Below are positions 1 through 64,000 of a DNA stretch of 64,000 bases, one piece after another. Where the stretch lies: the NCBI GenBank assembly GCA_019636445.1, contig JAHBXO010000002.1, forward strand, positions 1 through 64,000. The letters run 5' to 3'. The notes under the pieces are model-generated. The model saw nothing but the letters and a program-made list of their open reading frames with translations, had not been told where the DNA came from and ran no database searches. The DNA comes from Gemmataceae bacterium (lineage in GTDB: Bacteria > Planctomycetota > Planctomycetia > Gemmatales > Gemmataceae). The position numbers and the translations under genes were made by a program. The stretch's first letter is position 1. Every line of letters starts with the position of its first letter.

Positions 1-16
1 CACGAACGAGGGTTTG

Positions 17-2167
17 CTAGAAGAAGAACACGACCTTCTCGTAGAACCACTCCCACACGCCGTGGAAGAGCGAATAACCAAGCGGTCGCGGGCCGCAGAG
101 GATGCGGAGGTGGACTTCCTGGCCGGAGGCGAAAAGCGTGCGCGGGATGCGCCGGCCCTCGGGCAGGTTCGAGAAGTCGATCTTCACGTAGGCTTGCGAG
201 ACCGGCTCCGATTCGTTGTGGTCGTCCCGGTTCGGCACCACTTCCCGCGCCAACTCGTCCTCGTAGAGCCGGCCGAAATACTTCGTGTCCGACTCGCTCG
301 TCACGAGCATGTCAACGTCGAGGTACTTGCGGCCCTTCTCGTCGGTCTTATAGTTCGCCTTGTCGGTGAACGCCTTCAGGATGTGGCCGAGGTTTCGCTG
401 CGGCACCTTGACGTGCAAGTGCCACTCGCCTTCGGAGTAGCCGAGCTTCTGGATCGGCTCGTTGGGCCGCAGGACGCGGTTCATCAATTCGTTCGTATTG
501 TCGGCGTTCAGCACGGTGAGCTTGGCGTCGGCAGGCACCTTGCTGGCGTCCAGGCGCGGCGCCTTCACGTACATCACGCCCGGCCGCGACGGATCGAGGT
601 TGTTCGCGCGGATCATCTGATCGCGGAGCAGTTCGTTATTCGCGATGTTCGCCTCGTCCTCGGCAAGCCGCGCGTTGTGGTTCGCCGTTTCGGACGGCGA
701 GAACTTCGAAATATCCTGCGACTTCATCGTGTCGTAGCGGGCGCGGCGGACGTTGATCTCGTTCATCACCTGCCGAAGCTTTTGGCCGATCTCCTCGCTG
801 TACATCTCCGCGACGATCGCGTCGGGGTTGATCTGGTCGCCGGGTTTATAGGCGAGGCGCTGGAGCTTGCCCGGCTCGCGGGAATAGACGAGGTGCAGCT
901 CGCGCGGCTGGAGTTCCCCCTTCGCGTCCATCTTGAGCTGGTACGGCACGAAGACCATCGCGATCGACAGCGCGACGAGCGCCGCGATGACGAGGCCCGT
1001 GATCAACCGTGCTTTGCCGCCCAGGCCGTCCTGAACCTTCTTGATCGGCCACCAGATCGTCTTCAGCGGGATCGATTTCATCTCCGCCGCGTTGAAGAGC
1101 GCCGGCGCGGCGTGCTTGCCGACGATGTCGAGTTTCTGAAGGATCGGGTCGACGTTCTCGGGCGGGTTGAAGCTTTCGAGCAGCAGCACCGAACGGGCCG
1201 GCTTCTTGTCGTCCTTCTCGCGTTCATCGCGGATCGGTTGAACGATCAAGAGTTTCGGCTGGCTTTCGGCGAGGTAATCGTCGAGAGCGTGCAGCACCGC
1301 CGGCGGAAGCGATTCATCCTTCTCGCCTTTGAAGACGAGCTTGTCGCCCCAGGCGAGGACGGCATCGAAGAGCGCCCGCATGCGGCGGACGTGCGTGGCG
1401 GCCTTCTCGACGACGTCGGCGCCGGAGACGGCCTCGACCGTCGACTTCTTCCCGTGCCGGACGCCGACGCAGAGCCGGTCGCACTCGACCAGCCGGCGCC
1501 CTTCGTTGGCGATGTGGTACGCGCACTCGGTGGGGTTGAGCGTGCCGTGGATGAGGCGGGCAAACGACTCGACCTGCGAATAGACCTTGTCGAGGCCGGC
1601 GACCTGGCGCGAGTTCGTGAACGTGTGGTACTGGCTGGCGTATCCTGCCATCTGCACCGAGTAGTTCAGAAACGTCGGATACATCCGCGGGTCGTGGCTC
1701 GGCTCCTGGAAGATCTCCAGCAACCCCATCGCGGACTTGTCAGGCTGAACGATCGGCGCGAAGAGCGTGAAGAATTCCGTGAGGTTACGCGCGGGCACCT
1801 GGCCCGGCTCCGCAAGCCCGCTGACCTGCCCCTGCGGCTCGATCATCACCGGACGCGGGGGCTGAGCCTGGAAGACTTGCCTGAGGATTTCGTTGTGGCA
1901 TTGCCGGCCGCCCCGCTTGGAGTCGAGGCCGACCTTATCCAAATTGAGCTGGCAGGCGACCTGAAGGAACCCCTGCGGCGTGCGCATCCAGACCGCGCCC
2001 GCGGGCGCCCCGATCGCCTGGATTGCGGTATTGAGAAATTTCTCGTAGAACTCGGTCGGCGCCAAGGTGGAGCCGGCAAGTTTCGACGCTTCAGTGAAGG
2101 CATCGTCGATGAGTTGGCTGAACCGGTTCTTGTCCGGTTGCGACCCACTCGGTGGGTTGGTGCTCAC
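17..2167 (-). CDS. GAF-domain HlyD-like membrane fusion (efflux/secretion adaptor) protein
   Basis: A 716-residue protein with two GAF-like sensory regions (about residues 35-190 and 195-360). One membrane helix follows (about 388-408), then a HlyD-type adaptor half with a lipoyl/barrel start and a charged helical hairpin around 460-530. HlyD adaptors bridge an inner-membrane transporter to the outer envelope. The cytosolic GAF half suggests that export is tuned by a small ligand, which is inference. The start is GTG at 2167, preceded by GAGAG. The stop is at 17-19, so the gene is complete. Planctomycetes often pair such adaptors with an M50-like membrane peptidase or a second HlyD protein. 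That partner would lie downstream, off the left edge. Confidence 0.7.
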   Translation of the reverse strand: MSTNPPSGSQPDKNRFSQLIDDAFTEASKLAGSTLAPTEFYEKFLNTAIQAIGAPAGAVWMRTPQGFLQVACQLNLDKVGLDSKRGGRQCHNEILRQVFQAQPPRPVMIEPQGQVSGLAEPGQVPARNLTEFFTLFAPIVQPDKSAMGLLEIFQEPSHDPRMYPTFLNYSVQMAGYASQYHTFTNSRQVAGLDKVYSQVESFARLIHGTLNPTECAYHIANEGRRLVECDRLCVGVRHGKKSTVEAVSGADVVEKAATHVRRMRALFDAVLAWGDKLVFKGEKDESLPPAVLHALDDYLAESQPKLLIVQPIRDEREKDDKKPARSVLLLESFNPPENVDPILQKLDIVGKHAAPALFNAAEMKSIPLKTIWWPIKKVQDGLGGKARLITGLVIAALVALSIAMVFVPYQLKMDAKGELQPRELHLVYSREPGKLQRLAYKPGDQINPDAIVAEMYSEEIGQKLRQVMNEINVRRARYDTMKSQDISKFSPSETANHNARLAEDEANIANNELLRDQMIRANNLDPSRPGVMYVKAPRLDASKVPADAKLTVLNADNTNELMNRVLRPNEPIQKLGYSEGEWHLHVKVPQRNLGHILKAFTDKANYKTDEKGRKYLDVDMLVTSESDTKYFGRLYEDELAREVVPNRDDHNESEPVSQAYVKIDFSNLPEGRRIPRTLFASGQEVHLRILCGPRPLGYSLFHGVWEWFYEKVVFFF

Positions 2168-2569
2168 GGCTGCTCTCGGGTGAAGCGGTAAATCCGGAAC
2201 TTACGTTAAATTCCGAGTTATCGTACCCTTACGACGACGCCAACACAAGCGGACTTGGCCCCGTCGCGGCTGGTCGTACGGCGCGGTTCCCTCCGGACTG
2301 AAGTCAAAAGTGACAAGTCGCGGCGGAACGGTCTCGGGCGCGCGCATTCCGCGCCAAAGATCTACTAGGTTATCGGTCACTGGCATGCAAAAATGAAACC
2401 GTTCATTTCCAAGACGAGAATCGAATCCTCGTGGATTTGTCCGGATGACGGAAAAACCGTCGATTCGCCGGAATAACCGATCCAATCGACGATTCTTCCC
2501 GCCGGATTTTTGAAAATCAGCTGGACGATCGAACTCCCACCCACCAGTGGCCACTGCCACTCCGGCAGT
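2168..2569. other. Intergenic region without a supported gene
   Basis: About 400 bp separate the GAF/HlyD gene from the small gene at 2570. A 119-codon minus-strand reading frame crosses it but has poor composition and no ribosome binding site. A short hairpin (GACGG-aaaaa-CCGTC) sits near 2447-2461. I see no convincing RNA gene. The upstream promoter of the GAF/HlyD gene probably lies at its left end. Confidence 0.4.
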
Positions 2570-2932
2570 TCAGTCCGTCGGGTGCTGGTTTTCCCATGTC
2601 AGAATGTGCTGCATGAGATCCGGCGGCTCGACTTCCCCATCGGGCAACGGCCACGAGAAGCGCTCCGATGCGGCCAGTTGTGTGGCACCCCTGCGATCGG
2701 CCACCCCATCGTCGCACCACAGTTGCACAAAGCGACCGATGGCCCGACCGCGACGCCGCAGCCGACCCACCAGCATCCGCGCGTCGTCGTCCGAGCGCGA
2801 CGCCTCCGCGAACAACTCCGTCCAGTCGACGACCCACTCGACGAGCATGCGGGCTTCTTCGTCCCCCAAGCCCCTCGTCAGCGATTCGTCCCGAACGACT
2901 TCGCGGACCAGCGAATCGCAATCGATCCCCAT
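2570..2932 (-). CDS. Small acidic protein of unknown function
   Basis: 120 residues from an ATG at 2932 that is preceded by GGGGGAAG at good spacing. A longer frame upstream has an arginine-rich, shadow-like N terminus, so I reject that extension. The protein is mostly helical and rich in Asp, Glu and Arg, with tryptophans in MLVEWVVDW and VQLWCDDG. It has no signal peptide or membrane helix. I do not recognise a family. It is divergently arranged to the acyltransferase gene that begins at 3137. Confidence 0.55.
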   Translation of the reverse strand: MGIDCDSLVREVVRDESLTRGLGDEEARMLVEWVVDWTELFAEASRSDDDARMLVGRLRRRGRAIGRFVQLWCDDGVADRRGATQLAASERFSWPLPDGEVEPPDLMQHILTWENQHPTD

Positions 2933-3136
2933 GAGCTTCCCCCGCCGCGAGCGGACTCGATCGGGGTGTCGAGCGGCCCGTCCCCCAACGGACCGCCCGA
3001 CCAACCAATCCCCGTTCGTCGCTTCGCGTTGTCGTGGGGCGGATATAACGGCCGCCTCCTCGGTTCGCAAGCGTGAAATCCTCGCCGGCGAATTCCCCCG
3101 CGAACTCGCCGGGTGCGGCGGCTGCGCCTACGTTGA

Positions 3137-5452
3137 ATGCCTACCATGCCCGATCTCTTCCATCCGGCGTTGCTCGCCCTTTACGCGGTCTTCGGACTCG
3201 CGGCGCTCATCATTATTTATCCGCCGGTCCTGCGCATCGTCTGGTGGCTCTTCCTTCGCGCCCTGTACCGGGTCCGCATTTACCACCGCGAGCGCATCCC
3301 GAGCAAAGGGCCGGCACTGATCGTCGCGAACCATGCCTGCCATCTCGATTGGATGCTCTTCTGGTCCGCCTGTCCGCGGCGCGTGCAAATGGTCATGTGG
3401 TCCGGCTATAACCGGAACCCGATCCTGCGGTTCCTGATCTCACGGATCAAGGACCGGATCGTCAGCATCGACAACCGTTCCGCACGGCCGCATGCCATGA
3501 TCGACGCATTGGACGCCATCGCCGCCGCGCTGGATCGCGGCGAGGTCGTCGTGCTGTTCCCGGAGGGCCGGGTGAGCCGGAACGGCCAGATGATGCCGTT
3601 CCACCGCGGCATCGAGCGCATCCTGAAACAAGTGACGGTGGACGTCCCGATCATCCCGGCGGGTACGGATCACCTTTGGGGCACCTGGTTCACTCATAAA
3701 CCGAACGTCGGCCTCCTCAGCCGCATCCGTTCGTGGCGTCGCACCGTCTCCATCTGGTTCGGCGAGCCGATCCGCGGCAAGCTCAAGGCCCCGGAGATCC
3801 GGGCGAAGGTGGTGGAAATGAAGGCGGACCTCGCCATCCGCGAGGCCGGCGATCTCCCCACGGCTCACTACGGTTTCGTCCGCACCGCCACGCGCTGGTC
3901 GAACGTCTTCCGCGTCGGCTTCGTGGATGTCGCCACGGGCACGGAACGCCGTCTGACCTTCGGCCAGGCGCTTGTCGCGTCGTGGTGCCTCGCCGGTTGG
4001 CTGCGCCGGAAACTCGGCCCCGGCCGCGAGCCGATTGGACTTTGGCTCCCCACCGGACTTGGCTCCACGCTCGCCAACCTCGCCCTCGGCTATCTCCACC
4101 GCCCGACCGCCAACCTGAACTACACCGCCGGCCGCGATTCCGTCGAATCCGCCGCGAGCCAGGCCGACCTCAAGTACGTCGTCACCTCCCGGAGGTTCCT
4201 CGAACGGATCCCGCTCGAACTCCCGCCGGACGTCGAACGCATTTACCTCGAAGACGCTCTCGGCGCGATTTCGAAGCCCGCGAAGCTTGTGCGCATGCTC
4301 GCCGTGCTCCTGCTGCCCGCGTGGCTCGTCGCCCGCCTCGTCGGCCTGCCCCGCGTCGCCACCGACGACATCCAAACCATCATCTTCAGCAGCGGCAGTA
4401 CTGGCGAACCCAAGGGGATCATGCTCTCCTACAAGAACATCGTCGCCAACGTCGACGGGTTCTTCCGCGGCGTACCGATCGACCGCGACGACACCATGCT
4501 CGCGACGCTGCCGTTCTTCCACAGCTTCGGCTACACCGTCTGCCTCTGGGCCTGCATCTACATCGGCTGTCGCGCCATCTATTATCCCGATCCGCGCGCC
4601 GCCAAGGAAGTCGGCGAACTCTGCCGCAAGCACTCCTGCACCGTCATGATGGGCACCGCCACGTTCCTGCGCTTCTACATGCGGCGATGCGGTCCGGACG
4701 ACTTCAAGAGTGTGACACTTCTCATCTGCGGGGCGGAGAAACTGCCCGTCAAACTCGCCCATGAGTTCCGCGACAAGTTCGGCGTCCTCCCCCTCGAAGG
4801 CTACGGCTGCACCGAGACCGCGCCCGTCGTCAGCGTCAACCTGCACGATGTGGAGGTCCGCGGCGTGAAGCAGATCGCGAATTCCCCCGGCACGGTCGGC
4901 CAGCCGATCCCGGGAGTCGTCGTGAAGACCTTTCATCCCGAAACTTTCGAACCGCTCCCCCACGGCGACGAAGGCATGCTCGGCGTGAAGGGGCCGAACG
5001 TCATGCTCGGCTACTGGCAGCAGCCCGAAAAAACCCGTCAGGTCGTCCGCGACGGCTGGTACATGACGGGCGACATCGGCCTGATCGAATCCGATGGTTT
5101 CATCCGCATCACGGGCCGCGTCAGCCGATTCGCCAAGATCGCCGGCGAAATGATCCCGCTCGAACGGGTCGAACACGAAATGCAGGAACTCTACGGTACG
5201 GGCGAACGGATTGTGACCGTCTGCGCCGTACCGGACGAGAAGCGCGGCGAGCGGCTCGTCGTGCTCTACCTGCCCGAAGCCGAACTGAAGTTGAACGACG
5301 TGCTCGATGGCCTGGCCAAAGCCGGCCTGCCCAACCTCTGGGTGCCCGATCGCCGGCATTGCATTCGCGTCGAATCGTTCCCGGCGCTCGGCAGCGGAAA
5401 ACTCGACCTGAAAGCCGTCGGCGAATTGGCGAAGGCCCTTTCCGCCGCATAA
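3137..5452 (+). CDS. Bifunctional 1-acylglycerol-phosphate acyltransferase / acyl-ACP synthetase (Aas-like)
   Basis: 771 residues. The N-terminal third is a PlsC acyltransferase: a membrane helix at about 14-40, the catalytic H-X4-D motif in NHACHLD (His66, Asp71) and the substrate loop FPEGR (about 141-145). The rest is an AMP-forming ligase with the phosphate loop SSGSTGEPKG (about 418-427), a GYGCTET core motif and YMTGD. The fusion matches E. coli Aas, which re-acylates lysophospholipid with fatty acid activated on ACP at the inner membrane. A second ATG nine bases downstream (3146) is an equally possible start. No clear Shine-Dalgarno is visible. The role follows from the family and was not tested here. 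Confidence 0.88.
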   Translation: MPTMPDLFHPALLALYAVFGLAALIIIYPPVLRIVWWLFLRALYRVRIYHRERIPSKGPALIVANHACHLDWMLFWSACPRRVQMVMWSGYNRNPILRFLISRIKDRIVSIDNRSARPHAMIDALDAIAAALDRGEVVVLFPEGRVSRNGQMMPFHRGIERILKQVTVDVPIIPAGTDHLWGTWFTHKPNVGLLSRIRSWRRTVSIWFGEPIRGKLKAPEIRAKVVEMKADLAIREAGDLPTAHYGFVRTATRWSNVFRVGFVDVATGTERRLTFGQALVASWCLAGWLRRKLGPGREPIGLWLPTGLGSTLANLALGYLHRPTANLNYTAGRDSVESAASQADLKYVVTSRRFLERIPLELPPDVERIYLEDALGAISKPAKLVRMLAVLLLPAWLVARLVGLPRVATDDIQTIIFSSGSTGEPKGIMLSYKNIVANVDGFFRGVPIDRDDTMLATLPFFHSFGYTVCLWACIYIGCRAIYYPDPRAAKEVGELCRKHSCTVMMGTATFLRFYMRRCGPDDFKSVTLLICGAEKLPVKLAHEFRDKFGVLPLEGYGCTETAPVVSVNLHDVEVRGVKQIANSPGTVGQPIPGVVVKTFHPETFEPLPHGDEGMLGVKGPNVMLGYWQQPEKTRQVVRDGWYMTGDIGLIESDGFIRITGRVSRFAKIAGEMIPLERVEHEMQELYGTGERIVTVCAVPDEKRGERLVVLYLPEAELKLNDVLDGLAKAGLPNLWVPDRRHCIRVESFPALGSGKLDLKAVGELAKALSAA

Positions 5453-5490
5453 ATCATCGCTGAGCGAATTCACCCTTTCGGGAGTCGGCC

Positions 5491-5880
5491 ATGGAACGAC
5501 ACAACATCAGCACCGGCGGCAAGTGGGAACCGATCATCGGCTATTCCCGCGCCGTGCGCGTCGGACCGTTCGTCTACGTTTCCGGCTGCACGTCGGCGAC
5601 GCCCGACGGCCTCGTGGGCAAGGGCGACCCCTACGCGCAAGCCGTGCAGACCCTGAAAACGATCGTCCACGCGATCGAAAAGGCCGGCGCCAAGCCGGAA
5701 CATGTCGTGCGCACACGCATCTACCTGACGCGCATGGCCGACTGGGAAGCGGTCGGCAAAGCCCACGGCGAACTCTTCGGAAGCATTCGTCCGGCCACGG
5801 CGATCGTGGAAGTGAGCAAGCTGATCGATCCGGAAATGCTCGTGGAGATCGAGGCCGACGCCGTCGTGCCGAACGGGTGA
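5491..5880 (+). CDS. RidA (YjgF/YER057c/UK114) family protein
   Basis: 129 residues, the usual size of this trimeric family. It carries the conserved IRPATA segment (the arginine that contacts the substrate carboxylate) and the C-terminal LVEIEADAV strand with its glutamate. RidA proteins hydrolyse reactive enamine/imine intermediates released by PLP enzymes. The ATG follows GGGAGTC. It starts 38 bp after the acyltransferase gene, so co-transcription is possible. A 9-bp stem-loop directly after the stop ends the unit. Confidence 0.9.
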
Positions 5881-5890
5881 GAGCCCCAAA

Positions 5891-5914
5891 GCCCCGGCAG
5901 GACCGTGCCGGGGC
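5891..5914. terminator. Stem-loop between convergent genes
   Basis: GCCCCGGCA (5891-5899) pairs perfectly with TGCCGGGGC (5906-5914) around a 6-nt loop, between the RidA stop and the NHL gene stop. The T-rich tail is weak (ggttggtcattt). It could end transcription from either side. Confidence 0.65.
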
Positions 5915-5920
5915 GGTTGG

Positions 5921-6961
5921 TCATTTCGTCAACCTCAAGATCCGGTTGTTGTAACTGTCCGTGATGTACAGTTCCTTCGACTTTGGGTGAATCGTCACGC
6001 CGTGCGGCTGGCTCAGTTCCACTTTCTTCGGGTCCGCGTGCATCGCCGGACCTTTCTTTCCCGTCCCCGCAACCGGCTCCAACGACTTCTTCGCCGGGAC
6101 ATAGCGGACGATCCGATGATTCTCCGTGTCGGCGATGACCACGGTGTCGTCCTTGTCAACGCACAGGTGCTTCGGGCCATTCATCGCGGCAAGGAGAGCC
6201 GGGCCGCCAAGGCCGTCCGCCCCCGCCTTGCCGGTGCCGGCGACAGTGCGGATGGCGCCGCTCGGCTCCACGACGCGCAGGGCGTGGCCGCCGCGCTCCA
6301 GGATGTAGAGGTTCCCTTTCGAGTCGACGGCGGCCGCGCGCGGATCGACGAGCGGCTGATCGGTCGCGCGGGCGCCGTCGAGCGGCACACCCTTCTGGCC
6401 GTTCCCGGCCACGGTCGTCACGATCCGCTTCTTCATCTCGATCTTGCGAATGCGGCGGTTGTCGAGGTCGGTCACGTAAAGGTTCTCCTTCTTCACGTCG
6501 AAGCCCAGGCAGAAGACTCCGCCGAACTTCGCGTCGTCGGCCGGTCCGTCATCGCCGGCGAAGCCTTTCTCGCCGGTGCCGGCGAACTTGGCGACGACGC
6601 CGGTCTTTGGATCGAATGTTCGGATGCGATTGTTCCATGTGTCGGCGAGGTAGACGAGTCCATCGGCTCCGACGGCCAGGCTGTGCATGCCGTTGAAAGT
6701 CGCGTTGAGCCCCTTCTCGCCATCGCCGGAGTTGCCTTTCTCCTTCGTTCCGGCGAGCGTGACGATCTTGCCATCGGAGATCTTCCGCAGGCGCTCGCCC
6801 TTGGCCATCTCGACGACGTAGACCGTTCCGTCCGGTCCGAAGTCGACGCCGAAGGGAGTTACGAACTTCTCATTCGGAGCGTGGGCGAGGGCGACCGTCT
6901 GCGCCGCGGCGGGGAGCGCGAGCACGACCGGGAAGAGCAGGACCAGAACGAAGCGCATCAT
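5921..6961 (-). CDS. Secreted NHL-repeat beta-propeller protein
   Basis: 346 residues with a signal peptide (about 1-20, ending PAAAQ). Five to six NHL-type repeats follow, each marked by V(Y/I)..D..N.RI(R/V) and AGTG.(K/A)G segments (TWNNRIRTF, DLDNRRIRKI, DTENHRIVRY, DSYNNRILRL). Such propellers are scaffolds or lyase-like enzymes in the cell envelope. No catalytic set is obvious, so a specific role cannot be assigned. It diverges from the HEAT repeat gene, with about 150 bp between them. Confidence 0.8.
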   Translation of the reverse strand: MMRFVLVLLFPVVLALPAAAQTVALAHAPNEKFVTPFGVDFGPDGTVYVVEMAKGERLRKISDGKIVTLAGTKEKGNSGDGEKGLNATFNGMHSLAVGADGLVYLADTWNNRIRTFDPKTGVVAKFAGTGEKGFAGDDGPADDAKFGGVFCLGFDVKKENLYVTDLDNRRIRKIEMKKRIVTTVAGNGQKGVPLDGARATDQPLVDPRAAAVDSKGNLYILERGGHALRVVEPSGAIRTVAGTGKAGADGLGGPALLAAMNGPKHLCVDKDDTVVIADTENHRIVRYVPAKKSLEPVAGTGKKGPAMHADPKKVELSQPHGVTIHPKSKELYITDSYNNRILRLTK

Positions 6962-7109
6962 GACGGGACTCGCGAGGACCGTGGCGAGGATTCATGCAAC
7001 GGTCAGTTAGTTGTATGGCTGGGGAAGCGGGCCGGGAAATCCCGTTCGGTTGGAGCTTCGCTCCATATCATCGACGGCAGACGTTGCCTTCCCCCGCGCG
7101 ACACCGATC

Positions 7110-8726
7110 ATGGATATTCCCGCCAAGAAACTCCTCCGTTTGCTCTCGGACGACGCGACGCCCGAGCAGAAGGCCGCCGCCGCCCTCGTGGTGGGCGAAC
7201 TCGGTCTGAAGGATGCCGACCTCGCCACCGCCATCGGCAAGCTGGTGAGCGATCGCGATCCGGACGTGCGCGCCGCCGCCATCGTCGCCGCCGGCCGCGT
7301 GAAGATGGACAAGTCGCTGCCCGAATTGCTGGAGCGGATCGGCCACGGCGGACCGGAGGCGCCGCTCGCGGCCGAGGCCGCCGTCGCCATGGGAGCCAAG
7401 GGCGTTAAGGCGCTTCAGGACCTCATGCACAAGGTCGTGCCGGGCGTGCGCAAGTACATCGCGGCTGCCCTCACCTCCTCCGTCGGGCACGGGAGCGATG
7501 CGGCGGGACTGTCGGTTTTGCTCGATCGCGACCCACACGTCGCGGCCTCGGCGGCGCAATCGATCATCGGCAAAATCGCCGACTTCGAACCGGGCCGCAA
7601 GAAGGTGCTGGCCAAGGAACTCGTCGCGATCGCGAGGAACAAGAAGAAGCCATTGCCGACCACGTCGGAACTACCCGTGGTGCGCGTGCTGGTGGCGCTT
7701 GGCGATCCGATCGCCGCCGACGCCCTCTGGGACCGCGTGTTGCTGCCCCACACGCCGGACGTGCGCGCCGCGTCGCTCCAGGCCGTCGGCGGTTGGACGA
7801 AAAACCCGGACAAGACCCAACTGGCCAAGCTCTTCCACTGTGCCGGTGAGCCGGACTTCCGCGTCGCGGCCCCGGCGCTCGCGATCCTCGAGAAGCTGCC
7901 GGTCTCGGAGAAAACCGCGGACGAATGGATCGCTCTGCTACACGCGCCGGACATCGCCGCCCGCCGCCTCGCCATCGAAAAGGTCGGCGACCGCGACACG
8001 GTCGTCGTCGCGGAAGCCCTGATGCTGCAAATGCACCATTCCGACCCCGGCGTGCGCGATGCCGCCCGCGCCAAGCTCAAGCTGCTGAAGGCCGGCCGCA
8101 AGCTCCTCGTGCAGGCACTCCTCGAAACCGAAGGCCACGACGACGCCTGGCAACTCGCCCGCACCGTCGCCGGCTTCAAGACGGAACTCACCCCCGCGTC
8201 CCGCGAGTCGATCCTCGCCACCGCCTGCAAATATCTCGAAAAGGGCGATCACCGCACGGATCCGATCCTCTTCGTGCTCCGCGAGATCGACGCCGCCAAA
8301 CTCCAGCAGAACCTGCTCGAACGCGCCGTCGAACTCCGCAAGAAGAAGAAATACGACGTGGCCATGACGTACCTCAAGGCCGTCGCCCGCGACCCGGCCA
8401 TCGGGTTCGATGCCCGCCTGGAAATCGCCTTGAACGGATTGAAGGTCTCGTTGAAGGAAATGGACCCGCACGACCGCGACAACGACCCGTGCCTCCGCAG
8501 TTTCGACACGCTCTTCGCTCAGGACGCGGACCGGCTGGAGAAGGAGTTGGAAAAGGCGAAGTTCCTCGACGACGCGGACCTCTTCTATGTGGGCTTCCAC
8601 TTCGCGGAGCAGATCGGCCGGCCGCGCCAGTTCGGGATCGACGTGCTGAAGATGGTCGCGAAGCGCTATCCGAAGACGGAAGCCGGCAAGTCGGCGAAGA
8701 ACAAGCTCAAGAACGTGGGGGCGTGA
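7110..8726 (+). CDS. HEAT-repeat protein
   Basis: 538 residues from ATG 7110 (MDIPAKKLL). The frame continues upstream to 7011, but the extra 33 residues look non-coding. The protein is an array of HEAT/PBS-lyase-like helical repeats, recognisable by repeated D.D..VRAAA, D.HVAASAA and DPGVRDAA motifs from about residue 20 to 340. A more regular alpha-helical C-terminal half then follows, with TPR-like character. It has no signal peptide or membrane segment, so it probably acts as a cytoplasmic scaffold. I cannot name a partner. Confidence 0.75.
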   Translation: MDIPAKKLLRLLSDDATPEQKAAAALVVGELGLKDADLATAIGKLVSDRDPDVRAAAIVAAGRVKMDKSLPELLERIGHGGPEAPLAAEAAVAMGAKGVKALQDLMHKVVPGVRKYIAAALTSSVGHGSDAAGLSVLLDRDPHVAASAAQSIIGKIADFEPGRKKVLAKELVAIARNKKKPLPTTSELPVVRVLVALGDPIAADALWDRVLLPHTPDVRAASLQAVGGWTKNPDKTQLAKLFHCAGEPDFRVAAPALAILEKLPVSEKTADEWIALLHAPDIAARRLAIEKVGDRDTVVVAEALMLQMHHSDPGVRDAARAKLKLLKAGRKLLVQALLETEGHDDAWQLARTVAGFKTELTPASRESILATACKYLEKGDHRTDPILFVLREIDAAKLQQNLLERAVELRKKKKYDVAMTYLKAVARDPAIGFDARLEIALNGLKVSLKEMDPHDRDNDPCLRSFDTLFAQDADRLEKELEKAKFLDDADLFYVGFHFAEQIGRPRQFGIDVLKMVAKRYPKTEAGKSAKNKLKNVGA

Positions 8727-8729
8727 GGA

Positions 8730-9026
8730 TCAGACGCGAGACTTCCACACATCCGGATTTCGCGAGGTGTGGAAGACCGAGACGATAACGATCTCGGTCG
8801 GTTCAACCAGATAGAGCACGATGTACGGGAACCGTTTTACGACGGCCTTCCTCACATCTCCGTAGACTTTGGCATGCAGGAGTGGGTTGGCTGAGATACG
8901 GGCGATAACGGACTCAACTTCCGCCACGAAATCGTCGCCCAATCCAGTCCGCTGTTGCTCGTACCAGTCGGCCGCATCTTCGTATTCCGAGAGGGCTTCG
9001 ACCCGAAATCGAACGGTTCGGCTCAT
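8730..9026 (-). CDS. ParE/RelE-type toxin
   Basis: 98 residues from ATG 9026. The fold signature of the RelE/ParE superfamily is visible: an N-terminal helix pair (YEDAADWYEQQ, FVAEVESVIARI), then RKAVVKRFPYIVLYLVEPTEIVIVSVFHTSRNP, written here in pieces as KRFPYIVLY and VFHTSRNP. ParE members poison gyrase, and RelE members cut ribosome-bound mRNA. The sequence alone does not decide which. The start overlaps the antitoxin stop by 4 bp, so translation is coupled. Confidence 0.85.
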   Translation of the reverse strand: MSRTVRFRVEALSEYEDAADWYEQQRTGLGDDFVAEVESVIARISANPLLHAKVYGDVRKAVVKRFPYIVLYLVEPTEIVIVSVFHTSRNPDVWKSRV

Positions 9027-9256
9027 CGTTTCTGCAACCGTTCGCGGACTCGACGTTGAACTTCTTCCCACGGGATCGCAGAATCCGGATTCGCCCGGTG
9101 CGCAGCAATCCTACGATCGAGTTCCTCGCACAACTCTGGCGGAAGAGGGGACGCTTCGACTTCCTCGGAGACGCTGTCCCAAATCTCGCCGATGAGCTGC
9201 ATTCGCTCGGCGAAGGAAAACCGGGCAATTTGCAGTTGTTCGAATAGTGCCGGCAT
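9023..9256 (-). CDS. Antitoxin, addiction-module component family (Unstab_antitox type)
   Basis: 77 residues from ATG 9256, preceded by the strong ribosome site AAGGAGAT. It has the features of the putative addiction-module antitoxins paired with ParE: an N-terminal LS-like segment, an SFAERMQLIGEIWDSV helix, and a C-terminal PWEEVQRRVRERLQ toxin-binding helix. It lies upstream of, and overlaps, the toxin, which is the standard order giving antitoxin excess. An in-frame extension to 9388 lacks coding character. Confidence 0.85.
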   Translation of the reverse strand: MPALFEQLQIARFSFAERMQLIGEIWDSVSEEVEASPLPPELCEELDRRIAAHRANPDSAIPWEEVQRRVRERLQKR

Positions 9257-9411
9257 GGCCGCATCTCCTTCGTTTCGGTTCATTCTAACCGGTCCCGCGT
9301 CGGTTGTCACGCGGGTCCGTTCCCTACAATCTCCGAACCCGCGGGGGCGATTCGCCCTCCGTTCCACTACCCGCGCCGCCCCTGCCACGGGCGTCGCTTT
9401 CGGAGATCGAG

Positions 9412-11079
9412 ATGCCGACGAAGATCGACATGGCCAAGTTCGCCAAGTTCTGCAAGGACACCGGTTTCATCTTCCAGTCCAGCGAAATCTACGGCGGCAT
9501 CAACGGCTTCTGGGACTACGGCCCGCTCGGCGTCGAGTTGAAGAAGAACATCAAGGACGCCTGGTGGCAGGACATGGTGCGCAATCCGCCACCCGGCCCC
9601 GACGGCCAGGAGATCCGCATGGTCGGGCTGGACTGCTCGATCATCATGAACCCGCAAGTGTGGGTGGCGAGCGGGCACGCTGCAGGCTTCGCGGACCCGA
9701 TGGTGGATTGTTTAAAGTGCAAAAAGCGGTTTCGCGGAGATAAGTTATACTTTATGCGTTGGCCTGCGGTGACAGGTCTAACACTCGGTGCTGTAGAGGC
9801 AGATAATAAGACTGATGCAACTCCATTACTCGAAAAGAAGCTGCGCAAGTTGCCTAAACAACAATCTGCTTCTCTTTTGGCTCAGTTCGAACGAGGCGAA
9901 TACAACACATTATCAGCTCTAGAGATCTTCCAATCCGATCCAAATAATCCCAAACAGGAACTTGATGCACCTAGTTCGGGGATGTGCCCGATGGATGGCT
10001 GTGGGGGTGACTTGACGGCACCACGTTCCTTCAATTTGATGTTTCAGACATATGTAGGAGCATTACAAACAGAAGATAACACAGCTTTTCTCCGTCCCGA
10101 AACAGCCCAAGGCATCTTCGTCAACTATCGCAACGTCCTGAACAGTACGCGGCTGAAGTTGCCGTTCGGGATCGCGCAGGTCGGGAAGGCGTTCCGCAAC
10201 GAGATTAACCCGCGGAACTTCATCTTCCGTTCGCGCGAATTCGAGCAGATGGAGATCGAGTTCTTCTGCCATCCAAACGAGAGCATGAAGTGGTACCAGT
10301 ACTGGCGCGACTTGCGCAAGAACTGGTACAGCACGCTCGGCATCAAGAGCGACAACCTACGGCCGCGCGAGCAGGGCCAGGAGGAACTCGCCCACTACAG
10401 CATCGGCACGACGGACATCGAATACATGTTCCCGTTCAGCGACGAGCCGCAGGAATTGGAAGGCGTCGCGCACCGGGGGGACTATGACCTCACGCAGCAC
10501 GCCAAGCACAGCGGCAAGGCGGACGACCTCGCGTATTTCGATGAGGAACTCTGGAACAACGACTCGCAGACGATGGCGACGCGATCCTTCAAGGAATGGC
10601 TGAAGACCAACCCGACGGCGGAGCAGATCGCGAAGTACCGCTTCGTTCCGCACGTCGTCGAACCGAGCGCCGGGGCGGACCGATTCACGCTCGCAGTGCT
10701 GACGGAAGCGTACACGGAAGAGGAACTGACCGACGCGAAGGGCCAGAAGGACACGCGCATCGTCATGCGGTTCCACCCCCGTCTTGCACCGATCAAGTGT
10801 GCCGTGTTCCCGCTCGTCAACAAGGACGGCATGCCGGAGAAGGCGATGAAGCTGTACCGTGAGTTGAAGGCTCACTTCAACGTGGCCTACGACGACAAGG
10901 GCGCCGTCGGCCGCCGCTACCGGCGGCAGGACGAGGTCGGCACGCCGTTTTGTGTGACGATTGATGGGGATACGATTAAAGATGATACCGTCACGATTCG
11001 GGATCGCGATTCGATGCAACAGCGGCGAATTCCGATGGCGGAAGTAAAAACGGAGATATTGAAGGTTTTGATGGGATGA
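9412..11079 (+). CDS. glyS: Glycyl-tRNA synthetase, single-chain (alpha2) class II type
   Basis: 555 residues from ATG 9412 (MPTKIDMAKF), preceded by GGAGA. It charges tRNA-Gly in the cytoplasm. It has the class II motif 2 (VGKAFRNEINPRNFIFRSRE), the motif 3 GADR segment near residue 420 and a C-terminal anticodon-binding domain. Two cysteine pairs (CLKCKK; MCPMDGCGG) form a probable zinc ribbon in the insertion between motif 1 and motif 2. The insertion and flanks at about 9705-10112 are markedly low in GC with different codon choice, while both ends match the host. The reading frame is intact, so the enzyme is presumably functional. A terminator hairpin follows at 11100. Confidence 0.95.
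   Translation: MPTKIDMAKFAKFCKDTGFIFQSSEIYGGINGFWDYGPLGVELKKNIKDAWWQDMVRNPPPGPDGQEIRMVGLDCSIIMNPQVWVASGHAAGFADPMVDCLKCKKRFRGDKLYFMRWPAVTGLTLGAVEADNKTDATPLLEKKLRKLPKQQSASLLAQFERGEYNTLSALEIFQSDPNNPKQELDAPSSGMCPMDGCGGDLTAPRSFNLMFQTYVGALQTEDNTAFLRPETAQGIFVNYRNVLNSTRLKLPFGIAQVGKAFRNEINPRNFIFRSREFEQMEIEFFCHPNESMKWYQYWRDLRKNWYSTLGIKSDNLRPREQGQEELAHYSIGTTDIEYMFPFSDEPQELEGVAHRGDYDLTQHAKHSGKADDLAYFDEELWNNDSQTMATRSFKEWLKTNPTAEQIAKYRFVPHVVEPSAGADRFTLAVLTEAYTEEELTDAKGQKDTRIVMRFHPRLAPIKCAVFPLVNKDGMPEKAMKLYRELKAHFNVAYDDKGAVGRRYRRQDEVGTPFCVTIDGDTIKDDTVTIRDRDSMQQRRIPMAEVKTEILKVLMG
9705..10112 (+). other. Low-GC patch inside glyS (probable recombined segment)
   Basis: Hand counts give 28 G/C in 60 bases at 9721-9780, 23 in 60 at 9901-9960 and 22 in 60 at 10021-10080. 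The flanking glyS sequence is clearly GC-rich. Codons switch to TTA, AAA, GAT, ACA and AAT, which are rare elsewhere in the gene, and both edges are abrupt. The frame is preserved. The pattern suggests an in-frame gene conversion from a low-GC relative of the same gene. Confidence 0.75.
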
Positions 11080-11099
11080 TGTTTGAGGCGGTTGGTACT

Positions 11100-11136
11100 G
11101 CCCACGGACGTTCGTCCGTGGGCTTCGCCCATTTTT
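11100..11136 (+). terminator. Rho-independent terminator after glyS
   Basis: GCCCACGGACG (11100-11110) pairs with CGTCCGTGGGC (11113-11123). TTCGCCCATTTTT follows, with the T-run at 11132-11136. It lies between the convergent glyS and aroC stops and clearly serves glyS. Confidence 0.85.
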
Positions 11137-12215
11137 CATGTCAATTTGCTGCATTTCGACCGCATGAGGTGATCCACCAACACCAGCGCCATCATCGCCT
11201 CGCCCATCGGCACGAATCGCGGCAACAAGCACGGATCGTGCCGGCCCTTCACCAGGATCTCCGTAGGCTCGCCGGATCGCGTCACCGTCTTCTGATTTCT
11301 CGGAATACTGCTCGTCGGCTTGATCGCCACACGGCAGACGATCGGCATGCCGGACGAAATACCGCCGAGCATGCCGCCGTGGCGGTTCGTATCGGTATGG
11401 ATGGGATTCGGAGAAAAGAGGTCGTTGTTCTCGCTCCCTTTCATCCGGGCGACGGCGAACCCGGCGCCGTACTCGAAGCCCAACACGGCGGGCAACGATA
11501 ACAGCGCCTTCCCCAGATCGGCCTTCAGCTTGTCGAAGATAGGCTCGCCCAGCCCCGGCGGTACGCCCGTCGCCACCAGTTCGCACGCCCCGCCGATGCT
11601 ATCGCGATCTTTGCGCACCGAATCGATCAGTTCTTCCATCCTCAAGGCATCGGCGGGAACCGGACAGCGCGTCGGCGAGGCCTCCACTTGTTCCAGCGTC
11701 ACGGCCGTCGGGTCGGGAACATCTGCGATCACGTCGCCTACTTGCTTCACGTAGCCCAACACGCGGATCCCGCTTCTCGCCAGCAACTTCTTGGCGATGG
11801 CTCCGGCGGCGACGCGGCAGACCGTCTCGCGGGCGCTGGTCCGCCCTCCTCCTCGGTAGTCGCGGAAGCCGTATTTGGCGTCGAACGTGAAGTCGGCGTG
11901 GCCGGGACGGTATTTGTCCTTGATGTCGCCGTAGTCGGCGCTGCGTTGGTCGCCATTGCGGAAGGAGATGCCGATCGGGGTGCCGTCGGTCTTACCCTCG
12001 AAGACGCCACTCCAGATTTCCGGGAGGTCGGCCTCGTCGCGTTGGGTCGTGAGTTTCGATTGGCCCGGTTTGCGGCGTGCCAGGTCGGGCAGCAGGTCCT
12101 CGACGGCGAGTTCCAGGCCGGCGGGGCAGCCGTCGACGATGCAGAGGTAGCCGGGGCCGTGGGAGACGCCGGCGGTGGTGACGCGGAAGAGTTTGCCGAA
12201 GGTGTTGCCTGCCAT
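11136..12215 (-). CDS. aroC: Chorismate synthase
   Basis: 359 residues from ATG 12215 (MAGNTFGKLF). It catalyses the last shikimate-pathway step, EPSP to chorismate, using reduced FMN. Family signatures are present: GVSHGPG near the N terminus, RPGHADFTFDAKYGFRDYRGGGR (seen as RPGHAD and YGFRDYRGGGRTSARET) and GGMLGGISSG. The length is normal for the bacterial enzyme. The frame extends to 12440, but the added residues are arginine/serine-rich noise. It is convergent with glyS and has no obvious operon partner. Confidence 0.96.
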   Translation of the reverse strand: MAGNTFGKLFRVTTAGVSHGPGYLCIVDGCPAGLELAVEDLLPDLARRKPGQSKLTTQRDEADLPEIWSGVFEGKTDGTPIGISFRNGDQRSADYGDIKDKYRPGHADFTFDAKYGFRDYRGGGRTSARETVCRVAAGAIAKKLLARSGIRVLGYVKQVGDVIADVPDPTAVTLEQVEASPTRCPVPADALRMEELIDSVRKDRDSIGGACELVATGVPPGLGEPIFDKLKADLGKALLSLPAVLGFEYGAGFAVARMKGSENNDLFSPNPIHTDTNRHGGMLGGISSGMPIVCRVAIKPTSSIPRNQKTVTRSGEPTEILVKGRHDPCLLPRFVPMGEAMMALVLVDHLMRSKCSKLT

Positions 12216-12355
12216 GCTTCGGATTATACCGGGCGACCGCGACGCACGACCGGGGCTGTCGAAAATCCGACCCGATCCGGCCGGAAAATCGTGCCAATCG
12301 TTCCGCGCGCGACGATGATGGTACTTGGACCAGTCCGACGACGACGGAGGCGGCC

Positions 12356-12973
12356 ATGCGCGGCTTGTGGGCGATGACGATTCTCGCGGTTCTCCCGGGC
12401 ATCGGGTTCGCGCAGAACCTCGAGTTGAAGGTGGAACCACGCTACGGCGTGATGATCAACACGCGGACCTTCACGCAGCGGACACCGCAGGATGCGCTCG
12501 CGTCCACGATCCGCGCGATCGAGGAAAACCGCTTCGACGTACTCGTCGCGCACATCATCTCCGAGAAGGTCACGGAAGCGATGGCGGACGAGAAGGCTCG
12601 CCTCCTTGAAAATGAGGCGGAGGACCATCTGCGCGGCGTGCGCGAGAAGCAGAAGGCGAACCCGCTCGGCGTCCTGCCGGAAGAAAAGTTGCCTTACGAA
12701 CCGAAGGCGTTCGCGGAGTTCGTGAAAGTCGAGGCCAAGAATCGTGGTTTCAAGGCAACCATCGAGGATGTTCGCAAGAAGTTCGCCGCCGACCTGAACA
12801 TCGTGAAGGTAATGAAGCGATACCTTCGCGACGGCGAATTCATCGAGACCGGCGATACCGCGAAGGTGGTTCTGAAGGACGCGAAGGGCAAGGGGATCTT
12901 CTTCGTGAAGGTCAAGGATCGCTGGTTCGTCGAAGACCGCCAGGAGGAGGCCACGAAGGGCGGCATGAACTGA
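12356..12973 (+). CDS. Small secreted protein of unknown function
   Basis: 205 residues with a clear signal peptide (about 1-19, ending GIGFAQ). The ATG follows GGAGGCGG. The mature part is highly charged and helical (EENRFDVLVAHIISEKVTEAMADEKARL, visible as EENRFDVLVAHI). It ends in a beta-rich stretch (GIFFVKVKDRWFVEDR), which resembles small stress or NTF2-like secreted domains. No family is recognised with confidence. It ends 42 bp before the threonine aldolase gene, so they may share a transcript. Confidence 0.7.
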   Translation: MRGLWAMTILAVLPGIGFAQNLELKVEPRYGVMINTRTFTQRTPQDALASTIRAIEENRFDVLVAHIISEKVTEAMADEKARLLENEAEDHLRGVREKQKANPLGVLPEEKLPYEPKAFAEFVKVEAKNRGFKATIEDVRKKFAADLNIVKVMKRYLRDGEFIETGDTAKVVLKDAKGKGIFFVKVKDRWFVEDRQEEATKGGMN

Positions 12974-13015
12974 GGCCGGTCGTATCATGACCCGATTCCA
13001 AAAGGGATACCCGTC

Positions 13016-14038
13016 ATGATCGACTTGCGCAGCGACACGGTGACGACGCCGACGCCGGGGATGCTGGCCGCGATGCTGGCGGCCCGCGTCGGCGACGACG
13101 TTTACGGCGAAGATCCTTCGGCGAACGATTTGGAGGCGAAGGTCGCAGCCTACTTCGGCCATGAGGCGGCGGTCTACTTTCCGACCGGCACGATGGCGAA
13201 CCAGGTGGCAATCCGGGCACATTGCGATCCGGGCGACGAAATCCTGGCCGAGGCGACCAGTCATATCGTCTTGTGGGAAGCCGGCGGCGCAGCGGTGCAT
13301 TCCGGTGTGACGATTCGGCCGTTCGGCGGAGAATGGGGTCTGTTGAACGCGGAACAACTCGCCGGCGCGATCCGCCCGAGCGACATGCACTCCGTTCGCA
13401 CCCGGCTGGTCGTATTGGAGAACACGCACAATCGCGGCGGCGGCATGGTCTACCCGATCGAATCCGTCGCCGCCATCTCACAATGGGCCCGCTCGCACGG
13501 CCTCGCGATGCACCTCGACGGCGCCCGGCTGTGGAACGCCATCGTCGCGTCCGGAATTTCTGGAAAGGAATGGGGCCGGCACTTCGACACGATCATGGTG
13601 GCCTTCAGCAAGGGTCTTGGCGCGCCGTCCGGTTCGGCGCTCGTCGGTTCGAAGCCGCTGATGGAGAAGGCTCGCCGCCTCCGCAAGCTCTTCGGTGGGG
13701 CGATGCGGCAGATCGGCTATTTCGCCGCCGCGTGCAGCTATGCGATGGACCATCACATCGAACGCCTGGTAGAGGACCACGCGAACGCCAAACTCCTCGC
13801 CGAAGCCGTCGCCTCCGTGCCGGGATTCACGCTGACTCCGCCGAAGGTCGAGACGAATCTCGTCTGGTTCGAGGTCGACGCCCGGCACGGTTCGGCTCAG
13901 TCCGTCGTCGCGAAGCTCCGGGATCAAGGCATCCGCGTTTCCGCGCTCGACGGGCAAACCGTGCGGATGTGCACGCACCTGAACGCGAGTCAGGCCGACT
14001 GCGCCCGCGCCGCCGACGCCCTCCGCCGATTTTCATAA
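13016..14038 (+). CDS. ltaE: Low-specificity L-threonine aldolase (PLP-dependent)
   Basis: 340 residues, typical length. It cleaves L-threonine/L-allo-threonine to glycine and acetaldehyde. Family features are MIDLRSDTVTTPT at the N terminus, GDDVYGEDP, FPTGTMANQ, LENTHNRGGG, HLDGARLWNA and the PLP lysine in FSKGLGAP (about residue 199). The ATG follows AAAAGGGAT. It lies just before the M16 peptidase, with 34 bp between them. Confidence 0.93.
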   Translation: MIDLRSDTVTTPTPGMLAAMLAARVGDDVYGEDPSANDLEAKVAAYFGHEAAVYFPTGTMANQVAIRAHCDPGDEILAEATSHIVLWEAGGAAVHSGVTIRPFGGEWGLLNAEQLAGAIRPSDMHSVRTRLVVLENTHNRGGGMVYPIESVAAISQWARSHGLAMHLDGARLWNAIVASGISGKEWGRHFDTIMVAFSKGLGAPSGSALVGSKPLMEKARRLRKLFGGAMRQIGYFAAACSYAMDHHIERLVEDHANAKLLAEAVASVPGFTLTPPKVETNLVWFEVDARHGSAQSVVAKLRDQGIRVSALDGQTVRMCTHLNASQADCARAADALRRFS

Positions 14039-14072
14039 AACGGATGGATTGCCGAACCTCGGAAGGATACCC

Positions 14073-16802
14073 ATGATCCGGCTCGCGGCCCTTCTCTCGC
14101 TCGTTTCGCTCCCGCTATCCGCGTCGGCGCAGACCACCGACGCCCAACTGGTGTCGTCCGTCAAAACCCTCTTCAAGTCCATCCGCACCGAAACGCTGCC
14201 GAACGGCCTGCGCGTCTACCTGCTGCCTGTTCCGAGTTCCCCCGTCGTTACCACGATGGTCGCGTACAAGGTCGGTGCCTGCGACGAGGATAAGGATCAG
14301 ACTGGACTTTCGCACTACCTCGAGCACCTGCTCTTCAAGGGTACCGACAAGCTCAAGCCCGGCGACGTCGACCGCGCCACGCAGCGGAACGGCGGATCGA
14401 ACAACGCCTACACCAGCGAGGACATGACGGTCTATCACTTCGACTTCGCCGCCGATCGCTGGACGATCGCACTCGAGATCGAAGCGGACCGGATGCGCAA
14501 CACGCGCGTCGACGCCAAACACGAATTCGAACAGGAGAAGGGCGCCGTCATCGCCGAACTCAAGGGCGGCGAGGATCGGCCGTGGGAATTGGAATCGAAG
14601 GCAATCCTGCCCCTGCTCTTCCCAAAGGAACACCCCTACGCCCACCCTGTCATCGGCGAAGAGGCCCACGTCCGCGGCGCGACCGCGGAGATCATCACGC
14701 GGTACTACGACAAGTGGTATCACCCGAACAACGCGGCGCTGGTCGTAGTCGGCGGCTTCAACCCCGAAGAAGCACTGGCCACGATCAAGAAACTCTTCGG
14801 CCCGATACCGAAGGCGGAACTGCCTCCGCGGAAGGACGCCAAGTTGCCGCCGCCGCGCACGGCGCAGGTCCGCAAGGAATTCGATTCCAAGTTCGACGTG
14901 CCCCGGATGATGATGGGGTTCAACACCGTCGCCGTTGGCCACGACGACGACTACGCGCTGGACGTGCTGAACCTGATCCTATCCTCGGGCAAGACGTCGC
15001 GGTTGTACAAGAAACTCGTCGAAGGTGAACGCGTCGCCACGGAGGTGGACACCAACAACAATGCGGGTCGGCTACCAGGCTGGTTCGGCGTGGATGTCGA
15101 GGCGCTCGACAACAAGCATCGCAAGGCGATCGAATCGCTGGTCTTCGCCGAGTTGAAAAAGCTGGCGACCGAACCGGTGACGGAGGCGGAACTGGCGCGG
15201 GCTCGCAAGGCGCTGTTGGCGGGGTTCATCTTCGGGAACGAATCGGTGCACGGCCTTGCGGACCAGATTTCGAGTTCCGTGACCCATGCGGATTTGAATT
15301 ATCTGACGACGTATCTGGACCGTGTGCTGGCCGTGACACCCGCGGACTTGCAACGCGTGGCGGCGAAGTATTTCCGGGAAGATTCGGCCGTCGTCGTCTG
15401 GTCGGTGCCGAACGAGGAGAAGAAGTGCGCGAGCTGGCCAACGGCCCCCGTGCGCCTGCGAGCGTCGGCCCGCAAACTCCATCGAGCGGAACCCACGGGC
15501 GGCGCTGGCGGGTTCTCGCTGGCGAACGCGAAGCGCATCGAACTGGATAACGGCCTGAAACTCCTGATGCTCGAAAACCGCCGCCTGCCCATTGTCGTCG
15601 CGCGGGCGTTCGTGGCGGATATCCGACTCCTTGAACCGGCCGCGAACGCCGGCGTTGCCGCTCTGGTCGGCGACATGCTCGAGGAAGGCACCGACCGCCA
15701 TACCGGCCCACAAATCGCCACGCTGATGGAAGATACCGGCGGTTCCCTGTCAATGAGTGCCACCGGCGGATCGCTCAAGGTCCTCACGCGGGACGCCGAC
15801 CTCGGGCTGGGGTTGCTCGTCGAATGCCTGACGCGCCCGACGTTTCCCGAAGAGGAATTCGAGGCCAAGCGCGAGCAACTCGTTGCCGCCATAGCCGACG
15901 CCGAGACGCAACCGAACATGAAGGCGCGCCAGGCCTTCAATGCGATGGTCTACGGTGACCATCCGTACGGTCGGCCGTTCGCCGGTAAGAAAGAGATCGT
16001 CGCCAAGCTCACTCCGCAGGACGCGCGGGCGTTCCACTCGGCGGCGTTCGTGCCGAATCGCACGACGTTCGTCCTCGTCGGCGACTTCGATGCGAAGGAA
16101 ATGGAAGCGAAGATTCGGACACTGACCGCGGGTTGGAAGCGCGGAAACGCGAGCAAGCCGGTGGTCCCCGCGCCGCCGGTCCGCAGCAAAACCGAGGTGA
16201 AGATCCTCAGCGATGCGACTGCGGCGCAGACGCATGTCTACATCGGCCATGCGGGCATCCTCCGCAGCGACCCGGATTACTACAAACTCCTCGTCATGGA
16301 TAACGTCCTCGGAACCGGCCCCGGTTTCACCGACCGGCTCTCGGCCAACCTCCGCGACCGACAGGGCCTGGCCTATACCGTTCGGGCGACCATTTGCGAC
16401 TCGGCCGGTGACCAACCGGGCGCGTTTTCCGGCTATATTGGAACATTCCCCGACAAGTTCACTTGGGTGAAAGACGGCTTCCTCAAGGAGTTCCAGCGGA
16501 TCCGCGACGAAAAGGCGACCCTCGATGAAGTGGAGGACGCTAAGAAGTATCTGTTGGGGAGCCTCGCGTTCCGGCTGACGACGAACGCGCAGGTGGCGGA
16601 AGAACTGTTGACGGCCGAACGATACGGTTTGGGCTTCGACTCGCTGGAGAAGCACCGGGCGGCCGTGGCGGCGGTAACGGTGGATGACGTACAGGCGGCG
16701 GCGCGAAAACACCTGCGACCGGACGGCGTGGTCGTGGTGGCGTGCGGGCCGATCGACGGCGAAGGAAAGCCGTTGACCAAGCAGAAGGGCGGCGAACGAT
16801 GA
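14073..16802 (+). CDS. Secreted M16 (pitrilysin-type) zinc metallopeptidase, double-length
   Basis: 909 residues from ATG 14073, preceded by GGAAGGA. It has a signal peptide (about 1-20, ASAQ). The N-terminal M16 unit carries the inverted zinc motif HXXEH in HYLEHLLF (His81, Glu84, His85) and a distal EKGAVIAE glutamate. The C-terminal unit (from about residue 480) has the fold but no HXXEH, as is usual for the inactive partner. It probably degrades peptides in the periplasmic space. Its stop overlaps the next start as ATGA, so the two genes are translationally coupled. Confidence 0.92.
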   Translation: MIRLAALLSLVSLPLSASAQTTDAQLVSSVKTLFKSIRTETLPNGLRVYLLPVPSSPVVTTMVAYKVGACDEDKDQTGLSHYLEHLLFKGTDKLKPGDVDRATQRNGGSNNAYTSEDMTVYHFDFAADRWTIALEIEADRMRNTRVDAKHEFEQEKGAVIAELKGGEDRPWELESKAILPLLFPKEHPYAHPVIGEEAHVRGATAEIITRYYDKWYHPNNAALVVVGGFNPEEALATIKKLFGPIPKAELPPRKDAKLPPPRTAQVRKEFDSKFDVPRMMMGFNTVAVGHDDDYALDVLNLILSSGKTSRLYKKLVEGERVATEVDTNNNAGRLPGWFGVDVEALDNKHRKAIESLVFAELKKLATEPVTEAELARARKALLAGFIFGNESVHGLADQISSSVTHADLNYLTTYLDRVLAVTPADLQRVAAKYFREDSAVVVWSVPNEEKKCASWPTAPVRLRASARKLHRAEPTGGAGGFSLANAKRIELDNGLKLLMLENRRLPIVVARAFVADIRLLEPAANAGVAALVGDMLEEGTDRHTGPQIATLMEDTGGSLSMSATGGSLKVLTRDADLGLGLLVECLTRPTFPEEEFEAKREQLVAAIADAETQPNMKARQAFNAMVYGDHPYGRPFAGKKEIVAKLTPQDARAFHSAAFVPNRTTFVLVGDFDAKEMEAKIRTLTAGWKRGNASKPVVPAPPVRSKTEVKILSDATAAQTHVYIGHAGILRSDPDYYKLLVMDNVLGTGPGFTDRLSANLRDRQGLAYTVRATICDSAGDQPGAFSGYIGTFPDKFTWVKDGFLKEFQRIRDEKATLDEVEDAKKYLLGSLAFRLTTNAQVAEELLTAERYGLGFDSLEKHRAAVAAVTVDDVQAAARKHLRPDGVVVVACGPIDGEGKPLTKQKGGER

Positions 16803-17563
16803 GGCAGGATATCGACGGGGCCATGAAGGGTTGGGAACACAAACCGAACGTGCTGCAGGCGCGGATCGTGACCGCCCGGGACGGACGGGACGTGCTGCAG
16901 ATGCGGCTGGACCTTGGCATCCTGCAGATGGAACTGACGGACCGCCCGGACGGCGCGCGACCGCACGGATTCGCGACCTTTTATGAGTACCTGAAGTCGA
17001 AGGCGAAGGCCGCGTCGCTCGCGGGCAAATCGTTCACCTTGAACGATCATCAGGCTCAAGAGGCCGATCGGGAGTTCATGCAGTTCTACCAGCGCCGCAT
17101 TTGCTGGCTCGCGCTTGGGGAATACGGCCGCGCCGTGACCGACGCCGATCACACGCTGGCGTTCATGGACTTCGTTCGCGACCACTCGCCCTCGGAGGCC
17201 TACACGCAGGCGCACGAGCAATACCGGGGGTTCGTCCTCTTTCACCGCGCGCAGGCCGAGGCCGCGGCCCTCGCGGCGGAAGAAGATCCCGAAGGAGCCG
17301 TCAATGCCCTGCGGCGCGGCGCCGAGACCATCCGCGAGTTCCTCCGGGGTCAGGACGACGAGGACGCGAGCGAAGACAATCCGATGCTCGCGCAGTTGGC
17401 CGTCCTCGAGAACGAGATCCGCGAACGGCACGGCGTGAAGGAAACTTTGGAGGAACAGTTGGCCCAGGCCGTCGCTCGCGAAGATTACGAGCGCGCGGCG
17501 GAACTGCGCGACTCGATCCGCCAGCAGACGGGTCGGCGAACCGAAGCCCCCGGCGGGGCGTAA
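16799..17563 (+). CDS. UVR-motif (UvrB/UvrC-like) protein
   Basis: 254 residues starting inside the M16 stop (ATGA). The C terminus has a UVR motif: LAQAVAREDYERAAELRDSI, the helix pair by which UvrB and UvrC interact, also found in McsA and Clp partners. The N-terminal 180 residues are helical and unrecognised, without membrane segments. The same architecture is common in planctomycete proteins of unknown role. A frame upstream to 16742 is noise. Coupling to a peptidase favours a proteolysis or stress adaptor role over repair, which is inference. Confidence 0.8.
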   Translation: MRQDIDGAMKGWEHKPNVLQARIVTARDGRDVLQMRLDLGILQMELTDRPDGARPHGFATFYEYLKSKAKAASLAGKSFTLNDHQAQEADREFMQFYQRRICWLALGEYGRAVTDADHTLAFMDFVRDHSPSEAYTQAHEQYRGFVLFHRAQAEAAALAAEEDPEGAVNALRRGAETIREFLRGQDDEDASEDNPMLAQLAVLENEIRERHGVKETLEEQLAQAVAREDYERAAELRDSIRQQTGRRTEAPGGA

Positions 17564-17600
17564 TACCTTGGGGACAATCGCCCGATTCCGGTGATCCAAC

Positions 17601-19007
17601 ATGAATTCCTCGATGAAGACCGCCCTGCCGATCGGACTGGTCGTCCTGATGGTGTTCGGCGTGACGTTCATGTCGCAGTTCACCGCGCCACCGGCCGCCC
17701 GCGTCGACGATACCGAACCCGAAACCGAACTTCCGCTCAAGGTCGTCACGGCCGAATACGCCTTCGACCCCGCGCCCCGGCCGGATCTCTGGTTTCAACG
17801 ATTCTTCCCCGGTTTTCTGGAAGTCGGCACCGACGGTGCCACCAATCGTATCGGCTTCATCATCCGCAATGCCCGGCGGTCGAGCGTATTCCTGACCGCG
17901 CTGCGCCCCAGTTGTCCGGCCTGCACCACGGCCCGAGCCGCAGTGCTGCCACCCGCCGATCTGGCCAATTACTTCCAACACGTCGCCGCCGGAACGCTGG
18001 TTGGCCCCGCTCCCGCCGCCGACCTCCTGTCGGCTATCGCTTGGGCCAGTCTCCGACCTAAACTCGCATGGCATGAATTCGCGTTCAACGAACCCACGAA
18101 CAAGTTCGAACTCCCCGGTGCTGCAGAACAGGGGGACACCTGGGGGTTGCTCGAACTGGGATTCGCCATGACGAGCTCCGGCGCCCCCACGCCCAAACAA
18201 GCCTACTTCGACCTCTACGACGCCGCCGGTTCGAAACTCACGTTCGAACCTCAAACCTTCACCGTCGTGCTCGGTGGTCGAGATGCCCAGGAACTGACCG
18301 CCGTCGATTTCCGCCTCCCGGAACTCTCCGATTCCAATCCCACACACACTTTCGACGTGTACGTGGTCTCGGCGACTCGGCAACAACTGCCGCCGCCGCC
18401 CATCACCACGAACAACGACTCGCACCTGCGAGTCGGACAGCCGGTTCCGATTGGCGTCGAAGACTTGCAGTCCATCTCCAAGGCCGCGTCGGCCCGCGCC
18501 CAGTCGAACGGCGTCGCCGCCGTGATCCCCTACAAATGCGGCTATCGCATACCGATCTCGCTCAGCCGAGATGCGAACGGCAAATCCCTTGATGTCGGCC
18601 CGTACGAACGAATCCTCGACGTCGGTACCGGCCCGGGGATCGTCGTCCAAAAACCCGCGCGAGTTCGCGTGCGCGGCGAAGTCGTCGGCGCGGTCCGGCT
18701 CGAAGGCGCGAGCAGCATCGATTTCGGCTCCTACAACGGCGATTTCGCCCAGAAAAAGGAGATCCGACTCTGGACCGAAAAAAAGGATGTCATGCTGGAG
18801 GTCGATCCCAAACTGTGCGAGCCGGGATTCCTCAAGCCGACGCTCGGCGCGCCGACGCCCATCGCCGATCGCCTCTACTGGACGCTCACGGTTCAAATCC
18901 CCGCGAAGGAGGGTAAGCGTCCACCGTGGGAAGGATCGATTTATCTGCGAGCGAAAGGCGAGAAGCCGTTCAATATGCGGATTCACACCTCGGGCCACGG
19001 GCGATGA
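17601..19007 (+). CDS. Membrane-anchored envelope protein with Ig-like (DUF1573-like) C terminus
   Basis: 468 residues. One N-terminal helix (about 7-27) is likely an uncleaved anchor or signal. The mature part is beta-rich. It includes a cysteine pair (SCPACT) and a C-terminal GASSIDFGSYNG..KEIRLWTEK..VMLEVDP region that resembles the DUF1573-type Ig domains frequent in planctomycetes. It starts 37 bp after the UVR gene and ends 58 bp before the multiheme gene. Those two neighbours suggest an envelope redox or assembly role, but I cannot name a function. Confidence 0.65.
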   Translation: MNSSMKTALPIGLVVLMVFGVTFMSQFTAPPAARVDDTEPETELPLKVVTAEYAFDPAPRPDLWFQRFFPGFLEVGTDGATNRIGFIIRNARRSSVFLTALRPSCPACTTARAAVLPPADLANYFQHVAAGTLVGPAPAADLLSAIAWASLRPKLAWHEFAFNEPTNKFELPGAAEQGDTWGLLELGFAMTSSGAPTPKQAYFDLYDAAGSKLTFEPQTFTVVLGGRDAQELTAVDFRLPELSDSNPTHTFDVYVVSATRQQLPPPPITTNNDSHLRVGQPVPIGVEDLQSISKAASARAQSNGVAAVIPYKCGYRIPISLSRDANGKSLDVGPYERILDVGTGPGIVVQKPARVRVRGEVVGAVRLEGASSIDFGSYNGDFAQKKEIRLWTEKKDVMLEVDPKLCEPGFLKPTLGAPTPIADRLYWTLTVQIPAKEGKRPPWEGSIYLRAKGEKPFNMRIHTSGHGR

Positions 19008-19065
19008 CCTTTACGCCGACGGTCGATTCCGAGTAGTCTGAACAGGACATTGCACGGAGAGACCC

Positions 19066-20838
19066 ATGAACGGGACCGCGAACCGATCGCGCTGGCCGGC
19101 CCGCCGAATTGCCTTGATCCTGCTCGCACTCACGCTGCCCGCAGGATTCTGGGCCGCCCGATGCACAATGCCCGACACAACGCCCAAGCCCAAGCCGCCG
19201 GTCCCGGAACCAAGCGTGGGTGGAGTTCCCCTCTTCGCCACCTGGCCCAAAGACGTGAAGCCCGAAGTGGTTATCGTCGTCACGGGCCAAACCTACGGCT
19301 ACCTGTCGCCGTGCGGTTGTAGCCGTCCGCAAAAAGGTGGACTCGAACGTCGGGCGAATTTCTTCAAGATCCTCCGCGACAAAGGCTGGCCCCTCGTCGC
19401 CGTCGACCTCGGCGACCTCGCCCCGCCCAAAAAAGTGCAGGATCAGGATCACCTCAAATACGAATACATGATGAAGGCGCTCGCCGGCATGGGCTACGCC
19501 GCCGTCGGACTCGGCATCCAGGACTTCGACCAGCAACTCTGGCACTTGCTGGCGCGGTACACCCTCCAGAAGAGCGACGAACCCCCGTTCGTGCTCGCGG
19601 CGAACCTGCTTTCCAAGGACGAAACCGGAGCCTTCACGCGCAAGGCGTTCGATGTGCCCGGCGGCCGTCCGATGGTGGGCGACCACGCGATCGTACGGGT
19701 CGACCGTCAGGCCCCCGGTAAACCGCTCCCGCACACCCCCGTCGGCATCGTCGGCCTTCTCGGCCCGACGCTCTCGGACCGCCTCGCCCAGATCGACAAG
19801 TCGTTTGCGATCGGGAAACCGGACGATGCCCTCGCGACCGCAAAAGCGGCGCTCAAGGCCGCGAATCCCGCAACCGCGATCAACGTGCTGCTATACTCCG
19901 GCAGCAAGGACGACGCCCTCAAGATCGCCGCGGCCAACAAGGAGTTCCACCTCGTCGCCTGCCAGAGCGAGGAATCGGAACCGCCGCAATTCCCGACGCT
20001 CGTCAACGACGACCGTACGTTTGTAATCCAGGTCGGCCACAAGGGCCAGAACCTCGGCGTCGTCGGCGTCTTCAAGACGGCGGCGGGCTACGAACTCAAA
20101 TACCAACTGGTCCCGCTCGGCGAGGAATTCCTGACGCCGGAGGGCGATGCCGCCGCCAAGGCGAACGCCACGCTGCAATTGCTCGAGTCGTACACGGCCC
20201 AGGTGAAGAAGGACAACCTCTTGGCGAAGTTCACCGAAAAACCGTTGACCCACGAAGCGCAGATCGACCACCCCGATGCCAAGCTCGCCTTCGTCGGGTC
20301 CGACAAGTGCCAGGCTTGCCACCCGAACGAATTCAAGATTTGGAAGGAGAGCAAGCACGGCCACGCCATGGAGGCTCTCGAGAAATACGCTGTGCGCCCG
20401 AGTCTGCGACAGTTCGATGGCGACTGCGTGCAGTGCCACACCGTCGGTTTCCGCTATCAGACCGGCTACACGAACGAGAACGAGACTCCGCACCTCAAGC
20501 ACGTCGGATGCGAAAGCTGCCACGGGCCGGGCAGTGGCCACGTCGGAAACCCCTTCAAGAAGGAGTTTCTCGCCAACCTGAGCAAGTGGAAGACGAAGCC
20601 GGAGGATCGGCTACCGTCAAAAGAGACGCTCGAAAAACTCGCGACCGCAAAATCGGGCGAAGGGCCGGAACTGGCGCCGGCCACGCAACGGGTACTATCC
20701 GCCGTGCAGACCCGCTGCATGGGGTGCCACGATCATGAAAACGACCCGAAATTCGATCTCAACAAATACATGCCGAAGATCTGGCACTCCGGTTTCAAAG
20801 CGCCGGCGGGCGGTGGATTGCTCCCCAACGCCAAGTGA
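19066..20838 (+). CDS. Tetraheme cytochrome c with N-terminal metallophosphatase (5'-nucleotidase)-like domain
   Basis: 590 residues with an N-terminal hydrophobic segment (about 8-26), so exported. Residues about 65-380 resemble the 5'-nucleotidase/calcineurin-like metallophosphatase fold (VVIVVTGQTYGYLSPCGCSRPQKGGLERR and VDLGDL, seen in parts). From about 400 there are four heme motifs: CQACH, CVQCH, CESCH and CMGCH. This pairing is a known planctomycete/deltaproteobacterial architecture for multiheme oxidoreductase-like proteins. Electron acceptor and donor are unknown. The ATG follows GGAGAG. Confidence 0.85.
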   Translation: MNGTANRSRWPARRIALILLALTLPAGFWAARCTMPDTTPKPKPPVPEPSVGGVPLFATWPKDVKPEVVIVVTGQTYGYLSPCGCSRPQKGGLERRANFFKILRDKGWPLVAVDLGDLAPPKKVQDQDHLKYEYMMKALAGMGYAAVGLGIQDFDQQLWHLLARYTLQKSDEPPFVLAANLLSKDETGAFTRKAFDVPGGRPMVGDHAIVRVDRQAPGKPLPHTPVGIVGLLGPTLSDRLAQIDKSFAIGKPDDALATAKAALKAANPATAINVLLYSGSKDDALKIAAANKEFHLVACQSEESEPPQFPTLVNDDRTFVIQVGHKGQNLGVVGVFKTAAGYELKYQLVPLGEEFLTPEGDAAAKANATLQLLESYTAQVKKDNLLAKFTEKPLTHEAQIDHPDAKLAFVGSDKCQACHPNEFKIWKESKHGHAMEALEKYAVRPSLRQFDGDCVQCHTVGFRYQTGYTNENETPHLKHVGCESCHGPGSGHVGNPFKKEFLANLSKWKTKPEDRLPSKETLEKLATAKSGEGPELAPATQRVLSAVQTRCMGCHDHENDPKFDLNKYMPKIWHSGFKAPAGGGLLPNAK

Positions 20839-20850
20839 ACGGCCACCCCG

Positions 20851-22098
20851 TCAATCGTCGCTGAATGGCCCGCGGAAGAAGTGAGTTTCCTTCGCGGGCT
20901 GATACGCGATCCTCATCGCATCGTGCGCGATCGCCTTGCCCCCTTCCGCCATCGAGCGATGCAGGAAATCCAACAGCGTGCTCGTCAGCAGCGTCCGCTC
21001 CACCGGATACGGCGATTTCCCCGTCTCCAGAAAACTCTCGATGTGGAATGTCAGCGGGTCGAAAAACCGCGCGCCGGGCGGCAGCGGCAGCACAAACCAG
21101 GTCGCGTGGGGTTTCGGATCGCCCGCCACCTTCACCGCGGCGGTGATGTCGGCCACGTAGCCCGGCAAATTCAAGAGTGTGGCCCTCGTGCCATCAAGAT
21201 ACTCCACGAGGAATGCCGTCGGTTTCTCGACGTGATCCCGCGGCGTGCCGTAGTCTCGGCTCCCGCTGCGGCGCAGGGCTGCCTCGGCCAGGCCCTTGTC
21301 CCACTCGCCGCGGTCCCAGGCGTTCCAAACGTCGTTGCCTTGCAGGGTGCGAACCGACTTCACTCCGGTCTCGCCGCCGGCACGGCGTTCAAGCAGGCAT
21401 TGCAGCACCTCGAGGGCGTGGAATCCGTAGATCTCCAGGTCTGAATACCAGCAAACCACGGCTTCGCGGATCTTCGCGCCGAGGTCGGGTTCCCATTCCG
21501 GGCGCCGCCAGGTCACGGGTAGCGACGAACCGGCCATGAGGCCGAAGCCCATCGTCTTCGCGGTATCGTACATTTTGCGAGCTTTGGCGAAGTCGTAGGA
21601 CAGGTGTTTGTCAACGAAGACGGGTACGGTTTTCCTGCTGGTTTTGAAGACCTCCACGATCTGCTCGAACATTTCGAATCGCGGGTACAGGATCTGGCCG
21701 AGTTTGTTCCGCGGATAATCGCCGTGCTCGCAGATGAGCAATACGCCATCGACGTCGAGATTGCCTTTCCCGCCGAGCGCGGCGGCGATGGTGTCGGCGA
21801 TTTCGAAGTTCTTGATTTTCGCGAGGCCGCGGGACAAGTCCTGCATCTTGCCGTCGGCGTGGTACTGGTCGTTGAACATGCGCGCGACGCGGACGTTCGG
21901 CTTGTGGGGTTTGCCGTTGACCGTGTAACCGAACATGAGTCGGCCGGCGATATGGTAGGAGTGCGAGAGCTTGTAGTAGACGCTGTTGATGGACGCGACG
22001 CGTTTGGGTCCCGGAGCGGCAGCGGAGGCGTCGCGGGGGATTCCAGCGAGGCCGGTAAGGGCGGCTCCGGCGAGGCGGAGGGATTCGCGGCGGTTCAT
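20851..22098 (-). CDS. Exported protein with twin-arginine-like leader, function unknown
   Basis: 415 residues from ATG 22098, preceded by GAGG at 6-nt spacing. The leader MNRRESLRLAGAALTGLAG has twin arginines and a hydrophobic core, typical of planctomycete exported oxidoreductase-like proteins. The mature part lacks a GXGXXG nucleotide motif, although the C-terminal half (VEYLDGTRATLLNLPGYVADI) resembles the substrate half of Gfo/Idh/MocA proteins. No reaction is proposed. The long frame upstream to 22716 runs through the neighbouring cytochrome gene out of frame and is spurious. Confidence 0.7.
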   Translation of the reverse strand: MNRRESLRLAGAALTGLAGIPRDASAAAPGPKRVASINSVYYKLSHSYHIAGRLMFGYTVNGKPHKPNVRVARMFNDQYHADGKMQDLSRGLAKIKNFEIADTIAAALGGKGNLDVDGVLLICEHGDYPRNKLGQILYPRFEMFEQIVEVFKTSRKTVPVFVDKHLSYDFAKARKMYDTAKTMGFGLMAGSSLPVTWRRPEWEPDLGAKIREAVVCWYSDLEIYGFHALEVLQCLLERRAGGETGVKSVRTLQGNDVWNAWDRGEWDKGLAEAALRRSGSRDYGTPRDHVEKPTAFLVEYLDGTRATLLNLPGYVADITAAVKVAGDPKPHATWFVLPLPPGARFFDPLTFHIESFLETGKSPYPVERTLLTSTLLDFLHRSMAEGGKAIAHDAMRIAYQPAKETHFFRGPFSDD

Positions 22099-22163
22099 AG
22101 CGGCCTCGGGGAATGGAAACGGCCGACCCGACAGGGCCGGCCGTCCGTGGATCGAATCCGAAC

Positions 22164-22586
22164 TTACTTGTGGGCCTTGTGGCAGTCGGCGCACATGCCG
22201 CCGAACTTCTTGGCACCGGCGGCCACGCCTTCCTTGTCCTTCTTGTCGGCTGCGTCGGCGATTTCGGTCATGACTTCCGAGAAGCCCTTGGCGTGCTTCT
22301 CCCACGATTCCTTGTCGCCCTTCTTCGGCGTGTTCTTGCCGAGGGCTTCGCCGTAGGCCTTCAGTTCCGCGCCGATCTTCTTGGCGTCTTCCCACTTTTC
22401 GCCCTTGGCCGCCGCGTTGCACTTGGCGCAGAGGCCTTCCTTGCCGGGCACCTTCTTCATGATTTCCTTCGTCGTCGGCGTCTTCTTCGTGTCCTTCTTG
22501 TCCTTCTTCTCCTGGGCCACCACGCCGAGGGAGAGCGCGAATGCCGCGATCGCGAAACAGGCCACCAACCGTCGAGCCGTCGTCAT
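22164..22586 (-). CDS. Small secreted class II-type cytochrome c
   Basis: 140 residues from ATG 22586, with a signal peptide (about 1-24, GVVAQ). The mature part is lysine-rich and four-helix-like. It has a single heme motif at the extreme C terminus (CADCHKAHK), the class II (cytochrome c') position, and an earlier CAKCN pair that lacks the histidine. It probably carries electrons in the periplasm. The next gene on this strand is the exported protein at 20851, 65 bp further. Confidence 0.75.
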   Translation of the reverse strand: MTTARRLVACFAIAAFALSLGVVAQEKKDKKDTKKTPTTKEIMKKVPGKEGLCAKCNAAAKGEKWEDAKKIGAELKAYGEALGKNTPKKGDKESWEKHAKGFSEVMTEIADAADKKDKEGVAAGAKKFGGMCADCHKAHK

Positions 22587-22783
22587 CGGAAAAACCCCGT
22601 TGTTGAAAGAATCCACGTCGGAATCGGGCGACCTCCGCCGTCTCCAACGATGCAATCCTATCCCATTCAAATCGGCGAGTGAATCGAAATCCCCGCGGTT
22701 TTTTGGGCTTCGCCAAACCCCGGCACGTCTCCTATCCTCAACCACACGCCCCGCGAATTCCCGCCCCGGAACTTTCCCGTACC

Positions 22784-25228
22784 ATGCCCCCGATTCTCCG
22801 CGAATATCTCCTCAAGGGTGTCTTCCTCGGGATGTGGTCGTATCTCGCGCTGGTCCTCCCGCCGCCGACGCCCGACTGGTCCCGATTTACCATCATCCTC
22901 GGGTTCGCCCTCGGCGGGTTGATGCTCGGTTTGGCACTGGGTGCCGTTTGGCAGATCCGGCGCGGGTTCAAACCCTCCACAAATCCCAAGGCGTTCCCGC
23001 TCGTCGTCCTGCTCGAAAGCCCGTACTGGATCTACAGCGGCCTTATTGGCGGCCTCGCGATCGGCCTCGTGTCCCAGATCGAAGTCCGCTCCGAAGAACC
23101 CGTGACCGGTTGGCTCGCCTACTTTGTCGCCGGCGGAGCCGTCCTGGGCTATGGGTTCCATGAACTCACCCAGATCCGCGAGTGGCTCTGGCGATTCCTG
23201 TTCGGGGCCATCGTCGGTGCCGCTCTCGTCTATCTCGCCATCGACTACCTCGACCTGCTCGACGGCTTGAAAGCCCCTGCCGCCAAGCGGAATTTCTCCA
23301 TCGTCCTCCTCGCCGGGTTGCCCTTCTTCTACCTGCTCACGTTCTGCGGCGAGGCGGAGGAATCGGAAGTCGAGATCGCCGCCATCTGCGCCGCGCTCGG
23401 CGTCGGCCTGTACCTCTTTGGCATGGAATCCGGCGTCGAACTGCTCGCCGGTAAAGCCATCCTCCTCGCACCGCTGATTGTCTACTTCGTCTACGCCACT
23501 CGAGTGCTCCCAGGACTCCGCGTCTTCAAGCACACCCTCCGCGGCTACACCGCCTTGCAGACCGACGACTACCTGCGCTCCGTGCAATCGTTCCGACGGG
23601 CATTGCGACTGAATGCCCGCAACGAACTCGCCGGCCAGGGCATGATCGCCCTGCACCACAAGGTCGACGTATCCAAGCTCCCGGCTGACGCGGAACTGCT
23701 TCGGCACCTCGACTACGGTTTCTGTCTCGATCAAGCCTCCGGCTACCTGATCGGTGCACGCGTCCCAACAGTGGCGGAACGCGAACGCGCCGAACGGCTG
23801 CTCGCGTTGGTCGAACGGCAGGCCCCCAAACTCGCGGCTCGCGTCGACTACCTTCGTACCGTCAGCCTGACGCACGCCAAGCGTTTCGACGACGCGGCCA
23901 GTTTGCTGGCAAGGCTGATCGATCCCGCCTGCCCCGCTGATCCAGCCGCCCGCGACGGCGTGCTCTTCGAGGCCTATGATCTTGCGCTCAGGCTCCACCC
24001 GGAACTGGTCAAGCGATTGGGTGAGAACGAATTGGCCAAGCCCGGTCGACGCATGCAGGCGATCGCGGCCATCGAACGCAAACTCAAAGCGACACCGAAC
24101 GACCCAGCCGCGATGGAACTGAAGACCATTCTTTACGCTGGACTGACGGAGGCCGAGTTCTCTAGTGACGCCGCTTCCGGCGCTCCCGACGCGTTCAACT
24201 ATGACTACGTCGAGCAACTGGGCCTCGCACTCGTCGATTCGCCGGAACCCGACCGCAAGGCTCGCGGCATGGCATTCCTGCGGATCGCCGGCCGCGGACT
24301 GCCCCACCGCGGACCGGCCATTTTCCGCAAACTCGCCGACGCCGCCGACAGCCCCGAAGAGGCGCGCGGGTATCTGGAACAAGTGAAACGCGCCGGCGTG
24401 CTGGTCGGGCCGAAGAATCTGCCCGCCGATCAGCGGTCGATCTACTTCGACGCCGTGCGAACGCTGGCAAAACAAGCCGAGGAACGCGGCGACTACGACG
24501 CCGCCATTGGCGACTTCCGCCTTGCGATGGAAGGGACGAAAGGTGAACTCGAAGCCCACCGCAAGCTCGCCGACCTCTACGAAAAGAACAAGGACCCGCT
24601 CAACGCCCTGCTCATGACCGAAACGGGACTGATCTATAACGCCAAGGACAAGGACTTCCTCGCCCGCAAGGACAAATACTACTACTCGGTGGACGTCGAG
24701 CGATTGAAGCAGGTGAAGGAGAAGGTCGAGCGGTTCTTCGACGTGGACTATTGCGCGCGCAAGGCCAAAGCGATCCTCGACCAGCGCGAGGTGGAAGCCG
24801 ATTCGCTCGAATGGGCACTGCATCTGGTGCGGCTGGCGAAGGTGATGAAGCCGAAGGGCACGGGCGTCCGCCACGCCGAGGCGCGGTGCCTGCTCCGGCA
24901 GGGGGACCGCGACGCGGCGCTCGCCGTGCTGGAGGATCTCCGGGAGGACAAACCTTCCGGCGAGGACGACGCCTGGTACGAAGCCACGCGGATGCTGGGC
25001 AACATCTACCTGAACGAACTGAACCGGCCGGACCTCGCGGTCCATTGTTTCCTGGATTACCGGAACTACTCGAAGAGCGGGGCGGATACGCTCTTCAATA
25101 TCGCGAAGAGCTACGAGGGGACCGGACAGGTCGGGAACGCCCGCAGGTTCTACGAGGCGGTGACGGCGTACGAGCAGCACCCGAAATACTGGGACGCGAA
25201 AGAGGCGTTGGAGCGATTGAAGGGTTGA
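22784..25228 (+). CDS. Multi-spanning membrane protein with long TPR-like C-terminal domain
   Basis: 814 residues from ATG 22784; the upstream 35 codons of the frame look non-coding. Residues 1-260 hold about seven hydrophobic segments (for example FTIILGFALGGLMLGLAL and LLAPLIVYFVYATRVLPG). The remaining 550 residues are tetratricopeptide-like helical repeats (DYLRSVQSFRRALRLNARN; GDYDAAIGDFRLAMEG; GDRDAALAVLEDL). Such proteins organise complexes at the cytoplasmic membrane. No catalytic motif is visible. Confidence 0.75.
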   Translation: MPPILREYLLKGVFLGMWSYLALVLPPPTPDWSRFTIILGFALGGLMLGLALGAVWQIRRGFKPSTNPKAFPLVVLLESPYWIYSGLIGGLAIGLVSQIEVRSEEPVTGWLAYFVAGGAVLGYGFHELTQIREWLWRFLFGAIVGAALVYLAIDYLDLLDGLKAPAAKRNFSIVLLAGLPFFYLLTFCGEAEESEVEIAAICAALGVGLYLFGMESGVELLAGKAILLAPLIVYFVYATRVLPGLRVFKHTLRGYTALQTDDYLRSVQSFRRALRLNARNELAGQGMIALHHKVDVSKLPADAELLRHLDYGFCLDQASGYLIGARVPTVAERERAERLLALVERQAPKLAARVDYLRTVSLTHAKRFDDAASLLARLIDPACPADPAARDGVLFEAYDLALRLHPELVKRLGENELAKPGRRMQAIAAIERKLKATPNDPAAMELKTILYAGLTEAEFSSDAASGAPDAFNYDYVEQLGLALVDSPEPDRKARGMAFLRIAGRGLPHRGPAIFRKLADAADSPEEARGYLEQVKRAGVLVGPKNLPADQRSIYFDAVRTLAKQAEERGDYDAAIGDFRLAMEGTKGELEAHRKLADLYEKNKDPLNALLMTETGLIYNAKDKDFLARKDKYYYSVDVERLKQVKEKVERFFDVDYCARKAKAILDQREVEADSLEWALHLVRLAKVMKPKGTGVRHAEARCLLRQGDRDAALAVLEDLREDKPSGEDDAWYEATRMLGNIYLNELNRPDLAVHCFLDYRNYSKSGADTLFNIAKSYEGTGQVGNARRFYEAVTAYEQHPKYWDAKEALERLKG

Positions 25229-25234
25229 GCGGTC

Positions 25235-25573
25235 TCACCAGGGCCATTCGAAGACGAAGGTGAACAGCGCGGCCAAGGTCGTTACTTTCACGGCGAACAT
25301 GCAGAGGGCGATGATGCCGAGGAGGCGGCCGGCTCGGGCGAGCGATTCGCCGGCGGGGTCCATCTTGCCATCGCGAATCGCCTTGAGGCAATCGGTACCC
25401 ACCATCCACGCGCAGATGCCGAGCGGACCAAAGAGCAGCGAAACGATCCCAAGGACGAGAGCGACGCGGGTGCGGTCGGCGCGGTCGTAGTCGTTGCCGT
25501 CGAATTCGGCCGGGCGCGGCGTGCCGTGGAAGCGCCGGACATTGGGCCAGTCGTCGTACGGAGATCGTCGCAT
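25235..25573 (-). CDS. Small DUF4190-like membrane protein
   Basis: 112 residues with a soluble, charged N terminus and two membrane helices (ALVLGIVSLLFGPLGICAW and the segment around IIALCMFAVKVTTLAAL). Between them is a DCLKAIRDGKMDPAGES loop of the DUF4190/interferon-induced-transmembrane style. The ATG follows GGAGG. It lies 12 bp downstream of the AI-2E transporter gene on the same strand, so the two are likely co-transcribed. Function unknown. Confidence 0.7.
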   Translation of the reverse strand: MRRSPYDDWPNVRRFHGTPRPAEFDGNDYDRADRTRVALVLGIVSLLFGPLGICAWMVGTDCLKAIRDGKMDPAGESLARAGRLLGIIALCMFAVKVTTLAALFTFVFEWPW

Positions 25574-25585
25574 GGGGCCTCCGTG

Positions 25586-26797
25586 CTAATTTGCGCCGGT
25601 CGGGGTCTTTGCGTCGGCCGGGGTATCCAAGACTATCGTCGCATCGAGGTCGACGACTTTCAAGGGGATCGGCTCGGGTTCGGGACCGGAAGCCGGAGAA
25701 TCGGCTTTCGGACTGCTCTCCGAACTGAGGAGATCGCCGTACGCCCCCCACCCGTCCACGTGGAGGAGCACTTCCTTGAGAAACGCCATGAGCGGCATGG
25801 CGAGAAACAGCCCGGCGATCCCCCAGACGAGGTGCCAGTAGAGGCAAGCGACCATGACCGTGGTCGCGTTCAAGTCCATGCTCCGCCCCATGACGAGCGG
25901 AATGATGATGTAGCCTTCGAAGGTGACGATGCCGGCGTAGAAGATGGCGATGAACAGCCCGATCATCGGCTGGCCGAGCATCATGGCCTCGAGGATGGGC
26001 AGGAATCCGGCGGCGACCGTTCCGATGTAGGGCACGTAGGTGAAGACGAAAGTGATGACGCCCCAGAGCGCGTACTGTTCGAGGCCGAGGGCGCGATAGA
26101 CGACCGCGAGGAAGACCGAGAGGCCAAAGTTCACGAGCGTGCGCCAGTAGAGATAGATGCGGATCGACTCGGCGATGGCGGCGAGCGCCTTGGTGACACG
26201 GTGTTGCGTGTCGCCGGCGGTGCCGAAGATGGCGCGCACCTTCTTCGCCAGAATCTCGGCTTCCATGAGCAGAAAGAGCACGATGAATAGAATCAGCAGG
26301 ACTTCGGCCATCTGCCGCAGGCCGACGGCGACGATCTCCTTGATGGAATCGGCGACGTTCTTCGGGGTGAACAATTCCTTGATGCTCTTGTAGATGTTCG
26401 ATTCGCTCGCCTTCAGCGGCATCACGTTCGCAAAGCTCCGCGGCATGATCGCGCTGAAGCTCTCAGCCATGTCCTCGTACTTTTTCTCCCAACCGTTCGG
26501 GCCATACTCGGAGGTCGGCAACTGGTTCACGAACTTGGGAATGGACACGGCGGCGATGGCGAAGACCGTGCCGGCCATCAGCACCAGGATCATGATCGAA
26601 CTGAAGCAGGCGAAGAACCAGGGAAGGCGGACTTTTTCGTTGAGCCAGCAGGCGACGGGATAGAGGAGCGCCGCGAGCAGCGCGGACATCGTGAGCGGGA
26701 TGAAGATCGACGAACCGAAATAGAGTGCGACGGAGACGCCGAGCACGCCGAGGGCGTTCAAGCCATAGCGTGTGAAGGTGGTCAGATTCAGGTTCAT
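25586..26797 (-). CDS. AI-2E family transporter (YdiK/TqsA-like permease)
   Basis: 403 residues with the N-terminal double helix, a central periplasmic segment and a C-terminal cluster of helices typical of this family. The family signature region is present as TFVFTYVPYIGTVAAGFLP, then EGYIIIPLVMGRSMDLN and AGLFLAMPLMAFLKE. Members export small solutes such as autoinducer-2 or ions, and the substrate cannot be read from sequence. The C terminus is a proline/serine-rich cytoplasmic tail. Confidence 0.9.
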   Translation of the reverse strand: MNLNLTTFTRYGLNALGVLGVSVALYFGSSIFIPLTMSALLAALLYPVACWLNEKVRLPWFFACFSSIMILVLMAGTVFAIAAVSIPKFVNQLPTSEYGPNGWEKKYEDMAESFSAIMPRSFANVMPLKASESNIYKSIKELFTPKNVADSIKEIVAVGLRQMAEVLLILFIVLFLLMEAEILAKKVRAIFGTAGDTQHRVTKALAAIAESIRIYLYWRTLVNFGLSVFLAVVYRALGLEQYALWGVITFVFTYVPYIGTVAAGFLPILEAMMLGQPMIGLFIAIFYAGIVTFEGYIIIPLVMGRSMDLNATTVMVACLYWHLVWGIAGLFLAMPLMAFLKEVLLHVDGWGAYGDLLSSESSPKADSPASGPEPEPIPLKVVDLDATIVLDTPADAKTPTGAN

Positions 26798-26810
26798 GGG
26801 TGCGTCCCGA

Positions 26811-27686
26811 TTACCCGTCGATCCGTTCGGCCGCCCGGAGCGTGTTGTAGAGTAGCATCGTGATGGTCATGGGTCCAACCCCACCGGGCACGGGAGAGAG
26901 CCAGCCCGCGACTTCCCCGACGGCGGGGTCCACATCGCCCCGAAGTTTCCCGTCCACGACGGTCGTGCCGACGTCGATCACGACGGTTCCCGGAGTCACC
27001 ATATCGGTCGTCACGCAACCCGGTTGGCCAGCGGCGGCCACGAGGACATCCGCCCGACGACAGATCTCCCGCAGGTTGACAGTCTTCGTGTGGGCGACGG
27101 TCACGGTCGCGTCGCCGCCGGCCGGGTTCGCTTGCGTCGGCTTCTGCATCAGCATGAGCGCCAGCGGCTTGCCCACGATATTGCTCCGGCCGAGCACGAC
27201 GACGTTCTTCCCCGCCCACACGATTCCGTTCCGCGCCGCCAGTTGCACGACGCCGTGCGGGGTGCATGGATAATATCGCGGATGGCCGGTCGTCAGCCGT
27301 CCGACGTTGTCCGGGTGGAAACAGTCGACATCCTTCAACGGCGTGACGGCGGCGATCACGGCTTCCTCGCGGATCTGCTTCGGAAGGGGAAGCTGCACGA
27401 GAATGCCATGAACGGCCGGGTCGGCGTTCAAGGACTCGACGAGAGAGAGGAGTTGTTGTTCTGTCGTATCGGCCGGCAGGTGGTGCAGCCAGTTCGCCAT
27501 GCCGATTTCGTCACAGGATTTCCGCTTGTTGCGGACATAGGTCTGACTGGCGGGGTCGTCGCCGACGAGAACCGCGGCAAGACCGGGAGGCCGTTGCCCG
27601 CGCCCGACGCGCGCCGCCACCTCCGCCGCCATTTCGCGCCGCATCGTGGCCGCGAGCGCCTTCCCGTCCAGTCGTTGCGCGGTCAT
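26811..27686 (-). CDS. folD: Methylenetetrahydrofolate dehydrogenase / methenyltetrahydrofolate cyclohydrolase
   Basis: 291 residues from ATG 27686. It interconverts 5,10-methylene-, 5,10-methenyl- and 10-formyl-tetrahydrofolate with NADP. Signatures are the catalytic tyrosine/lysine in YVRNKRKSCDEIGM, the substrate segment ILVQLPLPKQI, KDVDCFHP, GRSNIVGKPL and PGGVGPMT. The start overlaps the sirtuin stop by 4 bp, so the genes are translationally coupled. An upstream extension to 27794 has no coding character. Confidence 0.96.
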   Translation of the reverse strand: MTAQRLDGKALAATMRREMAAEVAARVGRGQRPPGLAAVLVGDDPASQTYVRNKRKSCDEIGMANWLHHLPADTTEQQLLSLVESLNADPAVHGILVQLPLPKQIREEAVIAAVTPLKDVDCFHPDNVGRLTTGHPRYYPCTPHGVVQLAARNGIVWAGKNVVVLGRSNIVGKPLALMLMQKPTQANPAGGDATVTVAHTKTVNLREICRRADVLVAAAGQPGCVTTDMVTPGTVVIDVGTTVVDGKLRGDVDPAVGEVAGWLSPVPGGVGPMTITMLLYNTLRAAERIDG

Positions 27687-28450
27687 GGAACCTCGATTCC
27701 CAATCGTTGACAGAGAGTCGGCAGGGTGATGCCCGACGGGCCATACAACCCAATGTCCACCATCTGGCTGGCTTCGGTACGGGCCAGGTTGCACTCGATC
27801 ACAGTCGCACCGGGATCGCGTGACTGCTGGGCGATCGGGATCAGACTGGCCGCAGGATACACAACCGCGGAGGTACCCACCACCAGTAGCACATCACACG
27901 ACGCGGCCGATTGCTGGGCATTCCACCAAACATCGTCGGGCAGCGATTCATGAAACCAGACGATGTCGGGTCGGAGCATCGCTCCGCAGCCTTCGCATTG
28001 CGGCAGGTCCGGCAGCGGGTCGAGACCCCGGTCGCGGATCTCGCCGCACCCGGTGCACCGCGTCCGCCGCAGACAGCCGTGGACTTCGTAGACCGTTCGG
28101 CTCCCGGCCGCCTGATGCAGCCCATCGACGTTTTGCGTCGCGATGGCGAAGCGGCCCACCCAGTGCCGCTCCATCGCGGCGAGAGCGAGATGCCCCGGAT
28201 TCGGCTTCACCGACCGGGCATTCGCGCGACGGGCGTTGTAGAATTTCCAGACCAGCCGGGGGTCTCTTTGAAAACCCGACGGAGTCGCAACGTCTTCAAT
28301 CCGGTGGCCTTCCCAAAGCCCGTCCGCGGCGCGAAACGTGGGAATCCCGCTCTCGGCAGAAACGCCGGCGCCCGAAAGCACCGCGACACTCCGTGCGCGA
28401 TTCAACGCCTCCACCGCGGCCGACAGCGATTGTTCCACACCGTCCGTCAT
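27683..28450 (-). CDS. cobB: Sir2-family NAD-dependent protein deacylase (class III, SIRT5/CobB-like)
   Basis: 255 residues. It has the NAD pocket GAGVSAESGIPTFR, TQNVDGLHQAAG, the catalytic histidine in VYEVHG and a zinc site formed by CTGCG and CEGCG. The helix FYNARR carries the Y-x-x-R pair that defines desuccinylase/demalonylase sirtuins, so acyl groups with a carboxylate are the likely substrates. It sits directly upstream of folD with a 4-bp overlap. The ATG follows GGGGAT. Confidence 0.92.
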   Translation of the reverse strand: MTDGVEQSLSAAVEALNRARSVAVLSGAGVSAESGIPTFRAADGLWEGHRIEDVATPSGFQRDPRLVWKFYNARRANARSVKPNPGHLALAAMERHWVGRFAIATQNVDGLHQAAGSRTVYEVHGCLRRTRCTGCGEIRDRGLDPLPDLPQCEGCGAMLRPDIVWFHESLPDDVWWNAQQSAASCDVLLVVGTSAVVYPAASLIPIAQQSRDPGATVIECNLARTEASQMVDIGLYGPSGITLPTLCQRLGIEVP

Positions 28451-28625
28451 GGCATCCCCGCACCGATCAGTACGAAGATAGCGGAACTCCGTGATCGAAA
28501 CAAGAAACGGCTCCGGGGGATCCTACGGCCGCGGAAGTTTCGCGGGACGCCGCGCGGGAGTTGTGGCGCGGTCGATTTTCTTGTAACGTGATTGCGGGGC
28601 AGTGACAAACGCTTGAGTTTCGATC

Positions 28626-28931
28626 ATGAACGACGACGTCAACAGCTCGCTCCGCGAAGTCAACGAGCGGGAAATCCTCGTCTTCCTCCTCTACCGCGAG
28701 GCACTCTCGCCGACCATGCGCAGCCGGGACCGGCTGCCCTATTCGCCGGAATTCGACAACATGGTGGCCGAGTTCAACCGACGCACCGGGGAAAACCTGA
28801 CCCACCGGGAATTGTGGGATCTGGCGCTGAATGTTCTGAAAACGACGAGCGAGCCGAAGTTCGAAGAGTACCTGCGCTCCCGGAATATACCGTTCAAGGA
28901 GAAGCCGAAGGGCGGCCACAAGCCGAATTAA
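28626..28931 (+). CDS. Small conserved-looking protein of unknown function
   Basis: 101 residues, helical and highly charged, with no signal or membrane segment. Visible stretches are NEREILVFLLYREALSPTMRS, YSPEFDNMVAEFNRRTGENL and HRELWDLALNVLK, ending in a basic tail (PFKEKPKGGHKPN). The composition is convincing for a real gene, but I do not recognise a family. A ribosome site is not obvious. Hairpins downstream may end its transcript. Confidence 0.65.
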   Translation: MNDDVNSSLREVNEREILVFLLYREALSPTMRSRDRLPYSPEFDNMVAEFNRRTGENLTHRELWDLALNVLKTTSEPKFEEYLRSRNIPFKEKPKGGHKPN

Positions 28932-28967
28932 TCAAACCCGGTCCTTCGGGCATTTCGGATCGAACCT

Positions 28968-28990
28968 GAACCCGTGCGGTTCGGGTTCAC
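28968..28990. terminator. Possible stem-loop terminator
   Basis: TGAACCCG (28968-28975) pairs with CGGGTTCA (28983-28990) around a 7-nt loop, between the convergent genes ending at 28931 and 29021. No T-run follows on either strand, so the assignment is tentative. Confidence 0.4.
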
Positions 28991-29020
28991 GTCGTGCAGG
29001 ACATGTCAGGGTATTCCGGG

Positions 29021-30472
29021 CTACCGCGTTGCCGTTATCGTCTCGTATCTCCACAGGATATATCCGGCGACCAGCGTTCCGCGCACGTGCAACGGATACA
29101 CCTTCACGATCGTCGGTTCCGCGATGCGGTCCATGGGCAGACGCTTGCGATCGGGATTCTCGGGAAGCAGATGCCACGGGTCTCCGTCCCAAAGCAGGTA
29201 GCCACGAGGGGCATCGGTGTAATGTTCGCGCCGCTGTGTGAAGTGGCTGGGCCGCGTCAGGCCGTCGATCTGCCTCGCGTCCACGCCGCAGAATCGCAAG
29301 AGCGCCACCCACTGATAGGTGTCGGTGTACACCGGTAATTTTTCGGGCAGCGCGTCCCAGTCGGCCTTGATGCGCTTGGCGAGTTCGTACTTTTCGGCCT
29401 GCCGAAGGATGCGGTCCTGGATCGGCGGCGGGTATGGTAGCGGCCGCACGAGATGAATGACTCCATAGGTCATGGCGAGCGCCGGCACCAGGAAGGACGC
29501 GGGCATGGCCCATCGCCAAAACGGACGATGCCGGGCACCCTCGTACCAGTCCGCTGCCAGCGGCCAGAATGCGATATAGCTGGCGAGCGCCCAGTTCCCC
29601 TCCAACGGCCCGCGCGTCGCCTTGTAAAGGAAGAACAGGATCGGGAAACCGTAGAGACACAGGCAGACTCGCAGGCGCGGCTCGGCCGCCAACCGCCGCC
29701 AGTTCGTCAATACCCACGGCAGCAACACGAACGGCATCGTACCTGCCAGCACCACTTGCACGCCGATAAACTCGCCAAAGCGCTTCACGCTGGGATCGAT
29801 CGTCCCCATCGAGTGCTTCCACTGATAGAGGATCGGCACAAAATCGTGGCGGATATTGTGAATCAGAATCGGTGATGCGACGAGGAACGCGACCAGACCG
29901 TGGAGCACGTACCCGGCGATCCAGGACTTCATCCGACCCGCGAGCAGAAACGCGAGGAAACCGGCGGGCACGGCCAGACCGGTGGTGTATTTGCCAAGGA
30001 CACCGCAGCCGAGAATCAGCCCGCCAACGAGCCAAAGGTGCAGCGGAATGCCGCCATCGCGAGCGGCGACATCGAGGCGTTCGTGGACTTTCACGAGCCA
30101 GAAGACGTACGCTGCCCAGAACATCAGGAGCGGCGTATCCGGCGTGACAATGACCGCGCCAAAACTGAACAACGGCGTGACGAACAGCCACGGCGCGACG
30201 CGCTTCGGCCGGCTCAGCGCGAGGACGACGGCCAGCACGAATGCGGTCGACACACACGCCGGCAGGCGCACCGCAAAGAGCGTATTTCCGAACACGGTCG
30301 TGGCGGCACGGATCAGGTACGCCGTCATCGGCGGATGGTCGTAGTAGCTGAGTTGCAGCGACTCGGACCAGCACCAGTAGTAGAATTCGTCGTCGAACGG
30401 CGGCACGAACGTGGCGAAGCAGCAATACGCCAGGAACGCCGCCGCGACGAGCGCGAGGTCGCGTCGCGTCAA
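29021..30472 (-). CDS. PMT/ArnT-type membrane glycosyltransferase
   Basis: 483 residues with about ten membrane helices. The N-terminal loop has the family signature DDEFYYWCWSESLQLSYYDHPPM, seen as DDEFYYW and SYYDHPP, with the catalytic aspartate/glutamate pair. Such enzymes transfer a sugar from an undecaprenyl-phosphate carrier to lipid or protein on the outer face of the membrane. I choose the TTG at 30472 because GGAGGG lies 6 nt upstream. The frame runs on to 30637, but there it translates tRNA sequence and cannot be coding. Confidence 0.85.
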   Translation of the reverse strand: MTRRDLALVAAAFLAYCCFATFVPPFDDEFYYWCWSESLQLSYYDHPPMTAYLIRAATTVFGNTLFAVRLPACVSTAFVLAVVLALSRPKRVAPWLFVTPLFSFGAVIVTPDTPLLMFWAAYVFWLVKVHERLDVAARDGGIPLHLWLVGGLILGCGVLGKYTTGLAVPAGFLAFLLAGRMKSWIAGYVLHGLVAFLVASPILIHNIRHDFVPILYQWKHSMGTIDPSVKRFGEFIGVQVVLAGTMPFVLLPWVLTNWRRLAAEPRLRVCLCLYGFPILFFLYKATRGPLEGNWALASYIAFWPLAADWYEGARHRPFWRWAMPASFLVPALAMTYGVIHLVRPLPYPPPIQDRILRQAEKYELAKRIKADWDALPEKLPVYTDTYQWVALLRFCGVDARQIDGLTRPSHFTQRREHYTDAPRGYLLWDGDPWHLLPENPDRKRLPMDRIAEPTIVKVYPLHVRGTLVAGYILWRYETITATR

Positions 30473-30564
30473 CCGACTCCCTCCGGTCGCGGTAGGACGG
30501 CACTGATACCCGAACGGGCGGAAATGTGCGAGGCCGATTTGCATCGATCGAGAGGGGAAACGCG

Positions 30565-30596
30565 AAGAGCCTCCGACAGATCGCCGGAGGCTCTTT
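30565..30596 (-). terminator. Hairpin downstream of the tRNA-Pro 3' fragment
   Basis: AAGAGCCTCCG (30565-30575) pairs perfectly with CGGAGGCTCTT (30585-30595) around a 9-nt loop. It lies a few bases past the tRNA 3' end on the minus strand, the usual place for a tRNA terminator. The T-run is short. Confidence 0.6.
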
Positions 30597-30600
30597 CGAG

Positions 30601-30642
30601 TCGGACCGGGGAGATTTGAACTCCCGACCTCTTGCACCCCAA
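30601..30642 (-). other. Prophage attachment site core: 3' part of tRNA-Pro(GGG)
   Basis: Read on the minus strand, this is the anticodon loop TTGGGGT (GGG anticodon), the 3' anticodon stem GCAAG, a 5-nt variable region, the T arm GGGAG-TTCAAAT-CTCCC, the acceptor strand CGGTCCG and discriminator A. The 5' half of the tRNA is absent: upstream bases do not pair with GCAAG. Such 3' fragments are what integration into a tRNA gene leaves at the far end. The adjacent integrase gene supports this. The reconstituted full tRNA should lie at the other prophage end, beyond 64000. Confidence 0.85.
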
Positions 30643-30714
30643 GTGCGCACGCGAGCGCCCGTGCGCCTGCCCGTCGATCTGGTACAATTCGACGAACGCC
30701 AGAGAGGTCGAGTC

Positions 30715-30957
30715 GTGCCCTATCCCGAACAGCAATTCACGGCCGCAAAGTGGCGATCGACCGGGCCGCTCGACCCGATCGCCGATCGGATCGGGTTCAC
30801 CTTGGAAGGGCATGACGGCGAGGTGCACCGGTTCCTGCTCGACCCTGCAGAAGCCGGCCGACTCGCGATCTCGTTGATCGATTCGATCGTACGGCCTATC
30901 GAGTGTGGACCGTCCAATCCGAAAGATCGCCGGAGATCCCCAGCTTGCCAGGATTGA
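30715..30957 (+). CDS. Small protein next to the attachment site
   Basis: 80 residues from GTG 30715, preceded by GAGAGG at 7-nt spacing. TACAAT near 30683 could be a -10 box. Visible stretches are YPEQQFTAAKWRSTGPLDPI, ADRIGFTLEGHDGEVHRFLL and AGRLAISLIDSI, a compact alpha/beta composition without membrane parts. The position between att and integrase would suit an excisionase or a lysogenic accessory gene, but no helix-turn-helix is evident. Its end overlaps the minus-strand gene at 30896 tail to tail. Confidence 0.5.
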   Translation: MPYPEQQFTAAKWRSTGPLDPIADRIGFTLEGHDGEVHRFLLDPAEAGRLAISLIDSIVRPIECGPSNPKDRRRSPACQD

Positions 30958-31123
30958 GCGCGCCGGGCCAATAACACGCGCCGCTCGCGACGTCTTCCGC
31001 AGCTTGCTCCGGCCGGTGATAGCAGCCAAGCCCTTGACCTTCAAAAACCAGATCCCATCCGCCACCGCTGCGCGGCACGATCAAGAACTCACCTGCTCGT
31101 GTCTTCCAACTGAAGAAGTGCAT
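30896..31123 (-). CDS. Small protein next to the attachment site (minus strand)
   Basis: 75 residues from ATG 31123 with a good AGGAG site. Sequence features are KTRAGEFLIVPRSGGGWDLV, EGQGLGCYHRPEQAAEDVAS and GACYWPG, a small beta-rich domain with conserved-looking Trp and Gly positions. It reads toward att, away from the integrase. Function is not recognised; a recombination directionality role is only suggested by location. Confidence 0.6.
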   Translation of the reverse strand: MHFFSWKTRAGEFLIVPRSGGGWDLVFEGQGLGCYHRPEQAAEDVASGACYWPGALNPGKLGISGDLSDWTVHTR

Positions 31124-31483
31124 GTGTCTCCTCCGATCACCGAAGGGCTCGACCCGCGAACGCTACCGGGAGACGGCGATCACGTCCGCGGGTCGAGCTG
31201 TCAGCGGGTAGCTACTCCCGCCGTTCGGCATTCGAATTGTATTCGCTAACCTTCCCCACTTTTCCCATCGCCACCCCACCCCGATTTTCCGGCCGATTCT
31301 GCCGCCTGTGCGCTTGCATGTGTAGCAAGCGCACGGCTCGGTACGGACCGCAGGACCGTCACGATCGGCACGCATTTCCCATTCTGCGCGAATTCAGCCA
31401 TGAAAAATCGGCTCACCAAACTAGCGGCTCGCGCTCTCCCTCGATCAGACTGACGAGCGTTTCGATCCGCCACGAGCCGCACC
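31124..31483. promoter_or_regulatory. Divergent control region between the small att gene and the integrase
   Basis: 360 bp without a gene. It holds two perfect inverted repeats. One is GCTCGACCCGCG (31147-31158) with CGCGGGTCGAGC (31187-31198), arms 28 nt apart. The other is TGCGCTTGC (31309-31317) with GCAAGCGCA (31325-31333), around a 7-nt loop. They are candidate binding sites for the integrase arm domain, an excisionase or a regulator of int transcription. Confidence 0.5.
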
Positions 31484-32389
31484 ATGTCCCACCCACTCCC
31501 ACACGACCGATTGCGCGTGCCGACCGCCCACGCGGTGATCGACCAGTTCCTCGATCACCTCCGCAAGCGCGTCGCCGCCGGCATGAACGAGCCGTCGACG
31601 CTCGCCTGGTACGAGCCGCCGCTGGTCCAGATCCTCAAGCCGTTGCTCCCCCAGGACCTCCACGCCGCGGAGGTGCGGCCGTACCACCTGCTGCCCGGCC
31701 CGCTCACGAACCACTTCGTGCGCGTCGCCCGCCGGCCGTTCACCTGGGCGGCCGAGGTCGGGATCCTCGACCGCGACCCCCTGCACCGGCACAAGGTGCC
31801 GCCGGCCGGGCACCGCGAGCGGATCCCGACGCTCGCGGAACGCGAGGCGATCTACCGGCACTCCACGCCGTGGTTCCAGCGGTTCCTCGATTTGCTTTGG
31901 GCGACGGGCGCACGGCCCGGGGAGCTGCGGGCGCTGACGTGGGAATGCGTGCACCTCGACGAGGGGATGGCCGAGGTCCGCGAGTACAAGGCGAAGAAGC
32001 GGACGAAGGACGCCGCAGCCGTCCGCGTGATCTACCTCGATCGCGTCACGGTCGAACGGTTGCGATCGTGGCGGGAGGAGCGGCTCTGCACGCCGAAGAC
32101 GCTCGTGCTGCGCAACCGGTACGACGACGGCTGGTCGCGAAACGCGGTCGTCATCGCCTTCCGCCGCGCCTGTGCGCGGGCGGGGATCGACCAGAACGGG
32201 GAGCGGCTCGTGCCGTACTCGTTTCGCCACGGCCGCGCGACCGAACTCACCGAGAACGGCATGACGACGCGCATGCTCATGGAGGTCCTGGGGCACCACC
32301 AGGAGAAGACGACACACCGCTACCAGCACCCGCGCAAGGAGGCGGTGCTGAACAAGCTGAACGAAATGTCGGCGAAGGCCGCCGGCTGA
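31484..32389 (+). CDS. Tyrosine recombinase (phage integrase)
   Basis: 301 residues. An N-terminal SAM-like core-binding domain (about 14-105) precedes the catalytic domain. Arg144 sits in TGARPGELRAL and box II is YSFRHGRAT (Arg248, His249). His271 lies in EVLGHHQEKT and the nucleophile Tyr280 in TTHRY. The usual first histidine of HxLR is replaced by tyrosine (Y-S-F-R), a substitution tolerated in some members. It is encoded next to the tRNA-Pro att core, which it presumably recognises. A strong hairpin at 32404 ends its transcript. Confidence 0.95.
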   Translation: MSHPLPHDRLRVPTAHAVIDQFLDHLRKRVAAGMNEPSTLAWYEPPLVQILKPLLPQDLHAAEVRPYHLLPGPLTNHFVRVARRPFTWAAEVGILDRDPLHRHKVPPAGHRERIPTLAEREAIYRHSTPWFQRFLDLLWATGARPGELRALTWECVHLDEGMAEVREYKAKKRTKDAAAVRVIYLDRVTVERLRSWREERLCTPKTLVLRNRYDDGWSRNAVVIAFRRACARAGIDQNGERLVPYSFRHGRATELTENGMTTRMLMEVLGHHQEKTTHRYQHPRKEAVLNKLNEMSAKAAG

Positions 32390-32403
32390 GTGCGGAAACG
32401 AAA

Positions 32404-32429
32404 ACGCCCCGCCGTTGCCGGCGGGGCGT
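32404..32429. terminator. Bidirectional-looking terminator after the integrase
   Basis: ACGCCCCGCCG (32404-32414) pairs perfectly with CGGCGGGGCGT (32419-32429) around TTGC. It is preceded by AAAA, so the minus-strand read has a short T tract. It sits between the convergent integrase and late operon ends. Confidence 0.75.
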
Positions 32430-32573
32430 GCAGAATCATCCGTGTAGGTTTGGCTCGGATCCACGGACTCCTGCTGCGGCTGTTAGGCTGTCCTGTCATG
32501 CAGCCAGGCACCGGCCGCTGGCCGCCACTGCGACTCTTGGCGATCGAGTCCCCCGTGGCCGGGTGGATCGTTG

Positions 32574-32954
32574 TCACCCGCCGCCGGCGGCTCGTCGCAT
32601 CGCGGCCGCCTCGGCCGCTTCGAACGCGGCGCGGTCGGCGGCGAAGAGCTTCAGCAGCGCGAGCAGGCGATCGTCGAAGTCCCCGGGAGTCTTCGGTGCC
32701 CGGACCTCGAGGATCTTCACCGCGACGGCGAGGGCGATCTTCGCGACGAGGATCCACTCGCCGGCCTGGACGGGGTCGGCCTGCACGGGCACGAGGGCCG
32801 GCGCCGGGCCGGCCGTATCCATCACGACCCAGACGTCGGGCGGCCGCTCGGGCTGCGGAGCCGGGGCCATGGCGGCATTCGCGCCGACGATCGCCCCGAT
32901 CAGGGCGACGATCTGCGTGATGAATTTCCAGTTGTTCCTGAGCCAGTCCTTCAC
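32574..32954 (-). CDS. Single-span membrane protein, holin candidate
   Basis: 126 residues from GTG 32954, preceded by AGGAG at 6-nt spacing. After a short charged start (KDWLRNNWKF) comes one hydrophobic helix (ITQIVALIGAIVGANAAM), then a proline-rich linker and a helical, alanine-rich C terminus. It is the last gene of the late operon, and its size and topology fit a holin-type protein. No family match is claimed. The long frame upstream to 33296 overlaps the neighbouring gene and is spurious. Confidence 0.6.
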   Translation of the reverse strand: MKDWLRNNWKFITQIVALIGAIVGANAAMAPAPQPERPPDVWVVMDTAGPAPALVPVQADPVQAGEWILVAKIALAVAVKILEVRAPKTPGDFDDRLLALLKLFAADRAAFEAAEAAAMRRAAGGG

Positions 32955-32989
32955 GTCAGTCTCCTCTGGTAAAAGCGGTTGGAACGAAA

Positions 32990-33616
32990 TCACCGACCTG
33001 GTAAACGGGCCGCCTTCTTCGCGGCCCAGGCGATCCGCACCGGCCACCACCAGGCGTAGCCCCAGCGGGCGGTCCAGTCCGTGGGGAGGGGCAGCCCGCG
33101 GCGGGCGAAGCGGACGTCGCCGAGGCCGTAGAGCGTGCCCGGCGGCGGCCAGGCGTACGGGCAATCGACCTCGCACGCGAACCAGCGATCCTTGTCGATC
33201 CACCCCTCGGCCTTGCCGCGGGCGATCGCCCGGGCGAGGGCTTCGGTCGCCGCCTCGTGACCAACGAACCGGTCGATCGCCCAGGATCGCGGCCACGGAA
33301 GGCCGTCGGCCTCATGCTCGTCGTCGACGAGCTGCTCGATCGCGGCGTCCCACGCGGCCGCGTCGGCGAGCCGCAGGGACCGCTCGACGTACCGGGAGCC
33401 GGCGGCGATCGCCCGCTCCCTTGCCCGCTCGGCCCGGTGCCGCGACTCGGCCGACGGCGTCGTGTCGATCACGAACTGATAGAGTTGGATCCCGATTGGG
33501 CCGAGTCGTTCCAGCCGGCGGCTTGCCGCTTCGCGGCGGTCGAACCGGTCGGAGCCGAGGTCGGCGATCGTGCCGGCGTACGCGAGCGAGAACACGGCGG
33601 CGAGTACGTGTAGCAT
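32990..33616 (-). CDS. Secreted phage protein, function unknown
   Basis: 208 residues with a short signal-like N terminus (about 1-15, VLAAVFSLAYAG). The middle is charged and helical (FDRREAASRRLERLGPIGIQ). The C-terminal half is rich in tryptophan and proline (WFACEVDCPYAWPPPGTLYG; RWGYAWWWPVRIAW). It sits in the cluster of exported proteins at the end of the late operon, so it could act in lysis or at the host envelope. No catalytic motif is recognised. Confidence 0.6.
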   Translation of the reverse strand: MLHVLAAVFSLAYAGTIADLGSDRFDRREAASRRLERLGPIGIQLYQFVIDTTPSAESRHRAERARERAIAAGSRYVERSLRLADAAAWDAAIEQLVDDEHEADGLPWPRSWAIDRFVGHEAATEALARAIARGKAEGWIDKDRWFACEVDCPYAWPPPGTLYGLGDVRFARRGLPLPTDWTARWGYAWWWPVRIAWAAKKAARLPGR

Positions 33617-33620
33617 CCGA

Positions 33621-34319
33621 TCACCGGCGGAGGAAACGGGCGTACGGGGCGGCCGGCGGGGTGACGCAGGTGCGGCACTCGCCGGCGAGATCGGATTTCA
33701 CGGGCGTTGTCTGCGCAGGCAACGCGGCACCGAAACTCCAGTCGATCGAGACGGCCTTCGGATCGTCGAGCGACTTCAGCTCGCCGACGATCGCGGCGGC
33801 CGGGGCGTCGCCGGCGAGCGCGGCGCGGACGTAGAGCCTCGCGGGATCGGGGCCGCCTTCGGGTCGACCCGTCCCGCGATGGAGGATGACGACGCGTTTG
33901 GCCGTCGGCCGGCCGCCGTCGCCGTCGTACTCGAGTGTTCGGCAGGCGATCGCGTTGGCGGGCAACGCGGCAGCCCGGCCCTCGCACGTCGGACCGCCGA
34001 CGAAGAGCACGATCGGCCGGCCAGTGCGGAGCGACTCGGTTCGGCAGGCGTCGAGATCCGTCCGGCAGATCCCGCCGCAGTCGGCCGCCGGCGACGCGAC
34101 GGCCGTCGGCTCGGCCGCGGCGGCGGCGATCGCGATGGCGACGCGGACGCGCAGCTCGGTGTCGGGGTCGCCGGCCCGGGCCTGGCACGAGAGGCCCGCG
34201 CAGCAGAGGCCGCAAAGGGAGAAGAGGACGAGGGCCGCGAGGGCGGACCGCGCGCGGCCAGACCCGCCCCGGTACCGGAGCGGGTCGAAGTTGTCGTCAA
34301 ACGTGTGCAACGTCTTCAT
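33621..34319 (-). CDS. Cysteine-containing membrane/secreted phage protein
   Basis: 232 residues. A 25-residue hydrophilic start precedes one hydrophobic segment (ALAALVLFSLCGLCCAGLSC, about 27-46), which ends in a lipobox-like cysteine run, so a lipoprotein is possible. The mature part has scattered cysteines (CGGICRTDLDAC; GPTCEG; GECRTC) and a VLFVGG-like strand with thioredoxin-like flavour, not strong enough to name. The ATG overlaps the papain-like gene stop by 4 bp. Confidence 0.6.
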   Translation of the reverse strand: MKTLHTFDDNFDPLRYRGGSGRARSALAALVLFSLCGLCCAGLSCQARAGDPDTELRVRVAIAIAAAAAEPTAVASPAADCGGICRTDLDACRTESLRTGRPIVLFVGGPTCEGRAAALPANAIACRTLEYDGDGGRPTAKRVVILHRGTGRPEGGPDPARLYVRAALAGDAPAAAIVGELKSLDDPKAVSIDWSFGAALPAQTTPVKSDLAGECRTCVTPPAAPYARFLRR

Positions 34320-35548
34320 GGTGCCAGCCCCGGCGCGAAGGTTGCCGCGAAGGTCGCGGGATCCAGATCGCGGCCGTGCCGCGTCCAGCCGGTTTCGAGC
34401 AGATCGCGGACGGCCCGGTGCCGCTTGTCTTCCGGCCGGTCGTCGACGCGCACGGCGTAACCCAACGCGACCGCTTGTTTCACGGTCGCCGGTTTCGCCG
34501 ACGCGGCCATGCGGGCCGGCCAGAGGATCGGGGCGGCGCGGCCGAGCAGCAGGTCCCAGTTGATCGCCTTCGCGGGGAACCCCTCGACCGCACTGAACGC
34601 CCAGCTATCGCCCTGCTTGAGCATTCGCTCGATCACCGAGGACTCGGCCCAGAAGCCACCCGTGTTCGGGTTGCCCCAGCCGACCGGCCCGACGTGGTAG
34701 TCCGGTCCCCAACTGTTCTCGACGTGCCCGTACTCGCGGCCGTCGGCGTCGACGTGATAGCCGTCGAGCACCATGCAGTGATACCAGACGCCTCGCGGCC
34801 GGCACACGCCGCGGCTGTCGCGCTGCCGCTCGAAACCCTGCGAGCTGCAGACGGCGATCCCGTGTCCCTGGGAGATCGCCCGCTTCGCCTCCGCCCAGGT
34901 CGTGACGCGGGCGGTGTCTCGCACCGGATGCCGGCGGGCGATCTCCTCGATCTCGGTCGGTACGCCCCGCGCCCCCCAGTCCTTGCACAGCGGCACGCTA
35001 TAGCGGGTCAGGTCGTATCGGCCGTGGACGCCGCGGGAGACGACGCCCCAACGCCGGACGAACTCGGCCGCCCAGGCTCCGACCGATCCGTCGCCGCGGA
35101 TCCGGCCGCCGCCAACCTCGACGCGCGAGCCACCGTAGATCACCTCCTCGACCAGGTCGAGCAGTTCGAACGGCTGGCCGGCGAGGATCTGCGCCGCCAT
35201 CGTCCGCTCGATCGCCCGGCTCGTGCCCTGGGAGACGCAGCTCCCGACGTCGCCCTGGTCGCGGGGCCGGGGGTTCTCCCCGGTGATGCGCCGGTGGGCA
35301 TCCCACAGGTAGACCGACTTCGGCAGCTCGGCCGCAACCTGGCCGGCCGGGGTCGCGGCGAATGCGAGCCGTCGCGTCGTGGCGACGACGTGCTCGACCG
35401 CGGCCGGGTCGTCGTGCCAGCCCATCGCGCCAAACGGCGGATCGGCCGACGGCGGCGCGTGGCGCGTCGAGACGTAGCCGACGGCGAAGCCGCCGGCGAT
35501 CGCCGCAGCGGCGAGAGCGAGTCGAAGAATCGCGGAACGGGATCGCAT
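34316..35548 (-). CDS. Membrane-anchored papain-like (C1) cysteine protease
   Basis: 410 residues from ATG 35548 (a GTG three bases earlier is possible). It has an N-terminal anchor helix (about 7-26). The papain catalytic set is complete and in order: RDQGDVGSCVSQ gives the oxyanion glutamine (about 98) and nucleophile cysteine (about 104), VWYHCMVLDGY the histidine (about 257), and VENSWGPDYH the asparagine (about 278) of the NSWG motif. C1 proteases cut proteins outside the cytoplasm. They are unusual in tailed phages, where it sits among envelope-targeted genes. It is translationally coupled to both neighbours. Confidence 0.85.
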   Translation of the reverse strand: MRSRSAILRLALAAAAIAGGFAVGYVSTRHAPPSADPPFGAMGWHDDPAAVEHVVATTRRLAFAATPAGQVAAELPKSVYLWDAHRRITGENPRPRDQGDVGSCVSQGTSRAIERTMAAQILAGQPFELLDLVEEVIYGGSRVEVGGGRIRGDGSVGAWAAEFVRRWGVVSRGVHGRYDLTRYSVPLCKDWGARGVPTEIEEIARRHPVRDTARVTTWAEAKRAISQGHGIAVCSSQGFERQRDSRGVCRPRGVWYHCMVLDGYHVDADGREYGHVENSWGPDYHVGPVGWGNPNTGGFWAESSVIERMLKQGDSWAFSAVEGFPAKAINWDLLLGRAAPILWPARMAASAKPATVKQAVALGYAVRVDDRPEDKRHRAVRDLLETGWTRHGRDLDPATFAATFAPGLAP

Positions 35549-36342
35549 CACTTCACCTCGCCGAGGGCCTTGTGGATTCGGGCAAAGAGATCGGCCGCCG
35601 CGGTACGCAGCTCGGGCGTGAGCGGCGCGTCCTTCTGGCCGAGCGTGGCGCCGAGCTGCTCGGCGATCGCGGAGCGGACGCCGGCGAGCTGGCCGGGTTG
35701 AACGAGCGAGGCGGAAATCGTCTGGAGACGTTTCGCGAGCGCGAGCGTGGAGACGATCGCCGGATCGGCGGCGATCGGTCCGGCCTGGCGGTACAGCTCG
35801 ACGAGTGCTTTGAGGCTCTCGGCCTTCGCCGCCGAGCCGTCGGCGGTGTACGCGGCCTGCAGCTTCACGCGCAGCTCGGCGACCGGATCGGGCTTAGGTG
35901 GTTCCGGCTTGACGGGATCGGGTTTGACGGGATCCGGTTTCACCGGGTCGGGCTTCTTCGGATCGGGCGGCGCGTCGCCCACGACGACGACCGTGCGCGA
36001 GGCCTCGCCGCCGTCGGCGCCGTAGGCGATGATCTTGAAACGGCCGTCGGCCGAAGCCACGAACGCGCAGCGCTTGCCGTCGTCGGAGGGTTCCAGCTCA
36101 GCGGCCGCCTCGGCGACGGTCTCCTCGGCGAGTACCCAGCGGACCGCCTTGTCCGCCGTCAGCCGGACGAGTTTGCCCTTCACGCCGGCGACCACCTTCC
36201 ACGCAGGGCGCTCGGCGGCGGGCGAGACGGCGATCGCTGGAGGCGGAGCGACGGGCGGCGTGATCGGTGGCGTGGGCGATTGGGCGGGTGCGGTCGGGAT
36301 CCAGACGGACAGGACGAGCAAGGCGAGGAGCACGGCACGCAT
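35548..36342 (-). CDS. Secreted phage protein with PDPVKP repeats
   Basis: 264 residues with a signal peptide (about 1-20, TAPAQ). It comprises a proline-rich stretch, a beta-rich domain (about 45-125), a linker of repeated PDPVK units (about 127-155) and an alpha-helical C-terminal domain. The PDPVKP linker resembles cell-wall-spanning spacers. The ATG follows GGGGGA. The next gene (protease) starts within its stop. Function unknown; it may act together with the protease. Confidence 0.65.
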   Translation of the reverse strand: MRAVLLALLVLSVWIPTAPAQSPTPPITPPVAPPPAIAVSPAAERPAWKVVAGVKGKLVRLTADKAVRWVLAEETVAEAAAELEPSDDGKRCAFVASADGRFKIIAYGADGGEASRTVVVVGDAPPDPKKPDPVKPDPVKPDPVKPEPPKPDPVAELRVKLQAAYTADGSAAKAESLKALVELYRQAGPIAADPAIVSTLALAKRLQTISASLVQPGQLAGVRSAIAEQLGATLGQKDAPLTPELRTAAADLFARIHKALGEVK

Positions 36343-36405
36343 GAGAATTCCCCCGGGCGGGTTCGCGTCCCGCGCGGGAGTGTCTGCCGAATCAACAGTC
36401 GAGCG

Positions 36406-36855
36406 TCAGCGATGCGTCGCGATCAGCCAGTCTCGGATTCCGTCGCGTTCGCCGAGGAGGATCCGAGCGTCGGTGTTGACCGCGTCGGCCAGGGGACCGA
36501 GTTGAGATGGCCGGCACGCGAACGCGATCGTGCGGCCGTCGGCGAAGGTGACGACGATGCCGAGTGCGGGTTGATCGCGGAGCGGGAAAAACTGGTGGCG
36601 AATCTCGACGATCCGTCCGAAGTGGTTCGCGCGTACCAGGTCCGGCGGTCGCGTCGCGTCGAGTTCCTGCTCGATCTGCACGGCGGCGCGGAACGGGTTT
36701 GGGTTCGGCCGATCGGGCGGGGGCGCATCCGGCGGCGATGTGATCCGCGACGTGTACCATGCCGCGATTCCCAAACACGCGGCCACGGCGGCCACGGCCG
36801 CGGCGAGGGTGTACCAGGATCTCCGGGTTTCACGGTTCACTGTTCGGGAGTCCAC
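36406..36855 (-). CDS. Single-span membrane phage protein, function unknown
   Basis: 149 residues from GTG 36855. One helix (about 15-33, LAAAVAAVAACLGIAAWY) and a proline-rich linker (PPDAPPPDRPNPNP) precede a small mixed domain (GRIVEIRHQFFPLRDQPALG, IVVTFADGRTIAFACRPSQL). It is located between the fibre-like protein and the exported cluster. No family is recognised. The two other reading frames over this segment are shadows. Confidence 0.6.
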   Translation of the reverse strand: MDSRTVNRETRRSWYTLAAAVAAVAACLGIAAWYTSRITSPPDAPPPDRPNPNPFRAAVQIEQELDATRPPDLVRANHFGRIVEIRHQFFPLRDQPALGIVVTFADGRTIAFACRPSQLGPLADAVNTDARILLGERDGIRDWLIATHR

Positions 36856-36865
36856 GTGATGCCGA

Positions 36866-39598
36866 TCACATCATAGAGAAATTGATATCGGTCGCGTTAG
36901 GAGTGACCCCGGTATGCTCATCCGGGAAACTCATGAACTGACTTCCGACCGGCGGGCAGGTGACTGTGTACGATCCGGCCGGCAGGCCCGTGATCGTGTA
37001 CTCGCCGCCGAATCCGGTGACGGCCGAGTACGGCGGATCGGAGCCGTTGTCGGCATACACCGTGTTCGGGGCTGCGCCCGTGACTGTACCCGAAATCGTA
37101 CCGCTTGGCGGCGGCGGTGGTGGAGGAGGCGGGGGTGGCGGCGGCGGCGGAGACGTGATGTCGAAATCCATATCGACGACACTGGCCCCGCTGACCTCGA
37201 ACGATTGGCTTGTCGGGCTGGACGTTTCGCCGCCGGAGAGGCTCGGCGCCACGGTGTATTTCCCGTCGGCGAGTCCAGTGATCTCGTAGTATCCGCTGCC
37301 GTCGGTCGTGTCGCTGCCGCTGCCGCCAGCCGTGATCGAGACCATGCGGCCCGAGTTCGGCGAGCTGTCGAGGTAGACGACCCCGCTGACCGAGTATGTC
37401 GGCGGCGGCGGTGGAGGGGGCGGCGGAGGCGGAGGCGGTGGTGGTGGAGGCGGTGGCGGGGTGTAGTAAAAGTACAGGATCGCACTGTTGGTCCCGTTCG
37501 CTTCGAAGGTCGCGACCGTACCGGTACCGGAGGCCCCGAAGAAGGTGCACTCCCAAGAGATGTCGCCGGCGGGCGGATCGATCCACTCGACGATGTGTTC
37601 GCCCTCGCTCATCGAGTTCACGAATTCCGTGAAGCCGCTGTAGTCGGTAACCTCCTGCGCGTCGCCATCGAGTTCGATCGTCTGGCCCGAGTTGTCCTGC
37701 TCGGGTCCCTCCCCCACCAGGATCCCGTAAACGCGGGCGAACAGGCTCGGCTCCGCCGGCGGAGGCGGGGGCGGAGGCGGGGGCGGCGAGGTTCCCTGGA
37801 TCGGCCGATCGACGTAGACCGTGTCGCCGGCGACGACCGTCACGGCGTCGCCGTTGGTGGGGCAGCTCTCGCCCTCGAGCAGATCCACCGTGATCGGATA
37901 GGATCCGGGAGCCAGTCCGACGAAGGTCGCGTAGCCGTTCGAATCGGTGGCGACGGTCGACGCTCCGTTGTCGACGTCCCGGACCGCGATCCCGAACTCG
38001 GGATCTCCGTCGAAGATCGCGTTCTCGTTCTCATCGTAGAAGGCGAAGACGACAATCGATCCCGTCCCCGGCGGCGGCGGGGGCGGAGGAGGACTGACGA
38101 TCCCGCGATCCACTTCCGCGAGCTCGTCGGCGACGACCGTGACGGTCTCGCCGTTCGCGGCGCAGGTTTCGCCGGCGAACAGGTGCACGGTCGGGGCGTA
38201 GTCGCCAGGCGTCAGTCCGCCGAAGTAGGCGATCCCGAGGTCGTTCGTCTCGGCCTCGACGCCCGCGAAGATCGATACCGTCCGGCCCGCGAGCGGCGAC
38301 TCGCCGGCGTCGAACGATCCGTTCGCGTTCGCGTCGGCGAACACGCGGACAGCCAGCGCGCCGTCGCCCTCCTCGATCCCGTCGGCGATCGTCGGCAATA
38401 CCATCGCCGGCCGGAGCCGGGCGAGTTCGGCGTGGAGGTAGCCTTCGCCGGCCAGGTCGACCTGCGTCATCGACGCGCCGGCCGCGACCTCGATGCCGGC
38501 GCAGAGCGTCAAGCCGGCCGGGTCGAGGTCCGACTGGACCGCGTTCAGGAATTGCACGCGGGAGCGGAACGAGTAATGCCCGCAGATCGTCGGCGATCCG
38601 GAGTAGAGCAGACCGGCCGCGAACGTCGTCGACGGCACGATTGCCGAGTGGACCGTGCCATCATCCTTGATCCGCCAGAGCGACGCCTTCGCCTGGAGGT
38701 GAACCGGCGGCGGGGGCGGACTCGCCGGCGTGCCGCCGAGCGAACCGACGTGCATGCGGAAATCGATATCGTACTCGCCGGCCCTCGGCAGTCGAAGCAT
38801 CGACAACGGGATCAGCCAGACGGATCCGCCGTCGGGATGGGGAACGTTGACGGCGGCGGTCGAGCCGAGGATCCCGTTGGTCCCCGTGAGCGGGAACCGG
38901 TCGATGCGGACGTCGTCATAGTCCCCGTAGAACCGCGAGGCGTAGCTCGACCAGATCGATTCGACGCGATCGAGCCAGCACAACGAGTAATAGCTCGTGG
39001 TATCGGAACCGGCCGGCAGGCGGGCGATCACCTGGAGCGGCCCGCGATGCGGCGCGTAGATCGCCGCCGAGGGGTATCCGACGGCGAGCGGGGCGGTGTA
39101 GGGCGACGCGCCGCTGAAATTGTTCTCCTGTGGCTGCAGGTGGAGGCAGTTGGCGTTGGGATAGCCCGAGCTCGCGTAGTTGTGCTGGACGACGCACAGC
39201 CCGTGAGTCCAGACACGGCCGACGCCGTCGCGGGGAATCGGCTCGGCCGTGACGGCGAACGGCCGGTCGAGGATCTTCGCGTGGGCCGCCGCCGCGGTTG
39301 GCCGCTCGACGATGCGCAGGATCGCGTCGCCGTGGGCGTTCGGAGGGAACCACCCCGGGGCCGCCGTGTTGGAGATCAACGGCGATTCGCGATTCTCTTC
39401 CAGGTGGACCAGCCAGCCCGGCAACAGATCGAAGGGCAGCGTGTTCTTCACGCGGATTGTCAGCGACTTCTGCAGCGAGCCGCCGGGGGCCGATCCCCCC
39501 AGCTCGTTGAGATAGCGCTCCGCCGAATCGACCACCGCGTTCCACGCGGCCGCGCCGATCTTGAGCCGCTCGCCATCGGACGCTCGCCGGAAATGCAC
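36866..39598 (-). CDS. Large modular tail fibre/adhesin-like protein with polyproline linkers
   Basis: 910 residues from GTG 39598, preceded by GGGAGG. Residues 1-410 form an unrecognised, beta-rich virion-like part. The C-terminal half holds five small Ig-like or carboxypeptidase-regulatory-like modules. Two are SdrD-B-like (VRVFADANANGSFDAGES; VVFAFYDENENAIFDGD) and one resembles CarboxypepD_reg (VSGVVYLDSSPNSGRM). Pure proline runs of about 8, 10, 20 and 15 residues separate them. Such modules bind carbohydrate or extend adhesins. A receptor-binding role is inferred from position after the tape measure. Confidence 0.65.
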   Translation of the reverse strand: MHFRRASDGERLKIGAAAWNAVVDSAERYLNELGGSAPGGSLQKSLTIRVKNTLPFDLLPGWLVHLEENRESPLISNTAAPGWFPPNAHGDAILRIVERPTAAAAHAKILDRPFAVTAEPIPRDGVGRVWTHGLCVVQHNYASSGYPNANCLHLQPQENNFSGASPYTAPLAVGYPSAAIYAPHRGPLQVIARLPAGSDTTSYYSLCWLDRVESIWSSYASRFYGDYDDVRIDRFPLTGTNGILGSTAAVNVPHPDGGSVWLIPLSMLRLPRAGEYDIDFRMHVGSLGGTPASPPPPPVHLQAKASLWRIKDDGTVHSAIVPSTTFAAGLLYSGSPTICGHYSFRSRVQFLNAVQSDLDPAGLTLCAGIEVAAGASMTQVDLAGEGYLHAELARLRPAMVLPTIADGIEEGDGALAVRVFADANANGSFDAGESPLAGRTVSIFAGVEAETNDLGIAYFGGLTPGDYAPTVHLFAGETCAANGETVTVVADELAEVDRGIVSPPPPPPPPGTGSIVVFAFYDENENAIFDGDPEFGIAVRDVDNGASTVATDSNGYATFVGLAPGSYPITVDLLEGESCPTNGDAVTVVAGDTVYVDRPIQGTSPPPPPPPPPPAEPSLFARVYGILVGEGPEQDNSGQTIELDGDAQEVTDYSGFTEFVNSMSEGEHIVEWIDPPAGDISWECTFFGASGTGTVATFEANGTNSAILYFYYTPPPPPPPPPPPPPPPPPPPPTYSVSGVVYLDSSPNSGRMVSITAGGSGSDTTDGSGYYEITGLADGKYTVAPSLSGGETSSPTSQSFEVSGASVVDMDFDITSPPPPPPPPPPPPPPPSGTISGTVTGAAPNTVYADNGSDPPYSAVTGFGGEYTITGLPAGSYTVTCPPVGSQFMSFPDEHTGVTPNATDINFSMM
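37101..38095. repeat. GGC/GGT-rich tracts encoding four polyproline runs
   Basis: Proline-codon tracts lie at about 37103-37150, 37395-37455, 37753-37788 and 38069-38092 (plus strand reads GGC/GGT/GGA repeats). They are the linkers of the fibre-like protein. Such simple repeats are prone to length change. Confidence 0.7.
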
Positions 39599-39600
39599 GA

Positions 39601-40584
39601 TCAGCCTCCCGCCGCCGCACGTCGACGGCGGATCTTCAGGCCCAGGGCGTTGAGGTCCGCCCGACGATAGACGCGATCGAGGTTCGCCTGTCGCGGCACC
39701 GTCAGCTTCACGCGCTTGGTCCCGCCCGGCGTCTCGACCGTCGCATCAATCTGCTCGTACTCGACCCAGATGTAATCCCACCCCTCGACCGGTCCGTCGT
39801 TCTCGCCGCGCACGTTCATTTCTTCGAGAGCGTTGTTGGGGTTGCTGTAGACGGTCACGTACTCGCGGTTGCGCTGGATCAGGAAGTTGAACTGCCCGTC
39901 CCAGTTCCCGCTCGCACCCTTGTTGCCCAGCTCCTGGATCCCCTCGAAGAGGACCTCGCCGGGGGCATAGCCGAAGAACGGCTCCGAGTTCACCGGCGGG
40001 TCGATCGCCATGTCCTCCAGCGTCTTCACCCACGCGCCCGTCACGGCCGCGGCCGGCAGCGAGACTTTCAGCGTCCATCGCGGGATGTTCTTGATGACCT
40101 CGACGCCTTCAACCTTGCCGTCCTCGCCGACGCCGATCGCGCCCTTGTGGTCGCGCAGGGGCTGGCTCACGAGTCGCGTCACGCGGGAGATCGTGCCGAG
40201 CGATTGCGTCCGCCGCTGCGTGCCGCCGATGCACGAGAAGGAGATCTCCGGGGGCACCTGCGTCGTCGAGTTCCCGTCGCCGTGGTCCGCCGCTTCCTCC
40301 TGCTCCGCCGGCGACTCGGGCGAGCCGGGGGCGACGGCCTCCGCGCCGCGCGGCGAATAGGTCGCCGTGATGGTGAACTGCTTCGGCCCGACCTCCTCGA
40401 TCCCACAGGGGAGCTGCAGGTAGAGGCCGGCCCAGGTGTACGGGATCTCGTTGTCGCCGGCGGGGAACGTCTTGATGTATCCGTCGACGTCCGCGATCGT
40501 GTCGAAGCCATCGGCCCAGTACAGCGCGACCGCGTTCGTGCCGCTGACCTTGTCGCCGTACAGCCGCTTCACGCGCGTGGCCAT
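39601..40584 (-). CDS. Phage structural protein, function unknown (tail tip/baseplate position)
   Basis: 327 residues without signal or membrane segments. It is acidic and beta-rich (KQFTITATYSPRGAEAV; TQVPPEISFSCIGGTQRRTQ; WKTL-type aromatic positions). A long polar insert lies at about 75-110. It sits just after the tape measure, its start overlapping the tape-measure stop (TGATG). That is where distal tail or tip proteins are encoded in siphophages. No specific family is recognised. Confidence 0.6.
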   Translation of the reverse strand: MATRVKRLYGDKVSGTNAVALYWADGFDTIADVDGYIKTFPAGDNEIPYTWAGLYLQLPCGIEEVGPKQFTITATYSPRGAEAVAPGSPESPAEQEEAADHGDGNSTTQVPPEISFSCIGGTQRRTQSLGTISRVTRLVSQPLRDHKGAIGVGEDGKVEGVEVIKNIPRWTLKVSLPAAAVTGAWVKTLEDMAIDPPVNSEPFFGYAPGEVLFEGIQELGNKGASGNWDGQFNFLIQRNREYVTVYSNPNNALEEMNVRGENDGPVEGWDYIWVEYEQIDATVETPGGTKRVKLTVPRQANLDRVYRRADLNALGLKIRRRRAAAGG

Positions 40585-42296
40585 CAGCCGGCCTCCCCGA
40601 AGCGGACGCCGTCAATGCCACGCACGCCCTCGTCGATCCGGCCGAGGGCGGCGAGCTGCTCTTCCTGCTTCTTGAGCTGGTCGCGGGCGACGCGTTCGAG
40701 TCCGGAGTAGCCGGCCTGGAAGAAGCCGGCTCCGGCCGAGCCGGCGAAGGCGGCGCGGATCTGCTGCTGCACCTGGGCGAGTCGTTCCTCGGACGGCGGG
40801 CCGGCTTTCTTCGCCGGCTCGGATTTCTTCTTCTCCTCCTGGAACTCCCGCTCCTTCTCGCGGGCCGCCTGCCGCGCCGCGTCGAGTTCCGCCTGGGCCT
40901 GGGCGAGCGCGGCCTCGCCCTCGGTCATCGGCTTCGGTCCGCTCTGGATGATCAGGCCTTCCATCTTCTCGCCGATGCCGATCTCCGCGAGCTTCTGCTG
41001 GAAATCGAAGAGACCCCGACCAACCTTTGAGTTGAAGAATTCGTTGAAGGTCCGCTCGAAGAACGCCATCAGCCGAGCCCACTCGACGCGGACCGTGGCG
41101 AGTCCGACCGTCCATGCCGACTCGAAGTCGCCGCGCTCCACGGCGGCGACGATGTCGCCCCACGATTCCTTGACGCTCTCGAGAGTCGGGCCGAACGCGT
41201 CGGAGATCGCCGTGCCGAGTTCACCGAGCAAGGCCTGCCCCTGCTCGGTCAATGTGAGGAACGCGGCGACGGCGCCGGCGATCGCGACGGGGATCAGAAG
41301 GATCGGTGTCAGGACGACCGCTTTGATCATTCCCATGACCGCCGTGCCGGCGGAGACGGCGGCGGAGAAGACGCCCCAGGCGGCGGACGCGGCCGCGATC
41401 GCCGGGCCGAGCAACGACAGCGCGAGTCCGACGGCGGTCATGCCGGCGAGCACGAGGGCAGCCCCGATGACGAGTTCCTGGTTGTTCGCGATCCAGCCGC
41501 GCACCGCCTGGCTCGCCGCGACGATGCCGGCGACCATCCGATTGATCGTCCCCTCGGTCGGCACGAGGGCTTCGCCGACGGCGAGGAATCCGTTCTTCGC
41601 GGCGATCCACGCCTTGGAAAGTGCCGCGTCGATCCGACCCGCCGCCGCCGCTTGTTCCGTCGTCACGACCGCGCCGACCGACCCGGCCTCGGCCATGAGC
41701 TGGCGGATCCCCTCCGGGCCTTTGGCGAACAGCGAATTGAACCACTGACCCTTGTCGGAAAACAGATTGCCGAGGATCGCGAGCCGTTCACTGTTGTTGC
41801 CGACCTGGCCCATCGCGCCGGCGAGCGCGATCATCTGTTCGGTGATCGGCAGTTTCATCAGTTCGCCGGCGTCGAGACCGAGCCGGTTGAAGGCCTCGGC
41901 CGCTTCACCGGTGCCTTGCGATGCCGCCGTCAGTCGTTCGGGCCAGTTCTCGAAATTGTCGACCAGGTCCTCGAGGGACATGCCGGTCGTCTCGGCCGCG
42001 TAGCTGAACGCCGAGAGGTTCTCGGTCGAGTCGCCGAGCTTCTGCGAGAGGCGGCCGAACTCGGCCGAGCGGCCGATCGCCGACTTAAAGACCGCGCCGA
42101 GCGCGGCCCCGGCTCCGATGCCGGCGGCGGCGAGCGTGCGGCCGGCGCCGCCGACCATGGAACCGAACGCGGCCCACCGCTTCTGGGCGGACGCCACCCC
42201 CCGCTTGAGGGCGTTGTCCTCCCAGTAGACCTCCACGAACGCGCGGGCGGCGCGGATCGCGCCGCCCGATCCGCCTCCGCCGCCACTGACCGCCAT
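40584..42296 (-). CDS. Tail tape measure protein
   Basis: 570 residues from ATG 42296 with GGAGGCGAGG upstream. It shows the typical layout: a Gly/Ala-rich N terminus, a helical region with tape-measure phrases (SAEFGRLSQKLGDSTENLSA, EDLVDNFENW), a central hydrophobic block (about 275-350) and a charged coiled-coil C terminus (AQAELDAARQAAREKEREFQ). It sets tail length and guides DNA. At 570 residues it predicts a fairly short siphovirus tail. It lies downstream of the tail chaperones, the canonical position. Confidence 0.9.
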   Translation of the reverse strand: MAVSGGGGGSGGAIRAARAFVEVYWEDNALKRGVASAQKRWAAFGSMVGGAGRTLAAAGIGAGAALGAVFKSAIGRSAEFGRLSQKLGDSTENLSAFSYAAETTGMSLEDLVDNFENWPERLTAASQGTGEAAEAFNRLGLDAGELMKLPITEQMIALAGAMGQVGNNSERLAILGNLFSDKGQWFNSLFAKGPEGIRQLMAEAGSVGAVVTTEQAAAAGRIDAALSKAWIAAKNGFLAVGEALVPTEGTINRMVAGIVAASQAVRGWIANNQELVIGAALVLAGMTAVGLALSLLGPAIAAASAAWGVFSAAVSAGTAVMGMIKAVVLTPILLIPVAIAGAVAAFLTLTEQGQALLGELGTAISDAFGPTLESVKESWGDIVAAVERGDFESAWTVGLATVRVEWARLMAFFERTFNEFFNSKVGRGLFDFQQKLAEIGIGEKMEGLIIQSGPKPMTEGEAALAQAQAELDAARQAAREKEREFQEEKKKSEPAKKAGPPSEERLAQVQQQIRAAFAGSAGAGFFQAGYSGLERVARDQLKKQEEQLAALGRIDEGVRGIDGVRFGEAG

Positions 42297-42365
42297 GCCT
42301 CGCCTCCGGGCCGCTTCGTTGCACGTTGGTCTGCCGACGCCGTCGGATTCGGAGCGGGAAGGCGA

Positions 42366-42620
42366 TCACCGCGACTGCGCGAAAAACGCATCCACCGCCG
42401 CCCACGCGCGGCGGTCCTCGCTGGCGATCTGCGCATCGGTCGGGGGCGGGGGCGGAGGAGCGAAGGGATTGGGGAGCGGCTCGCCGCCGAATCCGGCCGC
42501 GAGCGTCGAGGCGAGAACGCCGGCCTCGAAGTCCCAACGACCGGCGGCCCGCTGGAACAGCGAGCGGAGGGAGTGTCGATCGATCTCTACGCCGGTGGCG
42601 CCGGCGATCCGGTGGCCCAA
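42366..42620 (-). CDS. Second tail assembly chaperone frame (gpT-like, possibly a -1 frameshift product)
   Basis: 84 residues if translated from TTG 42620. The frame is open far upstream and overlaps the end of the preceding chaperone in the -1 frame. Readable stretches are GHRIAGATGVEIDRHSLRSL and RRAWAAVDAFFAQ, with a proline-rich segment between. In lambda-like phages the corresponding gene is made by a -1 slip from gene G. A TTTTTTC heptamer at 42734-42740 is in the right phase. Which route is used is not decided by the sequence. Confidence 0.55.
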   Translation of the reverse strand: MGHRIAGATGVEIDRHSLRSLFQRAAGRWDFEAGVLASTLAAGFGGEPLPNPFAPPPPPPTDAQIASEDRRAWAAVDAFFAQSR

Positions 42621-43030
42621 TTCGAGAAGGCCTGGTCGAGCCGAGCGTCCAGCTCGCGGATCGCCCGCTCGTCCATCGCCGCCATCGCCTTCGGCAGCCG
42701 CTCCTTGATCGCCCGGCCGACCCGGGAGCGGGGGAAAAAATCCGCGACGGCCTCGATCAGGGCCTCGCTCGCCGCCTCGATCGCGGGGCCGTTGAACCGC
42801 CGCGCCCACTCCTCGGGCGAGAGGCCCTTGTTCTCCGCCTCGCAGACGACGTAGAGGACCGCGACGAGCCGGCCGGGGTCCTGGGCGAACAGCAGCTCGG
42901 AGAGTCCGGCGCCGCGGCCGTCCATCGCGGCCGCGAAGTCGACGCCGGTTTCCTTTTGGATTTGCTTGATAAGTCCGAAGTCGAGGTCGACGGTCCAGGT
43001 CTCGCCGGCCTTGTCCACGTACTGCGCCAC
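42587..43030 (-). CDS. Tail assembly chaperone (gpG-like)
   Basis: 147 residues from GTG 43030, preceded by CGGAGA. It is soluble, acidic and helical (TVDLDFGLIKQIQKETGVDF; ALIEAVADFFPRSRVGRAI). It lies between the tail tube gene and the tape measure, where chaperones that coat the tape measure are encoded. A -1 slippery heptamer in codons 97-99 (GAT TTT TTC) could join it to the following frame. Confidence 0.75.
   Translation of the reverse strand: MAQYVDKAGETWTVDLDFGLIKQIQKETGVDFAAAMDGRGAGLSELLFAQDPGRLVAVLYVVCEAENKGLSPEEWARRFNGPAIEAASEALIEAVADFFPRSRVGRAIKERLPKAMAAMDERAIRELDARLDQAFSNWATGSPAPPA
42734..42740 (-). other. Candidate -1 ribosomal slippery site
   Basis: Minus strand T TTT TTC in the chaperone frame (GA-T TTT TTC) fits the X XXY YYZ rule for -1 frameshifting. 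The -1 frame is open through to 42366. The only reservation is that about 49 codons of low-complexity -1 frame precede the clearly coding part. Confidence 0.5.
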
Positions 43031-43069
43031 GGGGTGGTTCTCCGGTTTCGAACAGGACAGGAACGGCTA

Positions 43070-43558
43070 TCACGCGGCCGCGAGTTCGGAGTAGGCGACG
43101 ACGCCTTCCGCGCTGACGACGGCCCGCTGTTTGACGTTGTCGCTGATGCACGGTTTGAGGACGAACTGGTAGCCGAGGACGCCTTCGTTGTCCTGTTGCT
43201 GCTCCCATTCGTGGAGCTTCATCCCGAGCCGGTAGCCCCGGCTGCCGGCCTCGGTGATACCGCCGTTGAGGAAGGCCATGTCGAGCTCAGTCTTGGCGTG
43301 GAACGCGGCGTCGAATGCGAGGAAGGCGGCGTCGTTCTCGTCGTCGCGGATGAAGCCCGATACCTCGATCCCGAGGAAGGTCGGCTCGTCGAGCTGCATC
43401 CCCTTCCCTTCGCGGGTGGGGATCGTCTGGCCCGAGTATTTCGGGGAAACCTTGAGGTTGCCGATCACCGAGATCTCGGTCATCGTCGGCGACTCGAAGG
43501 TCCCGGCCGAGCGGTAGTACCCCTTCGCCTTCCAGCCGTAGCGGATTTTCTTGGCCAT
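43070..43558 (-). CDS. Major tail (tube) protein candidate
   Basis: 162 residues from ATG 43558 with GAGG upstream. It is beta-rich with features of tail-tube proteins: TMTEISVIGNLKVSPKYSG, FIRDDENDAAFLAFDAAFH and RGYRLGMKLHEWEQQQ. It is located immediately before the tail chaperones, the normal place of gpV-type genes. The assignment rests on size, composition and synteny. Confidence 0.7.
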   Translation of the reverse strand: MAKKIRYGWKAKGYYRSAGTFESPTMTEISVIGNLKVSPKYSGQTIPTREGKGMQLDEPTFLGIEVSGFIRDDENDAAFLAFDAAFHAKTELDMAFLNGGITEAGSRGYRLGMKLHEWEQQQDNEGVLGYQFVLKPCISDNVKQRAVVSAEGVVAYSELAAA

Positions 43559-43602
43559 GATCTATCCTCGTTTCCGTGGACCGTCTGCCGGGTGGCCGCT
43601 CG

Positions 43603-44133
43603 TCAGCGGGCCGAATTCGCGATCAGGCCCGGGAGCTTCGACTGCTCGGCCTGAAGAGCCGGCCGCATGAACGGACGCGGCCGATATCGAATCGTGCCGT
43701 CGAGAACGACGCGGCGGAGACCTCGGCTGACGAATTTGCCCCGCTCGTCGCGGCCGGCCTCTTGGGTGAGGAACACGACCTTCCCATTGCCGGCGATACT
43801 GCCGCCATGTTCGAGCAGCTCGGTCGCCGGCGTGCCAGCCGACCGCTTGAACAGGAGCGGCCCCACGATCACGGATTTGCTGGCTGCGTCGTAGGCGAAG
43901 AAGAGCAGCTTGCGGAGCGACCCCTCGTGCACGAACGGAGGTTGGCCTGGTCGGGATACGCCCTTGCCCTTCCGCATGGACGTCTTCGCTCGCTGGCGGA
44001 CATACGCTCCCAGTCGCGAAAGGACCTGGCGGGCGGCCCGGTCCATGGCGGACTGCACCGCCTGACGATCGAAGAAGTTCGCCTTGAGCCTGGAGAGGCT
44101 GCCCAGGTGCGGACCGAAGGCCGTCGACGCCAT
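43603..44133 (-). CDS. Tail completion/minor tail protein (HK97 gp10 or gpZ type)
   Basis: 176 residues from ATG 44133, which overlaps the preceding stop (TAATG). Basic and helical N-terminal half (AARQVLSRLGAYVRQRAKTS), then GKGVSRPGQPPFVHEGSLR and a C-terminal RYRPRPFMRPAL. The RPGQPP.. ..G.LR and final RPF(M/L)xPAL motifs are typical of phage morphogenesis proteins that join head and tail. Confidence 0.75.
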   Translation of the reverse strand: MASTAFGPHLGSLSRLKANFFDRQAVQSAMDRAARQVLSRLGAYVRQRAKTSMRKGKGVSRPGQPPFVHEGSLRKLLFFAYDAASKSVIVGPLLFKRSAGTPATELLEHGGSIAGNGKVVFLTQEAGRDERGKFVSRGLRRVVLDGTIRYRPRPFMRPALQAEQSKLPGLIANSAR

Positions 44134-44603
44134 TACGTGCACTCCCGGATTGCGATCGTGAAGGCGCTCCAGAAGAGCTTGTGCTCGCGGAGCATGACGT
44201 CGTCCGCCGGCGACGGCGTGTCGACGCGATCGGGGTAGTCCGACCCCAGGAGACTCTGTTGGTCCTCGTCGCCGAGCTGGTCGGCGAGGTCCGCGACGAA
44301 GTCGTTCCGCTCGTCCGTCCAGTCTCGCGTCGGGTCGCCGGCGCCGGTGTACCGCTCCAACACCAGCACAAGAAACTCGTATTCGTCTCGGGTCGTGTTC
44401 CTGTCGACCCGGTCGATTTGTTTCTTGCCGAGCGAGGCGACGCGGATCTGCCGGCCGGAGAGGACCTGGATGTCGTCGGCGGAGTAGACGTCCGGCAAGT
44501 AGGTGCGCTCGACGGCATCCGGGGCCGTCGGCGACCAGATCGCCGTGATCTTGGCGACCAGGGCGTCGGCGATCGTCCGGTCGCGGGCGGCGGGGATCGG
44601 CAT
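44133..44603 (-). CDS. Minor tail/head-tail connector protein
   Basis: 156 residues from ATG 44603. It has an alpha/beta composition (DALVAKITAIWSPTAPDAVE; DEYEFLVLVLERYTGAGDP) of the tail-terminator or connector kind. It overlaps the next gene by one base. Synteny (connector, this gene, gp10-like, tube) suits a tail terminator (gpU-like), but sequence alone does not prove it. Confidence 0.6.
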   Translation of the reverse strand: MPIPAARDRTIADALVAKITAIWSPTAPDAVERTYLPDVYSADDIQVLSGRQIRVASLGKKQIDRVDRNTTRDEYEFLVLVLERYTGAGDPTRDWTDERNDFVADLADQLGDEDQQSLLGSDYPDRVDTPSPADDVMLREHKLFWSAFTIAIRECT

Positions 44604-44621
44604 GGCGGCGGGATCCGTGGA

Positions 44622-44999
44622 TCAGGAGACGCGTTTCGTGCGGACGAGGTAAACCGTCCGCGTCTGGTCGAGGTACTTCCAGGCCGGCTCAGACCCTCGA
44701 GGCAGGACCTCCCAGACGGTCCCGGCCTCGGTGATCCGGTCGCCTCGTGTGGGAACCGTGGCGGAGCCGCCGAGCACCAGGTCGGCGGCTCCGACCAGAT
44801 AGCTCCGCTCGTTCGTCTCGTGCCGGGCGATCGTGGTGCCCGGCGTATTGGTCTCGGTGGTTTCGTCGGTTGGAACGACGGTGAGCGGGGCGGAGGCCTC
44901 GCCGACGCCGCCGGCGTCGCGGGTGTACGCGACCGCGACGCCGTTGGTTTCCTGCTGCCGACGGAAGGCTCTCTCCACGACGGCCGCGATCCGCGACAT
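44622..44999 (-). CDS. Head-tail joining protein candidate
   Basis: 125 residues from ATG 44999 (TAATG overlap with the upstream stop). A helical start (AAVVERAFRRQQETNGV) is followed by beta strands (RSYLVGAADLVLGG; DRITEAGTVWEVLPRG). This resembles the small beta-barrel connectors of the FII/gp16 kind, in which a DxIxxxGxxW(E/T)V strand is characteristic. The position after the cement protein and the downstream tail genes support it. Confidence 0.65.
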   Translation of the reverse strand: MSRIAAVVERAFRRQQETNGVAVAYTRDAGGVGEASAPLTVVPTDETTETNTPGTTIARHETNERSYLVGAADLVLGGSATVPTRGDRITEAGTVWEVLPRGSEPAWKYLDQTRTVYLVRTKRVS

Positions 45000-45613
45000 T
45001 AGGAGTCCGTCCCGAGCAGGGCGATCAGGTTCATGACGCGGGCGGCCGAGTGGCCGTGCGCGAAGAGTGCCGTCGTGGTGATCTCGCCGGCGAATGGGTT
45101 GGTCCCCACGCCGTTCCAGATGGTGGCTTCGTTCCGTGCGAGCTGGTAAGTCTCGATCACGGCCGGCGTACCTTCATCGTCGAAGATCTGCACGTAGCCG
45201 TCGACGTCGACTTCGCCCGAGATTGAGAGGACCAGACCGGTCAACGGGTAGTCGCCATCGATCACAAACTCGACCGATTCGCCGTTGGTCACCCGGATCG
45301 CCGTGTTGGCCGCCGGCAGGTTATCCCCCGATCCGCCATCGAGGACGATCGAATCGCCGGTCACCGTCGCATCCATCCCGTAGCGGCTGCCGCCCGACCA
45401 AAAGGCGAAGGCCTTCCCCGTCGTGACGCCGTGCCCGCTGGACATGGTTACGGTGCCGGTGTTGTTGTCGGTCCGCGTGGTGAGCGAACCGGCCGGAGCC
45501 GCCGCGACCGTCGGATGGACCTCGGTGGCGCCGACCGCGGTGACCTCGGCAACGCGTTTATGCGCGACGCCGTCGATCGTTGCGGTCTCGACGTGGGTCA
45601 TGGTTTTCGGCAC
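44999..45613 (-). CDS. Phage structural protein, beta-rich, function unknown
   Basis: 204 residues from GTG 45613, chosen because AGGAG lies 6 nt upstream; an in-frame ATG is at 45601. Thr/Gly/Val-rich beta composition (DNNTGTVTMSSGHGVTTGKA; GDYPLTGLVLSISGEVDVDG) without signal or helices. It is the first gene after a strong terminator, so it opens a separate transcription unit of connector/tail genes. Possible roles include a capsid accessory or neck protein. Confidence 0.6.
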   Translation of the reverse strand: MPKTMTHVETATIDGVAHKRVAEVTAVGATEVHPTVAAAPAGSLTTRTDNNTGTVTMSSGHGVTTGKAFAFWSGGSRYGMDATVTGDSIVLDGGSGDNLPAANTAIRVTNGESVEFVIDGDYPLTGLVLSISGEVDVDGYVQIFDDEGTPAVIETYQLARNEATIWNGVGTNPFAGEITTTALFAHGHSAARVMNLIALLGTDS

Positions 45614-45640
45614 GGATGGCTCCTGCAATCGCTTACAGAC

Positions 45641-45683
45641 AAAAAAACTCGGGAAGGCCCTGCAGCCGACCGGCAGGGCCTTC
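45641..45683 (-). terminator. Strong rho-independent terminator inside the structural operon
   Basis: Minus strand GAAGGCCCTGC / GCAGGGCCTTC (arms 45673-45683 and 45653-45663), a 9-nt loop, then CCGAG and seven T (45641-45647). It follows the cement protein gene and separates it from the connector/tail genes. Confidence 0.88.
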
Positions 45684-45738
45684 GACTCTCGCGTGCAGCA
45701 CGCGCGGGCCGAGCGACTCTGCCGATCGACCGCGAGTG

Positions 45739-46722
45739 TTATTGCTCCATGAGTCGGACGCGGGCGGCGTCGACGTAGACCGGTCCGGCGGTCGCGGTGC
45801 TGCTGCTCTTCTCCAGGTGGACGAGCAGGCCGAGCGGGCCGGTCGCCGCCGCGATATTGCCGAGGTTTGCGGTGGCCGCGTTGACCTCCGAACCGTTGAT
45901 GAAGTACCGCAGGTTCGACGGGTCGCGTCCGTCGATCCACAGCTCGATTCGGTTCGCGACGGCCGAGCCGGCGGTGAAGTCGATCGTGCTATCCGTCGCG
46001 GCGACCTCGGTGGTGCCGTCGTCGGATTCGACGAGGATGTCGGTCGCACCGCCGTCGATGTGGAAGCCGGCGAACTCCGTGATCGCGTCGGCGTCGGTGG
46101 TGCTGGTGCCGTTGGCCACGCCGACGCTGATGTCGACGGCGTTGGTTGAGCCGTTGGCGGCGATGCGAAGGATGAACTCCGCGATGAAGTTCGAACCAAG
46201 CGCGAAGCGGTCGACGCTCAACGCGTCGATGCACTGCGCCTCGTTGGTGGCCGTGAGCAGCAGCGCCATCGCCGAGCCGTGTCGCGGCTGGATCCCGAAG
46301 CCGCCGGCGGCGGCGGTACCGGTCGCGACCTGCAGAGCGGCGTCGCCGTTGATTAGGTCGATGTCGTACGCGGGATCGATGCCCTGCGTGACGAGACACT
46401 CGGTGTCCGCGCTCCCCGCGTCTTCGGCGAAACGGCCGATGTAGAAGTCGCGGTCGTTGACCTTCTTGTAGCTCACCGCGTTGGCGCTGTGATCCCAGTA
46501 CGCCCGGCCGCCGGCGAGGGCCTCGAAGCCGGTCGCCTTGGTCAGGCGGAGAGGGCGGGTGGACGGATCGAGGGAGACCATGTCGCCGGCCGCCGAGGCC
46601 TTGAGGCCCTTGCGGTAGGCGGCGCGGCCGTCGGGGATTTGGATCATCTCGCCGCCGGCCATGGCGGCGGCGGCGGTCAGGCGGAAGTCGTCGAGGGGGC
46701 GGACGGGTACGGCGTCGGCCAT
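45739..46722 (-). CDS. Capsid cement (DUF2190-like) protein with C-terminal jelly-roll domain
   Basis: 327 residues. The N-terminal ~115 residues look like DUF2190 capsid decoration proteins (GFEALAGGRAYWDHSANAVS, RDFYIGRFAEDAGSAD). They are followed by about 200 beta-rich residues resembling a LamG/concanavalin-type jelly roll (VANRIELWIDGRDPSNLRYF; GPVYVDAARVRLMEQ). The cement half would bind the capsid surface and the lectin-like half would face outward. It lies downstream of the capsid gene, between terminators. Confidence 0.7.
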   Translation of the reverse strand: MADAVPVRPLDDFRLTAAAAMAGGEMIQIPDGRAAYRKGLKASAAGDMVSLDPSTRPLRLTKATGFEALAGGRAYWDHSANAVSYKKVNDRDFYIGRFAEDAGSADTECLVTQGIDPAYDIDLINGDAALQVATGTAAAGGFGIQPRHGSAMALLLTATNEAQCIDALSVDRFALGSNFIAEFILRIAANGSTNAVDISVGVANGTSTTDADAITEFAGFHIDGGATDILVESDDGTTEVAATDSTIDFTAGSAVANRIELWIDGRDPSNLRYFINGSEVNAATANLGNIAAATGPLGLLVHLEKSSSTATAGPVYVDAARVRLMEQ

Positions 46723-46760
46723 GGCGTGGATCTCCAGTCGGTGGTTCGGTCGGATTCAAC

Positions 46761-46792
46761 GAAAGCCGGAACCGCCGAATCGGCGGCTCCGG
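46761..46792 (-). terminator. Stem-loop upstream of the cement gene
   Basis: CCGGA-a-CCGCC (46766-46776) pairs with GGCGG-c-TCCGG (46782-46792), leaving one mismatch and a 5-nt loop. CTTTCGTT follows on the minus strand. It can end or attenuate the capsid transcript. Confidence 0.55.
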
Positions 46793-46805
46793 AAGGCGGC
46801 TGCGA

Positions 46806-47087
46806 TCACTCGCCCGCCGGGGCCTTGGGCTTCTTGGGCTTTTTGGGCTTCGGGTTTTCGGCCGAGCCGTCGTCGTGTTTTTCGACCGCGTCGTCGGGCG
46901 GCGGGATTTCCGCGTCGGGCGATCCGTCGGTGAACGGCTCGACTTCGTCGGCGATCTCGCGGGCGTGGCCCATGCGCACGCACTGGCGGAGGCAGTCCTC
47001 CTCGTGCGTGGAACTGGACTCGCAGATCGAACCGGGCTTGAACGCCCGCTGCTCGATCTTCACCCGGCGGAGGAATTGCACTTTCAC
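46806..47087 (-). CDS. Small phage protein with lysine/proline-rich tail
   Basis: 93 residues from GTG 47087, preceded by GGGAG. Cysteines (SICESS, DCLRQCVRMG) lie in the first half. An acidic middle and a basic low-complexity end (NPKPKKPKKPKAPAGE) follow. It is flanked by hairpins on both sides, between the capsid and cement genes. I do not recognise it. Confidence 0.6.
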   Translation of the reverse strand: MKVQFLRRVKIEQRAFKPGSICESSSTHEEDCLRQCVRMGHAREIADEVEPFTDGSPDAEIPPPDDAVEKHDDGSAENPKPKKPKKPKAPAGE

Positions 47088-47134
47088 GATCCACTCCCAA
47101 AAGTTGCCCGAAAATCTCGCCGCAAAATCTCGTC

Positions 47135-47167
47135 GCGGCCGTCGGCGGACTCGCCGTCGACGGCCGC
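47135..47167 (-). terminator. Stem-loop after the capsid gene
   Basis: GCGGCCGTCG (47135-47144) pairs perfectly with CGACGGCCGC (47158-47167). On the minus strand GACGAGATTTTG follows. Next to it are two direct copies of AAAATCTCG(C/T)CGC at about 47111-47137. Confidence 0.6.
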
Positions 47168-47175
47168 TCAGGTCA

Positions 47176-49743
47176 TTACGCCGTGGTCTTGCGGAGGCCG
47201 CGCCAGTCGAGGGCCTTCGCGCCGATGTCGAGCGTGACGTCCCAGCCGATGCCGAACTTGCCGTTGGTGAGCGGGTAGGACCGGGCGCTCGGGGCCTTGC
47301 CCGTGCCTCGCCGGTAGCCGACCTCGACGGTCGGTGCCATCACGCTGGCGAGATACCAGGAGGTGGCCGAGCCGCCGTAGGTTTCGCCGGAGTCGGGGTC
47401 GACGACACCGTTTTCGAGCCGGGACTCGGCGACGGGCGTGACCGCATTCTGGAGCGCGTTGAAATTGCCCCGCTCGGTGACCGTGCCCGCCGTTCCGGCC
47501 ACGACGATGCCGGTGCTGTTGACCAGCTCGAACGCGGTCCACTTGAGGCTCGGCGGGACGATCAGATGCGTCGGTTCGATCGCGACGTTCACCCCGTTCT
47601 CCTGGAGGATCATCATCGCGGAGATCGCGGTCTTGAGCGTGCCGGACGCAAGGGCGGACGAGCTGCCGAGGTTGCCGCGACCCGTGCCGGTGGCGAACAG
47701 GGCGAGGCCGTCGGCGAGCAGGCCGTTGGCGAGCAGGATCGCGTACACCAGGTCGGGACGGAGACGAGCCGCCTTGACGGCCATATCGGCCGCGACTCGC
47801 GAGAACGCGCCGAGGTCGTCGTCGATGATGTCCTGCTCGTCGATCGCCAGCTTGCCGGAATAGCGGGCGATCTTGTAGCTCTCGGCCGTGTCGCTGACCT
47901 CCATGTCGTCGGCGGTCCCGCCTCGCGGCAGCTTGGTGAGGCCGGCCTCCGTCTTCATGCGGGGCCGCTCGTTCGATTTGAAGTTTGGCACTTCACTTTC
48001 GCGGGTCCAGCCGACGGTCGTGTCGGGATGTTCCATGTAGCCGGCGAGCAGCACGGCGTTCACGTTGGTCGTGAAGATGTTCGACAGCGTCCCGCCCGAA
48101 AACGCGGTGCGGATGATCTCGTCCTGCGAGAGCGGGCAGTCGCGGCCGTCGAGCCGGATCGACTCCCGGCAGAGGTCGAGCAGCGAGAGCGTGCTGTAGC
48201 GGTGGCCGGCCTCCATGACCTGGTTGCGGTACGGGTCGTTGATCCCGGCCTGGAGCCAGGAGGCGAGATTGCCGCGACCCGAACCGAAGGCCCGGTTGTC
48301 GAGCCGGATCCCGCTGCGGAGCAGGACCGCTGCGGAGAGGACGTCGTGCGTGCAGTTGCGATCGCGGGAGCGGTCGATCAGCGGGGCGACGCTCGCGGGG
48401 TTGGCGGCGCGGACGTTCGGCAGGCCCGCCCTCATCGCCGCCAGCTCGGCCTTCTCGATCGACCAGCCCTCGCGGATCGCCTGGGCGCCGATCGACTCCT
48501 GGCCGACCGTGACGCGGCGGATGCCGGCGATCCGCTCCATGTCGCGGGCGGCGGCTTCGCGATCGCCGGCGCCGGCCGTGTTCCCAAGCGGCAGCGTGAC
48601 GACCTCGCCTTGTCGGAGCGAAACTTCCATCGCCGTCGCCGTGGTTTCCGCCGGGACGTTGGCACCGAGGTCGATCGGGGTCTGTTCGTTCATCGCGATG
48701 CTCCGCTGGATGGGCTGGGTGGTTCGGTGGCTTGCCGGGGTCGCGGCCGGATCGGCCGTCGAGGTTCGGGATTTGTCTGCTCGCGACCGTCGTCGCGCTT
48801 CGACCGCCAGCTCGTCGAGGACGGATTCCATCGTGCGGATGCCGTCGGCGAGGCCGAGCCGCACCGCCTCCTCGGCCGAGTAGCAGCCGCCGGACTTCGC
48901 CTTCTCGAGCTGCGCCGCCGTCAGCCCCCGGCCGCGTCGGACGGCCGCGTCGAAATGGAGCTGCGTCTCGTTCACCATGTTGCGGAAATACGCCTGCTGC
49001 TCCTCGGTGACGGGAGCGCCCGCAACGCCAGCTCCCTTGATCGGCCCGGTACCGAACACGAGGGTCTTGATCCCCATCTCGGCGGCGAGCTCCGACTGGT
49101 CGTACACGACGAGCAGCGTGCCGATGGAGCCGACCAGCGCGGTCTTGTCGTTGACGTAGATCTTCGCGGCCTGGCTGCCGCACCAGAACGCCGCGCTCGC
49201 GCACAGGTCCTGGACGAAGGCGAACACGGGTTTCTTCGCGTCGGCGGCGGCGATGTCGGCGCCGAGGTCGGCCGTGCCGCTGACCGTCCCGCCGGGGGAA
49301 TCGATCGCGAGCAGGATCGCGGACACGTCCGGGTCGGCGGCGGCTTTCCGGATCAGTCGCCGGGTGTAGACCGTGGAGGTGCCGGCATCCATGCTGCTCA
49401 CGGCTTTCATCAGCGGGCCGGCCAGCGGAACGATCGCGATCTTCTGGTTCGAGCCGGCGGAGACCGTCTGGTATTCCGTGCGGCGTTTGGGTTCGTCGCC
49501 GTCGGCCCGGCGATCGGATCCCTGCCGGACGTGGGCCGCGAGGTCCATCGATTTCGCGAGGGCGAGCAGCGACCGCCCGTACCGTGGTTCAATCGCCCAG
49601 ATCCCGGCGTAGTCTTCGAGCCGGGCGAACCGGGGAACGTTGAGCGTTTCGAACGCGGCCAGTTCCAGCGGCGTCGCACCGGGGAGACTATCCAGCCGTT
49701 GCTCACGCAGGCCGTTGGCGATCGAGTCAAGAAGTCGAGGCAT
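47176..49743 (-). CDS. Fused S49 head-maturation protease and major capsid protein (Mu gpT-like)
   Basis: 855 residues. Residues about 95-335 are an S49 (SppA/ClpP-fold) protease with DSPGG (148-152), the nucleophile in CASAAFW (Ser183) and LVGSIGTL. A linker with scaffold-like composition follows. From about 480 comes a Mu gpT-type capsid protein (HLIVPPSLKWTAFELVNSTG and GFGIGWD-like C-terminal strands). Protease, scaffold and capsid are usually separate genes. Here one frame is open throughout, with no stop or shift. An internal ATG at 48693 with GGAG at 7-nt spacing could give a separate 505-residue scaffold/capsid product. Confidence 0.88.
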   Translation of the reverse strand: MPRLLDSIANGLREQRLDSLPGATPLELAAFETLNVPRFARLEDYAGIWAIEPRYGRSLLALAKSMDLAAHVRQGSDRRADGDEPKRRTEYQTVSAGSNQKIAIVPLAGPLMKAVSSMDAGTSTVYTRRLIRKAAADPDVSAILLAIDSPGGTVSGTADLGADIAAADAKKPVFAFVQDLCASAAFWCGSQAAKIYVNDKTALVGSIGTLLVVYDQSELAAEMGIKTLVFGTGPIKGAGVAGAPVTEEQQAYFRNMVNETQLHFDAAVRRGRGLTAAQLEKAKSGGCYSAEEAVRLGLADGIRTMESVLDELAVEARRRSRADKSRTSTADPAATPASHRTTQPIQRSIAMNEQTPIDLGANVPAETTATAMEVSLRQGEVVTLPLGNTAGAGDREAAARDMERIAGIRRVTVGQESIGAQAIREGWSIEKAELAAMRAGLPNVRAANPASVAPLIDRSRDRNCTHDVLSAAVLLRSGIRLDNRAFGSGRGNLASWLQAGINDPYRNQVMEAGHRYSTLSLLDLCRESIRLDGRDCPLSQDEIIRTAFSGGTLSNIFTTNVNAVLLAGYMEHPDTTVGWTRESEVPNFKSNERPRMKTEAGLTKLPRGGTADDMEVSDTAESYKIARYSGKLAIDEQDIIDDDLGAFSRVAADMAVKAARLRPDLVYAILLANGLLADGLALFATGTGRGNLGSSSALASGTLKTAISAMMILQENGVNVAIEPTHLIVPPSLKWTAFELVNSTGIVVAGTAGTVTERGNFNALQNAVTPVAESRLENGVVDPDSGETYGGSATSWYLASVMAPTVEVGYRRGTGKAPSARSYPLTNGKFGIGWDVTLDIGAKALDWRGLRKTTA
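48693..48704 (-). promoter_or_regulatory. Internal ribosome binding site and start in the protease/capsid gene
   Basis: Minus strand GGAG-CATCGCG-ATG. The ATG at 48693 is in frame and opens the sequence MNEQTPIDLGANVPAE, just after the protease domain. Expression from here would supply abundant capsid subunits without protease. Confidence 0.5.
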
Positions 49744-51244
49744 TGGCGCCGTCCCGGGTTTGGGTTTGCTCGGGGATGTCTGTCCGACGCTCGGGCGCCG
49801 GCGTGCCGGCCAGCCACGGCGGGATCGGCAGATCGCGAGCGACGAACAGGTCGCGGGCCTCGGCCCGCTGGTCGAGGACCTCTTCGAGCGTGGTGCCGTC
49901 CCGCTCGCAGATCGCTTGCGGCGTGTCCGTCGCGTTGGTCAGGTTGAGCTCGTCGCCGGTCGCATCCTTGACCGAGTCGGCCGTCGGCCGCGCGTCATAG
50001 TGCCAGGCGTGGCGAAGCCGGGCGATCGGGATCGGGCTCGCCGCCAGTCGCGGCGAGTAGAACCGGGCGAAATCGAGCCAGCGGCGGAAGAAGGGGTTGA
50101 GGACCTTCGCCTCGATCGCCTGACGCTCCACGTCGCGATCGGCCCAGTATTGGTTGTCGTCGAGTTTTCCGGACGAGTAGTTGTAGCGCGAGTGGTCCCC
50201 GGCCATCTTCCCGAAGGGCACGCAGAGGACGCGGCCGCACTCGCGAAGCTTGGCCGAGACGAACATTTCGTAATGGGTGGTTGGCTGTTCGGGCTTGAAC
50301 TGCGAGGCCTTGGCGCCGGCCGGCAGCGTCATGAGCGTCCCGCGCACGAGCTCGACCGTCGTCCACCGCTCGATCGGTGCGTGATTGTTGTCGCTGGAGA
50401 ACTGGCCGTCGGGGACTTCCATCACGCCGGCGAGCATCGCGGCGTATTCGGCCGCTGTCAGCACCGCCATGGTGAAGCGTCGCAGCTGCGCGAAGATGGG
50501 AAGCGCCGCCTGGATCGGGCAGATCCCGCGGAGCTGGCCCGGCCGCTCGGGCTGGAACCAGTGCAGCACGTCGGTCGCCGGTACCGTGTCCGCCTGCAGA
50601 ATCGATCCGCCGAAGCCGAGGTCGCCCGGATGGGCCTTGAGGATCGAGTATGACACGACCTCGCCGTCGGCGTCGACCGTGATGCCGTCGTCGCCGGCGT
50701 CGGGCCGGAGCAGGAAACGCAGACCCGGATCGGCGACCTGGTCGGGCTCGATCAGCCGCAAATCAAGCGGGACGAGGCCGAGCCGGTCGAGGGTCTTCGA
50801 CTCGCGGTAGACGCCGAACCCTTCGCCGGCGGCGTAGCGGACGCCGGCGAGAACGCGGAGCGTGAGCGCAAAATCGGCGGCGGCGGACCACTCCCGCCAT
50901 AGGTCCTGGACTTCGAGGTTGAGGTCCTTGTCAGGCGTGAGCATCCGCAGGCGGGGACCGCGACCGATCGTGTCCGTGACGAGAGTGCGGATCAGGCCGG
51001 CGGCGTACGGATTGTTCGCGATCTCGAAGCGGGCGCGGTTGCGCTGGATCCGGCGGACCTCGGGCGTGTTCGAGGCCCGGGCCGAGAGGCCGTCGGCGCG
51101 GTCCCAATAGCGTCGATTCTCGACGTCCGTCCGCGCGCTGTCGTAATCCGCCCGGCGATCGTCGGGGGACCGCACACCGCCGCGACCGTTCGAGATCGAC
51201 GGCACGCCGCCGTAGACGGGGCAGGTGATCGTGTACGCGGGCAT
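49727..51244 (-). CDS. Portal protein (lambda gpB family)
   Basis: 505 residues, a usual size. Family phrases are NNPYAAGLIRTLVTDTIGRG, AGEGFGVYRESKTLDRLG, LRLIEPDQVADPG and VLHWFQPERPGQLRGICPI. The portal forms the ring through which DNA enters and leaves the head. The start is ATG 51244. The stop overlaps the protease/capsid start by 17 bp, so expression is coupled, as between lambda B and C. Confidence 0.93.
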   Translation of the reverse strand: MPAYTITCPVYGGVPSISNGRGGVRSPDDRRADYDSARTDVENRRYWDRADGLSARASNTPEVRRIQRNRARFEIANNPYAAGLIRTLVTDTIGRGPRLRMLTPDKDLNLEVQDLWREWSAAADFALTLRVLAGVRYAAGEGFGVYRESKTLDRLGLVPLDLRLIEPDQVADPGLRFLLRPDAGDDGITVDADGEVVSYSILKAHPGDLGFGGSILQADTVPATDVLHWFQPERPGQLRGICPIQAALPIFAQLRRFTMAVLTAAEYAAMLAGVMEVPDGQFSSDNNHAPIERWTTVELVRGTLMTLPAGAKASQFKPEQPTTHYEMFVSAKLRECGRVLCVPFGKMAGDHSRYNYSSGKLDDNQYWADRDVERQAIEAKVLNPFFRRWLDFARFYSPRLAASPIPIARLRHAWHYDARPTADSVKDATGDELNLTNATDTPQAICERDGTTLEEVLDQRAEARDLFVARDLPIPPWLAGTPAPERRTDIPEQTQTRDGANASTS

Positions 51245-51247
51245 GGA

Positions 51248-51469
51248 TCAGTCCCCGCCCTGGAACCGTTCCTTGATTGCCGCTCCCCAACCGCCCCGTC
51301 GGCCGCCGTTGGCGTTGGTTCCGCTGAGGGCCGCGATCCGCTTGAGCCGCTCGGCCGCGTCGATGACCTGGTCGAGCGGTCGCTCGACGACGGTGATCGG
51401 GCCGGTCGTCGTGGATTGCGGGGCGAGCGCCCGCTCGGCGAGCTCGTCGGTGGAAATCGGATCGGCCAC
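51248..51469 (-). CDS. Small head protein in gpW position
   Basis: 73 residues from GTG 51469 (MADPISTDELAERAL). It has a helical centre (PLDQVIDAAERLKRIAALSG) and a Gly/Arg-rich end. It lies between the large terminase and the portal, exactly where lambda carries the 68-residue head-tail joining gene W. The sequence does not show a recognisable gpW signature, so the role rests on position and size. The frame upstream to 51760 is a shadow of the terminase gene. Confidence 0.6.
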   Translation of the reverse strand: MADPISTDELAERALAPQSTTTGPITVVERPLDQVIDAAERLKRIAALSGTNANGGRRGGWGAAIKERFQGGD

Positions 51470-51531
51470 GGCGCGGCTCCAGAGTCGGAGGTCGGAGGTG
51501 CCGTCTGTCTGCCGGTCGCGTCGGCATCCGG

Positions 51532-53781
51532 TCAGTCGCGGGCGCCGGCCCTGGGGACGATCGTCTTGCGGCTGCGGATCTCGCGGTCGATGTCCGCCTG
51601 GGTGAGCGGCTTCGCCGGCGGCCGCTCGGACTGGCCGGCCGCCGCCGCCGGGGACCACTTGAGGCCGTCGATCGACGCGGCCACCGCCGCGCCGACGAGA
51701 CAGTCCCACCAGTGGTTCTCGCGGCCGGGCTGGAGTTTCCACTCGTCGACCTCCCGCCATGGCCCCTTGGTCGTGACGGCGAACTCGCTCGACAAATGCT
51801 CGAAGAGCAGACGGTGGCGAGCCGCCGCTGGACGGGGCGAGAGTTTGACGCCGGTCTCGCCGGCGAAGACGCCGAGCGCGCCGTGCGAGCCGAGCGGCGT
51901 GGCGAGCCGTTCGGACACGAAACTCTTCCAGGCGTTCGTGTCGTAGCTCACGTGCAGGCCATTCGTGCCCGACTCATGTCGCCAGTCCACGCCGGCCTTG
52001 AGGCCGTTGGGCTTGTACTGCGAAAACGGCCGGCCGCTCGCGCCGATACCCCGGCCGTGGCTCGGCGTGAGAATCCCCCGGAAATCCGAGTCGCGGCAGA
52101 ACTGGTAGACCGTTTTCGTGCTCTGTCCCCAGTTCGCGTCGATCAGGATCCGCGAGATCGGCATCTCGTCGCCGATCCCGTCGCGAAGCCAGCGGCGCGT
52201 CGCCAGGGCGCGGACCAGTTCGACGAGGCCGGCATAGATCGGGCCGGTGATCCCCTTCGTGTTCGGGTACCGCTCGGCCAGCGTCGGCGACGCGGTGTCG
52301 GCCCGGAAGTTCGGGAGCGTCTGCTCCGGCCAGGTGCCGTAGTCGATGATGGCACCGCCGAAGCGGGCGTCCCAACCGACGACCAGGTAGAAGAGCAGCA
52401 GCTTCTGCACGTCGATGAAGGCGGTGACGCGGGCGCAATCTCGCGGCAGGATCCGCCTCGGCAGTTGGCCCATGAGCTTCCCCTCGAGGATCGCGGCCGT
52501 GAGCCGCTCATTCGCTGCGCCCGCCGACTCGTCGCGGGGCTCGTTCTGGAATTCCGCCAGGAATCCATCCGGGTCTTTGAAGTGCAGGTTCATCGCGTGC
52601 TGCAGCGCGGACATCTCCTCGGGCAGCTTCCGCGCCTTCCAGCCCACGCGGGCGCCGGCGTCCATCGCCTTGCGGTTGGCACGGTAGAACGCCGTCGCCG
52701 GCGAGCCGTCACCGCCCGCTTCGAGCGATTCGGCCCGGATCCTCGCGTATTCCTGCCAGAGCTTCATGTCGCTCGGCCACTCGTAGAGCAACTTGCGACG
52801 CACGCCGCGCCAGTCGGGGTTCAGCTTCCGGTCGAGCATCCGGTCCGCCATGTCGCCCCGCACGATCACGGTGCAAGGCATGAACGCGGCGATCGTCTGA
52901 CCGGGACCGGCCACGCCGACGACGTCGCGTTTCATGACCTTTTCGCGGGCGTCGTTCTGGGTCTTGCTCTTCGCGCTCGAAGCGGTTTGAGGGTCGTCGG
53001 AAATCGCGAGGTCGGGACGGACCGCGATCTTGCCGGCCTGGTGCTTCGCGCCACGGATCCCGCCGCCGAGGATCCCGGCGACTCGCAGGATCGATCCGCT
53101 CGCGGCCGAGCCGGCGACGGTGGGGAGGATGATCTGCGCGCGGGTCCACCCGATGCGAGTCGGCTTGCCGTCGAGGAGCTGGCCGTTCGCCCGGTTGTAG
53201 ATTCTTTCGAGGCGGGCGATCGGGTAGCAGATTTCCGGGAAGTCGGCGGCGAGCAGCTCGTTCGTCTCGAACTGGGTCTTGATCCGGTCGAGGATCTCGA
53301 CGGCTTTCTCTTTGTTCGCACCGAGCAGCAGCGCGAACCGGCGGTAGCCGTAGCACAGCGACCAGATCGCGGCCGTCTCACAGAGGGTCGTCTTGCCGGA
53401 CCCTCGCGGCATCGCGAACGCGAAGAGGCCACCGGACCGGACGCATTCCTCGATCCGCTTCATCGCGTCGAGGTGGTCGTCGCTCCAGTCGAGAGGATAG
53501 AGGTCGGGGAAGTAGGTCGTGTTGAAGAGCGCGAGCTTCGACTCGCAGGACTTGCGTCGAGCGGGATTTTCGATCGCCGGCAGGGGTCCGATGTCCCGGC
53601 CCTGGGCGGAGAGCTTCTTGCTCCGTTCGGCGGCGCGGAGCTTGATCTCCTCGTAACGCTCATCGATCGGCGGGAGCTTCAAGGACGGGACTGGCAGTTC
53701 GTGGGGGTCGGTGGCAGGTTCGATCGGCCTGTTCGACGAGGCCTTTTTCTTGGCCGTCTTCGGTTTGGAGGAGCGGGCCAT
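51532..53781 (-). CDS. Terminase large subunit (GpA family)
   Basis: 749 residues from ATG 53781, preceded by GAGGTG; a TTG one codon earlier is weaker. The N-terminal ATPase has Walker A MPRGSGKTTL (about 124-133) and an acidic Walker B region DLAISDDPQ. The nuclease half has FIDVQKLLLFYLVVGWD and RILIDANWGQSTKTVYQFC, ending with NHWWDCLVGAAVA as in lambda gpA. GpA-type enzymes cut at cos, so cohesive-end packaging is expected. A basic N-terminal extension of about 40 residues is unusual but plausible. Confidence 0.95.
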   Translation of the reverse strand: MARSSKPKTAKKKASSNRPIEPATDPHELPVPSLKLPPIDERYEEIKLRAAERSKKLSAQGRDIGPLPAIENPARRKSCESKLALFNTTYFPDLYPLDWSDDHLDAMKRIEECVRSGGLFAFAMPRGSGKTTLCETAAIWSLCYGYRRFALLLGANKEKAVEILDRIKTQFETNELLAADFPEICYPIARLERIYNRANGQLLDGKPTRIGWTRAQIILPTVAGSAASGSILRVAGILGGGIRGAKHQAGKIAVRPDLAISDDPQTASSAKSKTQNDAREKVMKRDVVGVAGPGQTIAAFMPCTVIVRGDMADRMLDRKLNPDWRGVRRKLLYEWPSDMKLWQEYARIRAESLEAGGDGSPATAFYRANRKAMDAGARVGWKARKLPEEMSALQHAMNLHFKDPDGFLAEFQNEPRDESAGAANERLTAAILEGKLMGQLPRRILPRDCARVTAFIDVQKLLLFYLVVGWDARFGGAIIDYGTWPEQTLPNFRADTASPTLAERYPNTKGITGPIYAGLVELVRALATRRWLRDGIGDEMPISRILIDANWGQSTKTVYQFCRDSDFRGILTPSHGRGIGASGRPFSQYKPNGLKAGVDWRHESGTNGLHVSYDTNAWKSFVSERLATPLGSHGALGVFAGETGVKLSPRPAAARHRLLFEHLSSEFAVTTKGPWREVDEWKLQPGRENHWWDCLVGAAVAASIDGLKWSPAAAAGQSERPPAKPLTQADIDREIRSRKTIVPRAGARD

Positions 53782-53894
53782 CAATCACCTCGGCCGACGG
53801 CTGCAGCCTTCGACCGCGAAAAGAAAGTGTGTCACACCACACGACTGTTCCCGTAGGTATCAGCCGTCGATCGCCCCGGGGGGACCCATGGCCC

Positions 53895-53976
53895 GGCTCT
53901 CATCCTGCGGCCTATTGGCGGTTTTGGTCGCGGCTGAATTTAATAGACGCCGTCCATATGGCGGAGGATGAGAGCC
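53895..53976. repeat. Long-range inverted repeat upstream of the terminase (candidate cos/packaging or regulatory site)
   Basis: GGCTCTCATCCT (53895-53906) is repeated inverted as AGGATGAGAGCC (53965-53976), with a 58-bp spacer holding an unusually AT-rich core (GAATTTAATAGA). It lies in the 208-bp gap between the large terminase gene and the preceding small gene, where a cos site or late-gene control element would be expected. Confidence 0.55.
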
Positions 53977-53989
53977 GCCAGGGCCGCGT

Positions 53990-54244
53990 TTAAGGGCTGG
54001 TCGCCGGGGGTGGGTCGGCGGCCGGATCGACCGGAGATCGTTCGCCTGCGTCGATCGTAGACGACGGTTTTCGCCGAAACCCCAAGCGGATCTTCGCCCG
54101 CTCCAGGTCCGACCGCTCTCGCGGTGTCAGCCCGCGGCCCTCGGCCACGAGCCGCTCGCCCAGGCGTCGGAAATGGGCCAGCGTCCTCCGTCGCTGCCGG
54201 CGGCCGCGTTGCCGATCGACCCCATCCTCACCCGAGCTGCTCAT
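53990..54244 (-). CDS. Small basic phage protein (terminase small subunit candidate by position)
   Basis: 84 residues from ATG 54244, overlapping the nuclease gene stop by 4 bp. Arginine-rich helical first half (RQRGRRQRRRTLAHFRRLGE; LTPRERSDLERAKIRLGF) and a Pro/Ser-rich end. The position before the large terminase suits a small subunit or other DNA-binding packaging factor, though no Nu1-like helix-turn-helix is clear. Confidence 0.55.
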   Translation of the reverse strand: MSSSGEDGVDRQRGRRQRRRTLAHFRRLGERLVAEGRGLTPRERSDLERAKIRLGFRRKPSSTIDAGERSPVDPAADPPPATSP

Positions 54245-54606
54245 GCGTCCTCCAGGGCGAGCGGGTCGGGGCCGTCCAGTTCCCCGCCTGGCGGGAGCGC
54301 CAGCAGGTCAGCGAAACGGTCCCACGGCAGCACGACCAGCGGCCGGGCGTGATCCCGCCGCAGGAAGAGGGCGTCGTTGCTCCCCAGCCATCGCTCGATC
54401 GTCGTGAAACCCGAACCGCCTGCGCGGGCCTTGACTTCGCATCGCATCCGATCCCGGCCGACCGGCTCCAGGACGATGTCGCCGGCGAGCGAGCCCCCGA
54501 GTGATCCCGACAGCGGCATGCGCACGGCGTGGATGCCGGCGTCCCGCAACAGGTGGACGATTTCGTTTTCGATCCGATAGCCCTTGCGCTGGCTCTTATG
54601 CCCCAC
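54241..54606 (-). CDS. Holliday-junction-resolvase-like PD-(D/E)XK nuclease
   Basis: 121 residues from GTG 54606, preceded by GGGAGG. It has the Hjc-type layout: KGYRIENEIVHLLRDAGIHA (Glu), SGSLGGSLAGDIVLEP (Asp in GD) and MRCEVKAR (the ExK pair), then a helical/strand end. Such enzymes cut branched DNA and are used by phages to resolve replicating DNA before packaging. Its place next to the terminase agrees. Confidence 0.85.
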   Translation of the reverse strand: MGHKSQRKGYRIENEIVHLLRDAGIHAVRMPLSGSLGGSLAGDIVLEPVGRDRMRCEVKARAGGSGFTTIERWLGSNDALFLRRDHARPLVVLPWDRFADLLALPPGGELDGPDPLALEDA

Positions 54607-54820
54607 GGCCGGCCTCCCGCAACGGCGGTGCGATGCGTCGTGCCTTGGCGACGGCGTCCTCGGCGGCTTCGAGCTGAAGGGTGATCCGCGAATAGGTGCC
54701 GGTGGATTCGGTGGGTTGTCGCGCGTCGGACAGGACGCGGCCGAGGAGATCCGCGAGGTCGAGTTGGAGGCCGGCGATCTGGCGGGCGATCGCGTCGGCG
54801 AGCTGCTTGTGCGTGAGCAT
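54596..54820 (-). CDS. Small helical phage protein
   Basis: 74 residues if ATG 54820 is used (AGGAGG lies very close upstream); the frame also has a TTG at 54865 inside the end of the sigma-like gene. It reads as a helical hairpin: THKQLADAIARQIAGLQLDL and ITLQLEAAEDAVAKARRI. It overlaps the nuclease gene start by 11 bp. No function is recognised. Confidence 0.55.
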   Translation of the reverse strand: MLTHKQLADAIARQIAGLQLDLADLLGRVLSDARQPTESTGTYSRITLQLEAAEDAVAKARRIAPPLREAGRGA

Positions 54821-54854
54821 GACCTCCTGTCTGCCGTGCAGAGTCGAGGGGCGA

Positions 54855-55325
54855 TCAGGGTTCAATCAGGAGTGCGGCCTCAAGCAATCGGGCGCGCAAC
54901 GCCGTGCGGTTGATCCCGCACAAGATGGCCGCGTCGGTGGCCGAGTAGCCGTGGCAAAATCGCAGGATCGCCGCCGTTCGCAGCGGCGGCGGGAGTTTCT
55001 CGTAAGCGGAATTGGGATCGGCGGGCCGCTCGCGGCACGCAGTCTCCGGCGGCGTATTGGACGTGCCGTCCGTCAATCGCCGTGCGGACCGTGGGAGCGG
55101 CTTCCGGAGTGCGGCTGTGATGGCCAGCCACGTGAACGACCGGGCGTAGGTAGGGAACGGGCCGCGGCGGGAATCGTAGGATCGCAGTGCCCGGAGGATC
55201 GCATCGGTGGCCTTGTCCTGGGCGAGTTCGGCGAGAGCCTGGGTCGGCGCGAGTCGGCGGGCGAGCTTCTCGGCCGCGTCGAGGGCAGTGCGAATGTCGG
55301 AGTCGGAGACGGCGGCGGTCGGCAC
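54855..55325 (-). CDS. Sigma-70-like regulator
   Basis: 156 residues from GTG 55325, with GGAGG 10 nt upstream. The first half resembles sigma region 2 (ATDAILRALRSYDSRRGPFP, TYARSFTWLAITAALRK), where the YDSRRGPFPTYA phrase is typical. The second half resembles region 4 (PLRTAAILRFCHGYSATDAA, ILCGINRTALRARL), a helix-turn-helix. It lies just before the packaging and head genes and could direct late transcription. It is shorter than chromosomal sigma factors but has both functional regions. Confidence 0.7.
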   Translation of the reverse strand: MPTAAVSDSDIRTALDAAEKLARRLAPTQALAELAQDKATDAILRALRSYDSRRGPFPTYARSFTWLAITAALRKPLPRSARRLTDGTSNTPPETACRERPADPNSAYEKLPPPLRTAAILRFCHGYSATDAAILCGINRTALRARLLEAALLIEP

Positions 55326-55377
55326 GGTGCGGGATCCTCCTGACCTGCGAGGATTCTACCATGCGGCCGCGAGCGGT

Positions 55378-55626
55378 TCAGCGCAGGAGGCCTTCCTGTT
55401 TAGCGAATCGGTAGGCGGCCTCTTGAAGGACATCGATCATCAATTTGCGATCGCAGGTCGCTACGCACTCGCCAGCCTGCGGATTTTTGAAGAGCAAGAG
55501 GATGAAATGAATACGGCCGCCTTCTTGTGCATCAATTCCGGTTTCGCGGATTACAGCTTCGGCTGCTTGGCCAACTCTCGTCATCAGATCGGCCAGTTGC
55601 GGCTCGGTCATGTCTTCGAGTTTCAC
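55378..55626 (-). CDS. Small phage protein, function unknown
   Basis: 82 residues from GTG 55626, preceded by GGAGGG. Helical at first (TEPQLADLMTRVGQAAEAVI), then GGRIHFILLLFKNP and DRKLMIDVLQEAAYRFA. It overlaps the upstream gene stop by 4 bp. The strand-and-helix order suggests a small alpha/beta domain. No family is recognised. Confidence 0.6.
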   Translation of the reverse strand: MKLEDMTEPQLADLMTRVGQAAEAVIRETGIDAQEGGRIHFILLLFKNPQAGECVATCDRKLMIDVLQEAAYRFAKQEGLLR

Positions 55627-55889
55627 TTCGCCCTCCGTTCCAGGACGCGTTTCTCGCGGCGTGCCCGTTCCCATCCGGTTGTCGCCTCGGCAACATCGGC
55701 GAGTCCGCTGAACGACAGGTCGAGGCGAAGATCGTCGATCGCGGCCGCCGGCGACGAACCGAGGCCCATCGCGACGCCACCTGAATACACCCCGACGGTG
55801 GCGACAAATACCCCCGGCTTCACGTCGGCTTCGTCGATCGGCCCGTACCGGTCGGCGATCCACTTCCGCAGCTGGTCGACCTTCTCCAT
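55623..55889 (-). CDS. Small phage protein, function unknown
   Basis: 88 residues from ATG 55889 with AGGAG 6 nt upstream. EKVDQLRKWIADRYGPIDEA and VYSGGVAMGLGSSPAAAIDD are visible, with a basic C terminus. The pattern (ATVGVY...GLGSSPAAAIDDL) recalls small phage regulators of the DUF551/GS type, but I make no assignment. Its stop overlaps the next start (ATGA). Confidence 0.6.
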   Translation of the reverse strand: MEKVDQLRKWIADRYGPIDEADVKPGVFVATVGVYSGGVAMGLGSSPAAAIDDLRLDLSFSGLADVAEATTGWERARREKRVLERRAK

Positions 55890-55899
55890 TTCGATCTCC

Positions 55900-56157
55900 T
55901 CACGTCACCTTGCCCCGGATCCTCGACTCGGCCTTGCGCACGCGGCCGAGGATCCGCTCCTGCAGCGTGTAGCGGTAGACGTGTCGCGGCGACTCACGGC
56001 CGACCTCGACGATTAGCCACCGCGTTCCCGGCAACGCGGTGAAGAAGCGGCCATCGAAGGGGACGCGGATCCGGACTTTCAACTCGACGACGTCGCCGAC
56101 AGCGAACCGGGGCTTCCGCTGTGCCCACCCCCCCCGTGCTTTTCTGGTTGCGCTCAT
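55900..56157 (-). CDS. Small basic phage protein, function unknown
   Basis: 85 residues from ATG 56157. A basic N terminus (ATRKARGGWAQRKPRF) is followed by an SH3-like barrel composition (VGDVVELKVRIRVPFDGRFF, GTRWLIVEVG). Members with this shape bind nucleic acid or proteins. It starts 3 bp after the upstream stop. No family assigned. Confidence 0.6.
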   Translation of the reverse strand: MSATRKARGGWAQRKPRFAVGDVVELKVRIRVPFDGRFFTALPGTRWLIVEVGRESPRHVYRYTLQERILGRVRKAESRIRGKVT

Positions 56158-56160
56158 GGC

Positions 56161-56349
56161 TCATGGATTCCCCCGATTGACGTAGGCGAGCAGGTACACC
56201 AGGCAGAGGTCGGCGACCATGTAGATCGCCCCGCCGAACAGGTACGCCCGACGCATCTCCCGATTGCGCGTGCCGGCGATCGAGAGGATCATGCCGAGCG
56301 AACCGAGGGACACGGCGAGCATCGGAATCAGAACGCAGAAGGTGAGCAC
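56161..56349 (-). CDS. Small two-span membrane protein
   Basis: 62 residues from GTG 56349, with two hydrophobic helices (LTFCVLIPMLAVSLGSLGMI and AYLFGGAIYMVADLCLVYLL) joined by a basic loop (GTRNREMRRA). It lies in the early/middle operon directly after csrA. Possible roles include superinfection exclusion or an inner-membrane accessory function. This is open. Confidence 0.6.
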   Translation of the reverse strand: MLTFCVLIPMLAVSLGSLGMILSIAGTRNREMRRAYLFGGAIYMVADLCLVYLLAYVNRGNP

Positions 56350-56358
56350 GTTCGGCCC

Positions 56359-56565
56359 TCACGCGGCCGAACGGCGGAGGGGCAGCGGGTCGCCGGGCGA
56401 TTGTGCCCGCATCCGCTCGGCGATCTCGCCGCGCCAGATCGGGACGTTGGGCGGTGCGGTGATGCCGATTTTCAGATCCCCGTTTTTGTCACGATCGACC
56501 ACCGTGATCGTGATCGCCTCGCCGATCTGGATGGTTTCGCCCTTCTTCCGTGACAGGACAAGCAT
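56359..56565 (-). CDS. csrA: CsrA-family translational regulator
   Basis: 68 residues from ATG 56565 with a strong AGGAGG 5 nt upstream; the frame continues to 56586 but this start is better. The family signature is complete: MLVLSRKKGETIQIGEAITI, KIGITAPPNVPIWRGEI and AERMRAQ. CsrA dimers bind GGA in hairpin loops near ribosome sites of target mRNAs, repressing or stabilising them. Here it could reset host mRNA use or time phage genes. A 12-bp hairpin lies immediately upstream. Confidence 0.93.
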   Translation of the reverse strand: MLVLSRKKGETIQIGEAITITVVDRDKNGDLKIGITAPPNVPIWRGEIAERMRAQSPGDPLPLRRSAA

Positions 56566-56594
56566 CGTACCCTCCTGGTATTTCATTCGCGAAA

Positions 56595-56621
56595 GGCCCG
56601 CCGCGAACGTCGCGGCGGGCC
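56595..56621 (-). terminator. Perfect 12-bp stem-loop between the secreted protein gene and csrA
   Basis: GGCCCGCCGCGA (56595-56606) pairs with TCGCGGCGGGCC (56610-56621) around a 3-nt loop. TTTCGCG follows on the minus strand. It ends the upstream transcript or lowers read-through into csrA. Confidence 0.7.
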
Positions 56622-56630
56622 GGTGAAGGA

Positions 56631-57029
56631 TCAGCGGCCGTAGATCACGGTCGCGTAGAAGCCGAGCCGACCACGGGCGACACCGATCTCCCGCACCGGG
56701 AGACGTCCCCAGTAGCAGCAGTTTCGGATCGCCGCGTCGGCCGAGGCCGTCGAGAACCCGACACCCTCATGGCAGCCGGCCGGCACCGTGCCGACGTGGG
56801 CCATGCGGCCGTTCATCGCCTGCAGCTCGGCCTTGGCCTGGGCCGTGCCGGTGGTGGGTGCCGTGCCGGCGGCGGTCTCACAGGGGCACTTGGCCTCCGC
56901 GATCGGTGCCGCCGGCACGGGACTCGTGCCGCAGCTCCGCGACGGCGCGGGCGATCGCCGCCAGCGGGCTTCGGCGGCCGTCGGCGACAGGATCGCGGCC
57001 GCGGCCGCGAACAGGAACAATCGACGCAT
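56631..57029 (-). CDS. Secreted cysteine-rich planctomycete-type protein carried by the prophage
   Basis: 132 residues from ATG 57029, with AGGAGG 6 nt upstream. It has a signal peptide (about 1-20, LSPTAAEA). The mature part has cysteines in CPCETAAG and the pattern AHVGTVPAGCHEGVGFSTA-SADAAIRNCCYWG-VARGRLGFYATV. From memory this GVGFS..SAD.AIRNCCYWG core recurs in secreted proteins of planctomycetes. That makes it a likely host-derived passenger gene. It is bounded by its own hairpin. Function unknown. Confidence 0.7.
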   Translation of the reverse strand: MRRLFLFAAAAAILSPTAAEARWRRSPAPSRSCGTSPVPAAPIAEAKCPCETAAGTAPTTGTAQAKAELQAMNGRMAHVGTVPAGCHEGVGFSTASADAAIRNCCYWGRLPVREIGVARGRLGFYATVIYGR

Positions 57030-57109
57030 CGACATCCTCCTCGAATCGGCCCATCCTTGGGCGGGTGAGCGGCCGCACCCGTTGCGGCCGCAGGTTTGTC
57101 GGCTCCCGC

Positions 57110-57472
57110 TTAGGGGGGCGTGATCGTAGTCGGGCCTTGGTCCCACAGGACGGGCGGCGATTGTTCCTGGAGCGAGGCTTGCAATCTGCTCGCGTCGGCG
57201 TCCTTGTGGATTGCCACGCGATGGATCCGCAGTTGAAGACCACAGCCATCGACCGAGACCGCGTTCCAGATCCGAGCCTCTACGCCTTCGAGCGTTTCGA
57301 TCGAGTCGGTTGACGTTGCAATCACGGATTCAAAACCGAGCAGATCGCCCATCGGCTGGTCGAGAAACACGAGAATCGGCGATCCAGCTTCATCCACCGC
57401 TGGGCACTGGATCACGTCGACGCCGTCGATGCTGTCCCAGACACGTCGTTTAAGATCGATTTGAAGTTTCAT
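57110..57472 (-). CDS. Phage protein of unknown function
   Basis: 120 residues from ATG 57472, overlapping the Rad52-like gene stop by 4 bp. Beta-rich, acidic composition (KLQIDLKRRVWDSIDGVDVI; PAVDEAGSPILVFLDQPMGD) with hydrophobic strands, no signal. It could be an accessory to the annealing protein, but nothing in the sequence says so. Confidence 0.6.
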   Translation of the reverse strand: MKLQIDLKRRVWDSIDGVDVIQCPAVDEAGSPILVFLDQPMGDLLGFESVIATSTDSIETLEGVEARIWNAVSVDGCGLQLRIHRVAIHKDADASRLQASLQEQSPPVLWDQGPTTITPP

Positions 57473-58209
57473 TCTTCCTCAGCGTGCGGGTCGTTGAGTG
57501 ACAGTCGGGACGCCGCCTGGCTGCGTGATCCGAGGATCACGGCCCGCTGGGGCGAACCGATACGACCGCCGCCCCAGGCCTGCAGGTACGCGAGCCGGGC
57601 CACCGAGAACGACGTCGCGTCGGTGGCTTTCTGGAACGCGGCCGCGATCGCGTTACCGATCGACGTGGCCAGCTTCGCGTCGACAGGAGGCGCGGGCGGA
57701 TGCCCCTCTCCGCCCGGCATCGCCCAGGCAGGCAGGTGCGCAACGCCGATCACTCGTTTCCGCTGGTCGTCGTAATCGAGCCATTGCCGGGGGACGTGCA
57801 CGAGATACGCTCCGACCCCGAACTTCGCGGCCGCCCGTTTCAGGGCGTCGCTCGCGGCCGCCTTGACGCGGCTCGCGCCGTCTTCCTTCGCTCCAACGGA
57901 ACCGACGTCGGATTTCGCGATCCAGCCTGCCCCGATCCGCAGTTTCAGCTCGCACAGGGCCGAGCCGTCGTTGAGGACCTCGATCCGGGACTGCCAGCCG
58001 CCAACGCCAACGACCTGGTCGAGCCGATCGACGACCGTCGCGAACTCGACGTACGGCACGCATGGCCGCCGGCCTTGGTCGGACACCTTCGCCTTCGGCA
58101 ACCACCGCACCAGGTGCGGCGGGAACGGGTCGCGGAGTTTCTTGGCAAGCGCGACGGCTTCCGCGTGGAAGATCGCCGTCGATCCGATCGGCGAAACACT
58201 CTCGGTCAT
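57469..58209 (-). CDS. Rad52/Rad22-like single-strand DNA annealing protein
   Basis: 246 residues from ATG 58209. The family core is readable: PPHLVRWLPKAK, RPCVPYVEFATVVDRLDQVV, WQSRIEVLNDGSALCELKLR and SDALKRAAAKFGVGAYLVHV. This matches phage Rad52-like annealases, which promote strand annealing for recombination. The C-terminal tail is proline- and serine-rich and lacks a DNA-binding motif. It is coupled by 4-bp overlaps to both neighbours. Confidence 0.85.
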   Translation of the reverse strand: MTESVSPIGSTAIFHAEAVALAKKLRDPFPPHLVRWLPKAKVSDQGRRPCVPYVEFATVVDRLDQVVGVGGWQSRIEVLNDGSALCELKLRIGAGWIAKSDVGSVGAKEDGASRVKAAASDALKRAAAKFGVGAYLVHVPRQWLDYDDQRKRVIGVAHLPAWAMPGGEGHPPAPPVDAKLATSIGNAIAAAFQKATDATSFSVARLAYLQAWGGGRIGSPQRAVILGSRSQAASRLSLNDPHAEEE

Positions 58210-58439
58210 TTGGCACCTCGGCCGCTGTCGGGCTCGGTGCGGATGATCACTTCCGAGCAGCGAATCGAAACCGGCCCCACGGTGAGTGTGAGGTGTCCGC
58301 CGAAGGTGAACTCCGCCGTGCCGCCGCCGCGAATCGCCTGGGCGGCGAGGCCGAGGATCACGGCCGGACCAGGCGGCAGTGTTGTCGCGAGCTGCTCGAG
58401 CATGGTGGCGTAGTCGAGGCTTGGCTTGGTGCTCTTCAA
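58206..58439 (-). CDS. Small early phage protein, function unknown
   Basis: 77 residues from ATG 58439. Visible phrases are LDYATMLEQLATTLPPGPAV, ILGLAAQAIRGGG and AEFTFGGHLTLTVG. A helical start and beta-rich end without signal or membrane segment. It overlaps both neighbours by 4 bp. No assignment. Confidence 0.6.
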   Translation of the reverse strand: MKSTKPSLDYATMLEQLATTLPPGPAVILGLAAQAIRGGGTAEFTFGGHLTLTVGPVSIRCSEVIIRTEPDSGRGAK

Positions 58440-58687
58440 ATGCCACCGCCTTTCTCGGCTGCGGCGAACCGGGCCGCCGCGTCGTCGCCGTCGTCGTCGC
58501 CGAAGAGCGACGCCGGCTTTGCGGGCTTGGCGTCGAGGACCTCGGCGACGGCCTTGTCGACGCGGGCCTCAAGGTCGCGGCAGGTCGGGATCAAGCAGCG
58601 GTCGCCCGATCGGAAAAAGGCCTTCTGCTTGTTCCGCAGGGCGCGGACCTCGCGGGCCAGGTCGATGAGTTTGTCGCGGTCGCTCAA
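58436..58687 (-). CDS. Small early phage protein, helical
   Basis: 83 residues from TTG 58687 (TTGA overlap with the upstream stop; AGGA 9 nt upstream). DKLIDLAREVRALRNKQKAF and ARVDKAVAEVLDAKPAKP form a likely coiled coil, with a CLIPTC pair between and an acidic tail (DDDGDDAA). A longer frame to 59032 is noise. Confidence 0.6.
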   Translation of the reverse strand: MSDRDKLIDLAREVRALRNKQKAFFRSGDRCLIPTCRDLEARVDKAVAEVLDAKPAKPASLFGDDDGDDAAARFAAAEKGGGI

Positions 58688-59025
58688 CGTGCACCGTCCT
58701 TTCGCGAAGGGGCCGTCGTCACGGCGGTGGCGTAATTCGCCGGGGCCGCGTCGCCCAGGAGCCGTTCGGGGATGCCGAACTTCCGCAGTTCGGCCAGCCA
58801 ATGCCGGCGAACCATCTCGTTGCAGTGGGCGAGCGCATCCGACCAGGTCGCCTCGCGACCATGCTCCATTCGGAACTTCGTCTGGTAGTACAGGCTCTGC
58901 GCGTTGTGGGGCTCGTCGGGCTTGTGGTCGACCGCGCACTCCTGGCAGAGGTGCGGGGCCGGCGGGAGCAGGATCATCCCACCCCGGACGAAGGCCGGTC
59001 CGGCTTCGGTTTTGGATTCGCTCAA
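58684..59025 (-). CDS. Early phage protein with cysteine pair
   Basis: 113 residues from TTG 59025 (TTGA overlap with the upstream stop). A zinc-like pair HLCQECAVDHKPDEPHNAQS and a helical middle (TWSDALAHCNEMVRRHWLAE) are visible. Similar HxCxxC...H..HN.QS motifs recur in phage small proteins. Function unknown. Confidence 0.6.
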   Translation of the reverse strand: MSESKTEAGPAFVRGGMILLPPAPHLCQECAVDHKPDEPHNAQSLYYQTKFRMEHGREATWSDALAHCNEMVRRHWLAELRKFGIPERLLGDAAPANYATAVTTAPSRKDGAR

Positions 59026-59387
59026 GCCGCACCCGACCTTTCCCGTGCGAGTCCGGGAATCGCGCACGCGGAGCAGATGTCCGCGCCGACCCAGAAGCAC
59101 GGCTCGCCCGTCTTCGCGATGCACTGCCGGCAATCGCGATCGGAGCAGCCGCATTCCCGGCAGCGGCGGGTCGCGCCGATCGTGTAGCCGTTCGGCGTCC
59201 GCGAGAGCGAGCGCGGCAGGCCGGGGTGAAATCGCGGCCGAGGCGACTGCGGCGGATCCAGACGGATCGGTCCGCCGACGTACCGCTTCATCGCGAGCGT
59301 CGGCTCGATCGATCCTTTCGCGGGGGCGTGGTGCGGCACCTTACGGGACTTCTTCCGGTTCCGCTTGCGGGTCTTGCGCGGCTTCAT
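59022..59387 (-). CDS. Early phage zinc-ribbon protein
   Basis: 121 residues from ATG 59387. A strongly basic N terminus (KPRKTRKRNRKKSRKVPHHA) precedes a cysteine cluster near the C terminus: CRECGCSDRDCRQC, GEPCFWVGADICSAC. The C-x2-CGC..C..C...C.W...D.CSAC pattern is familiar from phage zinc proteins. It could bind nucleic acid. It overlaps its neighbours by 4 bp on both sides. Confidence 0.65.
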   Translation of the reverse strand: MKPRKTRKRNRKKSRKVPHHAPAKGSIEPTLAMKRYVGGPIRLDPPQSPRPRFHPGLPRSLSRTPNGYTIGATRRCRECGCSDRDCRQCIAKTGEPCFWVGADICSACAIPGLARERSGAA

Positions 59388-59617
59388 GGTTTGGCTCCGT
59401 CGGTTGGGGGAACGTGGTCGGGGCAGCGGTCGTCGGTCAGAGCCTCGCCGCGACGGCGACCGGCCTTGTCGCGGTAGTCGATGTGCCCGATGAACTTCAC
59501 GCGGTGGACGTGGGCGCCGCAGATCGGCGCGTCGCACGTGCCGCCGAGGGCCGTAGGCTCGTCGCATAGATAGGCCGCCGTGGCGTCGCACCAGCGGCAC
59601 TTGCGGGGTTTGCTCAT
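59384..59617 (-). CDS. Small zinc-finger-like phage protein
   Basis: 77 residues from ATG 59617. It has several Cys/His pairs (KCRWCDATAAYLCDEP; CDAPICGAHVHRV; DRCPDH), enough for two zinc sites, like a treble-clef or RING-like fold. No further family is recognised. Coupled to its neighbours by 4-bp overlaps. Confidence 0.6.
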   Translation of the reverse strand: MSKPRKCRWCDATAAYLCDEPTALGGTCDAPICGAHVHRVKFIGHIDYRDKAGRRRGEALTDDRCPDHVPPTDGAKP

Positions 59618-59961
59618 GCGACCCTCCGAGCGGTCTCGGGGTCGAAGACGCAGGCCGCGTAACGGTGGCCGTGGGCGTGCAGTGGCGATCCGTGGGCGGC
59701 GTCCCAGGCGGCGGCGCAGAGCGGGCACTCGTCGAGGCGATCGGAACCGCGATAGACGAGGACGGTGCGCCATCCGGGCGGCGGATCGTTGCGGACCACG
59801 GGTGTCGAGAATCCGCAGTGGATGCAGTGGTAGCGATTCCGGGCGAGCGGCTCCTCGGCGGGAGACCGCTTGCCGGCGAACAGGTCGAGGCCGAGCGCGG
59901 CACGCAACTGGTAGAGCCGGATCCGATCGACGCGGCCCGGATCAATCGGGAGCAGCTTCAC
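59614..59961 (-). CDS. Zinc-ribbon phage protein (paralogue of the gene at 61005)
   Basis: 115 residues from GTG 59961 with GGAGG 6 nt upstream. The ribbon HCIHCGFSTPVVRNDPPPGW and DECPLCAAAWDAAHG matches the pattern of the protein at 61005-61382 (ACGHCGFATPCVRGESPPLW, HECASCAGLWDECHG). The two are duplicates that have diverged. Probably a DNA- or protein-binding module. Confidence 0.65.
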   Translation of the reverse strand: MKLLPIDPGRVDRIRLYQLRAALGLDLFAGKRSPAEEPLARNRYHCIHCGFSTPVVRNDPPPGWRTVLVYRGSDRLDECPLCAAAWDAAHGSPLHAHGHRYAACVFDPETARRVA

Positions 59962-60395
59962 CGGGCACCTCCGTTCGCGGTGCCGCCGAGTTTGAAGGCG
60001 TCGAGGTCGCCGGCGGCCTCCTCGGCCCGCGTCCGCTCGATCCACTCGCGGAGGTCCCCAACGGTGAGGATCCAGGCATCGTCGTCGAGGGCGACGATCC
60101 AGCCGGAAACGAATCGAGCGAAGTCCTGGACCGCGACCGAGTCGTCGAAAGCGTCGGCCAGAATCGCAAGGGCGAGGCGATAGCAGCCGTCCACGAACTC
60201 GGCAGATCCCCAGTCGAACGGGTCCTCACCCGCGTTGGCGGGCGGAGGAATATCCACAGCCGAACGCTCGTGCATCCGGGCCGAGAATACAGTCCTCTCC
60301 GGGAGAGCAATGGCGACTCCGCCAGCGAGGACCCTGAGGACGTGTCGGCTATCGCAGTGGCGGTAGCCAACGTAAAGAATCGTCGTGGGGTTCAT
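59958..60395 (-). CDS. DUF6166-like phage protein (paralogue of the gene at 62481)
   Basis: 145 residues from ATG 60395. It starts NPTTILYVGYRHCDSRHVLR and has FDWGSAEFVDGCYRLALAIL, then DFARFVSGWIVALDDDAWIL. The same order (Y.GYR, F.WG, QLALAIL, DF...V..W, W..I.E) is found in the 62481-62879 product. Function of this family is unknown. Confidence 0.65.
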   Translation of the reverse strand: MNPTTILYVGYRHCDSRHVLRVLAGGVAIALPERTVFSARMHERSAVDIPPPANAGEDPFDWGSAEFVDGCYRLALAILADAFDDSVAVQDFARFVSGWIVALDDDAWILTVGDLREWIERTRAEEAAGDLDAFKLGGTANGGAR

Positions 60396-60703
60396 GCCGG
60401 CACCGCCCGTTTCTCCGCTCGCTCGGCGGCGTGGATCGCGGGCAGCACGGCGTCGTACAGCTTGAGGCAATCCGACCACGGCAGGGCGAATAGCGTCGCA
60501 TCCCAGAGGACGCTCGCGATCGCCTGCCGGCCGGGGTTGGCGCGGCGGCGGTTAAAGTCGGGGCACGTCTGGCCGCCGGGTCCGTACGACCGGCGGGCGC
60601 GGTCGAGCAGATCGCCGACCGTCTCGATCCCGACCTTAGCCAGGATCGAGGGCCACTCGTCCGGGATCTCGAAGACGTCGAGGAGGCGGGTGTCGGTACT
60701 CAA
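60392..60703 (-). CDS. Small early phage protein, function unknown
   Basis: 103 residues from TTG 60703 with GGGGGTG upstream and a TTGA overlap. The phrase VFEIPDEWPSILAKVGIETV and GDLLDRARRSYG suggest a helix-hairpin or SAM-like domain. Further on are LWDATLFALPWSDCLKLYDA and a basic end. No assignment. Confidence 0.6.
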   Translation of the reverse strand: MSTDTRLLDVFEIPDEWPSILAKVGIETVGDLLDRARRSYGPGGQTCPDFNRRRANPGRQAIASVLWDATLFALPWSDCLKLYDAVLPAIHAAERAEKRAVPA

Positions 60704-61008
60704 GCGGCACCCCCTTCCGCTGATCGGGTGAAGTCGAGCGGACGTGCTTCGACGGCTTCGCGCCACTCGTGCAGGAAGTTGTCGAGCCGACGCTCGGCCT
60801 GCTCGGCCCGGCGTCGGCTGTTCGGGATTCCCGGCGCGGCCTTCCGCTGGAGGTCCCGAACGCTCGCGACCAGGTCGAGCAGCCAGCGGGCATCCGCCGC
60901 GGCATCGCAGCCCTGCAGTCGGAGCGCTCGTTGGAAGTCGGCGACGACCTCGGCGACGGGATCGTTCGAGCCAAACGGGTTGGCAAGGGGCTTTCGTGTG
61001 CGGCTCAC
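60700..61008 (-). CDS. Small early phage protein, function unknown
   Basis: 102 residues from GTG 61008 with AGGGGG upstream. A long amphipathic helix region is visible (DPVAEVVADFQRALRLQGCD; RRAEQAERRLDNFLHEWREA). The C terminus ends SAEGGAA, a tail shared by several genes here. Overlaps both neighbours by 4 bp. Confidence 0.6.
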   Translation of the reverse strand: MSRTRKPLANPFGSNDPVAEVVADFQRALRLQGCDAAADARWLLDLVASVRDLQRKAAPGIPNSRRRAEQAERRLDNFLHEWREAVEARPLDFTRSAEGGAA

Positions 61009-61382
61009 GCGGCCCCCTTTCGCCGCGTCTTGGCGCGGATCGCTTCGTCGGGGGTCAGCGCCCGGCCCGGTTGCACGACGCCGAACGCCAGCCCCGGGCC
61101 GCCGTGGCATTCATCCCACAGACCGGCACACGAGGCGCACTCGTGGAAGAACGCACCGCAGCCGAGCACGAACGTTCGCCAGAGCGGCGGCGATTCGCCG
61201 CGGACGCACGGCGTCGCGAAGCCGCAGTGCCCGCAGGCGATCACCCAGCTCGTCCGGGCGGGAGCGGGGTAGGCCTCGCCGGTGAACAACTCTCGGCCGG
61301 CCTCGACCGCTTCGCGGTACACCGCGACGCGGCGGGCACGTTCGGCCGTTTCGAATTCGGTTTTGCGAGCTCGCGGTTTCAC
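61005..61382 (-). CDS. Zinc-ribbon phage protein (paralogue of the gene at 59614)
   Basis: 125 residues from GTG 61382 (GTGA overlap). A basic helical N terminus (RARKTEFETAERARRVAVYR) precedes a ribbon formed by ACGHCGFATPCVRGESP and HECASCAGLWDECHG. It is a diverged duplicate of the 59614-59961 product. Likely a small nucleic-acid or protein-binding module. Confidence 0.65.
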   Translation of the reverse strand: MKPRARKTEFETAERARRVAVYREAVEAGRELFTGEAYPAPARTSWVIACGHCGFATPCVRGESPPLWRTFVLGCGAFFHECASCAGLWDECHGGPGLAFGVVQPGRALTPDEAIRAKTRRKGAA

Positions 61383-61825
61383 GCGGCACCGCCTTCCGCC
61401 GCGACCTGACGGATCAGCCCCGATTGGATCAGTTCCCCGCCTACCGACCGGGACCAGAATTCGTTACCCCAGTCGATCGGCTTCACGATTCGTGGTTCGT
61501 GCTGGTACTCGATCACGAACGGCTTGCAGTCGCGACCCGTGAACCACGCGCCGGCAATGAGGTCGCCGAGCGTGGTCCCCTGCCCGGGCCTGGCGAACCG
61601 ATCGAGGCCGTAGACCAGCTCGACGGCTCCGCTCGCAAGCGTGGCCGCGACCCAGCCCATCACCTGGTGCGGTTGGTTGAGATGGAGCGATCCCATGCAA
61701 AGCTTGCGATCCTGGTCGAGCCAGACCGCCAAGTGCGGGAATACGCCCTTCGCATTGATCGAAGTCTCGACCATGCGATGGAAGACTTCGGGAAGCGGTG
61801 CGGGGATTTTCTTCTTGGCCTTCAT
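61379..61825 (-). CDS. Early phage protein, function unknown
   Basis: 148 residues from ATG 61825. Readable phrases are KGVFPHLAVWLDQDRKLCMG, QVMGWVAATLASGAVELVYG and TTLGDLIAGAWFTGRDCKPF, a mixed alpha/beta domain. It ends VAAEGGAA and overlaps the next gene by 4 bp. The surrounding frame extends to 62491 as a shadow. No family is recognised. Confidence 0.6.
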   Translation of the reverse strand: MKAKKKIPAPLPEVFHRMVETSINAKGVFPHLAVWLDQDRKLCMGSLHLNQPHQVMGWVAATLASGAVELVYGLDRFARPGQGTTLGDLIAGAWFTGRDCKPFVIEYQHEPRIVKPIDWGNEFWSRSVGGELIQSGLIRQVAAEGGAA

Positions 61826-62484
61826 GCGGCACCGCCTTCCGCCGGCAGCAGCGCCACGGCCTGAGCGTACGCGCGGCGCAGGTCCTCGATCCGGTTGCCG
61901 TCGCAGTCGTCGCACTGCGATTCGAGTAGCGGCAGGCCGCTCTCGATCGAGGAGAGGATCTCCTCCCGCGTCGCGGTTCGACCTTCGCGCCAGAACGACA
62001 GCGACGTCGGCGCGAACAGCCGGAGGAGCACGTCGCCCCGGCCGTCCGGCACGACCTCCGAGCCGGTCGTCTCGTACAGCACAGAGACCCCGGGGTTCCG
62101 GGCGATTGCGAACCCCGGACCGTCCGCGAGCGTGCCGGGCAGGTCGTTCTCGCGCCGCTTCGCGTGCGGCCGCGAGAGGAACGGACAGGCCCGCACGGAA
62201 TACTCCGCACACTCGCGGTGCGACGGTGGCTCGGCCGAGACGCGGTTGACGAGGCACATGGGGCCGATAACGAAAACGGCCCGATCGGGCGCGATCCCGC
62301 GACCGCAAACCCAGCAACAGCCGGTCGCGATCGCGAGGATACGCTTGCGGGCGTCCATCACGCGCGGGTCGGGCTTGCCGTTGACCTTCGCGACGAACCA
62401 CGGCAGCGGATAGCCGCGATCGTCGAGAGGCAGGTGGGCCATTCGGGCAGGCAGAGGAGGTAGGTCGGAGCGGTACTTGCTCAC
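61822..62484 (-). CDS. Phage zinc-binding protein with CWVCG...GPMC...H..C motif
   Basis: 220 residues from GTG 62484. The central cysteine/histidine set is ATGCCWVCGRGIAPDRAVFV, IGPMCLVNRVSAEPPSHREC, YSVRACPFLSRP. The same CWVCG..GPMC.VNR.SAEPP.H..CA....CPFL layout is familiar to me from phage proteins of unknown role and probably binds zinc. The C-terminal half is alpha/beta. It ends LPAEGGAA. Confidence 0.65.
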   Translation of the reverse strand: MSKYRSDLPPLPARMAHLPLDDRGYPLPWFVAKVNGKPDPRVMDARKRILAIATGCCWVCGRGIAPDRAVFVIGPMCLVNRVSAEPPSHRECAEYSVRACPFLSRPHAKRRENDLPGTLADGPGFAIARNPGVSVLYETTGSEVVPDGRGDVLLRLFAPTSLSFWREGRTATREEILSSIESGLPLLESQCDDCDGNRIEDLRRAYAQAVALLPAEGGAA

Positions 62485-62879
62485 GCGGCACCGCCTTCCG
62501 CAGCGGCGGCCTCGGCGAGCTGGTAGCCCCGCCAGGTCTCGATCCACTCGTCGATCTCGCCGGCCGTGATCGACCAACTCGACGACGGCCAGCGGCCGAC
62601 GACGGCGACGCGGAAGTCCTGGTACAGGTCCTGAGCCATGTCGAGGCCGCCGGGCGACTCGCCGAGCAGCTCGACGAGGATCGCCAAGGCGAGCTGCGTC
62701 GGGCCGCTGCCGCGATAGCCCCATTCGAATCCGTCGGGCGAGTGGAGCCGGAGGTCCGTGCGGGGCGGGAGCTCGGAGGCCGTGCCGTCGGCGAACAGGC
62801 GCAGCACGATCACGCCTTCGTCGACCCGGTAGCCGACGAAGGCCACCGCGCGACGCGGCCGGGTTGGGGTCGGTTTCAT
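62481..62879 (-). CDS. DUF6166-like phage protein
   Basis: 132 residues from ATG 62879. It has the family layout VAFVGYRVDEGVIVLRLFAD, SPDGFEWGYRGSGPTQLALA and SSWSITAGEIDEWIETW. SP.GFEWGY.GSGP.QLALA is its hallmark. Function unknown; common in phages and mobile DNA. A second, more diverged copy is at 59958-60395. It ends AAAEGGAA and is coupled to both neighbours. Confidence 0.7.
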   Translation of the reverse strand: MKPTPTRPRRAVAFVGYRVDEGVIVLRLFADGTASELPPRTDLRLHSPDGFEWGYRGSGPTQLALAILVELLGESPGGLDMAQDLYQDFRVAVVGRWPSSSWSITAGEIDEWIETWRGYQLAEAAAAEGGAA

Positions 62880-63520
62880 CCCGCACCGCCTTGCCGGCGC
62901 GGCGTCGTGGGCTTCGGGTCGAGAGGCAGGATGGCAGGTTCGTCAGAGGGGGATTGCGGATCCCTGGAAGTGGCTTCGTCGTCGACCTTCGATTCCCCGC
63001 ACTGCCATTCCTCCGGGAAGAAGAAACGGGTGAGTGCGGCACCGACGTCGAAGGACCGCGGGACAGGAAAGGCGGGCGTGTGAGGTCCGCCGGCGGGATC
63101 GATGGCGACGCTCAACTGGTCGCGATGCGTCGAGATCTCGACGACGAGACCGAGGTTCCGATCGTTCTGGAATTTGCCCAGCGAGTAGTGCGGGATCGCG
63201 AGGATCTCAGGATCCCACGATTCGATCGGCGATCGCTTCGCCGCAGCGATGCCACCTCGCGATCGGTAGACGAGGATCGCCGCGTAGTGTTGCCGGTAGG
63301 GCTTCGAGAACTTGCATCGCGGGCAGTTCTCGCCGTAGCAGCCGCGAGTGATTCGCTTGCCGACGAGTTGGTCGTGGTGGTAGTGCGTGAAGTACGTCTT
63401 CGGCGGGCCGAGCAGGATCGCGACGATCGGCGGATTGGGCTTGCGAAGGATGTTCGGCATCCGTTCGCCGGGCGATTCGCCCGAGGCCTCGACGGGCCTG
63501 GGAAGGGGCATGCGCGTCAT
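62876..63520 (-). CDS. First gene of the early operon: phage protein with cysteine motif
   Basis: 214 residues from ATG 63520. A basic start leads to ILLGPPKTYFTHYHHDQLVG, then GCYGENCPRCKFSKPYRQHY (a probable zinc site) and GKFQNDRNLGLVVEIS. The C-terminal 50 residues are acidic/proline-rich and look disordered. It is the first minus-strand gene after the control region. No family name is claimed. Confidence 0.65.
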   Translation of the reverse strand: MTRMPLPRPVEASGESPGERMPNILRKPNPPIVAILLGPPKTYFTHYHHDQLVGKRITRGCYGENCPRCKFSKPYRQHYAAILVYRSRGGIAAAKRSPIESWDPEILAIPHYSLGKFQNDRNLGLVVEISTHRDQLSVAIDPAGGPHTPAFPVPRSFDVGAALTRFFFPEEWQCGESKVDDEATSRDPQSPSDEPAILPLDPKPTTPRRQGGAG

Positions 63521-63756
63521 GGCGCGTCTCGTGTTGCCGCTGGACCCGGTTCGCTTGCGTTTGGAGCGACCCGTCTCTTCCGCCCAACGTTCGAAGGCAA
63601 CGAGCCCTCGGCTTGATCGTCGGCAGTCGATGCGGTCAGTCAGCGTCGAAGAGTCTAACCAAGCCGGCGCGCGGTTTCAAGGTGGCGGGCCGGATTTTCG
63701 TTTCGACCCGCGGTCCCTGCGGCTCGCCCACGTGCGTGTTCACGGTTTTTGGAGAT

Positions 63757-63792
63757 GGTTGTGATCACGTTATCACAACCACAACCACAACC
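63757..63792. promoter_or_regulatory. Operator-like palindrome with ACAACC repeats
   Basis: GGTTGTGAT (63757-63765) and ATCACAACC (63772-63780) form a perfect inverted repeat around CACGTT. Three tandem copies of ACAACC run from 63775 to 63792, so the right arm overlaps the first copy. This is a plausible dimer-binding site next to the early promoter. Confidence 0.6.
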
Positions 63793-63803
63793 GTGTTCAT
63801 GTT

Positions 63804-63830
63804 CAACGGGCGCTGGTGTCCGGCCCGTTG
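63804..63830. repeat. Inverted repeat CAACGGGC / GCCCGTTG
   Basis: CAACGGGC (63804-63811) and GCCCGTTG (63823-63830) pair perfectly around an 11-nt loop. It may be a terminator-like hairpin or a protein-binding site between the two operator groups. Confidence 0.5.
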
Positions 63831-63849
63831 ATCAACGGACGACAGATCC

Positions 63850-63909
63850 GCGCCCATACGGGCGCAGGTCGCGCCCGTATACGGGCGCAGGTCGCGCCCG
63901 TATGGGCGC
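63850..63909. promoter_or_regulatory. Tripartite operator-like array
   Basis: Three near-identical palindromes: GCGCCCATACGGGCGC (63850-63865), GCGCCCGTATACGGGCGC (63871-63888) and GCGCCCGTATGGGCGC (63894-63909), separated by AGGTC. Centres are exactly 22 bp apart. The first and third are reverse complements of each other, and the middle is a perfect palindrome. This resembles the three-operator layout of lambdoid repressors or origin iterons. Confidence 0.75.
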
Positions 63910-63936
63910 GGGGTCCTTGCGCGGCCAAAATCGACC

Positions 63937-63972
63937 CGGAAAAATTCCCAAGCTCCTGCCGGAATTTTTCCG
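63937..63972. repeat. Perfect 12-bp inverted repeat CGGAAAAATTCC / GGAATTTTTCCG
   Basis: Arms 63937-63948 and 63961-63972 with a 12-nt spacer. The AT-rich arms stand out in this GC-rich DNA. It could be a terminator for a leftward or rightward transcript, an operator or an unwinding element. Confidence 0.6.
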
Positions 63973-64000
63973 AAATCGGGGGTAGACGGCTGCAGGGAAC

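Follow-up and report, generated by a model that had tools for sequence, protein, structure and literature searches.

A 2025 paper on mycobacterial glycyl-tRNA synthetase (GlyRS) describes, in its passages on the insertion domain, two groups of this domain, one of them with a zinc site, and there the insert between the zinc knuckles is likely located at the site of the tRNA acceptor arm, above the ATP (PMC12208437). The locus described here concerns the same enzyme and the same place, and in both cases groups of one genus have different insertion domains. The mycobacterial groups are distinguished among about a dozen sequences, in passages that contain no transfer or composition analysis (PMC12208437), whereas the set of planctomycete and other GlyRS sequences compared here has seven groups and nine orphan inserts, with at least 36 changes of insert type and with traces in the base composition. 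The present case is of the same kind as the mycobacterial two-group pattern and far more extreme; a description of such a pattern in planctomycetes was not found in the literature searched.

The gene also resembles the segmentally variable genes, in which a variable stretch of at least 70 residues lies between conserved parts, and among whose examples tRNA synthetases (ProRS) are mentioned (PMC387263); here the variable core has 76 residues and the block around it 135 codons. The passages on composition in that study give no significant general difference in G+C between variable and conserved parts (PMC387263), whereas in the present gene the two parts differ strongly in G+C, a difference that is linked to replacement. 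A further parallel is the replacement of NRPS adenylation domains, where recombination repeatedly swaps one domain in a conserved gene (PMC2174460). Swaps in NRPS alter a product, whereas GlyRS, an essential enzyme, should catalyse an unchanged reaction. Inteins and other in-frame selfish inserts likewise add in-frame sequence to a conserved gene, but the GlyRS insert is an ordinary domain, of which every GlyRS compared has one form or another. There is no sign of an intein, as the insert has no intein-type Pfam match.

The window is a stretch of 64,000 nucleotides from a Gemmataceae bacterium, and its glyS gene is present as one copy in this genome (G000). A Pfam search of the product finds the tRNA-synt_2b and HGTP_anticodon domains, which is the class II core plus HGTP anticodon domain of the α2-type class II GlyRS. 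The best PDB matches are also α2 GlyRS, the nearest solved structures being those of the mycobacterial and Thermus enzymes. The closest relative is a genome of the same genus (G053, locus L002), referred to as the sister. The features of the gene are as follows.

9412 to 11079, + strand: glyS, α2-type class II glycyl-tRNA synthetase, 555 codons plus stop, assigned from Pfam and structure matches
9412 to 9705, + strand: left flank, codons 1 to 98, GC3 0.93
9706 to 10110, + strand: low-GC block, probably replaced, codons 99 to 233, GC3 0.39, comprising the entire insertion domain and both conserved shoulders
9706 to 9747, + strand: left shoulder with the first putative zinc knuckle (Cys100, Cys103), a knuckle that is absent from the sister
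9748 to 9975, + strand: variable core of the domain, of type T3 ("EADN"), with the fold predicted as β-β-α-α-β-α
9976 to 10110, + strand: right shoulder with the second putative zinc knuckle (Cys192, Cys197) and FNLM...RPETAQ, GC3 0.44, unlike that of the sister
10111 to 10947, + strand: right flank from motif 2 to the anticodon domain, GC3 0.89, tracking the sequence of the sister
10948 to 11079, + strand: second low-GC3 tract, at the C-terminus, GC3 0.51 over 43 codons

The initial annotation, which was made from the nucleotide sequence, had placed a low-GC block at about 9705 to 10112, with an intact frame, spanning the zinc ribbon and stopping before motif 2. A change-point scan of GC3 finds its best block at codons 99 to 233 of the 555, within two bases of those edges, with a GC3 of 0.39 versus 0.93 on the left and 0.84 on the right, and with a log-likelihood ratio of 53.1 versus a maximum of 11.7 among 200 codon shuffles. 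The reading frame is open across the whole gene, and the observation is borne out. The overall GC of the block is 0.457 versus 0.622 (left) and 0.593 (right), its fourfold sites have a G+C of 33% (21 of 64) versus 89% in the flanks, and codons with a frequency below 0.6% in a sample of the genome make up 44 of its 135 codons versus 21 of the 420 flanking ones. The second tract, at 10948 to 11079, was missed in that annotation; its GC3 of 0.51 compares with 0.80 in the sister and 0.86 in Limnoglobus roseus (locus L032). Transformation often leaves broken tracts behind, and the second tract may belong to the same event as the main block. An AT-rich choice of codons could also have been selected for slowing translation while the inserted domain folds, and in several lineages the low GC3 indeed goes no further than the domain with its shoulders; with many relatives encoding the same domain, even of the same type, at a GC3 of 0.77 to 0.96, and with the second tract lying at the C-terminus, this explanation has a very small probability.

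Comparison with the sister localizes the difference to the same part of the gene. The protein identity is 96% in the left flank, 94% in the right flank and 34% in the insert, and the DNA identity is 91 to 97% in the first five windows of 15 codons, drops to 21 to 66% within the insert and rises again from codon 226 onwards. The insert of the window has a four-cysteine ribbon (Cys100, Cys103, Cys192, Cys197), which probably binds zinc, and the insert of the sister is without such a ribbon. The same picture is obtained with L. roseus, a further relative within the genus, where the identities to the window are 99% (left flank), 87% (right flank) and 32% (insert). The gene order around glyS is conserved in the sister genome, and among 24 orthologue pairs (two of which point to one gene) only GlyRS has an internal divergent block, of 160 columns with 38% identity between 40-column flanks with 100% identity. 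Among 14 orthologue pairs with L. roseus it is again GlyRS alone that has an internal block, with 24% identity. A ParE-like toxin and Unstab_antitox pair (Pfam), to which no match was found in the fetched G053 and L. roseus regions, lies directly upstream of glyS on the opposite strand (8730 to 9256). An assembly chimera might be thought of for a genome in 98 contigs; the frame is intact, and swaps of this kind also occur in the L. roseus genome, which is complete, and between few-contig genomes, which makes an artefact of this kind scarcely credible.

The block and the flanks have different histories. The separate phylogenies proposed in the initial annotation were run, and they give a different grouping for the block. 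On the flank tree the window and the sister are sisters (98*), and the flanks reject a grouping of the window with the sequences that share its insert type (p 3e-85). The insert, whose tree contains long branches, rejects the grouping of the window with the sister (p 0.0022; p 0.0093 with the core alone), and does not reject its grouping with the other T3 inserts (p 0.14). The right shoulder alone (29 residues) does not reject window plus sister (p 0.054). For the Limnoglobus/Fimbriiglobus group as a whole, which was picked after the data had been seen, it gives p 6e-5. Conflicting trees of domain and flanks, as found here, are what characterizes a horizontally replaced domain. The proposal of transfer from elsewhere was right in kind, since the block and flank trees conflict. 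Its "uncommon" does not hold, as the flank tree requires at least 36 changes of insert type, and "gene conversion" in the strict sense is not supported, as glyS is single and no second copy of the core was found in the genome. Conversion from a second genomic copy is likewise ruled out by the genome search, with one weak other match only (E 0.16) in an assembly rated 93% complete. A single ancient transfer is ruled out by other members of the same genus, which carry other inserts.

The survey of relatives shows how often such changes have occurred. GlyRS was located in 86 of the 95 family genomes searched, and 80 loci were taken from public genome contigs; 119 distinct relatives were compared (116 rows in the table, window included), and later 150 relatives plus the window, many of the rows being metagenome bins. 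Three loci without an anchor (L140 to L142) were left out of the grouping of insert cores, in which the core of L025 is represented by 18 residues of a 140-residue T2 insert. The partial genes L089 and L100 were left out of the identity tables and kept in the composition comparison, in which several rows have L089 as their nearest relative by flanks. The 117 insert cores form the seven groups and nine orphans at E < 0.001. Shuffled cores gave no match under E 0.01, and the insert types are therefore not due to chance. With 97 planctomycete and other GlyRS rows on the flank tree, the at least 36 changes compare with a minimum of 13, the number required for 14 states with a single origin each. 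Near-identical flanks enclose different inserts in L017/L044, L075/L078/L079, L022/L136 and L024/L132, and sister pairs with wholly different inserts have a flank dS of 0.22 to 0.95. Such swaps are also found in isolate or few-contig genomes, for example L. roseus and G011/G027. For 107 sequences the nearest relative by flanks has an identity of at least 85%, and in 40 of these the insert has no detectable homology to that of this relative. The insert is apparently stable in the Rhodopirellula group, in Opitutales, in Bacteroidota and, within the same class, in one family whose genomes have a G+C near 50%, and turnover is therefore a trait of particular lineages, chiefly Gemmataceae and Phycisphaerales.

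It is possible that the insert, being weakly constrained, diverges fast in place until it is past recognition, and that it drifts to AT, either because selection is absent or because GC-biased conversion is absent where the partners mismatch. The lengths and sequences of the inserts do vary widely, and in the Limnoglobus/Fimbriiglobus group the insert is lower in GC in every member but L004, irrespective of the insert type. Within a type, the core is gapless in 16 of the 18 independent pairs, with a dN/dS of at most 0.28 wherever it could be computed (dS being saturated in two of the 16). Same-type inserts are thus mostly under purifying selection and change by replacement rather than by steady drift; the remaining two pairs, with a saturated core dN near 0.6, look like swaps within a type. 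The insert is therefore a domain that is conserved in the short term and jumps in the long term. The same insert types also recur in distant lineages, and the low-GC tract of the window reaches beyond the variable core into both conserved shoulders. Moreover, the fourfold-site G+C of the block (0.33) is below the G+C of the intergenic spacers (0.61; p 4e-6, with crude gene calling), and relaxed selection alone is therefore insufficient for explaining the AT-richness. With these observations, divergence in place appears improbable. The initial annotation had counted the presence of the same block in all close relatives as evidence against transfer; close relatives are indeed low in GC at the same place, but the sequence that they have there is different and looks non-homologous.

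The 145-residue insert of type T2, noted in L015, L020, L021, L027, L030, L044, L051, L077 and L113, is unlike the other types in that its protein is more conserved than the flanks in many cross-lineage pairs, even between classes. The DNA of the cores is not more conserved than that of the flanks in nine of the 12 pairs examined (three of the 12 being T3 pairs), and recent T2 transfers across lineages are therefore not supported by the DNA identity. AlphaFold predicts the same plan for the inserts of the window (T3) and the sister (T0), with two strands, a helix, a second helix in some cases, a strand and a helix, and with low confidence at the shoulders of the window model. This predicted similarity fits with divergent alleles of one domain. 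Comparison with PDB chains gave mainly whole-enzyme matches, with little information on the insert. Of seven inserts searched against Pfam, six gave no match and the seventh a weak one below the cut-off, and of four searched against PHROGs one gave weak matches; a known domain inside the insert is thereby ruled out.

The shared fold plan of T0 and T3, resembling old alleles of one domain, would also agree with ancient coexisting alleles or duplicate glyS copies of which the descendants kept different ones, with no exchange between lineages. This is very unlikely: the gene is single in this genome, the second matches per genome, among those listed, are pieces of one gene that is broken by a contig end or at its insert, and the polymorphism would have to persist through the at least 36 changes.

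Replaced inserts also tend to differ from stable ones in composition. Among rows with a flank GC3 of at least 0.75, which are not independent of each other, the median change in GC3 from flanks to insert is -0.24 in replaced inserts (n = 37) versus -0.02 in stable ones (n = 28; p 9e-7); L004 has a replaced insert that is nevertheless GC-rich (GC3 0.86). The right edge of the low-GC tract lies between 33 codons before and 20 codons after RPETAQ in 22 of the 24 rows scanned and differs by lineage, the edges of L044 and L017 being further out in weak scans. The GC3 edges are in or beside conserved stretches, edges found from composition being accurate only to several codons. The simplest reading is a donor with AT-rich DNA, and the low-GC donor suggested initially is plausible. 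A close donor was not found in samples of 95 family, 397 class and 392 phylum genomes, viral contigs, phages and plasmids, and neither was one for two orphan inserts; replacement by recombination does not depend on the donor being known. The nearest inserts to that of the window have about 42 to 45% protein identity and belong to GC-rich Gemmataceae. A phage or plasmid donor is rejected for the collections searched, as sequences from phages and plasmids gave no matches other than as GlyRS, mostly at the conserved right edge, and viral contigs gave nothing.

In our reading, the block is the insertion domain between motifs 1 and 2 of GlyRS, and it has probably been exchanged as a whole through recombination with a diverged allele of this domain from another lineage; the overall pattern is read as repeated replacement, by recombination, of the insertion domain at the acceptor arm. 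Foreign glyS DNA would recombine at the conserved stretches beside the domain (around ASGHxxGFxDPM and FNLM...RPETAQGIF), which would swap the domain in frame, and the AT-richness would be a trace of the donor that is still wearing off. In mycobacterial GlyRS the domain is on that side of the active site where the tRNA acceptor arm lies, and different versions of it can therefore work with one catalytic core. The recurrence at one site suggests selection for novelty. Neutral interchangeability alone is insufficient, because the neighbouring genes show nothing similar, and selection for novelty would account for that. It is conceivable, although we consider it doubtful, that GlyRS behaves like an antigen, with a putative docking site for a toxin, a phage protein or an antibiotic at the acceptor-arm entrance that is escaped by repeated import of the domain, in a frequency-dependent polymorphism fed from an AT-rich, yet unsampled gene pool. 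A literature search found no paper on a GlyRS-binding agent of such a kind.

Aminoacyl-tRNA synthetases are held to be slow housekeeping genes, and here one domain is repeatedly exchanged between nearly identical enzymes. This provides a series of naturally swapped domains with which the role of the GlyRS insertion domain can be studied, it is a warning that this part of glyS is unsuitable for phylogeny, and it points to an agent that selects on an essential enzyme of translation. Replacements may be datable by their AT-rich traces, which may also lead to the donor pool.

When ORFs of the same genome are ranked by their internal drop in GC3, the glyS block is first of 284 in 464 kb and fourth of 783 in 1.24 Mb (about 21% of the assembly). 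It is extreme and not unique, because three of the 783 have a stronger drop: an LRR-like protein and a secreted protein, both names being guesses, and an AbiEii-like ATPase (Pfam). The AAA_21/AbiEii-like ATPase gene (G000:C1:159452-160813; L231 from 19452 plus the next piece) has a GC3 of 0.34 over 162 codons, below that of the glyS block, and is a candidate for another mosaic gene. Strong internal GC3 drops are also present in the long ORFs at G000:C1:193957-197058 and C1:60944-64045 (secreted protein and LRR-like, both names tentative).

Follow-up and report, generated by a model that had tools for sequence, protein, structure and literature searches.

A cluster of palindromes upstream of the early operon of a Gemmataceae prophage

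In phage lambda, the early control regions OR and OL, which serve CI and Cro, each contain a set of three palindromic operators spaced by about two helical turns (23–24 bp). Lambda O-type iteron origins are built of tandem inverted repeats, each about 20 bp long, with AT-richer DNA on their flanks. The iteron bound by lambda O is an imperfect inverted repeat of 19 bp, and the minimal unwinding unit consists of two iterons plus an AT-rich tract (PMC7466680). For the temperate phages of planctomycetes, a keyword search of open papers found no description of early regulation.

A 60-bp palindrome array in a prophage of a Gemmataceae bacterium shares features with both systems. It lies near the end of the window analysed here, a stretch of 64,000 nucleotides that forms the start of a 303,629-bp contig. 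It resembles OR and OL in comprising three palindromes at intervals of about two helical turns, in what appears to be a phage early control region. The earlier note had read it as a self-symmetric version of the lambdoid three-operator design, a reading that could not be upheld: no divergent gene flanks the array, no CI/Cro-like protein was recognised in the prophage, the promoter match lies about 170 bp away, and the sites are GC-rich and arranged as exact tandem duplicates. Like O-type origins, it consists of tandem inverted repeats of about 20 bp, here between stretches of 44% G+C that may correspond to the AT-richer DNA of such origins, but it is intergenic rather than inside an initiator gene, no initiator was recognised in the prophage, and at most two to three units are present. 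Because the defining gene of each system was sought and not found, the array is classed neither as a lambdoid operator region nor as an iteron origin. If it works at all, it may, by analogy, work like phage operator or iteron arrays. A compact 60-bp element with exact limits, placed where an early operon begins, would be a ready bait for the first such regulator of a planctomycete temperate phage, while an inert repeat would be of little importance. The find is modest: no control protein was recognised beside the array, and none of the related viruses searched proved to carry it.

Sequence and geometry of the array

The array contains the following elements, the three palindromes being read directly from the sequence:

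63850–63865: palindrome P1, GCGCCCATACGGGCGC, imperfect (14/16 self-complementary)
63871–63888: palindrome P2, GCGCCCGTATACGGGCGC, perfect (18/18)
63894–63909: palindrome P3, GCGCCCGTATGGGCGC, imperfect (14/16), reverse complement of P1
63856–63880: 25-bp interrupted palindrome, copy 1, ATACGGGCGC-AGGTC-GCGCCCGTAT; a similar unit occurs in prophage L146 (19/25)
63879–63903: the same 25-bp unit again, copy 2, in exact tandem duplication (23 bp) with copy 1

The centres of P1, P2 and P3 (63857.5, 63879.5 and 63901.5) are spaced by exactly 22.0 bp, and the outer palindromes have 6-bp arms around 4 bp. This agrees with the earlier note, which had described three palindromes with centres 22 bp apart, the outer two mutually reverse-complementary and the central one self-complementary; a small correction is that the outer two are imperfect. 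Compared with its own reverse complement, the 60-bp array matches at 50 positions.

The same sequence can be written as GCGCCCA, TACGGGCGCAGGTCGCGCCCGTA, TACGGGCGCAGGTCGCGCCCGTA, TGGGCGC, with two identical 23-mers head to tail (63857–63879 and 63880–63902), each of which is a perfect interrupted palindrome. If one 23-mer is removed, what remains is a 37-bp inverted repeat that is perfect in its 16-nt arms and centred on AGGTC. Thus, one 37-bp inverted repeat and one exact 23-bp duplication yield the whole geometry of the array, its self-symmetry included. We infer that the 37-bp inverted repeat came first and the 23-bp tandem duplication second. Judged by its sequence, the natural unit of the array may be two 25-bp sites of the form listed above, and not three operators.

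The palindrome cluster is real and non-random. One evenly spaced triple of same-arm palindromes is present in the window versus none in 100 dinucleotide-preserving shuffles, and same-arm pairs number three versus a mean of 0.03 in the same shuffles. In 76 kb, there are 19 perfect inverted repeats whose arms measure 10 nt or more, and four of them fall within 63756–63972. Two of these four are the array's own, and the other two are separate:

63756–63781: perfect inverted repeat, TGGTTGTGAT-CACGTT-ATCACAACCA, a possible second operator or hairpin
63937–63972: perfect inverted repeat, CGGAAAAATTCC-N12-GGAATTTTTCCG

The array occupies a single place in the 5.9-Mb host genome, which argues against a dispersed palindromic repeat of the REP or MITE type, since many genome copies would be expected of such an element.

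Prophage setting and relatives

The array belongs to a 36.6-kb prophage that is inserted in tRNA-Pro(GGG) and bounded by exact 47-bp att repeats:

30597–30643: attL, 47 bp identical to the 3' part of tRNA-Pro(GGG)
31517–32389, + strand: tyrosine integrase of the prophage (PF00589, E 8.7e-23), just inside attL
62876–63520, − strand: first gene of the leftward early operon, an orphan
63652–63680, − strand: sigma-70-like promoter match (TTGAAA-17-TAGACT), a candidate early promoter by consensus match only
64096–64782, 64868–66289 and 66286–66945, all leftward: genes to the right of the array, beyond the window
67190–67236: attR, exact 47-bp partner of attL, beyond the window

The terminase, portal, fused protease-capsid and tape-measure genes are all read leftward; the fusion, at 47176–49743, is a single 855-aa ORF that combines the domains of an S49 head maturation protease with those of the major capsid protein. 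The early block, also leftward, runs from 63520 down to about 54 kb and encodes a Rad52-like annealing protein, a resolvase, CsrA (56359–56586; PF02599, E 2.2e-19) and a weak sigma-like protein. The proposed phage setting was borne out, as the array sits in a 575-bp non-coding gap of the prophage (63520 to 64096), just upstream of the leftward early operon. A search for relatives of the first early gene found none, and its predicted product structure is uninformative (mean pLDDT about 39), as is that of the 66286–66945 product. To the right of the array, 64096–64782 is an orphan with a hydrophobic stretch, as judged by eye from the sequence, 64868–66289 encodes a TPR protein and 66286–66945 is an orphan. 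The lower-G+C TPR gene and the orphan that adjoin attR (L003 4868–6945; 64868–66945 in window numbering) are probably cargo, and a search of a defence library gave no match to them.

The earlier note had also proposed to look beyond base 64000 for a divergent gene for a CI/Cro-like protein or a replication initiator. Neither was recognised among these neighbours, all of which are leftward. Likewise, no CI/Cro-like (HTH) repressor and no initiator were recognised elsewhere in the prophage by searches that could miss small or very divergent ones; the closest thing to a DNA-binding regulator is the weak sigma-like protein (54855–55325). A simple consensus scan of the gap found a single sigma-70-like match (0.2 in shuffles), which lies about 170 bp from the array and does not overlap it.

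Homologues of the array were absent from the genus, the family (95 genomes) and the phylum and class samples (392 and 398 genomes), and from phage records and plasmids. A copy in related prophages was likewise not found. Both observations that the earlier note would have taken as refuting its reading, no DNA-binding regulator gene near the array and no array in related prophages, were thus largely made; but the early genes that these relatives have in common with the prophage are few or none, so that their lack of the array is weak evidence. Of 102 genomes of the order, 20, the host's own among them, contain terminase relatives (36–52% identical), and the upstream regions of many of these were clustered by their palindromes with the array sequence left unused.

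The prophage L146, which has a related terminase and was singled out by this clustering, carries tandem palindrome sites (G060:C5:2400–2444) 22 bp apart between two divergent sigma-like genes, about 85 bp before its early operon. The first L146 site, ATATGCGCGC-AGATT-GCGCGCATAT, is identical to the window site at 19 of 25 positions, with a matching centre position, and is the best match among about 200 interrupted palindromes, pattern-fetched sites excepted. Both loci combine a 25-bp unit with an AGRTY centre, a second copy 22 bp further on and a position upstream of an early operon, whereas the identity is limited to 19/25, the second copy of L146 is degenerate and the L146 site is set between divergent sigma-like genes. 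Homology between the two sites is suggested by this resemblance, which falls short of proof.

Other relatives, L150 and L136 among them, have unrelated palindromes at comparable places. In L150 (15505–15563), two TGCATT palindromes immediately precede a gene that gives a weak ribbon-helix-helix match, beside an integrase-like ORF, and these may represent a regulator-operator pair in a related prophage. The host's second prophage, with a prophage-type terminase (G000:C7:73628–75676) and a sigma-like gene upstream (C7:62592–63107), is without the array and has no palindromes upstream of this sigma-like gene. Two further sites, one in G059 with the 16-mer of the array and one in G000:C35 with a perfect 16-bp palindrome, stand alone and form no array, and a palindrome pair in a Streptomyces contig is only superficially similar.

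A candidate control element and rival readings

The most likely reading, though still a tentative one, is that a protein binds the array as a dyad-symmetric site within the temperate phage's early control region, as suggested by the dyad symmetry of the array, its two-turn spacing, its position and the site in L146. A dimeric DNA-binding protein, either a host protein or the product of a phage orphan gene, would occupy both 25-bp sites (or, in the equivalent description, the three palindromes, which overlap) on one DNA face at a distance of two helical turns. Once bound, it would govern how the leftward early operon, which begins at 63520, is transcribed; binding, dimerisation, regulation and the direction of the effect are all presumed here. 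Against this reading stand the lack of a recognised regulator, the distant promoter match and the fact that the array is a singleton in the samples of 392 and 398 genomes. With the promoter match about 170 bp away, and thus too far, simple steric repression is disfavoured.

It is rather unlikely, but deserves consideration, that the array is an inert or structural repeat, i.e., a 37-bp inverted repeat that was enlarged by replication slippage and has no specific binding protein. The exact 23-bp tandem duplication accounts for the triple geometry and is consistent with recent slippage, the array is absent from relatives, and viral contigs often contain single GC-rich hairpins. However, two further strong inverted repeats of unrelated sequence are present in the same 217-bp stretch, and a comparable tandem site occupies an equivalent position in L146.

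A replication origin, in which the palindromes would be initiator-bound iterons and the flanking AT-richer stretches the melting region, is also unlikely. The 50-mers at 63735 and 63927, which flank the array, are among those with the lowest G+C of the prophage (0.44), and the two exact 23-bp tandem units recall iteron origins, which need similar repeats of about 20 bp. In other viral contigs, palindromes 21–22 bp apart are found as well, some of them inside putative initiator-like ORFs (L052 and L166). Yet the array lies outside any initiator gene, and no initiator, helicase or primase was recognised in the prophage, only the Rad52-like annealing protein and the resolvase. The GC skew of the prophage is not diagnostic for an origin.

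An improbable alternative is a hairpin of RNA or single-stranded DNA, which could act as a structured leader, small RNA, cruciform or terminator. Compared with shuffled sequences, the leftward transcript of 63745–63985 gives a far better fold (z −8.6); by itself, the array folds into a single long DNA hairpin (z −8.2), and the prophage encodes CsrA, with an RsmW-like match in the region that is far below threshold (E 0.68). Good folding is, however, expected of any perfect inverted repeat, no Rfam family comes near its gathering score, and the sole promoter match is downstream of the hairpins. A CsrA decoy RNA was rejected, as the Rfam match is below threshold and GGA motifs are near chance by eye. 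Like intrinsic terminators, the array is a GC-rich hairpin between two genes read in one direction, but it is 187 nt past the upstream stop codon, is tandemly duplicated and lacks a T-run. In the direction of transcription, a T-run follows the hairpin at 45653–45683 but not the array, and the hairpins at 32404–32429 and 56595–56621 are followed only by TTT. The motif GGGCGC-N3-9-GCGCCC, considered as a host terminator, shows no enrichment across the host genome, with 13 per strand versus 54 for the reversed control. Without a T-run, and with a hairpin that is not widely used by the host, the array is unlikely to be an intrinsic terminator.

Similar palindromes in other viral contigs

A pattern built from the array and L146 retrieved single sites in L173 and L174 that are 24/25 identical to the 25-bp unit of the array. 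A scan with the arms only gave three sites, L173 and L174 among them, and an AGRTY-type centre was not forced in this count, as only the arms were used. No firm conclusion can be drawn from these two sites, since an arm-permuted control gave 13 matches versus three for the real arms, and GC-rich interrupted palindromes are common in viral contigs. It is far-fetched that the 25-bp AGRTY-centred palindrome, tandem here and in L146 and single in L173 and L174, would be the site of one phage regulator or initiator across otherwise unrelated phages, encoded here by one of the orphan early genes.

Two other pattern matches were rejected. In L164 (4710–4743), tandem GGCGCAAGTTGCGCC palindromes lie 21 bp apart and precede a gene for a P22_AR_N antirepressor as well as an integrase-like ORF; the match in L165 falls within coding sequence. 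The resemblance of both to the array is partly forced, because they were fetched with the same pattern. Palindromes 21–22 bp apart inside ORFs occur in L052 and L166, and a wider pair in L101. These ORFs were called initiator-like by position or sequence, and Pfam weakly supports a winged helix in L052 and nothing in L101 and L166. In L052 (4455–4604; also in L051), GTGCGCAC-type palindromes, some of them 22 bp apart, are contained in ORF 4154–4783, which by eye directly follows a DnaB-like helicase ORF and looks like an initiator gene with an origin within it.
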